64,000 nucleotides of DNA from Anodontia alba (lineage: Eukaryota; Mollusca; Bivalvia; Lucinida; Lucinidae): NCBI GenBank assembly GCA_964016985.1, contig OZ024826.1:46600978-46664977 (forward strand), read 5' to 3'. The position numbers and the translations under genes are program-made. Numbering within the stretch: position 1 is the stretch's first letter; the number at the start of each line of letters is the position of its first letter. Below the pieces are notes generated by a model. It ran no database searches and was not told where the DNA came from. It saw only the letters and a program-made list of their open reading frames with translations. This document shows, in pieces, positions 1 to 64,000 of the stretch.

Positions 1-1089
1 CTCAATGACGGCCTCTTCGTAAAACTTTAATTAGTGGGTTGGGGCTTGACGATATGTCTTTGGCTTGGCCCGCCGTGGTTCAACTATTGGTTTTCATTTA
101 CTATGGCATACAGTAGAATTAGCCATGAGTACTCGTCTTTGTTTATTATAGTGATTAATTTGATTTTTATGTTTTCGCTTTGATGCATTGACTGAGTTGG
201 GAGCCTTTATACGAACCGAACTTTTATGTATTTATGTATTAAGAGTAGCATCGGGACCCAGGGTGAAGTTAGCTAGCTGTAAAAGTGCTTTAAACCCCCC
301 GGTGGTTTGCTCTGCCGACCGTTCTAAGGCGGTGGTCCCGGTGTTAGTCGTACTCCTTGTTGCTTTGTGGTTTATTCTACGAGGCGATTTGTTGTGTGTC
401 TTTCCGTGTGTCATTTTGTTCTTGTGTTTTTCAGTCCTTTTAGTATTGCGATTACCTCGCTTGGGGAAGAGAGAGCTAATCTTAGTGTTTTTCGTACGTT
501 TGTTCGGTTTTTGCTTGTTTAGATTTGTCGGTTTCCTCTTCCTCTTGGGGTCTGGGAGGGGCTGCGGTTTGTGATTGTGGCACTCCCTGGACTTTTCTCT
601 TACTTTTTTACAGCTTAATTAATTGTACTATTTTACATGTTAAACCATGCATCAGAATAAGCAGAAGAAACGAGAATACTTGGCGCATTTGTATTCCCTT
701 TATTTTTGCATAACTAGCTATTTTATTTACCATTGATAACCTAATAATCTACTATCTAAAATATATTTATGTTCGTGATTATATGAGATGATACAGCTCC
801 GCGGGGAATGGAGTCTTGATATATTTTCATAAAAAAAAAACCAAACACTATAACACAACAATCGTAATAACTCTAAGACAAAAATAAAATTTAGCCGTCA
901 GGATAACTATATAACAGACCTTCGGTAGACTAGCTTGAAATATCTTATTTTGCTATGTTAAAGCATGGGCTGTTTTATATAATTACAGAATTATTTTAGT
1001 TTATTTTAATTGCTTATCTAATTTCAAAACGTTTAGATTTTAAGATAAAATTCTGTACTGCTGTAAATATTTGTTGATTCTGCATTTCA
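1..1089. other. Unassigned AT-rich sequence
   Basis: No gene recognised. Open frames here have no recognisable domain. The stretch around 553-613 (GTTTGTGATTGTGGCACTCC, then a T-rich run ending in ACAG) resembles 7151-7214, so both probably belong to an unidentified repeat. A short poly(A) run lies near 830. Confidence 0.4.
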
Positions 1090-2500
1090 TTCAATTCTTG
1101 GCTTCCGTAAAGGAGAACATTAAGGGTCGGTGTATGAATATGAGTCACTGTGTCTTTGATTGCTAAAACGATTACATTTCAAAAGGAAATGATTTGTGTC
1201 TTCAATGGCTCCACAGGCACACAATGGGTTATCTAAAATATTTCTAGAATATAGATGTTCACATAGAGAACTACATTTTGTTCTCATTCGTGCGTGGTGG
1301 ATCTGACCCAGGCGTTTACCAGCAAAGAAAAAATTGGGTGGGTTAGTAATGTTACTGTTAAGATGACGTTTAAATACCATTTTGCTAGGTGAGTTGCGCA
1401 CATTATCTGGCAATTCATTCCTATCTCTGATAACAGAGGGTAGAAAGAAATTATAGTAAAGTTGTGAATTAGCACGGATAGTATAAAGATTGGCTGCATT
1501 ACGTAACTGGTAGGTTGTGGTATTTCCAATAGTAGATGGTACGAGAGAAGATAAGTAGTTAGGGGAAAGATTATTTACCATGTTAATGAATACCAATAGC
1601 TTATGTTTTTTCCGTCGAGATGCCAAGGGTTCCCATCCTGTTTCTAAATAAAGAGAATTGATAGATACGAGTTAAGTGGCTCCTGTTACGACTCGAGCTG
1701 CTTCGTTTTGTATTTTTTCAAGTTCGTTTACGTCGTACTGGGTGCAATTATCCCATATAACATCGGCATACTCAAGAAGTGGGAGAATAAAAGAGTACAT
1801 AGTTTGGAGTGATTTTCTGTCAAGTTTAAATTTAAATTTACGCATGACATTAATGCGGCTCCATGCTTTTGATTTAATTGATTTAATGTAATCTAAATGA
1901 TGATGCCATTGGCAGTCACTTGAAAGAAACACGCCAAAGGGCTTGTGTGTGTGAACTTCATTGATAGGTTGATTATTCATAAAAATGGGAGGATGATTGG
2001 GTTTATTAAGTTTTCTTGAAAAAAAATAATAGACTCAGACTATGTAGGGTTGAATGTAACGAGCCACTGGGTAGCCCACTGATGAATCATTTGCAAATCG
2101 GTATTTAGTTGCACAGCGGTATTGTGCGGATTGTCTACTATAATGTAAAGGCTTGTGTCGTCTGCAAAAGGTCTAATAGTTGCTTTGATATTATCTACTA
2201 TATCATTGATACATAGAAGGAATAAAAAGAGGGCCTAGAATAGAACCTTGAGGAACACCAGCCGTAACTGGTAACCAGTCAGAACAAGCACCAGGTATAA
2301 CTACTCTTTGTTTTCTATTGGCTAAATAATTTGAGCACCAATGAAGAAGAGAATCAGTAAAACCCACAGATTTAAGTTTATACAGAAGTCCTTTGTGCCA
2401 TACTCTATCAAAGGCTTTGTTTATGTCACAGGACTGCTCGGACTTCTTTACCTTCATCGAGAGCTTTACAGAAAGTGTTATAAATATCAACAAGCTGATA
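1090..2500 (-). pseudogene. CR1/Jockey-like LINE, 5'-truncated reverse transcriptase pseudogene
   Basis: Three minus-strand frames together read as the C-terminal half of a non-LTR retrotransposon ORF2. 2203-2493 holds reverse transcriptase text with the motif DINKAFDRVWH and, further on, GVPQGSILGPL. 1672-1980 holds the thumb region (HLDYIKSIKSKAW, LEYADVIWDN). 1120-1626 holds the C-terminal region with RLGQIHHARMRTKCSSL and a Cys/His-rich tail (CACGAIEDTNHFLLKC). The F-x-DD catalytic box is not in any open frame and the blocks lie in different frames, so this copy is dead. The endonuclease half is missing; the element stops near 2500 against hairpin MITE A1. LINE identity is sure; clade assignment is tentative. 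Confidence 0.85.
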
Positions 2501-2710
2501 AACCCCTCTTTTGTATAGTAAAACTAGGGTTTGCAGGGGTATACATTATTTTTCTTATTTCTGCTAAAAAACATAAATTGTGGGTACTCGTTAGAACCGC
2601 AATCTATGTCTTATGCAGAAATATGAAAAATATTAGAATTTTTATCTGAAAATTTTCAGTTTTTGGTAGAGGAATTTTCAATATATTTGAATAGGTATGT
2701 TTTCGTAATG
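2501..2710 (+). mobile_element. Family A hairpin MITE, 5'-truncated copy (A1)
   Basis: Matches the family A body from the TATAGTAAAACT segment through the core arm to the terminal inverted repeat, ending TGTTTTCGTAATG. The second arm of the core palindrome is largely deleted. It abuts the truncated end of the LINE. Confidence 0.8.
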
Positions 2711-2769
2711 ATAACCTGATTTGGGCTGTGTTGTTTACGCAAGGCTGGATACACTTGGTATGTCTTCCG

Positions 2770-3129
2770 CATTACAAAAATACGCCTATTCAAATATATT
2801 GAAAATTTTACAACCGAAAAAGGAAAATTTTCCGACCAAAAAAAAGTCTGATATTTTTCATATTTCTTCTCAAAACACAGATTGTAGGTACTCGTTAGAA
2901 TCGCCTCGCCCCAAACATAGATAATGGGTACTCGTTAAACCGCATCGGTGAGGCGGTTCTAATGAGTACCCATAATCTATGTTTTTGCGCCGAGGCGGTT
3001 CTAACGAGTACCCACAATATATTTTTAAGCAAAATGAGAAAAATAATGTATACCCCTGTAAACCCCAGTTTTACTATATAAAAATGGGGTTTAAGGGAAA
3101 CAAATTTATATAGGCGTGTTTTCGTGATG
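2770..3129 (-). mobile_element. Family A hairpin MITE with rearranged core (A2)
   Basis: Begins CATTACAAAAATACGCC and ends GGCGTGTTTTCGTGATG, the inverted terminal repeats of family A. The central palindrome occurs more than once (extra arms near 2915-2950 and 2985-3030), so the copy is about 360 bp instead of about 280 bp. Confidence 0.85.
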
Positions 3130-3480
3130 GCAAATTTTTGAAGAGGGAAACAAATTTTGTGACGTCCTGTTTGTATTCTAATGCATCAAGCCCTTTCTAA
3201 AAATGAATCAACACTAAAAGGGAAGAATTTTCTCTAAAGGGGAACATTTTCTTTTATTTTAGTACAGACCCCTTTTAAGGGGGACAAAATTATATAGGCG
3301 TGTTTTCGTGATGGCAAATTTTTGAAGAGGGAAACAAATTTTGTGACGTTCTTTTTGTATTCTAATACATCAAACCATTAGTGAAAAAGAATCAACACTA
3401 AAAGGCAAAAATTTTCTCTAAAGGGGAGCAATTTCTTTCCTTTTAGTAGAGACCCCTTTTCAAAAGGGAGGCAAAATATC
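3088..3480. repeat. 184-bp tandem duplication
   Basis: The block starting TATATAGGCGTGTTTTCGTG at 3107 recurs at 3291, and similarity continues through about 3474. The duplicated unit contains the end of A2 and a separate palindromic repeat (CTAAAAGG, AATTTTCTCTAAAGGGGA, CCCCTTTT). The second unit has diverged, so this is not a recent event. Confidence 0.8.
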
Positions 3481-3550
3481 GTGAAAGAGTTACCTCCCCT
3501 GAGCGTGTATCCATTTAACTCACTCGGATTGTCATGAACAACGATATCTA

Positions 3551-3656
3551 ACCCAGCGGGCACATGACGCTTATACAATGTAGCTTCAACCGATGCAATG
3601 TCATGGCGTTGCATCGACGTTGATGCGACGTTGTCTCAGCGCTGCGTTCCCGTTGG
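3551..3656. mobile_element. Family M palindromic MITE (M1)
   Basis: Starts CCCAGCGGGCACATGACG, has a central TGACGTTGCATCGACGTT-like palindrome and closes with an imperfect complement (GTTCCCGTTGG). It is the same family as 39969-40076. Confidence 0.7.
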
Positions 3657-4027
3657 TAGGATTACCATAATTACCATAACACTCTTTTTACTCGAGATCG
3701 TATTCATGCTGAAGGTCCTCCCTATACTGTGGAGACGCGCAGGCTAATTTGGTCCGCAGGCTTTTCTGTCCGTATTTGTCCCGAAGATATTTATGCACTC
3801 TTTGCCATCAGAACGTGGCGTCTAATCAGGATAATAACTTTTTGCAATTCAGCCACTATAATTGTAAATTTATCGTCAATAGGGCAATATACCGCATGCA
3901 AACAACGAAGACATTAGTAGCTTGCACACCTGGATGCTGAGATCGGGGAAAATCTACCAAAGACGTTCAACGGTGCGTATTGCGAAAAAAAATCATATTA
4001 TGAATTAGTGTTTCGTAGGTCTATAAT

Positions 4028-4304
4028 CTTTACGAAAACTCGCCTATTCAAATATATAGAAAATTTCACCTCCAAAAACTGAAAATTTTCAGATGAAAAA
4101 CTCTGATATTTTTCATATTTCTGCTCAAAACATAGATTGTGGTACTCGTTAGAACCGCCTCGACGAGGCGATTCGAACGAGTACCCACAATCTATGATTT
4201 GAGCAGACATAAGAAAAATAATGTATACCCCTATAAATCACAGTTTTACTATATAAACGTGGGGTTTAAGGAGGGTAAAATGATATAGGCGCGTTTTCGT
4301 GATG
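4028..4304 (-). mobile_element. Family A hairpin MITE (A3)
   Basis: Terminal inverted repeats CTTTACGAAAACTCGCC and GGCGCGTTTTCGTGATG bound the standard body. The core is TGTGGTACTCGTTAGAACCG with a slightly mismatched second arm. Confidence 0.85.
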
Positions 4305-4802
4305 GAAGGCCTTCTTAGTGTGATTGTGCAATCTAACAGGCTTATCTGTAATCTGATACGATGCATTTTCTCATGTTACGAGTTTCAGCTTTATATGGCT
4401 ACACAAAAAGAGAAATTTTATGCATACGAACAGCGAAGACCCAGCTGTTTCAAAACAGCTTGCACATCCGGATAAGGAGATCGAGGGAAATATACCAAAG
4501 ACCTTTTACGGTGCGCATTTCGAGTACAATAATATGTACGAGTTTTAGTGTTTCACACGTAACGAAATATTGGCATCCGGTACCAACAGAGTTCAAACCT
4601 ACATTCTGTTATACTCATTAGTAAGCTAATTAAATTAAATGCTCATTTACTGCAACGATGTGGCCCACTTTTATTTAGTACAGAGTCAAGTTGAAATAAA
4701 TAATGCTTGTCGAAGAATATGATTTTCGTGAATCTCTGTACCAGACAAACAGGCAGCAGGGCAAGGATCAATTCACATGGTGCAGTATGAAATGAGACTA
4801 TA

Positions 4803-5005
4803 TTAACCCTTCTCTTGCTGAGCACGACATGCCCTATCTTAGCAAAAAGTGTAGATCCAGATCAGTTGGCTTCTGCTTATCTGGATCTGCACTGTTTGTC
4901 ATTAAATATGTGAATGTCTATCAAAAATCCGGATCTAGTAATCTGATTGGCTGGAAATTAGAAATGGGCTTGGCATCTTAATTTATTCAGCATGACAAGG
5001 GTTAA
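4803..5005. mobile_element. TTAA-ended hairpin MITE, family F type c
   Basis: Bounded by TTAACCCTTCTCTTGCTGA and its complement GACAAGGGTTAA. Inside, GTGTAGATCCAGATCAGTTGG faces CTGGATCTGCACTGTTTG. Better-preserved copies are at 52311-52559 and 58284-58497. The TTAA ends suggest a piggyBac- or Kolobok-like target preference (inference). Confidence 0.75.
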
Positions 5006-5136
5006 TGCCGTGGTTTTGACTGTACTTGCAGTTCATGCTCTTTAAATGTATAACACCGTATACATTTTTCCACCTGGATTGCATCGTGCTTGATCTTTCG
5101 GACTTAATTGGGTCCAAGTTGATCTTTATACAATAT

Positions 5137-5443
5137 TGTCGACTCTCGTTATCTCGAATTCCAAGGGAGTCTCTAAAATACTATATCCGTACCTTGACTT
5201 ATCAGATTTGCAGAATTGAGGAAAAATAATTCGAACAACAACATTTAACAAATATATATGTAATCGGACTCTTGAAGTTAAGAGATATATTGAAAATTTT
5301 GTGGAAAATTGCTCTAATTTCTCCTCTTTTCCACAATATTTCTACCTGTTGTTAGATTTTTATGTTTAGCCATGGAGCAGATTTCCACTTCGAAATAAGC
5401 GGTTATTCCGGATAAGTGAGGTCGAGATAACGAGAGTCAACTG
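5137..5443. mobile_element. Family D pogo-like MITE (D1)
   Basis: Inverted ends GTCGACTCTCGTTATCTCGA and CGAGATAACGAGAGTCAACTG surround a central stem (TTTCTCCTCTTTTCCACAAT). Other copies are 36821-37133, 47695-47863 and 60133-60462. CAGT-type ends next to TA fit non-autonomous pogo/Tigger-like elements. Confidence 0.8.
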
Positions 5444-5604
5444 TATTATATTTTCAAGTCGGATAAAAAGTAATTCCTAGTTTAGGTTGAAAAATGCTAA
5501 TGATTCATAGCTGTATAATTTCGCACTAATACGAGTCTCCTGAATTGAAAACCCGTCTTCGACGTGAAAGCTGCAAGCTGCCTAGGTCCAACTGAAAGAG
5601 CAAT

Positions 5605-5801
5605 TGTTATGCTCACTGCCTAGCTAGCATTCTTTATAAATCTATATCGTTGGAGTTGCAGAGGCGGCTCTAACGAGTACTCACAATCTATGTTTTTGAG
5701 CAGAAATAAGAAAATAATGTATAACCCTGTAAACCCCAGTTTTACTAGAATTCGGTCGGGATTAAGGGGGTCAGCATTATATTATGCATGTTTACGTGAA
5801 G
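5605..5801. mobile_element. Fragments of family N hairpin and family A (A4)
   Basis: 5605-5652 (TAGCTAGCATTCTTTATAAA) matches one end of the hairpin at 6418-6525. From 5659 on, one half of family A follows, from the core arm GAGGCGGCTCTAACGAG to a degraded end ATGCATGTTTACGTGA. The other half of each element is missing. Confidence 0.65.
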
Positions 5802-6105
5802 ACATAAATAGGTTGAAGAATTCAGTCAACTGCTGTCTAGACACAAACAACATGTGATCATATCACACCATGATATAAGTATAAACTATGGTTTTGAATT
5901 ACTTCCAATGTTAAACCTACAAATTAAAGTACACTAAGAGTACAATTCGGTTTTTTAGCCTGGCTTATACATTTAACATTTAAATTTGTAATATGAATAT
6001 AGTTTGTAACAACTACATGCTCAGATAACTCAAGATCTTACAGCCCTTCAAGTATACTTCAGTCACAATGTTCTTATATACTTTCAACATCATTTCAATC
6101 GTACT

Positions 6106-6418
6106 AGAGCCGGCCTCTGTGGCTCAGTTGGATGCGCGTCCCACTGGAGACCAGGAGATCGCGGGTTTGACACCGGCCGAGGTCGGCAACATTCTTTTGT
6201 GGAGATTGATGATGAAATATTTTCTACGGTCATTCTCTCCCTTCCGCTGATTCAAGAAGGGCAGTTGTCAGTTTCTGGCGAAAGAATGTGCACAATACTG
6301 GTTAACCGCTTTGAGGACTAAGCCTGCCCAGTAAATGTGTGGTTAGGTAAACTGACCGCGCTGAACATGACCCCATTGGGTTGATTGGGCCGTAAAACCT
6401 AAACACAAGCAAATCAAT
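6106..6418 (+). mobile_element. tRNA-derived SINE, full length
   Basis: The head GCCGGCCTCTGTGGCTCAG reads like a tRNA with an internal A box (TGGCTCAGTTGG) and a degenerate B box (GGGTTTGACACC) about 45 bases on. A tRNA-unrelated body follows and recurs at 27055-27236. The missing acceptor-stem pairing and the long body argue against a functional tRNA gene. Confidence 0.8.
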
Positions 6419-6525
6419 CCCAGTAAGCGTTCTACATAAATCTATAGCGGGCCGTTATCGGCCCGTCAGGGTACCTGACGGGCCGATAACGGTCCGCTGT
6501 AGATCTATAAAGAATGCTAGCTGGG
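6418..6525. mobile_element. Near-perfect 108-bp hairpin element (family N)
   Basis: The two halves are almost exact complements around GTCAGGGTACCTGACG, with stems CGGGCCGTTATCGGCCC and GGGCCGATAACGGTCCG and ends CCCAGTAAGCG and CTAGCTGGG. It is attached directly to the 3' end of the SINE. Confidence 0.75.
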
Positions 6526-6689
6526 CGTATTAGAACCTATGTTATGCTTAACTAAATACTGGGAGATTTTAACTCTTTACCATACTTATCCAGCCTGATA
6601 GCTTCATATTATGTCGCTCTTTATTTAGCAAAGGGAATAATCTGTGAAAAGAAACACAGCCGGGGCACAGCATTTCCTACAAGACTGCA

Positions 6690-6755
6690 TGTGCGCCAAG
6701 CAAAGACAGATCAGCCTGCGCATCGGTGCAGTCTGATCAGAGTCTTTGCATGGCA
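6690..6755. repeat. Short hairpin, CAGATCAGCCTGCGC type
   Basis: AGACAGATCAGCCTGCGCAT pairs with GCAGTCTGATCAGAGTCTTT. The same hairpin type occurs at 11915-12070, 28688-28740, 30478-30525, 38340-38460, 38565-38615, 49865-49915 and 59060-59115. Confidence 0.6.
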
Positions 6756-7049
6756 CTATTTGGATTGCTAATGATCCTAAACTACTGGTTTAAGCCCCAG
6801 CAGCCCCGACCCCCACACACCCTCCAGTGGTTTTCATAATGGTTTTCATACTGGCTCTTCAAAGGCTGTATCTCTTATAGTTCTTCTTTGTCTGTGCGAC
6901 GGTGGTTTCATATATGGCGTTTGTTTTTGTATCATATGTTCCTCGCCTTTCCTTTGGTGCCTCGGAAAATCTGTGTTTCGTGATTGGACATTTCTTGGAT
7001 ATCTTCAATTATGTTTGTTCAAAATTTAGCAAAGCTACTGTAAGGAGTT

Positions 7050-7105
7050 TACCCTGCAACGTAAATATGACGTTATATAAACGTCATATGCCCGCTGGGT
7101 GCTAT
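7050..7105. mobile_element. Family M MITE, short copy (M2)
   Basis: Palindrome around TATGACGTTATATAAACGTC with ends ACCCTGCAACG and GCCCGCTGGGT. It lies in an otherwise featureless stretch from 6756 to 7793. Confidence 0.55.
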
Positions 7106-7793
7106 TTTGCGAACAGTGGCTCTAATAATGTTTCTAACGCCTATCTACTAGGGGCATTGCGTTCGTGTTTGTGATTATGGCACCCACTGGATTTTTCTGT
7201 TACCTTTTTTTTACAGACCATACGTAATGGATGGCTTGCTACTTCAATCTTCAATGAAGAGACCGTTTCGCAGCCAGCAGAATTGTTTCGTAAAATTAAA
7301 ACATCTTCTTACATTTATTTGCGTCATGGTTTTGTTAAGTGTTAAAAGAGCATAACATCAAAATGGTGAATACTATTGCAGAACTTAATCGAAGGTTATG
7401 GGATGTACATTAATTTTGACAATTTTACTTTTAAAGTGGGTTGATGCATTGATAACACTAAACCCAGTTTATAGCATTCACTGTACAACGTGTAAAAAAA
7501 TGATATTCTTAACTACTTTTTCTAATATTTAACAGATTTCATTTTGGGAAAGTAACAAACAGGGAAATGTAAGAATTTTAATTTCGACCATGTACCTTCA
7601 TATGGTCCAAAATCGTTAATATCAATATAAACAATATGCAAATTGATAATATCCGGTTACATATATATTAAAAATGCCATATACAAGATATGACGTAAAC
7701 ATTTTCATAAAAAAAAAAGAAAAAAAAAACATAAAAAGAAACAAACTTATTTCTTTATCTCAGTATCGAGTTCACGCTGTAGAAACAAAAATA

Positions 7794-8075
7794 CATCACG
7801 AAAACACACCTATATAATTTTGACCCCCTTAAACCCCACTTTTATATAATAAAACTAGGGTTTACAGGGGTAGACAATATTTTTTCTTATTTCTGTTCAA
7901 AAACATAGATTGTGGGTACTCGTTAGAACCGCCTCGGTGAGGCGGTTCTAACGAGTACCCACAATCTATTTTTTGAGCAGAAATATGAAAAAATATAAAA
8001 AGTTTTATCTGAAAAAAAATTCAGTTTTTGATGGTGAAATTTTCAATATATTTGAATAGGCGTTTTTTCGTAATG
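7794..8075 (+). mobile_element. Family A hairpin MITE, full length (A5)
   Basis: Starts CATCACGAAAACACACC and ends GGCGTTTTTTCGTAATG. The core is a perfect inverted repeat, TGTGGGTACTCGTTAGAACC with the complementary arm, meeting at CCTCGGTGAGG. Good reference copy for the family. Confidence 0.9.
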
Positions 8076-8565
8076 CTTCTACATCGTCCAGGCGCATGTG
8101 CATTGGCTGTCTTCACTAGCCCTGCCTTAGACCAGAGTTCGTCTAGGAATGTGTATTGAAATATCAATAAGGGTAGTTAATCAATACTTTAAATTGTAGA
8201 CATGGATAAGCATGCACCAATCTCAACAAGATATTAAAGAAAGTCAGGTGAACTCCCTCTCTACGTCGGAATGTCATCATTAATGTATAGAAAGGATTGA
8301 TTTCTGGAGCACGTGACACTAGACTAGTCAATATAGATACCGTGGCTAAGTACTTTGACTTCACTGTGACTGTTATACAACACAACAATGTGATGTCAGA
8401 CGGGATAGTTCTACGACTAGTAATCATTCGGCTCGTACTTATTTGTAATCCAGGCTGATACACACAGAAACCATAGCTCATGATCAGAGGGGGTGTCCTA
8501 GTTTTTTTTATTTGTCCATGAAAACATGCGTTGTGGATACTCATTCGAAGCGCAAATATATGTTG

Positions 8566-9428
8566 TCTAGAGTTGTGCACTTTGATGATGAAGTCAATGT
8601 CAGGATTTCAAAAGCTAGTGCAGCAAATGCGTGGAAGTATTTGGGATCGAAACGGAATCATACTTGACACAAAGCTGAAAGTCTACAGATCTGTGGTGCT
8701 GCCAACACTATTATACGCATGCGAAACTTGGACAGTTTACCAACGACATGCAAAAAAAACCCCAAAAAATCCCAACTAAATCACTTCTATACAAGCTATC
8801 TTAGAAAAGTTACAAAGATCAAGTAGCCAGTTAGGATTCCAAACACAGAAGTCCTGAAAAGGACAGTGATGCAGAGTTTACATTTTCTTCTGAAATTGTT
8901 AAAATTAAGATTGACAGGACATGTTACCAGAATGCCTGATGGCGTTTGCCAAAGCAAATACTCTACAAGTTGGAAAACTCTCCTATGGTGGTCAGAAGAA
9001 GCGATACAAGGACACCTTCAAAACCTCCCTTAAAGACTTCAACATGCCAACAAAGTCGTGGGAACAGATTGTATAGGATCGAGCAAAGTGGCGAGGTCTC
9101 ATCAGACGGGGTACTGGTGAATACGAAGCAAAAAGAATCAGCGAAGCCGAGCAGAAATGTGCGCAGCGAAAAACCAGAGCTACGAGCACACAACGTTGAA
9201 ACAAAATCGTTTAAACGTTGATTCAAGGTCGACGTTGAATCAACGTTTAAATAACGTTGTTTCAACGTTGTGTGCTTGCTTGGAAGGCATCGCCAACAGG
9301 GCCCCTTGTTCTATCTGCAAAAGGCAGTTTAGAGCTAATTAGTCTCATCAGCCATCCTGGAACACACAAACAATAACACTACACGCATTTGATTTGGATT
9401 GGTCATAGTCGGTCATGACAGACGATCG
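8566..9428 (+). pseudogene. LINE fragment, 5'-truncated, with 10-bp target duplication
   Basis: Encodes the C-terminal part of a reverse transcriptase ORF2: LDTKLKVYRSVVLPTLLYAC followed by ETWTVYQRHAKK, then out-of-frame remnants. It aligns with the minus-strand copy at 28875-30328, including the 3' terminus ending GACAGACG. It is flanked by ATATATGTTG on both sides. The reading frame is broken by substitutions, indels and a 90-bp palindrome at 9186-9275. Confidence 0.85.
9186..9275. mobile_element. 90-bp palindromic insertion inside the LINE
   Basis: GCACACAACGTTGAAAC at the left is the exact complement of GTTTCAACGTTGTGTGC at the right, and the interior pairs around GTCGAC. The related LINE at 28875-30328 lacks it. 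ACGTTG-rich text links it to family M. Confidence 0.75.
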
Positions 9429-9689
9429 ATATATGTTGTGGATACTCAATAGAAGCGCCTCAACTGAAGCGCTTCTAATGTGTACTCACAATATATGTTT
9501 TTGTGGATAAATAAGGAAAATATCAATACTTTTTGACGGAAAAAGTGCCTAACCTGGAGCTATGGAAATGTTATGCCTTTTTAACTGAGCATATCCTTCG
9601 ACAGGTTCTCCGTGTTAATTATTGAAATATTTAAATTCGTTGTTTGAGTTGTTCCATTATTTAACTACATTTATTTAGAAACAAAACGC

Positions 9690-9897
9690 TTCCAGCATTT
9701 ATTTATTTAGAATTACCGATTGTTATGCTTGGCATCAATAATTCAGCATTTATCGCTGTAGACGTACCGATTGATATGCTTGTCTCCAATACTTCAGCAT
9801 TTATTTATTAAGAAGTATCGATTGTTATGCTTGGCTCCAATACTTCTGCATTAATTTATCTAAAGGAACCGCTTGTTATGCTTGGCTCCAGTACTTT
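9690..9897. repeat. 51-bp minisatellite downstream of the P450 gene
   Basis: TGTTATGCTTGGCTCCAATA-like text recurs at 9721, 9772, 9823 and 9874, exactly 51 bases apart each time, with moderate divergence. It ends about 19 bases before the P450 stop codon, so it lies just 3' of that gene. Confidence 0.8.
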
Positions 9898-9915
9898 CAA
9901 TGCAGCGCATTACAT

Positions 9916-11379
9916 TCATCGTTCTAAAACGACAAACTTGACAGGCTTCGGCTTTGCAGTTAACAACTGGATTGGTGTCAGGTCTATTGGTTCGGTGTCC
10001 ACTCTAGTAAACGTACATCTTTGAAGAAGGTTAGACAGTATAAGAAAGATATTCAGCTTAGCCAGGTGTTCTCCTAAACACCTTCTTGGGCCTAAACCAA
10101 ACGCAATAACACGACTGCATTTTGTTAAATCTAGTTCATCATTATTATTCAGAAGACGTTCTGGCCGAAAGATCTCTGGATTTGTCCAGTAACTTTCATC
10201 CATGTTGGCTGAATGTATGTTCACAATCACAACTGTGCCTTTATCAATGTCAAATCCTCCCAGTTTCGTGTCTTCAGTAGTGTAGCGCGGGACACTTAAC
10301 TGAGCAGCACTTCTAATGCGGAACGCTTCGACAATGGTAGCTTCAGTATAGCATAACTTTGGTCTGTCTTTAAGACTAACCTTACGTCCAGAGCCAACGA
10401 CTTCATCAATTTCATTTTGAATTCGCGTTTGAACCTGTGGATAGAGAAGCAAATACGTAATTAGCCAACAGAGGGTTACAGTTGTCGTGTCTTGACCTGC
10501 ACCCATCAGTTCATTCATCGCAACCAAATCAAATCCTTTGGGTACATCTGCAGCATGGAAAACACCCAAAATGTCTTTAACGTTAGTGTTATCGAATGTT
10601 TTTGAGTGGTTTAAGACTTGTGTGGCTACAGCACCAACAGCTTGGCTCATAACATTTATCAGTTTCGAAGCTTTCCCAGGCATGAACACTTTCAACCAAG
10701 GCATCGTATCAAGTGGGTTCTTTTTAGGAGAAAAGCAGTCGTTAAGTTCATTCGAAAGTGCGATAACATATTTGAAGGCATCATCATCTCTCAGATTTTT
10801 TTCCCTGCCATAAAGTAGCTGATATAGTATACTTCCAACAGAAACTCGTATACTGTCTTCAATGAAATGTGGCTTTCCATTCCAGGACAAAATTTCATCG
10901 AGTAATATTTCAACTTCTTCATGTACAATTGCCTGAGTATGTGTGGATTCTGTATTTGTAAATCGATGCAATGCACGCATCGATAATTTTCGTAGTTCCC
11001 TATTCGACTGACTAAAAGAACCAAAGGCCAAACTGTCATGTCCTTCATACGTTTTCTTAAACATTCTTGCAGATAAGAACTCTGGTCGGTCTGAAAAGGT
11101 ATTGCCCTTTCTTACCATTGCCTCTTTAATGACGGTATAGCCATTTATAACTACTGTTCTCCAGGATCCCATCCGGATGCAAAAGACGTCGCCATATTTT
11201 CGCCGCCATATCTGGAATTTATATTGTGGATGAGTTCCCATTAACGGTATATGTCCAACAAGCGGAAATCCCCACGGTCCTGGAGGGTACCTTTTCCTTA
11301 TATTTTTAAACAGCATCAACGTATAGGCGGATAGTAGAAATATGCAAATGACCAACATCACATCACTCAGTTCCAGCAT
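9916..11379 (-). CDS. Cytochrome P450, CYP2-clan-like, microsomal
   Basis: A 487-residue protein of normal P450 length in one uninterrupted exon. It has an N-terminal membrane anchor (about residues 7-24) and a proline-rich hinge PPGPWGFP (32-39), the pattern of ER-bound P450s. The I-helix oxygen-activation motif is GAGQDTTT (about 293-300), the K-helix E-x-x-R is EAFR (351-354), a meander FRPERL follows (404-409), and the heme loop FGLGPRRCLG (428-437) supplies the Cys ligand. All signature residues are present, so it should be an active monooxygenase; the substrate cannot be read from sequence. The start is the first Met and precedes the anchor. The C-helix tryptophan commonly seen in this clan appears replaced (SNRELRK). 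CYP2-like or CYP17-like placement is inference. Confidence 0.95.
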   Translation of the reverse strand: MLELSDVMLVICIFLLSAYTLMLFKNIRKRYPPGPWGFPLVGHIPLMGTHPQYKFQIWRRKYGDVFCIRMGSWRTVVINGYTVIKEAMVRKGNTFSDRPEFLSARMFKKTYEGHDSLAFGSFSQSNRELRKLSMRALHRFTNTESTHTQAIVHEEVEILLDEILSWNGKPHFIEDSIRVSVGSILYQLLYGREKNLRDDDAFKYVIALSNELNDCFSPKKNPLDTMPWLKVFMPGKASKLINVMSQAVGAVATQVLNHSKTFDNTNVKDILGVFHAADVPKGFDLVAMNELMGAGQDTTTVTLCWLITYLLLYPQVQTRIQNEIDEVVGSGRKVSLKDRPKLCYTEATIVEAFRIRSAAQLSVPRYTTEDTKLGGFDIDKGTVVIVNIHSANMDESYWTNPEIFRPERLLNNNDELDLTKCSRVIAFGLGPRRCLGEHLAKLNIFLILSNLLQRCTFTRVDTEPIDLTPIQLLTAKPKPVKFVVLER

Positions 11380-11689
11380 CTTGTTCCAAATATAATATTA
11401 AACGAAATTTGAAATTATATTGAAATATTCTACTTTATTTTTTATAGCAAGTTACTTATACACAAAAGCACCTTACTTGACAGATAACGTTCTTTTGACT
11501 TTATACTTCTTCGAAGTACATCTCTCTAATTTTAGCTGCATTTACTGCGTTACGTGATCACAATAATCGTGTTTATATGTTTACAGAAAACTTTTAGGTT
11601 ACTGGATACACTTGCTGATTTTGCACCATTTTTACAATATAGCGTACAGACAACCTTTTTGATTTCCAAACTGGCTTTCTTAAAAAATC
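11380..11689. other. Upstream flank of the P450 gene
   Basis: AT-rich, no recognisable repeat. As the minus-strand 5' flank it should hold the promoter, but I see no decisive TATA or Inr arrangement. Confidence 0.3.
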
Positions 11690-11830
11690 CCCTTCTAGAG
11701 TAGGCTCTTAGAGGAAAGAATTTCCTTTCGCGGGGAGCGAATTCTTTCCTTTTAGGTTAGACCGTTTTTCAGAAGGGAGTAAAAAAACAGTTTTGACAAA
11801 TTGTCCTCCCCTGAAAGTGTATCTTTTCCC
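11690..11830. repeat. Palindromic repeat, family K
   Basis: GGAAAGAATTTCCTTTCGCG and GAGCGAATTCTTTCCTTTTA are opposing arms, flanked by CCCCTTCTAGAG and AGAAGGGAG. Related copies are within 3135-3500, 40120-40245 and 54660-54805. Confidence 0.6.
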
Positions 11831-11914
11831 CTTAATGCAAACCTTAAAGCTCAGTAATGTTTTGTCATATGCACCGTGACTTGAGAAACCTACCTTTGGA
11901 AATCTGCTCCCAAT

Positions 11915-12070
11915 GAAGTCTCAGATCAGCCTGTGCTTACGCGAAGTCTGATCAGAGTCTTCGTTGTCTGCGTGAAGAAATAATGCATCCTTACCTATCC
12001 AAAATGCAACCAGTAAAAATTCTGATCAGACTGCGTTAATGCGCAGACTGATCTGAATTTTCACTGGCAG
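11915..12070. repeat. Two CAGATCAGCCTGCGC-type hairpins
   Basis: CTCAGATCAGCCTGTGC with its return arm lies at about 11920-11965, and TTCTGATCAGACTGCG with its return arm at about 12018-12062. Confidence 0.55.
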
Positions 12071-12119
12071 CACAAGCCTGAAGGAACATTTTCTGATGGC
12101 TCATATTAGTTAGTATACC

Positions 12120-12370
12120 TGGGCCCGGTTGTTTAAAGAATCGTTAGCTTAACGGGCTCGTTAATGACAAACTCGTTAACTGTTGTAGCAAAGGTATTTC
12201 TAAATACATTGATATTTTTGCTGCAAAAATGTGAATAGTTTTTTTTTTTCAATGCTAAAGCTACTCACATCTTTTTCAGCCAAAATATCAATGTTTTTGC
12301 CATATTTCAAGACAGAATTTTTGACGTTAAAATAGCTAATAACTTCGTTAAGTTTTGAACAACTGGGCTC
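12120..12370. mobile_element. Family G hairpin element (G1)
   Basis: Ends GGGCCCGGTTGTTTAAAG and GTTTTGAACAACTGGGC, enclosing CGTTAGCTTAACG and a central stem (AATGTGAATAG... CTACTCACAT). Better copies are at 53125-53369 and 62940-63182. Confidence 0.7.
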
Positions 12371-12987
12371 TGGGAAAACGTATTTCTTTGCCAAGTATAT
12401 CTAATGACCTTGAACGGGTAATGAATTCATTTTTATGTAAACTGTTAGTATAGCCTGTGTAAATCATAGTAAACTATTTTGCCCAATGACCTTCAGTCTA
12501 GACGCTAGACTTTTCAAACACCGATTCGCACAATTAAGACGAAACGACAAAATGGCACAAACAAGCCACCATATAACGTACCTTTCGAACTAGGTATTTG
12601 TATCAAATTTACCTTTTTAACAATTTGTTGGGTAAAATGTAAGACCACATTGTATCATTCTTATAGGAGAGAGGGTATTTATATGCATATTAAAGATAAT
12701 TCAGTGCCTGCAGCATTTGAATGTTTTATTCAAATGGCACATGATGCGTTATATTAGATAAGCAACAAAACAACAAAGACAAAACATTAAAAATCGTCTC
12801 AAGGACCGACAGACAATGACCTCACCCCATTCCCTCCATTCACCTCCCCTCCAATTATGTAGTGTACATTGTAGATGTATTCAAAATTAGGAGTAACTCT
12901 GTCTATGTCGACAATCTCCTGTTTTCTTCCCCGCCGGGAAGATTCTTTCTTCTCTTCCTAAATAAAACGTTATAGATATGGCCGATC
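12371..12987. other. Spacer with no recognised feature
   Basis: No domain-bearing frame and no repeat shared with the rest of the window is visible between the G1 hairpin and the left end of the transposase unit. Confidence 0.35.
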
Positions 12988-12991
12988 ATGT
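12988..12991. other. Candidate target-site duplication, left
   Basis: ATGT immediately precedes the left 450-bp repeat and also follows the right one at 18249-18252. Counting bases that could belong to either side, ATGTGG matches (12988-12993 and 18249-18254). Confidence 0.5.
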
Positions 12992-13441
12992 GGGTGCTTA
13001 CCACTAAATATTTTCCATAGGCGACAGTAGTAACATTTCCAACTTTTCCTAATAAACCACACATACAATGTTTACAAAAGCTCTCTTATTTGAGACATCT
13101 ACTGCAGCACATTAGTTTTCAAAATTAAAAACAATGTCAAGCCCACCTCCGAAAGCCATGATATTTTCATGAACTTGTTTACATACAGTTCCGCAGAAAA
13201 TGAGTAAGCATTTTTTTCCCCGAGGGGAGGCACAATAAAAAAATGATACATTTTTTCAGCTGATGATTTATAAGGCTGAAACACACATGATTTTTATTTA
13301 TATGAATTGTCCTTTCCTCACCATGTCTTAAATTCAAGGCCCATGACCAATGGCAGCCACCATTTATATTTTCCTCTGCACTAAAACTTCTCCCCATAAA
13401 GGGCGGGGCCACTGCTCATGAATATTTAGTAGCGTGCTACC
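12992..13441 (+). repeat. Left 450-bp terminal direct repeat
   Basis: Starts GGGTGCTTACC and ends GTAGCGTGCTACC. It aligns without gaps to 17799-18248; the only difference I see is G to A near the end (GGGCGGGGCC against GGGCGGAGCC). The near identity implies a recent insertion or gene conversion. Apparent open frames inside it occur in both copies and look fortuitous. Confidence 0.95.
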
Positions 13442-14620
13442 TATACCAAAAAGTTTTTTTTCTTCTATGCATGTAAATTGCATTTATTTCATTAGGTATG
13501 GCATCAGTAAAGAGTATCCCAAAATATAAAACCTGCAGAAATAGACAGTCAGCATATTTTTACATTTCTATGCAGTACCCCTCTTCTGCGGCCACTCGCA
13601 GTCCGAGCTGCACTGGAGAAAAACTGAAGTAAAAGTTCACCTTGTAGCATCCCTGTTGTACATGTCATAGCTGAACTCCTGGCCACTTTCTTGTTTCTAT
13701 GGGAGGTCTATATCCTGAAATGTAAAGAAAAGACTCTTCTAAATTGTAAATAGGTGCTGAAATAATGATTTTAGGAGCAGATCTGCTGTTTCTATAGAAA
13801 ATCTAAGCTGTAGGGCAGTAACTGTGTTGCAACTAGTGCAATAATGCAAAGAGAGTTATGTCCCTTGTATTAAAAAGAAATTTAACCCTTTTATGTGGTT
13901 TACAAACACACATCACAACACGCTTCTATGAAATACTACTGAAAAATTGAGTTGGCGTTTCGGCACATGCCTTGCGGCCAAATGACGTACAAGTGCATCT
14001 GGTAGATCTTGCACTCACACCCAACAGCTCATCCTGCAATTTTTTAGTTTGGATGTATGATTTGTTTTTGTTGTTGTATTTTGTTGTTGTATTTGTTGTA
14101 TTTGTTGTCATTGTTGTTGGTGCTGCTGTAATCTTACTTACCATCAACACAGTCCCTAAATGACTTTAATGTTTACACAAAAGCAACAGCACATATAGAA
14201 ATGTCAGCAACTGCTAATATTTGCTGCAGCAGCTGGTATCCACTTGAATGATATACCCTTTATCTTTATTTTTATCACCAAAACACCAATTAGCAAATTT
14301 TTTTCTTGTCCTGGAGACATTAAGACCAGGCTGGTATCACTTTATATTGTCTTTCTTCACAAGCTGAGGTCAGTTAGATTGAAATTATTCACATAGAATG
14401 CTGTGTTCTTTCTCTGCTCATGTATTTTATATATTTATGTTGCCTTTAAACTGGATGTATTGTGATATTTGTTTGTATTAAATAATAAGAAATGGATTTT
14501 ATTGTTATACTGTGAAAATAGTGTGAACAATATTTTGTTAAACTTTGTTAAACACTGCTTTTCATGTATATATGTGACATTATATGTGACATACAATTCT
14601 TGTTCTAACATCAAAACACC

Positions 14621-14874
14621 ATGGTATTTAGAAAAAAGAGCAGAACTGACTTTCAAACCCGGTTTAAGAAAGGGTCTCTGCCTCCCAATAAGGGAAAAAC
14701 ATTAGTAAAAGAAAATAAAAAGGACACACAAAAACCTTACGTAAGGCTGACAAAAGAAAGGCATCAATTAATTACTGAAAATGCCACTGCAGTGCCACCT
14801 GTAAGATTTCTACGTCCTAGGCAAACTGAGAGGCCAGAAATAGAGAAATGTGCAGATTGTGAACCCGACCATAG
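14621..14874 (+). CDS. Mutator-like transposase, exon 1
   Basis: Encodes a basic N-terminal segment beginning MVFRKKSRTDFQTRFKKGS and ending in a Cys motif (CADCEPDH). The start ATG has a good context (ACACCATGG). The exon ends at AG followed by GTATGC, a consensus donor, and joins in frame to the acceptor TCTTCAG at 15376, giving an Arg across the junction. The 502-base intron (14875-15376) carries stop codons in this frame. The basic residues suggest DNA binding or a nuclear localisation signal (inference). Confidence 0.65.
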
Positions 14875-15376
14875 GTATGCTATATTTATCACTGTATTTT
14901 CATTAATTTGAGACCTGTCATGATAAAAGGTACCTTTTTCCATGGCTCTGAAGGCAAAACAGAGCCATGATCTGAATGTATTGATCAGACCGTGTGGGGT
15001 CCGGCAGCCAGAGTTAGTAGTATACATATATTATGCTTTTGAGCATGACCAAACTGTGAGCTCTGATCTGGGTCTTCCATGTTTGCATATATATCATAAT
15101 TCTGATCAGGGTCCATCATGTTTGTGTATGCATTAAAACTGTGATCTGGGTCTATCATGTTTGCATATGTACCATAATTGACAGTTTTGTCTCACTCTGT
15201 CACTGTTTACTTGAATATCATATTTGTTTCCTGTTATTTTGCTTTAGACAAACTGTTACTAGCATTTTCTTGAGTTCTTGAAATATTATGTAGTAAACTG
15301 TACCTTTCCTTTCATTTTGCCTGAAAGCTGTACTGAATAATGGGTTAATGCAATATGCACATTTTCTAATCTTCAG

Positions 15377-17299
15377 GTCTGAAATGGACAGTTACAGGCT
15401 GGTGCACCTGAGAAAAACTGCAGAGATGTGGAACCAAGTGTTCCAAGACCACAAGAAAGCCTCACCCAAATGTAAAAAAGGATTTCTATCCTGGGATATG
15501 GAGGCAGAACAAAAATATGGTCTATGCTGGAGGGAGCGAGTATGCTGCGACTCTTGCAACTTTACATCGAAAATGTACAATCTTTTCGATGACGTGCAAA
15601 AAAACACTCCCGGTCGTCGCCCAGCAAATATTAATCAGGGCATTCATGTTGGCCTCAGCCAAACTTCTATAGGTGCTTCAAGTTTTACTAAAGTACTGTG
15701 TAGCATGAATACACCACCTCCATCAGTCAGTGGCATGCAAAAATCTGCTAACACAAATATGAAAGTTATTATGGAGGAAAATGTTAAGGATATGAAGTTG
15801 CGATGTCAGGAGTTACGGTCACTAATCAGGGCATTCATGTTGGCCTCAGCCAAACTTCTATAGGTGCTTCAAGTTTTACTAAAGTACTGTGTAACATGAA
15901 TACACCACCTCCATCAGTCAGTGGCATGCAAAAATCTGCTAACACAAATATGAAAGTTATTATGGAGGAAAATGTTAAGGATATGAAGTTGCGATGTCAG
16001 GAGTTACGGTCACTGAACATTCTTTCGGGTAAAAATCCTGCCAGTGTCAATGTTCAGGCAGATGGCTGCTACAATAATGCTCTGTACTCTGGGGTTGGTA
16101 AGACTCCATTTCAGCCCAGCACGCAAGCTATATATCTGGTTGCAGAAAATGAGACCCCAAAACACCAAATTATTAATGTACAGACCAAATCAAAGCTCTG
16201 TTCAAAACGCAAGCATGGCTCGAACATTGAATGCCAGCATGAAGGCGAGTGTTTTGCCAATATTGACATGGCCAGCAATATTGGCAATGAAGAGGAGTGG
16301 GCAAGACAGAGCTTTCTGGATTTGGCTAATGCTGGTCTTGAAGTGGAGCACTTAACAACAGACCCAGATTCGTCTGCATACCGGGCTGCTATGCAGCTTT
16401 ATGAGGATGGTGTTACATATACCGAACCAAAACACCTTCTTGACACTCGGCATATCTCACATAACCATAGGAAATTTATCAAAAACATGAGTGAGTTAAC
16501 CAAGCATATGCCTGGAAAGTTTAAGTATGAAAGGCAGAAAATGCAAGACAAATTTGCAATAGACCTGGCCGAGCGCTGTCAAGCTGAATTCTCTCAGGCT
16601 TTCAATAAATTTCCTCATGATGCCTTAAAATTAAAGTCAGCCTTGTCATACACATGTGATGCTGTTGTTCAGTGTTACCATGGCAATCATGACCTATGTA
16701 ATCTCTACTCTTTCGTATGCTTGGCCACCAGTAACACCACCTGGTTGCAACGTAGTCCATTTTTAAATGAAGACTTCAGTGTCAAACCTTGTGATGAAAG
16801 TCAGGCCGTGGTACGCAAGTGTGTGGAGTATCGCTTAGGTCAAGATATGCTAGAAAAAACTAAAATGAACACAAATACACAGAAAGTTGAAGCATCAAAT
16901 AGAAGTATGAGAAGATCTATACCAAAAAGTGTTACCTTTTCAAGAAATTTTCCTGGTCGGTCACACAGTGCGGCACACAACATCAATCATGGTCCGGGTG
17001 AATCGATATACCAACTCTGTAAGGTTGTCGGTTCACCAATTTCTCCAGGAACCAGGGTCTCCCGTGCCCTAAAACAACAACAAAATATTAACGACTGCCA
17101 TAAAAGGCGCAAAAAAACAAAAGCATATATAGACAGAAGAAGCAGGAAGCGGCGGGCATTATTCAAACTGTACGAAACATGCCAAGAAGAAGTGAAGTAT
17201 CATAAAAATATGCTACTTCCTGTGCAGCCTGAAAAATTCCGCCGCGACCATACTTATACAAGGATAGACAGGCCGAAAAGAGTAAAAATAAAGAAATAA
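15377..17299 (+). pseudogene. Mutator-like DDE transposase, exon 2, frame broken by a tandem duplication
   Basis: The first part (15377-15631) has a Cys-rich segment (CKKGF, CWRERVCCDSC) typical of the zinc-binding N-terminus in this animal transposase family. The main part (open frame 15803-17299, 498 residues) has candidate catalytic aspartates in VQADGCYNN (D87) and TTDPDS (D187), then DTRH (214-217), the D/C-x-x-H signature of Mutator-like enzymes. The conserved block QCYHGNHDLCNLYSFVC and the family-specific tail (EASNRSMRRSIPKS, then NFPGRSHSAAHNINHGPGES) follow, ending in a basic C-terminus. A 191-bp direct duplication (15632-16013) shifts the frame, so this copy is probably inactive unless splicing removes one copy. 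AATAAA sequences overlap the stop codon. Confidence 0.8.
15632..16013 (+). repeat. 191-bp tandem duplication inside the transposase exon
   Basis: 15632-15822 and 15823-16013 are adjacent copies that differ at one visible base (TGTAGCATG against TGTAACATG). Because 191 is not a multiple of three it disrupts the reading frame. Almost no divergence means it is very recent or an assembly artefact. Confidence 0.95.
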
Positions 17300-17317
17300 A
17301 CCTCTGAAAACCTTGCA

Positions 17318-17701
17318 TCACAACAAACAAAATGGTTGATGCTGTTTTGTGCACTGTCCCTGACTTTTACAAGATATTCTTTCCAAATTGGTTTCATGAG
17401 TCTCCAGGACTAAGTGTGCTGGGTTCACACAAATGCCATTATGGCACAAGTGAGAAACCTCTAACTTCTTCCCATTATCATTGATACAGGGCATATCAGC
17501 ACGTAATATCTCATGGGCAGCCATATAAGACACTCTGTGGCACGTCTCAACAGATTTTGTCCCATCTGGCCAAGTTACAGTCAACTTCCCATAGGTGCCA
17601 TGTTCCAGGCACCCCACCCACTCATTGCACTGGTGCTGGCCCTGGTTGAAAAGGGTCTTTTTTGATAATTTCTCCTTTAAATGCCACCAGAATGCATCCA
17701 T
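17318..17701 (-). CDS. His-Me finger (I-PpoI-type, Zn-binding) endonuclease
   Basis: A 127-residue protein with the zinc-binding loop of His-Me homing endonucleases. SHLCHNGICVNPAH (83-96) supplies the candidate catalytic His84 and zinc ligands C86, C91 and H96. ETNLERISC places Asn105 nine residues after H96, the spacing of the metal-binding Asn in I-PpoI. A second Cys/His cluster (C111, C117, H121, C125) mirrors the second zinc site. Upstream Cys candidates are C25, C31 and C54. No key residue is missing, so the enzyme looks active. The start is the first Met after an in-frame TGA about 30 bases upstream. It is convergent with the transposase gene inside the same unit, which suggests a role in the mobility of that unit (inference); a splice-joined upstream exon cannot be excluded. 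Confidence 0.85.
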   Translation of the reverse strand: MDAFWWHLKEKLSKKTLFNQGQHQCNEWVGCLEHGTYGKLTVTWPDGTKSVETCHRVSYMAAHEILRADMPCINDNGKKLEVSHLCHNGICVNPAHLVLETHETNLERISCKSQGQCTKQHQPFCLL

Positions 17702-17798
17702 TTTACATGGAATCTCCAGAAAATATCAGGCACGTGCCAGGAAGCCTCTTTCTAAAACAAAATCAGCTGTTTGGAAAATACCTCTATTTTTGGCTATA

Positions 17799-18248
17799 GG
17801 GTGCTTACCACTAAATATTTTCCATAGGCGACAGTAGTAACATTTCCAACTTTTCCTAATAAACCACACATACAATGTTTACAAAAGCTCTCTTATTTGA
17901 GACATCTACTGCAGCACATTAGTTTTCAAAATTAAAAACAATGTCAAGCCCACCTCCGAAAGCCATGATATTTTCATGAACTTGTTTACATACAGTTCCG
18001 CAGAAAATGAGTAAGCATTTTTTTCCCCGAGGGGAGGCACAATAAAAAAATGATACATTTTTTCAGCTGATGATTTATAAGGCTGAAACACACATGATTT
18101 TTATTTATATGAATTGTCCTTTCCTCACCATGTCTTAAATTCAAGGCCCATGACCAATGGCAGCCACCATTTATATTTTCCTCTGCACTAAAACTTCTCC
18201 CCATAAAGGGCGGAGCCACTGCTCATGAATATTTAGTAGCGTGCTACC
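17799..18248 (+). repeat. Right 450-bp terminal direct repeat
   Basis: Same orientation as 12992-13441, constant offset of 4,807 bases and no indel. The base before it (A) differs from the base before the left copy (T), which fixes the repeat edge at GGGTG. Confidence 0.95.
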
Positions 18249-18789
18249 ATGTGGTTTACCGTGACCTGAGTCACAAGACGCTTGACAGAAAAAAAGTCAT
18301 GGAGGTATCACTGCCTGGGTTGGAAAAGATGCTGTTACTAATTGTATCCCTTCATCTATATCACAAAATGCGTTAAAGATACAAAATTACTACAGTTTAT
18401 TCCGTAAAATGAAACAGAGTTTCAAGGGATAAAGTGCAGAGTAGTGGAACATAGCACTACTTATTTTTTTCTCTCCTCACTATTACTCAGTAAACCGCAT
18501 GTTACAAGAATATAACATCAGAAGACTTCTTGTGTATGTTTTAAGATGGTCACTTATTTTAGCCTTTAAATTATTCATAGGGCCGTCTTAAAAATATTTT
18601 TTGTTTCCTCTGTCCTGGCTGTAACAAAAAAAGTGGTTGTTCAAAGAAATAATTTTGGTTTCAGATGACAGAAATGAATATGAAAAGGCTATCAAATTCA
18701 TCAGTCTTAGAAAATTATACAAAATAGCTCTCCTTTTTTGTAGTCATAATCTACATTTTTATTTGATTTGGGTTTTACAGCCCTTCCAA
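18249..18789. other. Spacer right of the transposase unit
   Basis: No recognised gene or shared repeat. ATGTGGTTTAC at its start also occurs at 13893-13903, probably by chance. Confidence 0.3.
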
Positions 18790-18991
18790 GAATACATTGT
18801 ATTTCACTTATGTCGAACTGATTGTTCTTCAAAGGTGGGCGAAAACCGGAGAACCCAGGAAAAAACCACCTGACCATCCGTAAGCAGAGCTTAGTTTTCC
18901 CACATGTGACCAGACGAGGCTCGAACCACAGCGGTGAGAAACCTAATGTATTATGGTTTAGGTCTCTTATCCACTAGGCTATGGGGGCCCG
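18790..18991 (-). mobile_element. tRNA-derived SINE, second family
   Basis: Read on the minus strand from 18991 it begins GGGCCCCCATAGCCTAGTGG with a perfect A box (TAGCCTAGTGG) and, further on, a B-box-like GGTTCGAGCC. A body with CCTGGGTTCTCCGGTTTTCG follows, which resembles a conserved central segment I recall from several animal SINEs. The wide A-to-B spacing rules out a normal tRNA. Confidence 0.7.
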
Positions 18992-20389
18992 ATCTACATG
19001 TAAAATATCAAACAAGACAACATATTGAAAAATACTTTGGTTACTTATTATAAAAGAAAATTATTAAATCATATTAACGGTCAAGGCTTGTTCAGTCAGG
19101 AAATGGAAAACAAAACACATTTTATTTTGGCCTAAATCAACAATGGATGTGCTCTGAGTTTTCCCTCAGGGTTTGAAAATAAGGGACCCAGGAACTCCCT
19201 GGTGTGGAGATAAGGGGTCCTAAAGTAAGATTTAGGGCTTGTTTTAAAGAGGTTAACTTTTGATTAAATACTGACAATTCTTTCCTTTAGGTGACAAATA
19301 TATTAAAATACAAAGTCACAAATAAATAAAATAAATTTTAGATTGATCATATTTGCATTATTCAAGACTCTTACCCCTAACTTTTGAGGGTCCAGAGCAT
19401 GATTCTGGGGTTAAAAAACTGCCAAATACAAGTTGGGGTTTAGAGTAATTGTTATACAATGATAGCCTAAAATATCTTGTGTATGTGAATAAAACTGCTT
19501 CAGTAACAATTTAATAAGCTGATCTTTTTGGACTGTAACCCTGAAACAATATGCGCTGCGCCACATCATGGTCTAACTATATACCAAGTTTCAGCTTGAT
19601 CGGATGTGAACGGTAGGAGGAGTTAACCTGAAACGAAAAAGTTTACGGATGGACGCCATACCCGGTAACATAATACGTCCCCTTTTTCAAACGGGCGTAT
19701 AATGACAATTGAAAAGGCGGAAAATTCTAGCACTAGAAACGGCATTTTTAGTCGGTAGTAGTGTACAATGTTAATATTTTGGGTTGATTCAAAGGGGCAC
19801 ATCTGCTATCAAAGAGGCTCCAAACAAACAAGCCAACACATGAGAAGGTACCTGTCAGTAAGTGAAAAACATATCATTAAGACACAGGAATATGGAGGTT
19901 ATGGGAAGCTACTGAAGACTCCAAAAAACGGGACATTGGCAAATAGTGCAAACCCAGATCAGACGCCACCGCCGCAGCTTCTGGCAAGGCCCTTCACTGC
20001 TTGCAAAAAGTTCAGCCATTTTCTAAATGAATTTCTAAAGGTACCTCAGTCGGCTACTAGTGGACTTTTATACTTCTAGGACAAAAACTTTTTTTTTTCT
20101 TTTTTGTTAAACAAAGTAAAAGGACCATTTGTCCAGGTAATGGAACTTGACAATAATGACTACATAATCATGCAATAAATGTCTCGTTGGATCACGGTGC
20201 ATACCCCAAATTACTGAGACAATGTCACTTGTCTCGCTTGCTTGAAATTCGTCACCGTGAGAGGATAACTGTTGAACCAGGCATCAGGCTTTGCCATCAG
20301 ACCTGAGATAAATCGGTAGGTCACTCTGGCTGTACTGTATACAGTATTGAGTAAAATTAGAATGACCCAAATGTCGGTGGCCTATTTAC
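18992..20389. other. Spacer with a degenerate F-type hairpin
   Basis: No gene recognised. 19535-19690 (CCAAGTTTCAGCTTGATCGG, then a purine-rich segment) looks like a dispersed repeat. 19936-20010 holds a degraded F-type arm (AACCCAGATCAGACGCC). Confidence 0.35.
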
Positions 20390-20459
20390 TATGGCAGATT
20401 TGAACTTCTTTTTAAGTCCTTAAGAAGTTATTCCGACAGTTCAAGAAAACAACTATTTG

Positions 20460-20554
<95 letters not shown>

Positions 20555-20786
20555 CTTATTTTATTATGAAAAGGTACTCTTTGTGTACTCATATGAATCA
20601 CCTTGTCAAGGCAATTCTAATGAGTACACTCAACATACTATTTCATAGATCGAAAAAGACATCCCTAAGGTAACCCACTGACCTCCTGACCTGGCATTTT
20701 GATTTAACCCTCAGTGACGCAAACTATCTATGTCTCGAACAAATTTTCATGGCCCCAAATATGTTTGAGCCATTGAGGTTTGACTG
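20390..20786. mobile_element. Family B pogo-like MITE expanded by a TA microsatellite (B1)
   Basis: The right end is CATTGAGGTTTGACTG followed by TA. The core GTGTACTCATATGAATCACC pairs with GCAATTCTAATGAGTACAC. The left end is missing, and a (TA)n run of about 90 bases (20463-20552) interrupts the body. Confidence 0.8.
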
Positions 20787-20794
20787 TATATAAG

Positions 20795-21032
20795 AGAACA
20801 ATAAAATTTATATCTTGTGATCTGAGAAGAGTAAGTGGTATGGTTTTGGTATCATCATTGTCTGTTTTCACAGAAAGCTGTCTGCTGAACCTGTCCACCA
20901 ATATCACTTCAGCCTGGAACGGCAGACCATTCTCTGTAAAGGAAACAGTGTCCCCTTTTTTCAACAATCTCAGTTGACTAGTTGCTTCACTGCTGTAGAG
21001 CTTGGTATCTCTCTTTGTTCCTTGTCCAACAC
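20795..21032 (-). CDS. Possible exon encoding an SH3/Tudor-like fold
   Basis: After a plausible acceptor (TTTAATTCAG) the frame reads GVGQGTKRDTKLYSS and then LLKKGDTVSFTENGLPFQAE, continuing with beta-strand-like VILVDRFSRQLSVKTD. GD-x-V-x-F followed by alternating hydrophobics fits Tudor-like or retroviral-type integrase C-terminal barrels, and I cannot decide which. The frame then runs into MITE B1 and stops inside it. No clear donor is visible. It could be a host exon, a domesticated fragment or a retroelement relic. Confidence 0.3.
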
Positions 21033-21771
21033 CTGAATTAAATTGCAGAATAATAGAGAACAAGAATAAGATTGTTTGATTTGGGCTCAATGTCGCTTTC
21101 AACAATCTTTCATGCAGCAGACATTTTTACTGCCATTCTTAAGCTAAATAACACATAAATTCATTCTAAATATTTGTTATGAATGACTAAATATATAAAG
21201 CTGGGAGTCCCAGACTTCCTGGCACTGATTTTCGGAACTCTAGACTTCTCTGAATGCAAGCACTGACTCGCCTATAAAAAAAATAAGGGGACGGCTTTTG
21301 GCTAGTGACAACCAGCAGAGATAACCCTTTATATTGCCAGCAAATTTTGGTCAAATCTTTTGTGTTATCACATTTTTATTAAATGAAAATATACAGGGGG
21401 GGGGGGGGGGGCGGGGGAAAGGGGGAGGAGGAGGTTTGATGATTACTAATAAAATTGTGTTATTTGGCATCAGAACTGGGTGTACACTGTTTACTCAGCC
21501 GGCCTGTCCTAATACAGTAAGTACGAAAATTCGGTCAAAGCACACCCCTTCAGGCACCATTCTGGTTTCGTCTGATTCATAAAATAAATGCTGTGTAACG
21601 TGTGTTCGACTCATAAAATTCAAGGGACATGCAATTAGCTTCCTTTAAACAGTAAAACCTAAAGAGAGAGAGGGCCTTACCCCCGCATTTACCGGAGTAT
21701 AAATAAATAATCAATAGTAGTACTGTTATTCTTTTTACATTATCTATATACTGAGAACATTATAATTATTA

Positions 21772-21855
21772 CATCACGAAAACATGCCTATATAATTTTG
21801 ACCCCCTTAAACCCCATTTTTATATAGTAAAACCGGGGTTTACAGGGTATACATT
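21772..21855 (+). mobile_element. Family A MITE, left part only (A6)
   Basis: CATCACGAAAACATGCC through GGGGTTTACAGGGTATAC, then a sequence rich in ACTTGCCCA motifs (to about 22010), then degraded core and right-half text at about 22110-22235. The copy is apparently split and decayed. Confidence 0.7.
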
Positions 21856-22302
21856 AGCAGGGCCTGACAAATCAAAAAAAAATCCACTTGCCCACTGGGC
21901 AAGTTAATTTTTTTTTTCACTTGCCCAGCTCAAATTCCTACTTGCCCAGGATTTGTGCGGCTCAAATTCCTATATGCCCAAGATTTGCAAACAGAAATAG
22001 AAGTCCCACTTTTAACATTGCGTTAACAAGTCTATGAAAGCAATACTCTTGTAAATCCCAGTTAATATACAGAAAAGCGAGGTTTTAAATGGCGTACATA
22101 AGTTTACTCCTTTTTTTTGGCTCAAAAACATAGATAATGGGCACTCAGTGAGGTAGTTTCAGACCCCACAATCTAAGTTTGCAATGGAAATAAGAAAAGT
22201 ATCATAATTTCACATCAGAAAATACCAAAGGGATGAAAAGAGAGCATATTGAAAAAGAATTTTATTTGTATTTACTTGAAGCCTTGAATAAATACTCATG
22301 TG

Positions 22303-22307
<5 letters not shown>

Positions 22308-22338
<31 letters not shown>

Positions 22339-22810
22339 CTTAAGGTAAATGTATACACCTGCAAGGAAATTAACTTGATTGAAGAACTGCCTACAAACTA
22401 TAGGACAATTCATAATTAAAAGACTTCATTTTTTATCAAAGAAGCCTTTTTGAAAATGGTGTATTCATTTATCCCAAGAACAGAGAACAACCTCCAAGAA
22501 ATTGGAAAGAACTGAATATTATTCTGTGTGGTATTGTATATCAGTGCTCATCAAGTCTTTCTGGTTTTAGGAGCACATAAGTCATCAAGCACTAGTCAGT
22601 TGTGTAAGCCATCAGTGTTCGTATTTTGTTTTTCATCCTAACACGTTATCAGTAATATCAACAGAGAATAAATTTTTCATAAATGACTTTGACACACAGT
22701 ATTTTTAGTCTTACAAATTCATTATTATTTGATGAACACTAAGTAAATCCAGATTTCGAGAGGGAAATAACAAAGGTTTTGCAAACAGGCGAGATCGTAA
22801 CGGTATCACG

Positions 22811-22843
<33 letters not shown>

Positions 22844-22854
22844 CTTTTTTTTTT
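22308..22854. repeat. Poly(A) and poly(T) tracts with spacer
   Basis: A run of about 29 A (22308-22336) and a run of about 43 nearly pure T (22812-22854) bracket AT-rich sequence in which I recognise nothing. Confidence 0.7.
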
Positions 22855-23224
22855 CCAAACAAAAACTCAATTTCTTACCTGTGTTTTTATATTGTGTCAT
22901 TTTGTACTTTCGTTTTCATAGCCAAACACGTCGTAAGCAACGACTTATTTCATTGGTATATGCCCAGTCGCACAGCCAATGAAATACGAGAATATCAAAA
23001 ACCAATAATTGCCGACCTTTGCACGGCATTTGATCAAATCAGAAACTGATTTATTGGAATACGGAGATGCAAAAGAAGCTCGCAAGGAGTTAGCTAGACA
23101 ATCACTATTAAGACCATCTCATCTTCCCGCTCCTGCAGGAGCTGCTACTGGACTCGGTGGCGTCAGTGTTGATTAAGTTTATATGATACGTAGGCAACCC
23201 TTATGATACAGACTCCAGAAACTG

Positions 23225-23556
23225 CAGTCAACCTCAATGGCTCGAACACCGATGGGTCGTTTGCCGTGGCTGGTTTGAGCTTGTTTGGTCCCTATAGAGT
23301 TCTTCCGCTGTCGGGAGGGGGAATGTTTGGGGAATTCTTTTTGTTTTGACACGTGAACTCATTGGAGTTGTCCCTTCGAGGCGGCCCTAATGAGTCCACT
23401 CAGAATATAGCTATTATGAGGAGAATCGAAAATAATTCCCTAAATTATCGTTCCTCCCGCCTGATCTAGCATTGTGGTGGGCCCTCTGTAGCTCGAGCTG
23501 CCGTGACACGAGAAGATTTACCCTCGGTCCCGGGGATGTTCGGGCTATTTAGGTCT
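23225..23556. mobile_element. Family B variant, left-arm copy (B2)
   Basis: Starts CAGTCAACCTCAATGGCTCG. It is GC-richer than other B copies, with core AACTCATTGGAGTTGTCCCT. Its far terminal repeat is cut off at the edge of the inverted duplication. Confidence 0.75.
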
Positions 23557-23959
23557 AAAACTGCACTCACAACTTGTTTGGAGACTTTGTTTACTATGAA
23601 ACCGTGTCCAAACGTAATAGCCCTTATCTACCGATCACAACTGCTGCGGACATTTATTTCAAAACTTCCTTCCCCACCCCAGAGAGAATAAGGCGCGACC
23701 TCCCATGTGAATCATCAGCTGGCAGATGATCCATAAGAGATGTCGAGTCCGACCTTGTCCAATAAGTATGAAAATGAAGTGTTATCTAATGTAATGCATA
23801 TTTTTCCTAGCGCTGAGCAGGACTGAGTCATTGCTATGCTTCGATGGAGATCTTGACATTGACCAGAAATTGTTACATATATATACTACACAAAAAGTAA
23901 GAACGGTTCGTTGCAGTGTTCGAACTATTCATGATTAAATGTGGTGATCTGTCATAGCA

Positions 23960-24294
23960 CAGTCAGACCTAAATAGCCCGAACATCCCCGGGACCGAGGG
24001 TAAATCTTCGTGTCACGGCAGCTCGAGCTACAGAGGGCCCACCACAATGCTAGATCAGGCGGGAGGAACGATAATTTAGGGAATTATTTTCGATTCTCCT
24101 CATAATAGCTATATTCTGAGTGGACTCATTAGGGCCGCCTCGAAGGGACAACTCCAATGAGTTCACGTGTCAAAACAAAAAGAATTCCCCAAACATTCCC
24201 CCTCCCGACAGCGGAAGAACTCTATAGGGACCAAACAAGCTCAAACCAGCCACGGCAAACGACCCATCGGTGTTCGAGCCATTGAGGTTGACTG
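23960..24294. mobile_element. Family B variant, right-arm copy
   Basis: Complete element from CAGTCAGACCTAAATAGCCC to CATTGAGGTTGACTG. The left-arm copy at 23225 is its reverse complement, lacking the terminal few bases. Confidence 0.75.
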
Positions 24295-24342
24295 CAGTTT
24301 CTGGAGTCTGTATCATAAGGGTTGCCTACGTATCATATAAAC

Positions 24343-24995
24343 TTAATCAACACTGACGCCACCGAGTCCAGTAGCAGCTCCTGCAGGAGCGGGAAGATGA
24401 GATGGTCTTAATAGTGATTGTCTAGCTAACTCCTTGCGAGCTTCTTTTGCATCTCCGTATTCCAATAAATCAGTTTCTGATTTGATCAAATGCCGTGCAT
24501 CATCGTTTCCTCTGACAAATATTTTCCCGTCGGAAGCATAAGCAGACTGCAGTTTATTTGCGCGCACTAATGTTCTCGCTTCGAACAACAATTTTGACCG
24601 TGATTTCGTTAAGTCTTCATTAAAGAATACATCCTTGAACCTGTCAATGTCGTGCAAATTCTTCCTTTTTCCGTGCATTATAAGTGGCAAATTTCGCAAT
24701 AATATCTCTGTGTTTTGGCTGGCCATTGAAGTTTTTCTGACCTAACCTGCCCACACGGTGGGATCTGTCGATATCATGGTCATCTAGCTGCACGTCAAGC
24801 TCTCGTGCGATGGACATGACTATATTATCTGTGTTTTCATTGGGTGATTCGTGGTAACCAGATATTCTCAATGAGTTACGCCTGCTATACTGTTCCAGGC
24901 TGTCGTTGCCACGTTCGACTTCAGACAGACGCTTTTCAAGGTCTTTGTTCTTTTGTACTAAAGCTTGGTTGGATTTAGTCAGCTGAGTATATATT
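24343..24995 (-). pseudogene. LINE ORF1-like RNA-binding protein fragment, frameshifted
   Basis: Minus-strand translation gives a coiled-coil-like segment (LTKSNQALVQKNKDLEKRLS), then SLRISGYHESPNENTDNIV, DIDRSHRVGR and RDIIAKFATYNARKK in one frame (to 24644). The frame 24343-24726 continues with VFFNEDLTKSRSKLLFEAR and ends GLGGVSVD. This order matches ORF1 proteins of animal LINEs (Transposase_22-like), which bind RNA and act as nucleic-acid chaperones. A frameshift near 24670 separates the two frames, and the N-terminus is lost near the hairpin at 25021. The 3' 160 bases are duplicated in inverted orientation at 23020-23177. Confidence 0.75.
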
Positions 24996-25020
24996 GAAAA
25001 TAATGTTCTGTGCTATTAAA

Positions 25021-25169
25021 TTCAGCAGACGACGACAAACTGATGGTGTTTTTCTTATTTTTACCTAGAAACTAGGATCTGACACTTTATGCAAACTGTC
25101 TTGCATGAAGTGTCAGATCCTATTTTCTGGGAAAACTGAGAAGTATCAATCAAAATGTCGTCCGCTGAA
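25021..25169. mobile_element. Family E hairpin MITE (E1)
   Basis: TTCAGCAGACGACGACAAAC faces AATGTCGTCCGCTGAA. The central arms are GGATCTGACACTTTATGCAA and its return. Confidence 0.75.
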
Positions 25170-25280
25170 AGTTATACTCAGAATGCAAAGTGTTAATAAA
25201 TTCTGAAAGAGCAGGGGCGATTTCTTGGGATGGTAATCATATTACCGTACTAACTCTACGTATTCTGACAGATAGGCCTG

Positions 25281-25345
25281 AGCAAACTCTAAACACAGAT
25301 CAGACGCCTACGAACGCGGCGTCTGATCAAGGTCTACACTGTTTT
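25281..25345. repeat. F-type hairpin, inner palindrome AGACGCC
   Basis: ACACAGATCAGACGCC faces GGCGTCTGATCAAGGTCTACA. The outer arms match the constant arms of other F-type hairpins. Confidence 0.65.
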
Positions 25346-25424
25346 TCGCTCATCCAGCAATTTACACACATTCATAAATAGTAGTAAAATGCATTTTTTA
25401 AAAAGAAGTATAAGGAAAAGAGGA

Positions 25425-25590
25425 AGGGGTGTGAATATTTAGGGTAAATACGTTATCCCAAATTTATCCAAAATAATAAAGGGGTTCAATACCCCCGCCT
25501 ACCCCTCCACTCCTCCTCCCCCCTCCCCACCCCCCCCCCTCTCCCCCCCCCCCCACACACACAGAGAGAAAGCCCTCTGAATCCGCCGCT
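25425..25590. repeat. Dispersed repeat family I with C-rich tract
   Basis: GAATATTTAGGGTAAATACG, a C-rich run (25495-25560) and GAATCCGCC match, in reverse, the repeats at 55097-55320 and 58545-58640. 50520-50660 is in the same orientation as this copy. Confidence 0.55.
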
Positions 25591-25631
25591 GAAGAGAGAT
25601 ACTTTGTAAGCAAAACCACAAATAAACTAAC

Positions 25632-25780
25632 TACGAAGGAGCATTAGGGCCACACACACTTTTATTTCTGTTGATAGTTATCTCGAAATTACATGTCGAA
25701 ATTTCGAGATAGTAAGTCGAAATTTCGAGATACATATCTACAGGAATAAAAGTATATGTGGCCCTAATGCTCTTTCGTAC
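25632..25780. mobile_element. Hairpin MITE (GAGCATTAGGGCCACA ends)
   Basis: ACGAAGGAGCATTAGGGCC faces GGCCCTAATGCTCTTTCGT. The interior has three TCGAAATTTCGAGATA-type units that can pair with each other. Confidence 0.75.
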
Positions 25781-26184
25781 CACAGGGAAACTGCGTTTGT
25801 ATATACTTTCGCAACACAATGCTTATCCTCTGTTAGAGTGAAGATAAAAATTCTGAAAAGAAGAACCCTTTGGAAACAAAACAACGCATAAAATGTAGGA
25901 GACTAGCTGATCTGTAATCGAAAATTTTTAACCCATCCCTGTTTAAATGGTTTGCCAAAATCGCCAAACAAATTCTGAAAACCATAAGATTGTCTTTGAA
26001 TAGATTCGTCTCCAGATCCACATCGTTCTGATTTTCAATTTCCGCTTTTTTGTTTATGTCAGATATTTAGTCATTTATATCTGAACAGCTTCGTTAGTTC
26101 TTCAAAATATCCACTCTATATTGTTAACATACCTTCTGAACATAAGGAAACAACAGGTTGCAAAATTCAACTTTACATGGCTCA

Positions 26185-26611
26185 TACAGTATTCGACCTA
26201 ATTACCGCTCTGTGCGCTTAGCTTTTTTAAAAATATTCGGAAAACTAACGGTAACATTTCGAAAACACGCCTATTCAAATATATTGAAAATTTTACAACC
26301 AAAAAAAGGAAAATTTTCAGATAAAAAATCTGATATTTTTCATATTTCTGCTCAAAACATAGATTGTGGATACTCGTTAGAACCGCCTCGCCGAGGCGGT
26401 TCTAACGAGTACCCATAATCTATGTTTTTGATCAGAAATAAGAAAAATAATGTATACCCCTGTAAACCCCAGTTTTACTATATAAAAGTGGGGTTGAAGG
26501 GGGTCAAAATTATATAGGCGTGTTTTTGTAATGGATATGCATCTACCTATACTAAGGATACACTTTAAAAAAATAGATCAGCGAAGGACTCGTCAAATAA
26601 TGCTTATCCGA

Positions 26612-26648
<37 letters not shown>

Positions 26649-26862
26649 TGTGCGTATGTGCGTGCGTGTTTTCTGATTTTCTTTATAAAAGCGTATGTTG
26701 TGGGTACTCATTTGAACTCCATCGACGATGCGACGCGATTCAAATGGGTACCCACAACATATGCCTTTATAAAGAAGTAGACAAAAAGTACACTGACTAA
26801 GGAATTGCTTGACTGTGCGCTTATAGGGGTATGTGCGATAATTGAGCCGAATACGGTAATTA
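26185..26862. mobile_element. Family C hairpin MITE, interrupted by A7
   Basis: Ends AGTATTCGACCTAATTACCG and GATAATTGAGCCGAATACGG are inverted. The core is GTTGTGGGTACTCATTTGAA with its return arm near 26690-26762. A7 occupies 26255-26533, and a GT microsatellite lies at about 26613-26648. Confidence 0.7.
26255..26533 (-). mobile_element. Family A hairpin MITE inside family C (A7)
   Basis: CATTTCGAAAACACGCC to GGCGTGTTTTTGTAATG with a perfect core stem (GAACCGCCTCGCCGAGGCGG at the tip). Confidence 0.9.
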
Positions 26863-27054
26863 GAACAAACATTTCTTTGACTTTTCCTAAATGGCAAGTG
26901 TTGTAAATTTTTATTCAAATTTCCTTCCTTGATCTGTTTTTCTTTTCTTTTTTTTTTCCAGCTTCTGCCTCTGATTTCATACGTAGTACAATGCATGCAT
27001 TTCTCAATTTTTTCGTTTCACCAGAGTTTGTAGTTGTGTAGTCATATAAACAAG

Positions 27055-27236
27055 TCTCTCCCTTCCGCTGAGTCAAGAAGGACAGTTGTCAGTTTCTGGC
27101 GAAAGAATGTGCACAATACTGGTTAACCGCTTTGAAGACTAAGCCTGTCCAGTAAAAGTGAGGTTAGTTAAATTGATCGCGCTCGACATGACCCCAGTGG
27201 GTTGATTGGGCCGTAAAACGTCAACACAAACAAACA
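27055..27236 (+). mobile_element. 5'-truncated copy of the 6106 SINE
   Basis: TCTCTCCCTTCCGCTGA through GGGCCGTAAAACGTCAACAC aligns with the 3' two thirds of 6106-6418. The tRNA head is missing. Confidence 0.8.
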
Positions 27237-27281
27237 TGAAAACAACTAATAAAATAAATGGGCCGTGAAGTCAGAAAGCGA

Positions 27282-28053
27282 GGGGAGACCGGGGCTAGTT
27301 GGTCCGCGGGGCAAGTTGGTCCTAGTGCAATTTCTCTAAACTGAGAAAGGCTATGACGTAAGTATGTGACTCAGTGGAATGCTTGATCATGCCACACTTA
27401 CTGAAGAGAAAATGATGGCGATTAGTGAACGCGTATAAATTATCGAGAATAAAAACTGATTTTGTACCACTAAAGTTACTTTCTTACACCTGAATTCAAA
27501 TGCTTTTGCATTTGCTGTGTATCAAATAACGTGCGAATCATCACGAAAACATACCTATATAATTTTGACCCCCTTAAACCCCACTTTTATATAGTAAGAG
27601 GCGGTTCTAACGAGTACCCACAATCTATGTTTTGAGCAGAAATATGAAAAATATTTGAATTTTTTGTCTGAAAATTTTCAATTTTTCGGTGATTAACTTT
27701 TCAGTATATTTGAATAGGTATGTTTTCGTAATGTGTTATATATTTCCTGAAAGCTCATCATCACCTATAATATTCAACTGAGCGTATTTGCTGTTTCTTA
27801 ATTCAACCACGTTTCGGTCATGAGTGAAAATCTACTGTGCATTATGGTCGGGGAAAGTTGGTCCATTTGCGATGGGGTAAGTTGGTCCGTCGAAAAAACG
27901 GTCAGATTTATCAGAACCTGGCATTTTCTGAACGTAAAACAGTAGAAAATTATTAAACTAGTTAATCTGAACGAGAACGATACCAGCAAATGAATAGTAG
28001 CCTCAGCATTTTAAACAAAATACAATCTTCGGACCAACTAGCCCCAGTCTCCT
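27282..28053. mobile_element. Family H DNA element with inverted ends, carrying A8
   Basis: GGGGAGACCGGGGCTAGTTG at the left faces CAACTAGCCCCAGTCTCC at the right. The subterminal motif GGGGTAAGTTGGTCC recurs (27310, 27840, 27865, 28440). No transposase frame is present, so it is non-autonomous. A8 lies at 27539-27733. Confidence 0.75.
27539..27733 (+). mobile_element. Family A MITE, internally deleted (A8)
   Basis: Both terminal repeats are intact (CATCACGAAAACATACC and GGTATGTTTTCGTAATG), but one core arm and part of the left body are lost, leaving 195 bp. Confidence 0.85.
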
Positions 28054-28379
28054 TTACGTTAAACCCGGTTAATGAGTCTTTTAATCAAACTAACGGTTTT
28101 CGAGGAAAAAAAGGAATAAAACTGCACATTCGGTCGATGATCTGAGGACTACTGGGGATAACGTTACCAGCCGGCAGTGTACCGAATGGTGACTGGAGCC
28201 ACAGATATCCTAACAGTCCTCAGATCTTTGGCCAAAAAAGCCATCTATCGACCCATTAATGATTATGGAAATTTCGTTGAAGCCTTTTTTGCAACCGAGG
28301 TATTATCAGTGAAAAATATTTATGTACACACTTTTAAACTAGTTTCAGGTTATTTATTGATGTTCAATACGTTTGTTTG

Positions 28380-28662
28380 AGGATCAAATTAATTTTTATT
28401 CCAAACTTATCCCGCCGGTCCAACTTGCCCCGCTGTTCGGACCAACTTAACCCGATAATGGGGTAAGTTGGTCCAGTTTACCTCGTCTCGGAAAACGGCT
28501 ATAATTATCAGAATCTGGTCTTTTCCTAACGTTAAACTAAAGAATAAGTTTAATAAAAGATTATACTAGTTGCGTAATGCAAAATTAATACCAGCAAATG
28601 AATATTTAGCTCGGCATTTGAAAAGAAGCAATTTTCGGACCACCTAGCCCCGGTCTCCTCTA
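28380..28662. mobile_element. Family H element, partial second copy
   Basis: Contains the motifs GGTCCAACTTGCCCCG and GGGGTAAGTTGGTCC and ends with CACCTAGCCCCGGTCTCC. The left terminus is not visible. Confidence 0.65.
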
Positions 28663-28749
28663 CCTTTGGACATGTGCGTCTAGCGAAGATTCAGATCAGC
28701 CAGCGCATTCACACAGTCTAATTTAAATCTCCACTGGGCGCATTTTGGA

Positions 28750-30442
28750 TAATTACAAAAACAAGCCTATTCAACTATACTGAAAGTTTTACCATCAACA
28801 AATCTAAATTTTCCGATAAAAATTCTGATAGTTTTCATACTTCCGCTCAAAACATAGATTGTGGGTGTTCGTTCGTCTGTCATTACTGACAATGACCAAT
28901 CCTAATCAACTGTGTGATGTGTTATTAATTGTGTGTTCTGAGATGGCTGATGAGGCCAATCTTAGCTCTAAACTGCCTGTTGCAGATAGAACAAGAGAGG
29001 TCTGAGGAAGAAAGCACTGCTTGGTGATGCCTTAGCTCTGGCTTTCCGCAGTGCACGTTTCTGCTCGGCTTCGCTGATTCTTTTTGCTTCGTATTCACAA
29101 GCTCCCCTTTTTATGAGGCCTCGCCACTTTGTACGATCCTGTGCAATCTGTTCCCATGACTATGTTGGTATGTTGAAGTCTTTAAAGGAGGCTTTGAAGG
29201 TGTCCTTGTATCGCTTCTTCTGACAACCATGGGAGCGTTTTCCTACTTGAAGTTCTCCATAGAGGATTTTCTTTGGCAAACGTTCATCAGGCATTCTGGT
29301 AACATGTCCTGTCCATCTTAACTGTGCCAATTTCAGAAGAGTATTACACTCTGCATCCCTGCCCTTTTCAGGACTTCTGTGTCTGGAATCCTGTCTTGCC
29401 ACTTGATCTTTAGAAGTTTTCTAAGACAGTTTGTATGGAAGTGGTTCAGTCTTTTGGCATGCCGTTGGTAAACTGTCCAAGTTTTGCATGCGTATAATAG
29501 TGTTGGCAGCACTACCGATCTATATACTTTCAGCTTTGTGTCAAGTCTGATTCCACTTCGGTCCCAAATACTTCCACATACTCGGCCAAATGCTGCACTA
29601 TATAGCTTTGGCAATTCTAGCATTGACTTCATCATCAATGTGCACAACTCCAGACAATGTGCTTCCAAGGTAGGTGAACTTGTCTACCACATGCAGTCGT
29701 TGAGCTTTCACTGTGATGGTAGGTTCCTTGTAAGGCTTTCCAGGTGCTGGCTGATATACTACCTCAGTCTTTTTGATGCTGACTGTGAGGTCATAGCTGT
29801 CACATAAATCAGATACTTGATCCACACCTTTTTGCATTTTCTCTTCTGTCGGAGCACCCTTTGCCATGCCATCAGCAAAGAGGAAGTCATCTAGCACCTC
29901 TGTCTGCACCTTAGATTTAGCCTGCAACCTTCTTAGGTTGAAAAGTTTGCCATCAAATCGATACCTAATAGGTATACCATTGTCACCATCCTGGAAAGCA
30001 TCTGTTAGCATGGCAGAAAACATCATGCTGAAGAGTGTTGAAGCTAGTACACAGCCTTGCTTAATTCCATTTGTCACAGGGAATGGATCAGAAAACTCGC
30101 CATCATTTTGGACCCTTGCAAACATACCATCATGGAAATGCCGCACCATTGCTATGAATTTGGCAGGGCAGCCAAACTTTGCCGTAATTTTCCAAAGTCC
30201 CTCACGACTGACTGTGTCAAATGCTTTGGTAAGGTCGACAAAGGTCATGTAGAGGTCCACATTCTGTTCCATTGCATTTTTCTTGAAGCTGTCGTGCTGT
30301 AAAGATCATGTCTATTGTTCCTCTGTTTTTCGTTCTTTGAGCAGAAATAAGAAAATTAATGTTTACCCATGTAAACCTCAGTTTAAGTATATAAAAATGG
30401 GGTTTAAGGGGATCAAAATTATTTAGGTAAGTGTTCGTGATG
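28750..30442 (-). mobile_element. Family A hairpin MITE split by a LINE (A9)
   Basis: 28750-28874 is the TAATTACAAAAACAAGCC half up to the core arm (TTGTGGGTGTTCGTT). 30331-30442 is the other half from TTTGAGCAGAAATAAG to AGTGTTCGTGATG. The LINE sits in the core between them, flanked by TTCGTTC on both sides. Confidence 0.85.
28875..30328 (-). pseudogene. LINE (RTE/CR1-like) reverse transcriptase fragment with 7-bp target duplication
   Basis: The frame 29598-30272 encodes reverse transcriptase domains: FVDLTKAFDTVSREGLWKI, NGIKQGCVLASTLFSMMFSA, then LDDFLFADGMAKG where the usual FADD box has become FADG. 29333-29668 continues with LDTKLKVYRSVVLPTLLYAC, and 29160-29402 with LAQLRWTGHVTRMPDERLPK. 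Frame breaks between these parts and the mutated catalytic Asp make it inactive. The 5' end is truncated inside the RT and the 3' end is GACAGAC(G), shared with the copy at 8566-9428. TTCGTTC occurs at 28868-28874 and 30329-30335. Clade placement is tentative. Confidence 0.9.
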
Positions 30443-30840
30443 ACAACCAAGATTGTTAAGTTTCTTCAACGAAGAATATGATCAGACTGTGCGGATGCGC
30501 GGGCTGATTTGAGTCTTCGTTGGAAGCACGTGTCAGAAGGTGGGTTTTTTCATGTTACGACCCAAACAGTAATACGAATTGGAAGAAACTTTTGAAAACT
30601 AAATTTTTCTATTTTTTTTACCAAAACTATCATCGTGGTTACTGCCTTCACGACACCCACCTTAATTTCAGTCTTTCGATCGGTCGATATACATGTATTT
30701 GTATTTTGTGTTTATGTTTGAAGTTTATGTTATGTCATTTCGAATAATGATGGAACCTAGGGTGAAAATTTTGATCCTGCAAAATTGGTTAAAACCCTCC
30801 TGCACATCTTTTCTCGGCGTTTTATTTAACACTAAGTATG

Positions 30841-31030
30841 TTGGGTAAAAATTTCAGCAGACATTTTAAAATATTTTTCTTATTTTCCCAGAAAACAGGT
30901 TTGATATTTCATACAAACTTTCTCCTTAGGAGATAATTTGCATGAATTGTCGTAACCTGTTTTCTGGGAGAAATAAGAAAAAATGTCATCAATTTGTCGT
31001 CTGCTGAATCAGCCGAGAAAGTGGTTATGG
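30841..31030. mobile_element. Family E hairpin MITE (E2)
   Basis: TTGGGTAAAAATTTCAGCAG faces TTTGTCGTCTGCTGAATC. The central arms are AAACAGGTTTGATATTTCAT and CATGAATTGTCG-AACCTGTTT. Confidence 0.75.
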
Positions 31031-31232
31031 TTAAACTGCTGACCGTTCAAAGAAGATCGCTCTGATATTGTTTGTTATTTATATTAACTTCTGACCTCTG
31101 GTTTTGGAATTGTTTTCTTTCTATCATGTTTAGTGTCTTATTCTTGTAACCGATTTATTCCCTCTTATTTAGCTTTGTGATCTCCTCGTATGGAGATCGG
31201 TGAGCTGGTCGCTGAACGTTGTTTAGTTATAT

Positions 31233-31389
31233 TAGTAAAACTTCAATGACTCGAACACCTAATAGCTCGTTTACCTTGGCTGATTTCAACTCTACTGTTC
31301 TCAGAAAGACTTTTTTTGCTTGGCATTTTATGTTAAATAAAAATATTTTGTTCCGATTGACCGTATCTTATCAGAAACCATTTGTCTTT

Positions 31390-31429
<40 letters not shown>

Positions 31430-32211
31430 CTCTCAAATATTTACAGTAAAATTAAATTTACGGCCAAAAATTAGTCTGACCTATGCAATTTCTATGATAA
31501 AGCTGATTTTTGGAGTGTTTGTCTGAGAAAATATTTTTACTTTTCTTTGCTAAATTTAAGTTATGTATGTATTACAACAATATTGTGGAAATTTCAGAAA
31601 AATTGAACAAGCGGAACTTGTTGAAAATCTGCCTTCAAGTTACCTACCCAACAGATTTCTGCATAATTTGCATTCATTTTTACTATGGGAAAAAGTGAAA
31701 ATATTTTATTTTTTGAAAAAAAAAAGTGACCAGAATTAAACTTTTTGTGCATAGGTAGTTACGACAAATGATTTTGCATTAAACCATGACAAAAGCTTGC
31801 AAATTTATTTCTTGTATGTAAAGCGCTAAGCAAAAAAAATAAATAAATAAATAAATAAAATAAAATAAAATAAAATAAAGATTTTCTGAAAGATGTCGAA
31901 AGCACAGTAGGATTTTTTTTTTTTTTTTTTGATATTTGATAGCTCAAGAAAACAAATAATCAGGGATGTTTTAGGGAATATTTTATTTGATCAGGAAAAT
32001 CAGTATGTTGTGTGTACTCATCAGAATCTAATGCGTACACCCAACATACCATACATACTATTATTTTATACAATATCGCAAAGACTTCCCTAAATTATCC
32101 CAATTTGCCTCCCAACTGGCGCCATAGTTGACCCTCAGTGGCTCGAACTGCCCATGTCTAGAACAAGTTTTTATGGTCCCAAAGATGTTCGAACCATTGT
32201 GGTTTGACTAT
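31233..32211. mobile_element. Family B MITE split by a family J element (B3)
   Basis: The left end AACTTCAATGACTCGAACAC and right end TTCGAACCATTGTGGTTTGA are family B termini. The B core (TTGTGTGTACTCATCAGAAT) is at 32008. Family J (31292-31910) lies in between. Confidence 0.8.
31292..31910. mobile_element. Family J DNA element (J1)
   Basis: Ends TACTGTTCTCAGAAAGACTT and AAGATGTCGAAAGCACAGTA are roughly inverted and flanked by TA. The body has a poly(T) run (31391-31429) and (AAATA)n near 31838-31880. Other copies are 42457-43434 and 47900-48508. Confidence 0.75.
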
Positions 32212-32260
32212 ATGCTCTGATTGTGTCTGTTCCTGTTCGTTCGCTCGTCCCCTCGGTATT

Positions 32261-32476
32261 CATCACGCAAACACACCTATATAGTTTTTACCCCCTTAAA
32301 CCTCACTTTTATACAGTAAAACTGGGATTTATAGGGGTCTACATTTATTTTCTTATTTCTACTCGAAACATAGATCTATGTTTATAGAAAACCATCAGAA
32401 TTTTTCGTCTGAAAGTTTTCAATTTTTTTTTGTGGTAACATTCTCAATATATTTGAATAGGCGTGTTTTCGTAATG
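32261..32476 (+). mobile_element. Family A MITE lacking the core palindrome (A10)
   Basis: CATCACGCAAACACACC to GGCGTGTTTTCGTAATG. The GAACCGCC stem has been deleted, leaving only AACATAGATCTATGTTTA. Confidence 0.85.
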
Positions 32477-32535
32477 GGAGATAGACTGTGATCTTTTATT
32501 GTGACACTTCATTAACTGTATAACGCTTTGCATGC

Positions 32536-32700
32536 TGGGTTAAAAATTTCAACAGGCGATATTTTGAAAGAGTTTTCTGATTTTCCCAGAAAGTAGGCTT
32601 TGACATTTCATGCAAATCGTCAGTGCATGAATTATTAACGCTTATTTTATGGGAAAATAAGAAAACTATTATCAATTTTGTCGTCTGCTGAATTTGCCCC
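32536..32700. mobile_element. Family E hairpin MITE (E3)
   Basis: CATGCTGGGTTAAAAATTTC faces TTGTCGTCTGCTGAATTTG, with paired arms GTAGGCTTTGACATTTCATG and its return. Confidence 0.7.
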
Positions 32701-33119
32701 TAGCATGGTAAGTGCTAGTAATTCAACTTTAACATTAGCTACGAATAGCTATTAGACAACTTTAGAAAAGATAACAAAATTACACAAATAAATACAATCA
32801 AATATATAAGTGTATTTGTAAAACACTATGGCCCCAGTTATACGCTTCTCGATACAAAATGCCAAAGTTGAAAAGGGGCATAACTCTGACAAAAGTGCTC
32901 TAAAGTTCAACAAACATTAATTAGATCATTTATACATTGGTTCTGAAGTGCTTGCAAAATTTCATGAGCCTATCTTACGTGGTACTATTTCATCATTTTA
33001 AATAAAAGCCTTTCGACGGACAGAGGCAGTTTGCCTTTGATCTAAGCAATTTATTTTTTCATACATCAAGAAAAAATCTCATTTAATGTGACAGGTTCTC
33101 ATCAAGAACCATTATTAGA

Positions 33120-33200
33120 CTGTGACTTTGACCTCGCGATGTCACGGGACTTGGACTGCTAACCACTAGACTGATTCCTTGTCGTAACAAAGGCCTCTAT
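33120..33200 (-). mobile_element. Possible tRNA-like SINE head
   Basis: The minus strand reads AATCAGTCTAGTGGTTAGCA (A-box-like) and CCGTGACATCGCGAGGTC. The B box is weak and no body is recognised. Confidence 0.3.
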
Positions 33201-33386
33201 GCACCCCACCCCGCGCCCTCCCGCACCACCTACACCAGGTCCCGGTTCATGACGTGTGGAGATTGACTGATCCTGATAGCTTCTTTGACTTATCTGAGTC
33301 TCTTATTATTCTCCCTGTCAACTATTTTTGCCCCCTCCCAATCGATGACATGATTAGCCTAAGCGATATGATCACTTCACGTTTGT

Positions 33387-33862
33387 TAATTGAAGAAATG
33401 TTATTTCAAATAATATAGGGACATGGTTTTTCATGCATTAATATTCGCCAGGTCCTGTAGGAGGTGTTGAAAATCGAGGCCGAAGGCTGCGGTTTTCAAC
33501 ACTTCCCAAGGGACCTGGTGAAAATGTATTGAAAAACCATGTTCGATCGCTATTATTGCATAAAAACTGAAACATTTGCTACATTTCGTATTATTTCTTG
33601 CACTATTTTGTATTGCCTTTTCACAGATGTCTCGCGAGCGTAATTTCCACGGACAATGCTCGTTCTAGGGCCGGGCAGTACACATCTCGTAACGGCAGCA
33701 AAGCTGTGGCCCCGGTATCAGCATATTGAACGTTACGTAGCCGTGTATTAACAGCGCGTGAATTGCCTTGTTAATACACGGCTTTTCGTCGGTTAATGCA
33801 CGTCTGTTAATAACGTGCGACACTGCTTTTTATGCAGTAATTGAAGAAATGTTATTTCAAAT
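33387..33862. repeat. 25-bp direct repeats bounding a 426-bp segment
   Basis: TAATTGAAGAAATGTTATTT plus CAAAT occurs at 33387-33411 and again at 33838-33862. Between them lie a 121-bp hairpin and sequence with inverted TGCATAAAAA and TTTTTATGCA. It may be a long target duplication or a recombination scar. Confidence 0.7.
33421..33541. mobile_element. 121-bp hairpin element (ACATGGTTTTTCA ends)
   Basis: ACATGGTTTTTCATGCATTA faces TGTATTGAAAAACCATG. The inner arms CCAGGTCCTGTAGG and CCCAAGGGACCTGG, then GTTGAAAATCGAGGCCGAAG, close the stem. Confidence 0.75.
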
Positions 33863-34194
33863 CTTAGACGTTAGTTTTGCTTTGCGTATTAACATTGTCT
33901 CCTCAAAGGAAAGAATATTCAGTAAACTGCAAGCACTTTCTAAGGATAACTTGTCTATGACAAATAGACACACAGTCTGATTTAAAATATTTTGACCGTG
34001 GATGCCACTGAATTATCTGTCCGTCTATTTGTCAACAGTAATAAGTTGCTTTGAATATGTTCAGTTATAATGGCATTACCAAGCTAATATCACGTTTTAT
34101 TGTAATCTCGAAGCTCACCGGCATCTGCTGTAAATCGTCATTTACGGATAAGTGGAAGTTTCCAGCGGATAAGAATTATTTATGATATTAGGTT

Positions 34195-34776
<582 letters not shown>

Positions 34777-34796
34777 TGTTACAATACATTAGTACA

Positions 34797-35077
34797 CATT
34801 ACGAAAACTTTCCTATTCAAATATATATGAAAATTTCACCTCCAAAAACAGAAAAATGTCAGATAAAAAAGTCTGAAATTTTTCATATTTCTGCTCAAAA
34901 CATAGATTGTGGGTACTCGTTAGAACCACCTCGGCGAAGCGGTTCTAACGAGTACCCACAATCTATGTTTTTTAGCAGAAATAAAAAAAAATAATGTATA
35001 CCCCTGTAAACCCCAGTTTTACTAAATAAAAGTGGGGTTTAAGGGGGTCAAAATTATATAGGTTTGTTTTCGTGATG
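34797..35077 (-). mobile_element. Family A hairpin MITE, full length (A11)
   Basis: CATTACGAAAACTTTCC to GGTTTGTTTTCGTGATG with a complete core (TGTGGGTACTCGTTAGAACC). Confidence 0.9.
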
Positions 35078-35292
35078 ACATGTTATGTTATAAAGAATGT
35101 TTCTTTCTGCTTAAATAACCCAATCCGATAATATTGAACTCTAAATTCCAATCGCCGTGGAACTCCATTTAGTCTTCCACAGCTCATTGCTTCTCTATTT
35201 GTGTTCCTACGAAATGGTTACCCTTAAATTGTCAACCACAATAACTGTCGTCTGCTTTGTCATCTGCTTGTGATTTTAAAAGTCATTTTTGC

Positions 35293-35398
35293 AGACAGTG
35301 TGGACCAAGATCAGGCTGCTCCTCTAGGAGCACAGACAGTGTGGACCAAGATCAGGCTGCTCCTCTAGGAGCAGTCTGATCAGGGTTCACATGTTTGC
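35293..35398. repeat. F-type hairpin, inner palindrome AGGCTGCTCC, with internal duplication
   Basis: ACAGTGTGGACCAAGATCAG precedes GCTGCTCCTCTAGGAGCAG. The left half (GCACAGACAGTGTGGACCAA and following) is present twice, and the return arm CTGATCAGGGTTCACATGTT follows once. Confidence 0.7.
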
Positions 35399-35642
35399 CT
35401 GTATGCAAAAATAGGTTTGAATGTTTGCAAGAATATTCAGCAGACGACATAAACAGACGACATTTTCGGATGCAGGTTTTCTTGGCATTTTAAGGGTCAA
35501 GAGAACTATCTTGTTATATTGTACGGTGATATCAGTGTTAATATTATTGGAAGTCACATAGTTTTGAATCGAATTATTGAATATTTAGGGAGACGTATTT
35601 AAATAAATATTTAGGCTTTCTTCTGGATCCTTTTTGTATAAT

Positions 35643-35807
35643 GTTTGCATTTGTGATACTGATGGTTTGTGTGTTGTTGTTTTTTGTTGTTTTTTTTGTT
35701 TTGTTGTTGTTGTTGTTGTTTATTTTTTTTTTTATTTTTTTTTTTTTTTTTTGTTTTTTTGTTTTTTTGTTGTTTTTTTTTGTTGTTTTTTTTTTTTTGT
35801 TTTGTTT

Positions 35808-35842
<35 letters not shown>

Positions 35843-35945
35843 CATGTACAATGTATCTATACATATACATTATACAAATAAAATAACGTTTAAACTAACC
35901 TGTCATCATACAAATTTACGTAAAAAAAAAAAAAAAAAAAAAAAA
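35643..35945. repeat. T-rich low-complexity tract and poly(A)
   Basis: Long T runs with scattered G (to 35842), then a run of about 25 A at 35921-35945. Large open frames here are compositional artefacts. Confidence 0.9.
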
Positions 35946-36183
35946 CTATGATATTGTACTTACCATACTGCACAGTTTGTACAAATACTTTTATCTCAAA
36001 CCTTAATAAAATCAATTTCGACATACATTTTTTGGGAGTAAAAATCATTGTTACGCCGTGCAATTCATTTTTTCTATATCTGCAGCAAATGTTTGTACTT
36101 GTGTGGTGGTACCCGTTTTGTTTCAACCGGAGGCTTGAGCAAGAAAATGATTGTTTACAATACGGGACTTTTAGTATAGTTTT

Positions 36184-36276
36184 CCCAGCGGCAGGCAACG
36201 TTAAAACAACCTTGCATAAATATCGATACAATGTCATGACGTTGAATCGACGTTAATGCAATGTTCCCGACGGGTT
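36184..36276. mobile_element. Family M MITE (M3)
   Basis: CCCAGCGGCAGGCAACG to CCCGACGGG with the central ATGTCATGACGTTGAATCGA. Confidence 0.65.
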
Positions 36277-36300
36277 TTAGCATTTCTGTTAATCACTAAC

Positions 36301-36772
36301 GCGCTAATGGCATTTTTTTAAATTTTCATTGAAAATAAGGCTTGATATTAAATGTGAATCGTCTGCAAAAATCAGTGCGACGATTCACACGAAACGTCGT
36401 CTTATTTTCTCTGAAAAAATAGCAAATTAAAGCAATTTCTGAATCGTTTCTCAACAATTTTGCGTAGTCCTTTAAAGATTAACTTATATCGGGGTGGTAG
36501 TGGGTGGAGTGTGAAGAGGGGAAGCGGTTAATACGAGTGATGACGGTGACACGTGACATTACGTAAACCTGTCCGTTATCTTAACCTTAATCACTCTCTG
36601 GGTTAGTTCAGCAGACGAAAAATTGGTGATATTTTGTCTACTTTTTACAGGAAAAGGATTTGACATTCCATGCACATTGTCTCCAATGGGGAAAGTTTGT
36701 ATAAAATGTCAACACTTGTTTTCTGGGAAAAGAAAAAAATATTTCAAAAACACCGTCTGCTGAAAAATTTAC
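36301..36772. mobile_element. Two family E hairpins (E4, E5)
   Basis: 36310-36430 has arms AAAATAAGGCTTGATATTAA and GTCGTCTTATTTTCTCTGAA. 36600-36772 has TTAGTTCAGCAGACGAAAAA facing CACCGTCTGCTGAAAAATTT. 36431-36600 between them is featureless. Confidence 0.7.
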
Positions 36773-36820
36773 CCCGAGTACTAAGCGTAAATGTTCGTGT
36801 GTGTCTTTATTCCCAAGATA

Positions 36821-37133
36821 CACTTGACTCTGTTTATCTCGAACTCGCTTATCTCGAATAACCGCTTATCTCGAAGCGATAATCTGGTCCCTGCTTAAAC
36901 ATGAAAATCTAACAACTGGTAACAAAATATTGTGGAAATGAGAAGAAATTTCTCCTCTTTTCCACAATATTTTCAATAGATCTCTAACTTCAGGAGTCAA
37001 ATTACATATACATTTGTTAAATGTTGCTGTTCGATTCATTTTTTCCTAAATTCTGCAAATCTGATATGTCGATGTACGGATATCTCGAAGTATTTCAGAT
37101 AGTCTCTTGGAATTCGAGATAACGAGTCGACTG
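36821..37133. mobile_element. Family D pogo-like MITE (D2)
   Basis: Starts CACTTGACTCTGTTTATCTC and ends CGAGATAACGAGTCGACTG followed by TA. The central stem AAATTTCTCCTCTTTTCC is shared with other D copies. It ends about 70 bases from the 3' end of the galactosyltransferase gene. Confidence 0.8.
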
Positions 37134-37202
37134 TACATGTATATGGAAAATCGCTTAGAATATGGCAATTTTGAATATACCAACAGTTGATACTTTACGG
37201 CA

Positions 37203-38210
37203 TTATTTCTTACATGCTGCAGTTGCCTTGTTCATTGTTTCTTCAGTTATATTCGTCAAAAAGTTATCATTTAGAAGTAAACTATTGTTTAGATTCATTT
37301 TATAAATATCACTAGCAGTAGCTTTGTGATACAAGAGGAAATGCCTGCAAAAATCAAAAGTCTTATATTTCCAGTAATCAGCTTTCCTTGGTGTACCCTT
37401 CCAAAACCATACCATTCGGCCATTGGCTCTTTCGTTTACATACACAATGTCATTATAAATTTTAATCCAATGTCCGAACCTGTGCCCTGCGTTCCCGTCG
37501 TATAAACAATTTTCCACCTTACTGACATCACAAAAACTTCTATCAGCCACTCTCCTCGCCAGTTCGACGCCGACTATGAGAAACATTTCATCTACACAGT
37601 CCTGCTTTGGGCACTGCGAGACTAATCCTGTGGGGTATCCATAATACAACAATTCATGTTTGACATCATTAAGTCTGTCAAATATTTGTGGAACACACGC
37701 AAACACGTCATCATCCATCCGTCCTATAAGTACAGCGTCCGGAAAATTACTGACTGCATAGTTAAGCCAGCTATGGAACTTTCTAGCGAAACTTTTCCCA
37801 TGTCCATGGACTGATGTATTTAGAAACACTAAATCCTGGTTAATTCTGTGCTCTTCTTCAAGCTCTAGTGTAATCTGGTCTATCAAAAAGAAAGCTTTTA
37901 TAATCAATGGTTTATAAGCGCTTGCTTTTGTTATGAACATCTTACGCTGAGCATCCCTCAGACAAAGATTTTTTGACTGGGATAATATTCCAATTACTAC
38001 TGTCTTTCTTGTCGGCTTTGGGAACGGTACTTCGTTATTCTTCATAAAAAATATATATCCACGTGAATTAAAAATCCATGTCTGGTTTTCAAGCCTATGT
38101 TTCACATTCTCCTGGCTATGTAGCAATATAATCGTTATTAAAGTAATAATCGTTATTTGAACTATTGTTATGAGAAAACAAATGTTACGAAGTCTCCTCT
38201 GGCACTGCAT
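37203..38210 (-). CDS. Galactosyltransferase-like type II membrane protein (GT31-like)
   Basis: A 335-residue single-exon protein. A hydrophobic segment after a short basic N-terminus (about residues 10-30) fits a Golgi type II signal anchor. The lumenal part has VVIGILSQSKNLCLRDAQRK (71-90), similar to the start of the beta-1,3-galactosyltransferase domain; RMDDDVF (164-170), the D-D-D metal/UDP-sugar motif; and FLIVGVELARRVAD (210-223), resembling the acceptor-side region. Cysteines at 200, 205, 227, 235 and 288 could form disulfides, and several N-glycosylation sites are present. Expected role: transfer of a hexose from a UDP-sugar to glycoproteins or glycolipids in the Golgi. It is divergent, so the linkage and acceptor are unknown. 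The start is the first Met before the anchor. Confidence 0.8.
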   Translation of the reverse strand: MQCQRRLRNICFLITIVQITIITLITIILLHSQENVKHRLENQTWIFNSRGYIFFMKNNEVPFPKPTRKTVVIGILSQSKNLCLRDAQRKMFITKASAYKPLIIKAFFLIDQITLELEEEHRINQDLVFLNTSVHGHGKSFARKFHSWLNYAVSNFPDAVLIGRMDDDVFACVPQIFDRLNDVKHELLYYGYPTGLVSQCPKQDCVDEMFLIVGVELARRVADRSFCDVSKVENCLYDGNAGHRFGHWIKIYNDIVYVNERANGRMVWFWKGTPRKADYWKYKTFDFCRHFLLYHKATASDIYKMNLNNSLLLNDNFLTNITEETMNKATAACKK

Positions 38211-39461
38211 TGTGAAATTAATTGCTTTAATCCTGACAAGGTTTGTTGTATTCGACAGTGATCTAATGTGTTCTTAGGATTTTTCAACATCTGAGTCGGG
38301 ATACAGCATTTCCTATACAAGATTGGATGTGCGTCCATTGAAGACTCAAATCGACCTGCACATTCTGAAGACGTTAATGAGATCCTTTGCTATCCACCGA
38401 ATGCCCATGCGAAGACTCGGACGCATTCGCGCAGTCTGATCTGAGTCTCATCTGAACACACATGCAGTCATGTAGGGAAGGCTGTACCCCGGCTTATTCT
38501 GTAAATAAGGTCAGTAAATAAGCCGCGTGGTACGAAAATGTGTCTTTAGGCTGATATGGACGGCGAAGGCTCAGATCAGACTGCGCGGATACGCAGTCTG
38601 ATCCGGGCCTTCGCTGTCCGCTGCCAGAATCATTGGATACTATATAGAATGTAAATGACCGGATGAGCCTTTGTGTATACGCGGGATGACTCTTAATCTG
38701 TGCATTTTGTCATTTCGAAGACACCTTTTCTCTGGCTGCAATTCACTTGAAAAGAGATATATTAAACATGAAATCAGATACGTTTTTTTTTTTTTTTTTT
38801 AATATATTTCACCCGTAAAAGGTGTAACTTATTGTCTAAAATACACACTATTGTGTGTGACCTGAATTTTATGAAAATGAAATATTTAGTCAGCACCTGA
38901 ATGTGATTTCAATCTGCAGTCAGCCAAATACAAAAGGTATTTGTGAAGTAAAATAACTGATTCAGTAAGGAAAATTCCTGCTTTGCCAATGTAAATTAAT
39001 ATTTTTAGTCAGTAAACGATCACGAACATTATTTATCAACTAAGTAATTATTGTTCTAATATGTGCCAAACAGCCTCATCATACCACTGCAACCTTTGGC
39101 ATGATTTCTATATGTTTTTGGCCAGGCTTTCTACGAGGTCAGATACTAAAAGTTACAAGAATTTTGGAGGATAAACACCAGTGGATTCAGGAGGGCCCAT
39201 ATTTTACGATATTAACTAGTCGATGAGACTTTAAAGACAGTGATACTTCATCTGTTTTGTGTTTAGGGTACATCAAGATACCTGTAGTTGCAGACAGCGG
39301 TCCTGAGTATCCATTCAAACACAGCAATATTTTACAAAGTCAGTAACTAACCGCATGGTCAAGCAAGAAACCAGAACAAAAGTACTCAAAAAGAGGTTTT
39401 AATGAATTGCAACACTTTAAAAGTTGAAAATAGAAAGTTGATTAATAAAAATATCATGAAA
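38211..39461. other. Upstream spacer with short hairpins
   Basis: No gene. Hairpins of the CAGATCAGACTGCGCG type lie at about 38340-38460 (degenerate) and 38565-38615 (clear: AAGGCTCAGATCAGACTGCG with its return arm). 38620-39461 holds a poly(T) run and nothing else recognised. Confidence 0.45.
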
Positions 39462-39605
39462 TGGATGTTTTTAATATCGGCCCTGTTACAGGTCCTCGGC
39501 CAATTGTATTGGACTTCAGGCGGCAGAAATGGCCCGGAGCGAAGCCATCCTTAGGCCAAAACGACTGACCTCGGGCCTGTAACATGGCCCATTGGAAACA
39601 TCCAT
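39462..39605. mobile_element. Hairpin MITE (AAATGGATGTTT ends)
   Basis: AAATGGATGTTTTTAATATC faces GGAAACATCCATTTTA. The inner arms GGCCCTGTTACAGGTCCTCG and CGGGCCTGTAACATGGCC are complementary. Confidence 0.75.
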
Positions 39606-39764
39606 TTTATAACATTATAACATTTATTTGTGTCATCGTTAAAAACAACGTTCATGCGAAAATATAAAAGCGTGCTTTGAAAAGAATTAACTTAAAGAAT
39701 GATTATGAACCTGGGACCAAGTCCTTCATTAACAGTTAATCTTCTTTTGACTCGATATCCGAGG

Positions 39765-39802
39765 TGATGATGATGATGATGATGATGATAATGATGATGA
39801 TG
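39765..39802. repeat. GAT trinucleotide microsatellite
   Basis: About twelve GAT/ATG units with one interruption. Confidence 0.9.
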
Positions 39803-39968
39803 ATCTTTTCGCCTGCGGTGTAAAAATGATAGAAAATCTCCCAAGTGTATTCGTTCTCCTTACCATCGCTCTCAGGAACCCATCAGCCATATCAAGGCCA
39901 CAGGCGTAGTGCCCATCATGCACATTACGCATGCGCGTAACATTTGCGTAACATGCGTTACATAAATA

Positions 39969-40076
39969 CCCAGCAGGCACATAACGTTTATACAACGTCG
40001 GCTCAACGTCGATGCAACGTCATGACGTTGCATCGACGTTGAGGCGACGTTGAATAACGTCATGTGCCTGCTGGGT
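39969..40076. mobile_element. Family M palindromic MITE, near perfect (M4)
   Basis: CCCAGCAGGCACATAACG faces CGTCATGTGCCTGCTGGG. The interior folds around CAACGTCATGACGTTG. TA lies on both sides, consistent with a TA target duplication. Confidence 0.85.
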
Positions 40077-40119
40077 AGTATTTGCAATAAAGAAACATCA
40101 ACTAACGGAAACTATTTGC

Positions 40120-40245
40120 ATCTTTACCACAGGGACTGTTCTTATAGGAAAGAATTATTGCTTCCAAAATAAGGGCTACTCTAAAAGGAAATAATTTGCT
40201 CCTTTTCAAGAGTAGCACCTATTTTTGAAGCGACACTAGGGATAT
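40120..40245. repeat. Family K palindromic repeat
   Basis: GGAAAGAATTATTGCTTCC and GGAAATAATTTGCTCCTTTT around AGGGCTACTCTAAAAGG. Confidence 0.5.
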
Positions 40246-40511
40246 TTTTCACGATTTTTCCTGGGTGTGCGTTAAAATAATTCCGTTCTGGCTACGCTAC
40301 TGAGGAAGGTTCTGTTATAGGTAAGCCCTTAAAATATGTCTTGACATTTCAAGCAGACGATTCACATGAAATGCAAAAACTTGTTTCTCTCAAAATTAAA
40401 AATAAAAAGTAAATAAAATTAAATTAACTAGAATGTCTTCTGTTACAAATTTAGCTTTGCGCTTTAAGAGTTAATTTAGTCCAACTCTGCTCCTTATCTC
40501 CTTACAGATGT

Positions 40512-40738
40512 ATCCCATAAAAAGACAGAAACCCATAAAAGGGCATTGACAAACAGTGTAGCCACAGATCAGACGCCGCAGAACGCGTCGTCTGACCAGG
40601 GTCTACACTGATTGTATTAAATACAGGAATTTTAAGCAAATATGGTAACAGTAAAATTTTATCAGACACCCCTTATATTGGAAATGGGCCGGTCCAAAGA
40701 GTGAAGGTAGAAGAGTCCATTCGGCATAAATGGGTTGA
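40512..40738. mobile_element. TTAA-type hairpin MITE, family F type a
   Basis: ACAGTGTAGCCACAGATCAG, then ACGCCGCAGAACGCGTCGTC, followed by the family tail (ACACCCCTTATATTGGAAAT) and the end GGCATAAATGGGTTGAA. Degraded relative to 51126-51355. Confidence 0.7.
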
Positions 40739-40873
40739 ATATTCAGATAGCTGAATGCACTCAAGGGGATTGGATACACCTATTTTCCGCCATTTTTAGC
40801 TCGCCTGTACAAAGAAGATGCAAAGCTATTGCAGTCACCCCGATCGTCCGTTTCCACGTCCGAGTTCCCGTCA

Positions 40874-41234
40874 CACTTCAATGGAACTTCAATGGCTCGA
40901 ACCCGATGGCTAGTTTACCATGGATGAGTCGAACACGTTCTTGAGTCCGCAGGGATTTCCTCCAAATACGATATACGGATAATTTAGGGAGATTTTCTTC
41001 TTTTATCTTGCAAATGTATGCTATGTGCACTCATTAGAATCGCCTCGCTGAGGCGATTCTAATGAGTACACACAACATACGTTTATAATATAGAACACCG
41101 AAAAGATATCCCACAATTATCTCCATTATGCCTCCTGGTATAGCACTAATAGTAACCCTCCGTGGCTCAAACTACCGCTGTCTCGAACAAATTTTCATGG
41201 TCCCAAAGGGGTTCGCGCCATCGAAGTTCGACTG
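40874..41234. mobile_element. Family B pogo-like MITE (B4)
   Basis: GGAACTTCAATGGCTCGAAC to GCCATCGAAGTTCGACTG followed by TA. The core is a perfect inverted repeat of GTGCACTCATTAGAATCGCC at the tip CTCGCTGAGG. Confidence 0.85.
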
Positions 41235-41419
41235 TACTTAAAAGTTTAATGTTTCAAGTTTTTCAAAAGTTCATATCTCGACAATAGCTTAACTGAAAGT
41301 ATTCATATTTGGACCATACATACATGTACCTGGAGGAGCGTTGTGGTTTTTTTTTTCTACTTTACTATGATAAATACAACTCAGATAGATACTTGGTCAG
41401 ACATATGTAAACCTTGTGA

Positions 41420-42440
41420 CATTGATTTGCAGGCCCTTTTTTCATGGTCCAGTGATTTTGCTTATACCTTAAAGAATTTTCATGGTCAAGTGATTTAGCC
41501 TTATACCTCGAAGAGTATTTCATGTTCGAACACCATACTTTCCGATTATGAGTCAGTATGACCCGAAGTTTGACCTCAAAATAATTTAGGTCATAGTAAC
41601 CTTTAGTTCACGGTCCAGTAATTTTACATTATATCTTGAAGAATATCTGATGTATAAACATCATACCTATGGATTATGAGGATTATGAGCCAGCAAGACT
41701 CAAAGTTTGACCTCAAACTAAATGAAGGTCACAATGACCTACATTTCATGGATCAGTGATTTGTTCACATATCTTGAAGAGTAATCGATTATTAACATTA
41801 TACTTATGGATAATGAGTCAGCATGACCCGAAGTTTGATCTCAAAACAAATATAGGACACAGTGACCTACATTCCCTGCTCCAGTGATTTTGACTTATAT
41901 CTTAGAGAGTATTGATATATAAACATCATACTTTCCGAGTATGCGTCAGTATGACCCGAAATTGACCCAAAACAAAATAGGTCACAGTGACTTGTATTTC
42001 ATGGTCCAGTGATTTTCCTTTTATATCTTGAAGAGTATTTAATATCAAACACCTTGTTTCCTGATTATGGGTTCGTATGACCCGAAGTTTGACCTAAAAG
42101 TAGATGTAGGTCACAGTAACCTATATTTTACAGGCCAGTGATTTTTGCCTTATGTCTTGAAAAATATTTCATGTATAAACACCATTCTTTTAGTCTATCC
42201 TTCAGTTTCATCCGACATTTGACCTCAACATAGATTCAGGGCACATTAATCTATATTTCACAGTCCAGTGAGTTATCTTATATATTGAAGATTATTTAGT
42301 GTATAAACATCATACTTTCGGATTATTAGTCCGTATGACTCGAAGTTTGACTTCAAAATAAATGTAGGTTACAGTAACCAATATTTCACAGTCCAGTGAT
42401 TTTGCCTTAAATCTTGGAGAGTAGTTCATATATAAACATC
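41420..42440. repeat. Tandem array, about 125-130 bp period, about eight units
   Basis: GGTCCAGTGATTTTGCCTTA-type text recurs at roughly 41448, 41480, 41620, 41750, 41880, 42002, 42130, 42262 and 42390, each followed by TCTTGAAGAGTAT, ATAAACATCATACTTTCCGA and TATGACCCGAAGTTTGACCT. Divergence among units is high, so the array is old. Confidence 0.85.
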
Positions 42441-42456
42441 ATACTTTCCGATTATG

Positions 42457-43343
42457 TACTTTCGACATCTTTCAGAAAGTCGTTTTTGCTTGACGCTTTA
42501 CACAGAATTAATAAATTTGCAAACTTCTGCCATGAATTGATATACCCATCTGTCGTAACTACCTATGCACAAAAAAGTTTTATTCTAGTCACTGTTTTTT
42601 TAAAAGAATCAAGTATTTTCACTTTTTCTAATAGTAAAAATGAATGCAAATTATGTAGAAAACTGTAGGGTAGGTACCTTCGACAGACTTTCAACAAGTT
42701 CCACTTATTCAATTTTTTTCCTGAAATTTTCACAATATTGTTGTGAAACATCAGTAATTTAGATTTAGCAAAGAAAAGTAAAAACATTTTCTTTAACATA
42801 TAATAAAAAAACACTTTACTGTAGAAATTGCATGGGTCAGACCAATTTTTGACCGTAAATTTAGTTTTAGTGCACATATTTGAGATCAAAACACAGAAAC
42901 AGTAAAGACATTAAATGGTTGATGATAGGATATGGTCAGTTAAAACAAAATATTTTCATTCAAAATACAGTCGAATCTCAATGGCTCGAATATCTTTGGG
43001 ACCATGGAAATTTTTTCAAGATATAGGTAGTTCGAGCCACGGAGAGCTAATAATAACGCCTGGTCAGGAAGCAATTGGCGATAATTTAGGGATTTTTTTT
43101 TTTTTTTTTTCCGATCTTCTAGATAGTAGTGGTATCTTGAGTGTACTCATTAGAATCGCCTAGATGATGTGATTCTAATGAATACAACATAAATTTCATG
43201 ATAAAATAAGAAAATTCCTTTAAATATTTGTTTTCTTGAACTATCAGACAGAAGAATTTCATAGGGACTCAAACAACGAGTTCGAATTACGTGGTAAACG
43301 AGCCATCGGTGTTCGAGCTATTGAGGTTGACTGTAAAACGCCA

Positions 43344-43391
<48 letters not shown>

Positions 43392-43434
43392 AAAAAAAAA
43401 AACGTCTTTCCGAGAGATGTCGAAAGGACAGTAG
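42457..43434. mobile_element. Family J element split by family B (J2)
   Basis: Left text TACTTTCGACATCTTTCAGA and right end GAGATGTCGAAAGGACAGTA are J ends. The body matches 31292-31910 in inverted order. Family B5 interrupts it at 42968-43333, and a poly(A) run of about 50 bases lies at 43349-43402. Confidence 0.75.
42968..43333. mobile_element. Family B pogo-like MITE, complete, with TA duplication (B5)
   Basis: CAGTCGAATCTCAATGGCTC to CTATTGAGGTTGACTG. TA occurs at 42966-42967 and 43334-43335, between halves of family J, which establishes both the ends and the TA target. Confidence 0.9.
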
Positions 43435-43520
43435 TTATATGATCTTGCTTTATATAATCTTGTTCGTTCGCTCGTCCCTTGATTGTGACCCTTCATTAAC
43501 TTTATGACGCTTTCCGTGCT

Positions 43521-43980
43521 GGGTAAAATTTCAGCAGACGACATTTTTAAATATTTTTCTTATTTTTTCCCAGAAAATAAGCTTTGACATTTCATGCAAA
43601 TTATCTCCTAGGAAGACACATTACGAAAACACGACTATTCAAATGTATAGAAAATTTCACCTCCAAAAACTGAAAATTTTCAGATAAAAAAAAAACTCTG
43701 ATATTTTTCATATTTCTGCTCAAAACATAGATTGTGGGTACTCGTTAGAACCGCCTCGGCGAGGCGGTTCTAACGAGTACCCACAATCTATTTTTGAGCA
43801 GAAATAAGAAAAATAACTGGTACCCCTGCAAACCCCAATTTTACTATATAAAAGTGGAGTTTAAGGGGGTCAAAATTATATAGGTATGTTTTCGTGATGA
43901 ATTTGCATGAAATATTAAAGCCTATTTTCTAGGAAAAATAAGATAAATATCATCAATTTGTCGTCTGCTGAATTTACCCT
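43521..43980. mobile_element. Family E hairpin split by A12 (E6)
   Basis: TGGGTAAAATTTCAGCAGAC with AATAAGCTTTGACATTTCAT on the left, and AATTTGCATGAAATATTAAA with TTGTCGTCTGCTGAATTTA on the right, are the two halves. A12 occupies the tip. Confidence 0.85.
43619..43899 (-). mobile_element. Family A hairpin MITE, full length (A12)
   Basis: CATTACGAAAACACGAC to GGTATGTTTTCGTGATG with a perfect core. It is inserted in the loop of family E copy E6. Confidence 0.9.
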
Positions 43981-44516
43981 AGCATGGTAAGTGTTAAATA
44001 GGGTGGTAATCATTATGACAAATGACCACAAGAATTTTCAATATAACAAAATATTTATTTCAAGTATGAAATTCCATAGTAATTTAACATTAACCTTAAC
44101 AATTTAACATCAGCTATGAACGGCTATAAACCAACTATGATAAAAATCGCAAAACTTTCATATTAAATAAATGCAAGCAAACAAAACAAAAGAAACATAT
44201 TTTATGCCCATTTTGAATCGATTTCATTAAAACACAAAATGCACAATTAATTAAGGAAAATTACATACAGGTAATAGCACATATACATATAAAACAGACG
44301 TTTTTGAAGAAAAAGCCATAAACAAGAAAAAAAAATCAATGATAAACAAGCTTAACAGAATCATAAAACATGCACATTACGCAGTATGGTGTAACTGTTT
44401 ATTATTTATTTGTTTAGACTTAATTAATTAATTAAAGAATTTCTTCATATAATTCTTTTTGAATATGAATGCATTTACCCAGGAAAGACCATATTTGTGA
44501 AGCATAACCTTCCCGA
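43981..44516. other. AT-rich spacer
   Basis: No gene or shared repeat recognised. Confidence 0.35.
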
Positions 44517-44622
44517 CCCAGTGGGCACATGACGTTTATGCAAAGTCGCATCTTCGTCGATGCAACGTTATGACGTTGCATCGACGTTGATGCGACGTTG
44601 TCTCAAAGTTGCATGCCGCGGG
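44517..44622. mobile_element. Family M MITE (M5)
   Basis: CCCAGTGGGCACATGACG with the central CAACGTTATGACGTTGCATC. The right end is degraded (GCATGCCGCGGGG). Confidence 0.7.
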
Positions 44623-44788
44623 GGAGGCACCAAAAGAAGATATGAGGAACAAACAATCATAATTAAAATCTAAAGATTGCCCTTAGTAACAAACCACGCG
44701 TAAATAAGGAAAATTGAGTTTCGGTTTGTCTGAGACTTCTCATGAAAACAATATAGTTTTGCGGGAGCATACGCTCCCTATAACATGC

Positions 44789-45019
44789 TTAAATCATTTA
44801 CGCCGGGTGTCCCATAAATGGGGCAATGAAAAACAGAGCAGACCCAGGTCAGACGCCGCGAAACGCGGCGTCTGATCATGGTCTTCACTGTTTGCATTAA
44901 GTACAGGAATTTCCATAAAACATGATTATAATAAAAACGAACAAGACATCCCTTCTATTGGAGATGGGTCCTGTCCAAAGAGTTAAGGTAGAGGAGTCTA
45001 TTCGGCATAAATGGGTTAA
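44789..45019. mobile_element. TTAA-ended hairpin MITE, family F type a
   Basis: TTAAATCATTTACGCCGGG faces CGGCATAAATGGGTTAA. The hairpin is AGGTCAGACGCCGCGAAACG and its return; the tail matches 51126-51355. Confidence 0.8.
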
Positions 45020-45204
45020 GTGGAATTTGATTTTCCAAGCCACTAGAATGGACTCAATGATCCTAAGCGAAAGAAAAAAAAAAACATAACTAGAAAATGT
45101 TGCATGAAACTGTACGATCCAACTATATCCTTGATCATAAATGTTGTAATCACCAATCATCCGTTCTGAAGACTTCCTGTGGCCAAAATGCTGAAATTTT
45201 AATG

Positions 45205-45742
45205 CAGAACTGGAGATACTTTGTTAACAAGCTTTCCCTAGTCCGAAAAGGGCCATACTTCTGTAAAATTTAGACGAAATTTCACCAAACATTAAGCTAG
45301 TCATCTACACATTAATCCGAAATTGCACACAAAATTTCATGAACCTAGCTATAGGGATTCTTGAGATATTTTGTTAACAAGCTTTCCCTATTCCTACACT
45401 GTGCAAGTCCGAAAAGGGCCATTTCTTGTAAAATGTTGACGAAATTTCACCAAACATTAAGTTGGTCATCTACACATTAAACGGAAACTGCATACGAAAT
45501 TTCATGAACTTAGCTATAGGGATTCTTGAGATATGTTGTTAACAAGCTTTCCCTATTCCTACACTGTGTAAGTCCGAAAAGGATCATAATTTTGTCAAAT
45601 ATTTATGGAATTTTACCAAAAATTTATCAGATCATCTACAAAGTAATCCCAAACAATACGCGTAGGCAAACTTTCATGAGCCTAGCGCTAAGGATTCTTG
45701 AGATATATTGTTAACAAGCTATCCCTATACCTCACAATGCAC
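45205..45742. repeat. Tandem array, about 150-173 bp period
   Basis: TTGTTAACAAGCTTTCCCTA recurs at about 45221, 45372, 45537 and 45710, each followed by AGTCCGAAAAGGGCCAT-like text. The fourth unit is cut by element X and resumes at 47624 (AAGTTCGAAAAGAGTCATAA). A related single unit is near 32870-33000. Confidence 0.85.
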
Positions 45743-47617
45743 TGTTGAACCGTATTTCTCACGGAACGGATTCCTCACGCCGGTGCGATAAATTCGACCG
45801 AATTTTTCACATTCGGACAAAGGTGAAGAATACGTTTTGCGGATTTAGAGTTTTTAACCCAAACGAGTTTGTCACACATTGCTTGCACACCAGTAAACAA
45901 ATTTTTAATGAATGGAAACATTTTCGGTGAAATATAGGTGTGAGAAATTCGGTCGGATTTTTCACATGTCATGTAATATGTCACAACTATGAATAATTCG
46001 GTCGAATTAATTTTACAGCAGGGAAGTTTTCGATCGAATTTATCGCGTGCCAGATATATTTGGTCGGATGTGTTACATGTGACACACTTTGGTGAATTAT
46101 AGGTGTGAGAAATTGGAACGTATTTTTCATATGTGATGTTTTCGGTCAAATGTGTCACAACTGTGTGGCGAATTAAGTCTATTTTTCCATAGTTTCACAG
46201 CTGTAAAGCATTGGATCGAATTCCTCACAAGTGACATATACGGTCGAATTTCTTACATGTGACACATTTTGGTAAAATATATATGTGAGAAATTCGGTCG
46301 GATTTTATCACATGTGATGTATTCTGCTGAATATGTGATGACTTTGACGAATTTGGTCAAATTGTTCACATCTGTGAAGTATTCGATCATATTCCTCATG
46401 TTTGACGGAACTTTACATTTGATATTTTCGGCAAATGTAGGTGTGAGAAATTCGGTCAGATTTTTCACATGTGATGTATTCTGTCGAATATATCATGATT
46501 GTGACGAATTCGATGGAAATTTTTCACAGCTGCGAAAAATTTCGATAGAATTACTCACATGTGCTATATTTGGTCAGATGTCAAACAGGTGACACATTTT
46601 CGGTAAATAAAGGTGTGAGAAATTCGGTCGCATTTTTCTCATGTGACGTTTTCTGTCCAATATGTCAAAACTTGTACGAATTAGGTCGATTTTTCCACAG
46701 CCGTGTAGTATATCATTGAAGTCCTCACGTTTAACATAATCGGTCGAATATTTTACACGTGACATTATCGGCGAATATAGGTGTGAGAAATTCGGTCGGA
46801 TTTTTCACATGTGATGAATTCTGTCGACTATGTCATAACTGTGACGAATTAGGTCTAATTGTTCACATCTGTGAACATCTGTGAAGTATTCGATTTATAT
46901 CAATAGTTTACATTTCAAGTTTAAGATAACAATATAAAGACTGATTTTTAGATATCGACTTTTCGAAATAAAATATTCACAAATTGGGTATCAATATATG
47001 TAATTATTAATATCCATAATTAATTATAGATATCAATAAAACTCTTTACAGATATCCATAATTTATAGATATCTTTACAATTAGAATATTTGATATCAGT
47101 ACCAACAATCTTATATCTATAATAAGATTTGTCGAAATCTGTATAGAATAAGGGATGATTGATATTATTGAACAAATCCATAGGTATCAAGAAACAGATA
47201 TGACATTTCATTTATTTCATTTTATGATATCCAATAATATTCGAAGTTAAAAATAATAATACAATAAATAATAAATCTATCACTCGATTAAAATATATGC
47301 ATGATAAGAAAAATATATTACCTCGAAACTGTATTAAATGGTTAATCGTATGTTTTATATCATAAGCTGTGACAAATACGTTTGTGAGAAATCCGTGCAT
47401 GAAAAAAAAAGCACTTTTTTTAGGGTTTTTTTGAAAGGTAACAAATACGTTTGCGTGCTATATATAAAACTGATACCGAACGAGTTTGTCACAGATAGGT
47501 GAGGAATACGTTCGGCAGCTGTGAAAAATTCGGTCGAATTCTTCACGCCGCGTGACAAATCCGACCGAATTTTTCACACGTGTGAGGAATCCGTTCCGTG
47601 AGAAATACGGTTCAACA
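45743..47617. mobile_element. Element X: 1.9-kb non-autonomous DNA transposon with 36-bp inverted ends
   Basis: The left end TGTTGAACCGTATTTCTCAC (36 bases match in all) is the exact complement of the right end. ATGCAC at 45737-45742 recurs at 47618-47623 as a 6-bp target duplication. The interior holds an imperfect tandem array (GTGTGAGAAATTCGGTCGGA at about 45936, 46095, 46281, 46437, 46608 and 46775), itself built from short GGTCGAATTTTTCACA units, then an AT-rich segment (46880-47340). No transposase frame is visible. Confidence 0.88.
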
Positions 47618-47694
47618 ATGCACAAGTTCGAAAAGAGTCATAATTCCGTAAAAAATTGACGAAATCGAACAACCATGTTTCACAAATGAATATA

Positions 47695-47863
47695 TAAATT
47701 GAGTCCCGAAGTTAGAGATGCGTTGAAAATATTGTGGAAAAGGAGCAATTTCTTCTCTTTTCCACAACATTTTGTTACCTGTTGTTAAAACAGGGACCAG
47801 ATTTTCAATTCGAGATATGCGGTTATTCGAGATAAGCTAGGTCGAGATAACGATAGTCGATTG
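47695..47863. mobile_element. Family D MITE, partial (D3)
   Basis: From AAGTTAGAGATGCGTTGAAA to CGAGATAACGATAGTCGATTG. The left half is missing. Confidence 0.7.
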
Positions 47864-47899
47864 TATACGATAAATACAGTGTCAAAGAAATGCCTGGCC

Positions 47900-48173
47900 A
47901 CTGCCCTTTCGACATCATTCGGCAAGACTCTTTCTGCTTGGCGTTTTATTTTAAATAAAGATATTTTGTTCTGATTAACCGTATCTTATTGATTAACCAC
48001 ATCTTATCAGAAACCATATGTCTTTTCTGTTTCTGTGTTTTGTTACTGAATATTTACCCTAAAATTAAATTTATGGTGCAAAATTTGTCTGACCTACTGT
48101 GCAAGTTCTAAAGCAAAGTGATATTTTAGAATTTTTATCTCAGAAAATATATATTAGATTTTTTATTTATTAT

Positions 48174-48210
<37 letters not shown>

Positions 48211-48508
48211 TAATTTTAAATTATTTACGTTTCACGACAATACTTAGAAAAATTCAGCAATTTTGAACAAGCGTAATTAACTTGTTAAAAATCTGCCTCA
48301 GGTTTAGCTACCCTGCTGATTTCTGCATAATTTGCAGCCACTTTTACTGTAGAAAGTGTAAAATGAAACGATTCCAATGTTTTATAACAAGTAACTAGAA
48401 TAAAACATAGGGTTGACAAATGGTTTTACATGAAAGCATACCAAAAGTATATAAATTTACTCATTCTGTGTAAAGTGCCAAACAAAAAACGATTTCCGAA
48501 AGAGTAGT
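47900..48508. mobile_element. Family J DNA element (J3)
   Basis: ACTGCCCTTTCGACATCATT to GATTTCCGAAAGAGTAG. It has the same body as J1, including a poly(T) tract at about 48174-48209. Confidence 0.75.
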
Positions 48509-48513
48509 ACAAT

Positions 48514-48819
48514 CATTACGAAAACACACCTATTCAAATAATTTAAAATTTTAAAACCAAAAAAGGAAAAAATTCAGATAAAAAAATCCGATATTTTTTC
48601 ATATTTCTGCTCAAAACATAGATTGTGGGTACTCGTTAGAACCGAGTTTGTTCTATTACTCGTAAGAACCGAGGCGGTTCTAACGAGAACCCACAATCTA
48701 TGTTTTGAGCAGAAATAAAAAATAATGTATACCCCTGTAAACCCCAGTTTTACTATATAAGAGTGGTGTTTAAGGGGGGGGGGGGGGGTTCAAAATTATA
48801 AAGGCATGTTTTCGTGATG
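48514..48819 (-). mobile_element. Family A hairpin MITE (A13)
   Basis: CATTACGAAAACACACC to GGCATGTTTTCGTGATG. The core tip has an extra insertion (GAGTTTGTTCTATTACTCG) and there is a G run at 48773-48788. Confidence 0.88.
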
Positions 48820-48825
48820 ACATCA

Positions 48826-49156
48826 TCATTTCTGAGTCTGTGAATTAGCTCTATTCTTGTCAACTGCTTGTAAAACGAGACGTTCATGACCAGAATCAAA
48901 ATCTGAACTATTATTTCTGGCTTTATTTGAATTAGGTGATATCTCATCTTTAGTTCTGGCACTATTCTCACTATTGTAACGTGTAATGTCTTCATCAGAG
49001 AAACTAAACATGTTCTTATCAAACTTGTTCTCGTTTTCAGACTTAGAGATTTGTGGTGCACCTGTCACATTGATGTTTGAACAAGTGGTAGCCATGTTGG
49101 TCTGTATATTAGCAAGAAAATCCTCTTGTACAATTGCTGGCGATGAAGATGGCGGT
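48826..49156 (-). CDS. Possible terminal coding exon, disordered protein
   Basis: After an acceptor-like TTCTGCTTTCAG on the minus strand, the frame reads PPSSSPAIVQEDFLANIQTN, then an Asn/Ser/Glu-rich stretch (FSFSDEDITRYNSENSARTK) and ends NRANSQTQK. No domain is recognised and the composition suggests disorder. The stop lies 6 bases from MITE A13. Open length and the splice signal are the only support. Confidence 0.35.
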
Positions 49157-49220
49157 CTGAAAGCAGAATAAATAGGGATAAACGAAATGCCAACTGTTTA
49201 CTTTTTTCACTGCCATAGGC

Positions 49221-49500
49221 CATCACGAAAACATACCTATATAATGTTGACCCCCTTAAACCCCATTTTTATATAGTAAAACTGGGGTTTACAGGGGTAT
49301 ACATTATTTTTCTTATTTCTGCTCAAAAGCATAGATTATGGGTACTCGTTAAAACCGCCTCGCCGAGACGGTTCTAACGAGTACCCACAATCTATGTTTT
49401 GAGCAGAAATATGAAAAACATATTAGATTTTTTATCTGAAAACTTTCAGGTTTTGGTGGTGAAATTTTCAGTATATTTGAATAGGCGTGTTTTCATAATG
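49221..49500 (+). mobile_element. Family A hairpin MITE, full length (A14)
   Basis: CATCACGAAAACATACC to GGCGTGTTTTCATAATG. The core has a single mismatch (ACTCGTTAAAACCGCC). Confidence 0.9.
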
Positions 49501-49516
49501 CGATAAAATAGGCTTT

Positions 49517-49588
49517 TGCAAACAGCATAGATCCAGATGAGATGGCTCATAATCATAATGAGCCGTCTCATCTGGATCTACATTGTTT
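49517..49588. repeat. F-type hairpin, inner palindrome GAGACGGCTCAT
   Basis: GCAAACAGCATAGATCCAGA, then TGAGACGGCTCAT and its return, then TCTGGATCTACATTGTTT. The same inner palindrome is at 55876-55938 and 63277-63344. Confidence 0.75.
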
Positions 49589-50051
49589 TAACATTCAGTC
49601 TTTCAACTTTACATATAAACTTCTTCCCAAGCAGTAAAAAAAAACGCAGACGACAAATGTCGTCTGAAATTTGGCACCGAATGAGTTAAAAGGATGCACT
49701 GAAAACGGAGAATATATGGGCCGCGTCAAGTGAAAAAGGGCCTTCGAATATGTGCAAAATACGCACTTTCAATCATCCTGCAACTGCGCAAAGTATCATC
49801 AATGCCTTTGTTCTCTATTCATACATTCTGTAGTGTCCAATGATTCTGTTAGCGGAAAGTGAAGATCCTGATCAGACTGCGCGGATGCGCAGGCTGATCT
49901 GAGCCTTCGCTATCGGCATATGCCTAAAGACACGTTTTCGCATGGTGTGGCCAATATAAAACACACGTTTAGCTGAATGTAAAGACTGTAAATTTTAGGT
50001 CTAGTAGTTCTCCAAAACCATTTTAGTCGGGAAACTCCCAAAAGTGTAATT

Positions 50052-50119
50052 GGCAAACAGTGCAGACCCAGATCAGAAGCCACAGGACGCAGAATCTGAT
50101 CAAGGTCTACACTATTTGC
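50052..50119. repeat. F-type hairpin, AGACGCC-like, degenerate
   Basis: GCAAACAGTGCAGACCCAGA and TGATCAAGGTCTACACTAT are the arms. The inner palindrome has mutated. A shorter remnant lies at 50428-50472. Confidence 0.6.
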
Positions 50120-50519
50120 ACCAACTACAGGAATTTCTGTAAAACATATATGGTAATGATAAAAACTAACCAGACACCCTGCTATTGGAAATAGACAGGT
50201 CCACAGAGTTATGGAAGAAGAGTCCATTCGACGTACAAGTGTCAAACAATCCTACAGAAAGGTCCTGAGCACACAACAATCTACAGAAAGGTCTGAGCAT
50301 ACAAGGTCACTTTGTGTCTCAAACCCCTTCTCTTTCTTTCAGGTCGAATCTAGAATGATTCCTGAGGGTGGTTCCATTTGATTAAACTAGCTTACTTACT
50401 CTAAGTATTCGGACAGACAAGCCTGAGCAAACAGTGAAGACCCAGATCAGATCAGGGGTTTACACTGTTTTGCCACTCATCAGCAATTTTATGCACATTC
50501 ATAGGTAATAAAATAGGCT

Positions 50520-50790
<271 letters not shown>

Positions 50791-50852
50791 CACACACACT
50801 CTACGAATTCCCCTCCGAATTCGCCCCTGTTTTCTGGTCCGTCTTTGGGTAC

Positions 50853-50975
50853 CTTTGTACCATGTTTGAGGGCCGTGCTGTAAACATAGCCTTTCTTGGG
50901 TATCTCAACATCTATTTCTGTTCCATACAAATGTTCAGGAGACTTGATATATTTGGTAGTTTTTTTTTCCGCCAT
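50853..50975 (-). CDS. Possible first coding exon (MAEKKTTKYIKS...)
   Basis: The minus strand has ATG in a good context (AAATATGGCGG), then MAEKKTTKYIKSPEHLYG and TEIDVEIPKKGYVYSTALKH, ending at ACAAAG followed by a GTACCC donor. The exon ends in phase 0 and so does not join directly to the candidate exon at 48826-49156. No family recognised. Confidence 0.3.
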
Positions 50976-51125
50976 ATTTTACAAGGAAGATAACTTTCTG
51001 TCTTCCTGTTTGCTTTCATGCACACCAGATCACTTTTGAAAACGTTCCCTTTTTAGAAGGGAGGTAAAACAAATTCTTATTTGTTTAGAGTATATTAATG
51101 AATGCTTCAGAAGCCGTCTATAACG

Positions 51126-51355
51126 TTAACCCATTTATGCCTAGCGTCCCATAAAAGGGACATTGGCAATCAGTGTAGACCCAGATCAGACGCCATAGAA
51201 CGCGGCGTCTGATCAGGTTCTACACTGTTTGCATTAAATATAGGAATTTCTATAAAACATGGTAATAATAAAAATATATCAGACACCCCTTTTACTGAAA
51301 GTGAACCTGTTCAAAAACTTGAAGTAAAAGAGTTCACTCGGCATAAATGGGTTAA
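51126..51355. mobile_element. TTAA-ended hairpin MITE, family F type a, full length
   Basis: TTAACCCATTTATGCC faces GGCATAAATGGGTTAA. Inside are CAGTGTAGACCCAGATCAGA, CGCCATAGAACGCGGCG and CTGATCAGGTTCTACACTGT. Reference copy for this subfamily. Confidence 0.85.
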
Positions 51356-51469
51356 GCAAATGTAAGTGGCCTATTAGAATTTTTGAATTGTTATTCCCGC
51401 TTTGTTAAATCAAGAAGAACAAGCAAATTCAGAAATTTATGTCCCTCACCTATTAAAAATCCTCCAAAA

Positions 51470-52060
51470 AAATGACCAGGTTAAAAGGTACCTAAGTTAC
51501 AATGTGAAAATTATTAATGTGAGGATTATGTCCAAACCACAAGCACATCTTCAGACCAAGTAGAAAATGCCTGCAAAGTTTCAAAAAGACTGGTTAAAAC
51601 CTGTAGGAGGAATTGCACACAAGACACCCTATATACTCTATTGAGGCAAAAAATGGCTAAGTTCACGATGTATAAAAAAGTAACAAAAATGAATCTGAGG
51701 TTTATATCAAAACCACAGGCACATCCTCAGATCATGTAAAAAAAACCTGCAAAGTTTCAAAACGATTGGTTGAAATCTGTAAGAGTTGCACACAAGATAC
51801 CCTCTCTATATAGACATGTACTGTTGAGGCAAAAAAATGACTAAGTTCACAATATAAAGAGAGTGACATAAACAAATCTGAGGTTTATGTCAAAACCACG
51901 TGCACATCCTCAAACCATGTAGAAAATGCCTGCAAAGTTTCAAAAAGATCGATTAAAACCAGTAGGAAGAGTTGCGCACACAAGCCATCCATTCTATGTA
52001 TACTATTGAGGCAAAAAAAGTAAGGAGTTGCGCACACAAGGTATGTACTATCTGCGGGGG
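51470..52060. repeat. Tandem array, about 180-bp period, three or more units
   Basis: AATCTGAGGTTTATGTCAAA, ACCACAGGCACATCCTCAGA, CTGCAAAGTTTCAAAAAGAT and AAGAGTTGCACACAAGATAC recur in the same order about 180 bases apart. Confidence 0.85.
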
Positions 52061-52310
52061 ACGGAAGCATGAAAGTATGGAGCCACTGAAGCGTGAATAC
52101 TATGTCCCCAACTTTTCACCGAAAATCCGGGGGACAAAAACAATCCTCGTTTTCAAAGATGTTACCATTAAACAGAATTTGCTGTTGTTAGGAATCCTTA
52201 ATGAGCAGAGTTATATATAAGGAATGCCTTGTTCCATTCTTATTTTCCCATAAAACGTGTGATTTGATTATTTGTTAAAAACATATCCAAAACATATATT
52301 TCTTAAAGTA

Positions 52311-52559
52311 TTAATCCTTGTCACGCTGAATAAATTAAGACGCCACACCCACTGCTAATTTTCAGCCAATCAGATTACTACGCCACACCTACTTCTAATT
52401 TTCAGCCAATCAGATTACTTGATCCAGTTTTTTTTGTGTTTTTTTTTTTTTTACAAACTTAAATACTTAATGACAAGCAGTGTAAAGAAGCCAACTGATC
52501 TGGATCTACACTGTTTGCAAAAACAGGGTATATCCGGTTTCAGCAGGACCAGGGTTAAA
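52311..52559. mobile_element. TTAA-ended hairpin MITE, family F type c
   Basis: TTAATCCTTGTCACGCTGA to CAGCAGGACCAGGGTTAA. An internal 46-bp segment (TTTTCAGCCAATCAGATTAC) is duplicated. The inner palindrome is AGAAGCCAACTGATCTGG, with one arm truncated. Confidence 0.75.
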
Positions 52560-52698
52560 TACAATGTTCTGGAATAATTTCTCATTAACTGTCAGCTCTT
52601 GATCAAAGGTGTCTGTCTTGCCAGTCAAATTATCATTATAACGAATTTCGTTATTGTATTGAGTGTTTGGTATTAAGAGGACTGATTGTTTTAATCCA

Positions 52699-52974
52699 CA
52701 TTACGAAAACACGCCTATTCAAATATATAGACACTTTCACCTCCTAAAACTGAAAATTTTCAGATACAAAATTCTGATATTTTTCATATGTCTGCTCAAA
52801 ACATAGATTGTGGGTACTCGTTAGAACCGCCTCGGCGAGGCGGTTCTAACGAGTACCCACTCTATGTTTTTGAGCAGAAATAAGAAAATAATATATACCC
52901 CTGTAAACTCCAGTTTTACTATAAGGAAGTGGGGTTTAAGGGGGTCAACATTATATAGGCATGTTTTCGTGATG
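52699..52974 (-). mobile_element. Family A hairpin MITE, full length (A15)
   Basis: CATTACGAAAACACGCC to GGCATGTTTTCGTGATG. The core stem is perfect except for a missing CAA at its base. Confidence 0.9.
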
Positions 52975-53124
52975 ATCTTGCAAGATGGTCAGATCCAGTT
53001 ACTATTCGATGAGCTGTTTTACAAGTGATTTCTTCCGCGGTTTTAATAGCAAATAATGCAGACCCTGATCAGACGCAACATTAATATATAGATAAATGAC
53101 ATAGACCTGTGTATATAAACGTTC

Positions 53125-53369
53125 AGGGCCCCATTGTTCAAAGCTTACGATGTCGTTAGTTAACGATTCGTTAAAATTTACATCGAGTGATACGCAAATA
53201 TGCTGAAATTTTTTGCTGAAAAAATGTGAGTAGCTTTTGCAGTGCAAAAGCTACTCACATTTTTTCAGCAAAAATATCAGAATATTGTATATTGAATCTG
53301 CTAAAACAGTTAACGAAATGACCCTAAACGAGCTCGTTAAGCTAACGACGCTTTGAACAATTGGGCCCA
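53125..53369. mobile_element. Family G hairpin element (G2)
   Basis: CAGGGCCCCATTGTTCAAAG faces CTTTGAACAATTGGGCCCAG. The central stem GTGAGTAGCTTTTGCAGTGC continues into its exact complement. Confidence 0.85.
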
Positions 53370-53424
53370 GGCTAATAAATAAATAAAAGGCCTGTGCATT
53401 ACATATTCTTATCACTTTATATGC

Positions 53425-53575
53425 TGGGTAAAACAGCAGACGACATTTGAAATATTTTTTTTTTATTTTTCCTAGGAAAAGGACTTGCCAAGGAGACAAT
53501 CTGCATGAAGTGTCAGATCCTGTTTTCTAAGAAAAATAAGAAAATATCATCAGTTTGTCGTCTGTTATTATTTGC
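53425..53575. mobile_element. Family E hairpin (E7)
   Basis: GCTGGGTAAAACAGCAGACG faces GTTTGTCGTCTGTTATTA. One central arm is partly deleted. Confidence 0.7.
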
Positions 53576-54204
53576 CTGCGCTATAAGAATCAATGCACGC
53601 ACTTCGATAGATTTCAACCTGTGAAGGGATGTAGCAGAGGGCCTCTTAGACTGGTATCAGTCTGTTAAATAGAGCAGTTTCATAAAACAAATTCACTAAT
53701 AAACTGCAAAACATATACACTAATATAATGTTCTCAAGAAATGTCTTATTTAAACTGTATTTTAGATAAGGGGCAAATAATATTAATAATACATATTTCT
53801 ATAGGTTTACTGTAGTTGTGCACCTTGTTTATTAGAATGGCTTAAATGCAGGGCCTGATTGCCAGGCTAAGGGCCTCTGTACTATAAACAATCGGAATGT
53901 ATCTGCCAGTCATAACATCTGTTGCACAAATGAGATGTTCGATTTTCATACAAGTATCAAAACACTTGCATATAATCAATGATATTCTTGTCAACAAGAA
54001 TAACGGCTGCTCTCTAAGTTGAGGTCGTATGAAATATTTCTAAGATCGTATGCATCATTTTCATAATTCCCGAACAGCGTTTTATTTTCAGAGCAAACAA
54101 AAGAGGAGTCTAATTTGATGCATTTCAATGTAGAAATACTTAATGTAGTTTAATGATGATAATTTATGGTAATCCTGTGAAAACGAACTTGATATCTCTT
54201 TATT
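53576..54204. other. AT-rich spacer
   Basis: No gene or shared repeat recognised. Confidence 0.35.
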
Positions 54205-54386
54205 CAGTTGTTTTAATTAGTACACTCAACATACAAGTATTATGTAGAAAATTGAAAAGACTTCCTAACTTATTGCTACTTGCTTCCTGACCTGGTGCCA
54301 TGATTAACCCTTAATGGCTCGGACTACCCATATCTTTAACAAATTTCCATGGTTCCAAAGATGTTCGAGCCATTGAGGTTCGACTG
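54205..54386. mobile_element. Family B MITE, right half only (B6)
   Basis: From the core arm TTAGTACACTCAACATAC to GCCATTGAGGTTCGACTG followed by TA. Confidence 0.75.
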
Positions 54387-54410
54387 TAGCACACTCAAAG
54401 GGAATGGATA

Positions 54411-54556
54411 TACCTGTTTTTTTTTGTTTTGTTTTATTGTTGTTGTTTTTTTTGTTTGTTTGTTTTTTTGTTGTTTTTTTTGTGTGTGTTTTTTTTTTTT
54501 TTTTTTTTGTTTTTTGGTTTTTTTTTTGTTTTTGTTTTTTTTTTTTTGGGGGGGGG

Positions 54557-54587
<31 letters not shown>

Positions 54588-54886
54588 GCTGTTTTTTATG
54601 GGGGGGGGGGGGAAGAGGGGGGAAGAGGGGTTGTTTTGTTTTTCGCCATTTTATTAGGGAGACAACTTTTGTGACTCCCTTCTTGTCTTCTTGCACACCA
54701 AACCCTTTCTGAAAAGGATCTACCCTAAAAGGAAAGAATTCGCTCCCAGGTTACAGTAGACCCCTTTTCAGAATGGCGGAAAAACAATTATGACAGTTAC
54801 CTCTTACCCCCACCCCTCCCCCTCCCGCAGGCCTGCACGCCCCCACCTCCAACCCCATACACTCTCTCTCTCCCCCTCCCCTTCCA

Positions 54887-54935
<49 letters not shown>
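54411..54935. repeat. Low-complexity T/G tract, family K repeat, CA microsatellite
   Basis: T- and G-runs at 54411-54625, a family K palindrome (CTACCCTAAAAGGAAAGAAT) at 54660-54805, a C-rich stretch, and (CA)n at 54888-54935. Open frames here are artefacts of composition. Confidence 0.85.
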
Positions 54936-54937
<2 letters not shown>

Positions 54938-55096
54938 CTTAAAGGGTATCGACTCCTCTTAAAATTCTAAATACTGTTTAGAAAAGACAAGACCTTGAAA
55001 ACAATAATTAAAAATCGGGCAGGACTACTATACCATCTGATCAGAGAAAAGCAAAAACCCTTTTAACATTAAATGCGCTTATTAGTTGGGATATGT

Positions 55097-55320
55097 ATAA
55101 AGCAGGGGCGGATTCACAATTTGACTCAAAATTTCATTTTCATGGAAAATTTTGGAAAAAATAGGATTATCATGTTTGGATATGTATAAAGCAGAGGCGG
55201 ATTCAAAATTTGATTCAAAATTTCATTTTCATGGGAAATTTTGGAAAAATTAGGATTATCATGTTTACCCTAAATATTCGCACCCTTGCTCTTTAAAAGA
55301 CGTTATACTCCTCTTCAACA
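55097..55320. repeat. Repeat family I, two direct copies
   Basis: AAGCAGGGGCGGATTCACAA at 55101 and AAGCAGAGGCGGATTCAAAA at 55190 each lead into AAATTTCATTTTCATGG and AGGATTATCATGTTT, about 90 bases apart. Confidence 0.75.
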
Positions 55321-55538
55321 AGTCCAATTTACTGTCTTTGTAGGTTAAATGCGGGAGACTGTTCGATATTCGTGTACTCAAACATTTTCCTTTATAGGGG
55401 GACAACCTGTCACAAAAAGAATAAAACTTTCCGTCTTCCTGGTTTCCTCATCAGAGGCGGATCCAGTAGGATATCTGAGGTGTTCAGTTTATTCATATGA
55501 CCCGTACTCACTATACATATTCGGACAGACCGGCCTGA

Positions 55539-55938
55539 GCAAACAGTGCAGACCTAGACCAGACGCCACAGAACGCGGCATCTGATCAGGGTCTACACGT
55601 TTTGCCACTCATTCAGCACATATCGTAGATGTCCTCAAATATGAATACATGTTGCCGTGTCTGCTGGAAGAGTGGCAAACAGTGTAGACCCTGATGAGAA
55701 GCCACAATATGCGGCATATGATCTATGTTTGCTTGCTCGTCTGCCCGTCTGAATAGTTCAGGTAAATATGATTTTAACTCTTTCGGTGCCAAATTTCAGA
55801 CATTTGTCGCTTTTTTTTTTTTTAACAAACTATCGCTTGGAAAGACGTTTATATGTAAAGTTGATAGACTGAATGCCAAACAACGTAGATCCAGATGAGA
55901 CGGCTCATTGAGCCGTCTCATCTAGATCTATGCTGTTT
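55539..55938. repeat. Three F-type hairpins
   Basis: 55539-55603: AACAGTGCAGACCTAGACCA with inner ACGCCACAGAACGCGGC. 55674-55732: GCAAACAGTGTAGACCCTGA with a decayed inner part. 55876-55938: CGTAGATCCAGATGAGACGG with inner CTCATTGAG and the return arm. Confidence 0.7.
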
Positions 55939-55979
55939 ACAAAAGCCTATTATTATCGCCTGTGGCAGTGAGGGAGTTA

Positions 55980-56545
55980 AATGCGACACCATACGGATCC
56001 CTCCCTCCTTTTCCCCTCCCTTACCCCACCCTCACACCCTCCGCCCCGTTACAAAATAGTTTAGATTTCAAGAGTATTACACACATTCAAAGAAAATAGT
56101 CTCGGGACACCAAGTAAACAAAACTTTAAAGCTGATGTGTTGGATTCACGGCTTGTCAACACAAAAAGGGCCACATCTTGTCAAAAGCGTCTGTTCATTA
56201 TGTTATGCCATTTTAAGATTAATGGCACTTCTATGTTAAGAAGATATAAAAAAAATAACCCAACATCAAATTATACACGTTGTTTCGTAAACATATTAAA
56301 TCATACCTTTGACAGACAATTCCTGCCGGAGGGCCTTTTACGGTGTTTTCCGGTCCTTTACGGTGTTTTCCGGAAGTCAGATCCTTTTCTCAGGCATCTA
56401 TCTGTTTTATATTTCGTATTCAGTTAAAGAGAACCCGGAACAGACATTCCTCCAACACTATCGTGATGAGGTCACACACTTTTATACCTTAAAGCAAGAT
56501 TTGATTCATCGAAGCATAAGATCGATGAGTGTATTTCATATACCG
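55980..56545. other. Spacer
   Basis: C/T-rich at 55990-56050, then unremarkable. CGGTGTTTTCCGGTCCTTTA shows a short local duplication near 56340-56372. No gene recognised. Confidence 0.35.
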
Positions 56546-56700
56546 TTTTAGATCTAATTACCGCACTGTGCGCTTAGTTTTTTTTTGTTTTTTTTTTTTG
56601 TTTTTTTTTTGTTGTTGTTGTTTTTTTTTTTTTTGTTTTTTTTTTTTGTTTTGTTTTGTTTTCAAAATTACTGGGAAACTTGCAGTAAAATATCCATCCA
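56546..56700. mobile_element. Family C fragment with T-rich tract
   Basis: TCTAATTACCGCACTGTGCG matches the left end of family C at 26185. A T/G tract follows. Confidence 0.55.
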
Positions 56701-56851
56701 ATATGGACTTAGGAGCCTAACTACTTTTCCACATGCTTCCAATATAGCCTATGGCTAATTCTCACCCCTATAATATTCCATGCCTTCAACATTTGGTCTC
56801 GAACTAAAAGGTTAGCCTTAGCCTGACTAAATATATCACAAAAAACGAAGG

Positions 56852-57104
56852 CATTACGAAAACACGCCCATTCAAATTTATCGAAAATTTCACCTCCAAA
56901 AACTGAAAAATCGCAGATAAAAAAAATCTGATATTTTTTCATATTACTGCTGAAAACATAGATTGTGGGTACTCGTTAGAATCGCCTCGCAGGGGCGGTT
57001 CTAACGAGTACCCACAATATACCATGTTTACCTCTGTAAACCCGTTTTACTATATAAAATGAGGTTTAAAAGGGTCAAAATTACATTGGCATGTTTTCGT
57101 GATG
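56852..57104 (-). mobile_element. Family A hairpin MITE (A16)
   Basis: CATTACGAAAACACGCC to GGCATGTTTTCGTGATG, with about 25 bases lost from the right body. Confidence 0.88.
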
Positions 57105-57514
57105 CTTCTAGTAGCTTATTTTTGACACTTTTCTGCCCTTGAACATATGTACCCTCATTTTGGTGGAAAATAAACAAAAGAAACAAAAGATAATTATCAG
57201 GTCTGATTTATTTTCAACAGCATTCTCAAATACCATTCACAAATTTATGCAAAGGAATGCAATTAAATGGAATGTATTTTTGTGTAAAAGTAACATGAAT
57301 TTAACAGTTCCTATAACTGTACTGTCCAATTAGAGTCAAATTTTTTTTTATCAAATATAGCCCTTGGTTTCGGACTTTCCTTATACTTCTTGCTGATTCG
57401 GTCTACACTGTTTACCGGTTATGTCTTCACAACCCTAACTGGGACCTTTTTCCCAGTATGAGCACAAGTTATAGATAAAACAGCAGAGGACTTCACGATG
57501 AGTACATTTAATGC

Positions 57515-58100
57515 GATATTTTTTTTTTCTGATTTTCTTTATAAAAGCATTTGCTGTTTTACATCAAGTAAAGCAGATGCATTTCAAATGAGTACCAACA
57601 ACATGCTTTTGCAGAGAAGTATGGGTACTCATTTGAACTTCTTCGATAAGTAAAGCATATACTGTTTACAATTTAAATTGCCTCGACTTGTATGAGTACC
57701 CACAAAATATGTTATGAAAAAAAATAGATAAAAGTTCTAGAGCTTCATCACGAAAACATACCTATATAATTTTGACCCCCTTAAACCCCACTTTTATATA
57801 GTAAAACTGGGGTTTACAGGGGTATACATTATTTTCTTATTTCTGCTCAAAAACATGGATTGTGGGTACTCGTTAGAACTGCCTCATCGAGGCGGCTCTA
57901 ACGAGTACCCACGATCCATGTTTTGAGCAGAAATATGAAAAATATCAGGGTTTTTCATCTGAAAATTTTCAGTTTTAGGAGGTGAAATTTTCTATATATT
58001 TGAATATGCGAGTTTTCGTAATGTAATACGAAGACTACGAAATTGCTTGACTGTGCGCTTACGGGGGCATGTGCGGTAATTAGGTTGAATACGGTATACT
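57515..58100. mobile_element. Family C element interrupted by A17
   Basis: TTCTGATTTTCTTTATAAAA and GTATGGGTACTCATTTGAAC are family C internal text. After A17 (57746-58023), AATTGCTTGACTGTGCGCTT and GTGCGGTAATTAGGTTGAAT complete the right end. Confidence 0.7.
57746..58023 (+). mobile_element. Family A hairpin MITE, full length (A17)
   Basis: CATCACGAAAACATACC to TGCGAGTTTTCGTAATG with a complete core (one compensated change, GATTGTGGGT against ACCCACGATC). Confidence 0.9.
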
Positions 58101-58183
58101 GTTTATTTTACCTGTTTTAAGTGTAATTTATGGTATAGAATCTGACAAAAAGTACGTACATCGCTCTGGGCAGACGTTCCTGA

Positions 58184-58240
58184 GCAAACAGTGTGGACCC
58201 AGATCAGACGCCACAGAAAAGGTTTAACTTTTTGCCAGCA
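58184..58240. repeat. F-type hairpin, half copy
   Basis: GCAAACAGTGTGGACCCAGA, then TCAGACGCCACAG; the return arm is lost. Confidence 0.55.
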
Positions 58241-58283
58241 CTCCTCCGTCAGTTTAGACACATCAGCGGGCAGGTAGTAAAAC

Positions 58284-58497
58284 TTAACCCTTGTCCTGCT
58301 GAATAAATTAAGCTGCCACGCCCTTTACAAATTTTCAGCCAATCAGATCATTTTATCCAGATTGTTGATATAAATTCAAATACTGCATGGCAAACGGTGC
58401 AGATCCAGATCAGTTGGCTTCTTCAGAAGCCAACTGATCTGAATCTACACTGTTTGCAAAGGCAGGGTATACCGGGTTCAGCAGGACAAATGGTTAA
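58284..58497. mobile_element. TTAA-ended hairpin MITE, family F type c, full length
   Basis: TTAACCCTTGTCCTGCTGAA to TTCAGCAGGACAAATGGTTAA. The hairpin is GCAAACGGTGCAGATCCAGA with inner TCAGTTGGCTTCTTCAGAAG and the complementary return. Confidence 0.88.
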
Positions 58498-58544
58498 GAC
58501 TTGTTCAAATGTTACGAGGTGTCCCAAAATTAAAGGTTGCAGGG

Positions 58545-58818
58545 GCGGATTCAGCGGTGTTCGTGGGGATTCAGTCGAATCCCCCTTTGACTCAAAATTC
58601 ATTTTCATGGGAAATTTTGGAGAAATTTGACAAATTTGTTATACCGTACTTACCCTAAATATTCACAATCCTTACACTTTACCGTATACTTCTGTTCAAA
58701 CTGTCCATTTAACTGCATATAAATGTATGTCACATTTTTTGATAAGTGGCAAACAGTGTAGACCCTGATCAGACGCCGCATTCTGCGGCGTCTGATCTGG
58801 ATCTACACTGTTTGCATA
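58545..58818. repeat. Repeat family I and a perfect F-type hairpin
   Basis: 58545-58720 is family I (GGGGCGGATTCAGCGG, ATTTTCATGGGAAATTTTGG). 58748-58818 is GCAAACAGTGTAGACCCTGA with inner TCAGACGCCGCATTCTGCGG and a full return arm. Confidence 0.8.
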
Positions 58819-59359
58819 TGCCTATCTGTTCAAATACGTAGAGTGAGAACGGTAATTTGATCAAACTGAACCCCCTGAGAAGTCATCCCAGAATCGTCCA
58901 TGCTTGACTTTTTCGCTCCTTTCAGTAGCATTTTATTTATCTCCGAATGGCAATGTGCATTGTGCGTGCATTGGTACAGTCTTTAAGATAGATTTTAGGA
59001 GGACATCTTCAATGTAATAATAATTTGGGCCGGAACGTGAGAAACGTACCTTCGGACATGTTCGCCCAGCGGATGCGCAGGCTGATCTGAATCTTCGCTG
59101 AGCGAACATGTCCAAAAATACGTTTTCTGACGTTGCGACACATGTGATGGACAACGCAATAAAATGTACCCTTTGTTACATGTTAAGAGCAAAGACCTCG
59201 AACAGTGGACACACCTACTCATCCGGGTCTTCCTTTCCAGCATGTCCGATACGGGACCTTTTTTCACGCTACGTATTTTGGGATATAGCAGGCCAGTCAG
59301 TTCAGTATGGGGTTTATCGGTCGCTGTTGTTTGAAACATTTCTTTGAGTATTAACGGTT

Positions 59360-59845
59360 AACATGCTGGGTAATTTTTTCAGCAGACGACATTTTAAAAT
59401 AGTTCTTTTATTTTTTTTCACAGAAAATAGGTTTTGACATTTCATGGAAACTGTCTCTTGCATGAAATGCCAAAGCCTATTTTCTTTGAAAAATTAGAAA
59501 AATAGTTTGTCTGCTGAATTAGCCCAGAAATGGTTAAGGTTATGGTAGATAAGTATTTTATACTTATTCAATCTACTTTATTATTGTTCTGTCTAATATA
59601 TTCGTTTCGAAAAATTCCATTAACTATTAATAATGTTATTATAAATACTTTCGATTAGCACTCTGGGTAAAAATTTCAGCAGACGACATACTGAAATAAT
59701 TTTATTAACATTTTTCCCAGAAAACAGGTGTTGACATTGCGAAAATTGTCTCCAATAGTCACAATTTGCATAAAATGTCAGATCCTGTTTTCTGGAGAAA
59801 AAAAAAATATTACCAATTTGTCGTCTGCTGAATTACTTCAGAGAC
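59360..59845. mobile_element. Two family E hairpins (E8, E9)
   Basis: 59354-59535: TTAACATGCTGGGTAATTTT and AGCCCAGAAATGGTTAA are the TTAA ends, with central GGTTTTGACATTTCATGG. 59664-59845: CTCTGGGTAAAAATTTCAGC to TTTGTCGTCTGCTGAATTA. Confidence 0.8.
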
Positions 59846-60046
59846 TGGTAAAAGTTAATGGCAATGAAAATAAAAAATCGCCAAATAATGGATCGATTTA
59901 AAATACTCCCCTATTCATGCGAAATACCTTTAAACCTTAAAGCGCCAAGCCTAACTTCGAAGAAGTTCAGGGACATATTAGTTTGGCCTGTCCGTCCATC
60001 TGTCCATCTGTCAGTCTGTCAGTCAGTCCGTCCGTCCGTTACACTT

Positions 60047-60697
60047 CATCACAAAAACATACCTATATAATTTTGACCTCCTTAAACCCCACTTTTATAT
60101 ATTAAAACTGAAAAAAAATATATATATATATACAGTCGACTCTCGTTATCTCGAAATGCAAGGGACTCTCTGAAATACTTCGAGATATCCGTAGTTCGAC
60201 ATATCAGGTTTGCAGAATTGAGGAAAAAATAATTTGATTAACCACATTTAACAAACTGATAGGTAATTGGACTTTTAAAGTTAGAGATATATTGAAAATA
60301 TTGTAGAAAAGAGGAGAAATTGCTCCTTAGGAGCAATTTCTCCTCTTTTCTACAATATTTCCATCTGTTGTTAGGTTTTCATGTATAGGCAGGGACCAGA
60401 TTTTCACTTCGAGATAAGCGGTTATTCGAGATAAGCGAGGTCGACATAACGAGAGTCAACTGTATATATATATTAAAACTGGGGTTTACAGGGGTATACA
60501 TTATTTTTCTTATTTTTGCTCGAAAACATAGATTATGGGTACTCGTTAGAACCGCCTCGGTGAGGCGGTTCTAACGAGTACTCACAATTTATGTTTTGTG
60601 CAGAAATATGAAAAATATCAGAATTTTAATCTGAAAACTTCCAGATTTTTGGTGGTGAAATTTTTCAATATATTTGAATAGGCGTGGTTTCGTAATG
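60047..60697 (+). mobile_element. Family A hairpin MITE split by family D (A18)
   Basis: 60047-60110 and 60466-60697 are the two parts (CATCACAAAAACATACC, GGCGTGGTTTCGTAATG). The segment TATATATTAAAACTG is present on both sides of the insertion. Confidence 0.88.
60133..60462. mobile_element. Family D pogo-like MITE, complete (D4)
   Basis: CAGTCGACTCTCGTTATCTC to CGACATAACGAGAGTCAACTG with TA on each side. The central stem GAGGAGAAATTGCTCCTTAG continues into its complement. Reference copy. Confidence 0.9.
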
Positions 60698-60699
60698 TG

Positions 60700-62000
60700 C
60701 ATACGAGTAGGAATGGTTAGAGCTAGGGTCCTGAAATTTTACATATAGCATCAGCATGAAAAATAAGCGAAACAGTACTTTTCGTTTTTCAGTCAGGGTT
60801 CTCCTTGCGCATGTTATTCCCATTTCTCAACTTAGGCATTTGACGACAAGCGGTGGGTACCTTGTGTACGCAACTCCTCATACACTTTTATACTGATCAA
60901 TTTATAACTTTGCAGGTCCTTTTGTCATGGTATGTAGATGTGCATGTGGTTTTGACATTATCGGCAATGTAATATTTGTTACTTTTTTCGACTTTTGACC
61001 TTAGCCACTTTTGGGGTTTAAATACTATTAAAAATAAAGGTGCATTACCGTGGGTACCTTTTTATACCGATCAATTTGAAACTTTGCAGGCCCTTTTGTC
61101 ATGGTCTGTAAATGTGCAAGTGACTTTGGCATTATCGTCAATTTAATTTTTGGCACTTTTTTCTACTTTTGAATTAAGCTGTTTCTGTCCGTCTATCCGT
61201 TATGCTTTGCATACGGTCAGGAATGATTAGAGCTAGGATCCTGAAATTTTATATATAGCATCAGCAGGAAAAATAAACGGACAGGTACTTTTTTGCGTTT
61301 TTCAGTCAGGGTTCTCCTTGCGGAGTTATTTTCCCTTTTCGACAGGCATTTGACGACAGACGGTGGGAACCTTGTGTGCTCAACTCCTCATACAGTTTTA
61401 TACTGATCGTTTGAAACTTGCAGGCAGGCACTTTTGTCATGGTCTGTAGATGTGCATGTGATTTTGGCATTATCGTCAATTTCATTTTTGTCCCTTTTCA
61501 TCACGAAAACATGCCTATATAATTTTGGCCCCCTTAAACCCCATTTTTATACAGTAAAACTGGGGTTTACAGGGGTATACGTTATTTTACTTATTCCTGC
61601 TCAAAACCATAGATTGTGGGTATTCGTTAGAACCGCCTCGTCGAGGCGGTTCTAACGAGTGCCCACAATCTATGTTTTGAGCAGAAATATGAAAAATATC
61701 AGAATTGTTTATCTGAAAATTTTAATTTTTTGGTGGTAAAATTTTCAGTATATTTGAATAGGCATGTTTTCGTAATGTTTTGGACTTTTGATCTTAACCA
61801 ATACTATTAAAGTGCATTACCGTGGATACCTTGTGTGCACAACTCCTCCTACAGTTTTATACCGATGAATTTGAAACTTTGCAGGTACTTTTGTCATGGT
61901 ATGTAGATGTCCATGTGGTTTGGGCATTATCATCAATTTAATTTTTGTCACTTTTTTTGACTTTTGAACTTAGCCATTTCTGGTGCATAAGTGTTACGGT
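60700..62000. repeat. Degenerate tandem or dispersed repeat interrupted by A19
   Basis: TTTGTCATGGTATGTAGATG, AGTTTTATACTGATCAATTT and TTGGCATTATCGTCAATTTA recur near 60890-60970, 61070-61150, 61390-61490 and 61855-61940 (the AGTTTTATAC part is weaker in some units). Long unit, unequal spacing, strong divergence. Confidence 0.75.
61499..61777 (+). mobile_element. Family A hairpin MITE, full length (A19)
   Basis: CATCACGAAAACATGCC to GGCATGTTTTCGTAATG with a complete core (tip CCTCGTCGAGG). Confidence 0.9.
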
Positions 62001-62084
62001 CAATGCATATTTCAGGGAAAGCATATAGCGGGGGATAGTGTGTTACAAACACATTTTCTAGTTAAAAATTATATTTACAGAGAA

Positions 62085-62310
62085 AAAAAAAGACCTGAAT
62101 TATTCAAATAAAATGTTATGCCCTTTTTTTCTCTGAAAAATGATAATAATGAAAAAAAAAATGTCGTCTGCTGCAGTTGTGATTGGCGATCTAAGGGTTG
62201 ATTACCTACTTGTATATTTTCACAACTATTGATTTAAGTAAACCCAAATAAACTTAGTGCCTTTGCATCGGCGTTGAAACGCTAATTTTTTTTTTTTTTT
62301 TTTTTTTTTG
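62085..62310. repeat. Family E remnant and poly(T)
   Basis: ATTCAAATAAAATGTTATGC and AATGTCGTCTGCTGCAG are E-like. A poly(T) run lies at 62287-62309. Confidence 0.5.
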
Positions 62311-62451
62311 TGCTTGTGCGGAGGTCGACTTCCGCGTACTTCGGAATAGTGCTGATATTAAACTTTCTGGTCCTTTGGGAGTTTTGAGCTTATACATTAT
62401 ATGTGAAAACAGATTACCCATTGTAGTCTGAAGACCCCTAAAAGGGTAATT

Positions 62452-62878
62452 GGCAAACAGTGCAGACCATGATCAGACACCAAAGAACGGTGCATCTGAT
62501 CAAGGTCTCCACTGTTTGCAAATAGTTCAACCATTTTTCTCTATGAATATCTACATCAAATAGCCTGATATACCTAAAATCGAAATTAGAATCTTCCAAT
62601 ATATAGTGTGGGGTCTACAAAGGGTTAAACTTAACCACTCTCTGGGCTAATTTTGCAGATAACAAACTCGAAATAATTTTTCTTATTTTTTCCAGAAAGC
62701 TCCCTTAAAGTCAAACCGGTCTGTCTTTAGTACCAGGCAAGAAACACTTTGCTACAGTTAACCTTCTATCCCTTAACCCATTTTAGTCTGGAGACCCCAA
62801 AAGGGTAGCTGGCAAACAGTGCAGACACAGATCAGCACTGCAGAATGTAACGTCTGATCAGGGTTTCCACTGTTTCAA
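62452..62878. repeat. Two F-type hairpins with TTAACCCATTTTAGTCTG flanks
   Basis: 62452-62521: GCAAACAGTGCAGACCATGA with inner TCAGACACCAAAGAACGGTG. 62811-62878: GCAAACAGTGCAGACACAGA with a decayed inner part. Upstream flanks (ACCCATTNTAGTCTG, GACCCC) match each other and differ from 51126-51355. Confidence 0.65.
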
Positions 62879-62939
62879 ATAGTTTAGCCATTTTTCTCTG
62901 ACATATCTAAATCAAACAACCTGACATGCATACATCTGG

Positions 62940-63182
62940 GCCCAGTTGTTCAAAGCGTCGTTAGCTTAACGAGCTCGTTAAGGGTCATTTCGTTAACTGT
63001 TTTAGCGGATTCAATATACAAGATTCTGATATTTTTTGCTGAAAAAATGTGAGTAGCTTTTGCACTGCAAAAGCTACTCACATTTTTTCAGCAAAAAATT
63101 TCAGCATATTTGCGTATCACTCGATTAAAATTTTAACGAATCGTTAACTAACGACATCGTTAGTTTTGAACAACTGGGCCCT
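62940..63182. mobile_element. Family G hairpin element, best copy (G3)
   Basis: GGGCCCAGTTGTTCAAAGCG faces TTTTGAACAACTGGGCCC. The stem GTGAGTAGCTTTTGCACTGC and its complement meet at the centre. Confidence 0.9.
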
Positions 63183-63276
63183 GAAATTCAACTCTTCCAA
63201 TATTATAGTATGTGGAAGTTTATTCAGTATAAAATAGATTAACCCTTTTGACCCTGCAGACCGAGACATATTCTTT

Positions 63277-63344
63277 TGCAAACGGTGTAGATCCAGACGA
63301 GACGGCTCGTAATGAGCCGTCTCGTCTGGATCCACATTGTTTGT
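63277..63344. repeat. F-type hairpin, inner palindrome GAGACGGCTCGT
   Basis: GCAAACGGTGTAGATCCAGA, then CGAGACGGCTCGTAATGAGC, then CGTCTGGATCCACATTGTTT. Changes in one arm are matched in the other (CGAGACGG with CCGTCTCG). Confidence 0.8.
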
Positions 63345-63493
63345 CATTTTGGTCTGGATTTATGGCTAACACCCTAATTTGTAACAATGGACATATCCAA
63401 ATTCTAAGATGGAAGAATCCACTTTAGAAAATCAGGGGTGAAATTGTTAAAGGGGGCAATAGCATAGTTGCTGGCTATCATATTTCTCAAACA

Positions 63494-64000
63494 TCAAGAC
63501 AGTTTAATCCAAGGAATCCATGTATCATTGTAGTATTTAGGATTTCCAGTGGGATCTTCAGGCTGGTTTCCAGGAGGTACCATAGTTCTATTGTAATCTT
63601 GCAGTCTGATAAGCATCAGATTTACAATTTCCCTGTTGTCGTCTGCAATATTATAATATTCACAAGGGTCTTTGGCAATATTAAATAAACATGGTTTGAC
63701 AACTGGGTAACAATTAGTTGATGCATTAAACGGCTTTTTACCACAGTGTAGGGTTACACTAAATCTATTCTGTCGACCTTGAACCTTTATATCTAAGTAG
63801 TTTACCTCAAAGTCACTATTGCTGTACTTATTATTTGTATTAATGTTATTGTTTGTCTTAATCTTGTCATCTGCTAGTCCCCACGGCGGATACCAGCCAC
63901 TCCAGTCCATCCCAGGATCCCCAAGTATAAGCTTATAATCTCCAATCCTCAATGCAGCAGCAAATGGTATCAGTGGATCAATGTTATGCAATATTTCAGA
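63494..64000 (-). CDS. Arylsulfatase B/I/J-like, C-terminal exon (partial, runs off the right edge)
   Basis: The minus-strand frame reads SEILHNIDPLIPFAAALRIG at the window edge, then DYKLILGDPGMDWSGWYPP, a Cys pair region with PCLFNIAKDPCEYYNIADD, and ends DTWIPWIKLS. This is the C-terminal subdomain of lysosomal or secreted arylsulfatases, which hydrolyse sulfate esters of glycosaminoglycans: the K-L-I-x-G-x-P-G, C-L-F-N-I-x-x-D-P-x-E and final N-P-x-x-x-x-x-W-x-P-W segments are family hallmarks. The formylglycine-generating C-x-P-S-R active site lies in upstream exons outside the window. There is no start codon here; the exon continues beyond 64000. N-glycosylation sites are visible (NAST, NRT, NDT). 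Confidence 0.9.
   Translation of the reverse strand, partial: SEILHNIDPLIPFAAALRIGDYKLILGDPGMDWSGWYPPWGLADDKIKTNNNINTNNKYSNSDFEVNYLDIKVQGRQNRFSVTLHCGKKPFNASTNCYPVVKPCLFNIAKDPCEYYNIADDNREIVNLMLIRLQDYNRTMVPPGNQPEDPTGNPKYYNDTWIPWIKLS

Follow-up and report, generated by a model that had tools for sequence, protein, structure and literature searches.

What kind of mobile unit carries a transposase gene and a homing-type nuclease gene together between two long direct repeats? The question is raised by a 5,257-bp unit at positions 12992-18248 of the window, the 64,000-nucleotide stretch of the genome of the lucinid bivalve Anodontia alba analysed here. An earlier note, made from the letters of this stretch, had described the unit as a Mutator-like transposase packaged with an I-PpoI-type endonuclease, and had suggested that it might represent an undescribed transposon class. 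The find is real and correctly delimited, but it is already known: the same architecture was published in 2022 as KolobokP, a clam DNA transposon which encodes both a transposase and a homing-type nuclease and whose two ends, of 450 bases each, are nearly identical (Kojima & Bao 2022, Mob DNA 13:24, PMC9587614). Taken as a whole, the evidence is best explained if the window unit is a KolobokP element, an assignment which is almost certain. A search of the available literature library found no other paper using this name.

The unit in the window and its identity

The unit consists of an internal region (INT) between two long terminal direct repeats, or LTDRs (Table 1). The two LTDRs of the window copy align without gaps, and ATGT stands outside both ends, as the earlier note had reported almost to the base. 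The longer flank ATGTGG, which it had offered as an alternative, is probably due to chance, because other insertions show 4 bp. Each LTDR has imperfect inverted termini of its own, with GGGTGCTTACCACTAAATATT at its start and GGTAGCACGCTACTAAATATT, in reverse complement, at its end; its outermost bases are GG...CC, that is, RR..YY termini. The contrast drawn in the earlier note with inverted-end elements therefore needs some correction. The INT of the window copy has TATA at its start (13442-13445) and at its end (17795-17798). When the extra copy of a 191-bp stretch is discounted, INT measures 4,166 bp and the unit 5,066 bp.

Table 1. Features of the unit, in window coordinates
Feature	Position	Strand	Remarks
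Left target site duplication (ATGT)	12988-12991	.	Same 4 bp at 18249-18252
Left LTDR, 450 bp	12992-13441	+	
LTDR imperfect inverted termini	12992-13012 and 13421-13441		GGGTGCTTACCACTAAATATT / GGTAGCACGCTACTAAATATT; read in sequence
Transposase exon 1	14621-14874	+	Putative splice sites, placed by eye from GT/AG and frame
Transposase exon 2, PF20700	15377-17299	+	Frame broken in window copy
191-bp tandem duplication, two copies	15632-16013	+	Shifts transposase frame
I-PpoI-like His-Me nuclease gene, 127 aa	17318-17701	-	PF05551, I-PpoI sequence match
INT, 4,357 bp in window copy	13442-17798	+	
Right LTDR, 450 bp	17799-18248	+	1 mismatch vs left LTDR
Right target site duplication (ATGT)	18249-18252	.	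Matches left 4 bp

The transposase gene appears to have two exons and one intron. The duplication which breaks its frame was absent from all seven other internal regions compared, and the two broken pieces match PF20700 (Mutator-type) with E values of 3.8e-25 and 1.1e-32. In another copy, L009, exon 2 is open throughout, to its end; the L009 protein, read by eye, contains a D, a CCHC-like motif, a further D, a DTRH motif and a C/C/H/C cluster, and no PDB sequence matched it below E 0.04. The nuclease frame is open in the window copy. It matches PF05551 (E 1.8e-15) and, in a sequence search, I-PpoI chains (E 2e-5), and the residues aligned to I-PpoI H98, C100, C105, H110, E114 and N119, whose roles are known in part from PMC9587614, are all identical. 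In a protein search the nuclease had 17 relatives. A transposase gene (PF20700) and a convergent His-Me nuclease gene (PF05551, I-PpoI) therefore do share one unit, as the earlier note had said, and its view that transposase, nuclease and direct ends make up a single mobile unit is supported. A Pfam scan of four frames from the unit gave no reverse transcriptase match.

Classical Mutator (MuDR) elements normally have long inverted ends and, by the earlier note's figure, target duplications of 8–11 bp; the unit has direct ends and 4-bp duplications. ‘Mutator-like’ is accurate as a Pfam label (PF20700), but the published account files KolobokP transposases under the Kolobok superfamily (PMC9587614).

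According to the text of the same paper, KolobokP LTDRs are approximately 450 or 660 bp long and carry a short terminal inverted repeat of their own (11–18 bp in oyster, perfect or imperfect) with RR..YY termini; full and solo insertions have target duplications of 3–5 bp; the transposase combines a Kolobok DDD/E core with a CCHC finger, a C/DxxH motif and a second finger; the nuclease is an I-PpoI-like His-Me protein encoded downstream on the opposite strand; and both solo LTDRs and multimers are reported (PMC9587614). The window unit has LTDRs of the expected size, inverted and RR..YY termini, and a downstream I-PpoI-like nuclease on the opposite strand, while its genome contains 4-bp duplications at full and solo insertions, solo LTDRs and multimers. 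The closest family is most likely KolobokP-1_MeMe of Mercenaria mercenaria, a name given by the architecture in the paper's text rather than by consensus alignment. In that family INT is bounded by TATA at both ends (PMC9587614), as in the window family, and the likeness extends to the LTDR-INT-LTDR layout, LTDRs of about 450 bp with short inverted termini and RR..YY ends, 4-bp duplications, a forward transposase and a reverse I-PpoI-like nuclease, solo LTDRs, multimers and INT-INT junctions. The window copy differs from it in the 191-bp duplication that breaks the transposase.

The window has other features as well. On the minus strand, an uninterrupted cytochrome P450 frame (9916-11397; PF00067, E 6.6e-89) is 1.6 kb from the element, and the same strand carries a reverse transcriptase fragment (29598-30305; PF00078, E 2.7e-17) and an uninterrupted galactosyltransferase-like frame (37203-38273; PF01762, E 3.3e-5). 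A tandem array of ~128-bp units, in 6 to 7.6 copies, occupies 41478-42456.

Copies and target sites across the genome

A repeat search over the window's own 1.86-Gb assembly, in which 40 of 248 candidates were scored, gave at least 42 LTDR matches, at least 41 of them near full length; both counts are lower bounds because of the number scored. The copies fetched sort into solo LTDRs, full units and multimers (L009 and L015 are of the last kind), and related families are present in the genome as well. Exact 4-bp duplications flank 8 of the 9 full units examined and 15 of 21 solo LTDRs, and at 20 of these 21 at least three of the four flanking bases match. The total is 23 in 30 insertions; in 20,000 shuffles of the flank partners it averaged 1.9 and never exceeded 8. 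Left out of this count were L009, L015, L016, L017, L030, L032 (which duplicates one end of L014), P51 and copies with one end fetched; the flank of L035 was read past a 2-nt loss at the start of its LTDR. One unit thus runs from the outer end of one LTDR to the outer end of the other and duplicates 4 bp when it integrates; such duplications surround solo LTDRs as well, and LTDR-sharing multimers exist. The earlier note had looked to 450-bp repeats standing alone with their own duplications as a sign against a single unit. Such repeats do occur, but the full units also have matching outer 4-bp flanks, and both types of unit therefore exist, in agreement with PMC9587614.

The same evidence bears on whether the unit is a product of segmental duplication or of assembly. 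Direct repeats with one mismatch could arise in this way, and two contigs composed of tandem arrays, C38 and C201 of G000, have suspiciously round sizes (56,000 and 64,000 bp) and may be assembly products. For the unit itself such an origin has a negligible probability: at five further loci on other contigs it is present with its own matching 4-bp flanks, as it is at two older loci. Flanks of full units on other contigs include ACAT, TATA, TTTT, TGAT and ATAA.

Two loci hold LTDRs in unusual arrangements. L016 (L016:981-1882) is a direct LTDR-TATA-LTDR dimer. TATA and AATA flank it on the outside, and its two LTDRs are sisters (ultrafast bootstrap 96). The structure is similar to IS-type dimers that have a spacer of 4 bp, and it is missing from Table 2 of PMC9587614. 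At L017 (G000 C13:53889047-53889592) a 97-bp LTDR fragment ending in CTCTCTTA abuts a full LTDR, with AGTA flanks outside.

Arrays and related families

A search of the genome with the nuclease protein, in which 150 of 181 candidates were scored, led to contigs C38 and C201, tandem arrays of related families with at least 16 and at least 23 nuclease copies, respectively (loci L067-L072, L092-L096 and L098-L101). Some intervals in these arrays are short by 460 or 464 nt (5 of 15 in C38, 3 of 22 in C201). Six of the eight short-interval junctions were inspected. In all six, one INT directly follows another, and the LTDR between them (taken as 455 bp, its ends being placed by eye) is missing together with 5 flanking nt at five junctions and 9 at one. 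These INT-INT junctions are like the excision footprints described for KolobokP (PMC9587614). In L100 and L101, one unit from each array, no transposase similarity was detected before residue 312 of the 603-residue frame of L009, and only the C-terminal part of the protein is recognisable. The nuclease of these two units has lost part of a likely zinc site, through a frameshifted C-terminus in C201 and a small deletion taking a Cys in C38. With a truncated transposase and a damaged nuclease, array growth may not need intact proteins in cis, and a simple model in which the nuclease acts in cis would be weakened.

Two further arrangements belong to other families. Four nuclease copies at an exact spacing of 5,060 nt form a multimer of another family (L073-L074, G000 C7:4548587-4564138). 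In a stretch fetched from L085 (G000 C6:114252540-114253300), the right INT end of a related family, ...GGCTATA, has no LTDR after it and is perhaps an excised end.

It had been asked in the earlier note whether the two genes always occur together. Judged by position, 12 of the 20 best INT left ends have a nuclease match in the same unit. No match adjoins the other eight, one of which is truncated by the end of its contig. Not every surviving copy thus shows a nuclease. This distribution is what might be expected if transposase and nuclease were separate mobile elements sharing a unit by accident, with the nuclease parasitising the transposon, the more so as I-PpoI relatives are known from introns (PMC9587614). 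Such an accident is nonetheless highly improbable, as most KolobokP families, from seven animal phyla, encode both proteins (PMC9587614), and in three or more further families LTDR-like ends adjoin nuclease relatives with 33–57% identity.

Agreement between left and right repeats, and a possible life cycle

Left and right LTDRs were compared in 12 insertions, of which 10 were informative. The informative insertions share 81 derived states between their two ends, against a shuffle mean of 49.2 and a maximum of 77; none of 20,000 shuffles reached 81. Four pairs (P51, P55, P56, P59) were assembled from separately fetched ends, and P51 and P59 are without a matching duplication; a stricter test leaves out these two together with L009 and L015. 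The seven informative insertions with matching outer 4 bp share 46 states, against a mean of 26; of 5,040 permutations only one, the true pairing, reaches this value. Thirteen sites carry substitutions between old and young insertions, and at ten of them the change is present in both LTDRs; the two left-only sites and the one right-only site all sit in gapped or mixed columns. In the stricter set of seven, eight lineage sites are changed in both LTDRs and one, a gap, in the left only. The two LTDRs within an insertion thus carry the same lineage states.

Across the 12 insertions no site separates left LTDRs (at least 80%) from right ones (at most 20%), and one state is present in at least three left and in no right LTDRs. 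The LTDR tree, which leaves out matches shorter than 380 bp (the L017 fragment, L062 and L090), is comb-like with weak deep support; four of the ten informative pairs are sisters (L010, L011, P51, P59). Since the changes are present in both LTDRs and no site separates left from right, the ends evolve in concert and not as independent flanks, which suggests that homogenisation acts on both LTDRs in the active lineage, as it does on LTRs. The agreement between left and right speaks for homogenisation, not for any one route to it, and it partly reflects insertion age. Differences confined to one side look scattered by eye, with no sign of mosaic LTDRs, and the idea that a circle recombines into an old solo LTDR was set aside on this ground.

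Concerted ends also bear on a further explanation, that two independent 450-bp nonautonomous elements came to flank and move a gene segment, as IS elements do around a bacterial passenger. Solo LTDRs with inverted termini and their own duplications are what such an opportunistic composite would leave, and the units within arrays that lack LTDRs, like the bare INT end at L085, could be read in the same way. It remains a very unlikely origin. If the flanks were independent, left and right LTDRs should form lineages of their own, whereas no site separates them and lineage changes are present in both; moreover, LTDR similarity runs straight up to INT at 17 of 18 diverged INT left ends, the eighteenth, L063, having only a weak LTDR match further off.

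For a KolobokP element, the preferred reading, the published proposal is transposition together with unequal crossover that the nuclease induces, and it does not settle how the composite layout persists (PMC9587614). The transposase would cut at LTDR ends, and what it moves could be one LTDR alone or the whole of LTDR-INT-LTDR. The LTDRs would recombine with one another, either through a one-LTDR circle or by unequal crossover, possibly after breaks made by the putative nuclease, and this would rebuild paired ends and multimers and keep the two LTDRs alike. A circular or recombination-based step in the life of the element is therefore plausible. More tentatively, both LTDRs of each successful copy might be rebuilt from one, with a one-LTDR state (a circle or nuclease-induced recombination) in every round of amplification, although the chance of this is put at somewhat below even. 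If true, such a state in each round would amount to an LTR-like life cycle without reverse transcription.

Two sequence signs of the nuclease target were considered and rejected. The right LTDR terminus GCTACC with the next 4 bp resembles half of an I-PpoI site, GCTACC-TTAA (site CTCTCTTAAGGTAGC, PMC6294500; overhang TTAA, PMC9587614). Among the families seen, GCTACC is the terminus in two, that of the window and one with a nuclease of 56–57% identity (L084, L086), and two others have GGTTCC or GTGCCC. An I-PpoI-like octamer, CTCTCTTA, lies at about repeat positions 90-97 of the LTDR, where the L017 fragment stops; this is a single breakpoint, and the octamer is not among the most conserved stretches; inspection of the LTDR of L084 by eye did not show it. 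The idea that TATA at both INT ends is a fossil LTDR duplication was likewise unsupported, because the exact repeat was seen in the window family only: in two other families, with boundaries placed by eye, INT starts with TATC or TATA and ends with AGCA or TCTA.

The unit invites comparison with two better-known layouts. Bacterial composite transposons and IS26-like pseudo-composites (PMC9587614) also have direct end units which flank genes and are found alone; in KolobokP, by contrast, it is the interior and not the end units that carries the genes, and the ends evolve in concert. LTR retrotransposons share direct ends kept alike and solo ends, whereas the unit's ends have imperfect inverted termini of ~20 bp, and it has a PF20700-type transposase and no reverse transcriptase match. 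The words ‘concerted’, ‘homogen’ and ‘satellite’ occur nowhere in the main text of PMC9587614, and a left/right LTDR test was not seen there; the concerted LTDRs are a modest addition to the published KolobokP. The unit exemplifies an already published type of animal DNA transposon, in which LTR-like ends are combined with a homing nuclease. Its concerted LTDRs bear on the question which that paper leaves open, namely how the composite layout persists, and they make this question testable, since predictions for long reads and circle sequencing differ between ordinary unequal crossover, one-LTDR circles and repair induced by the nuclease.
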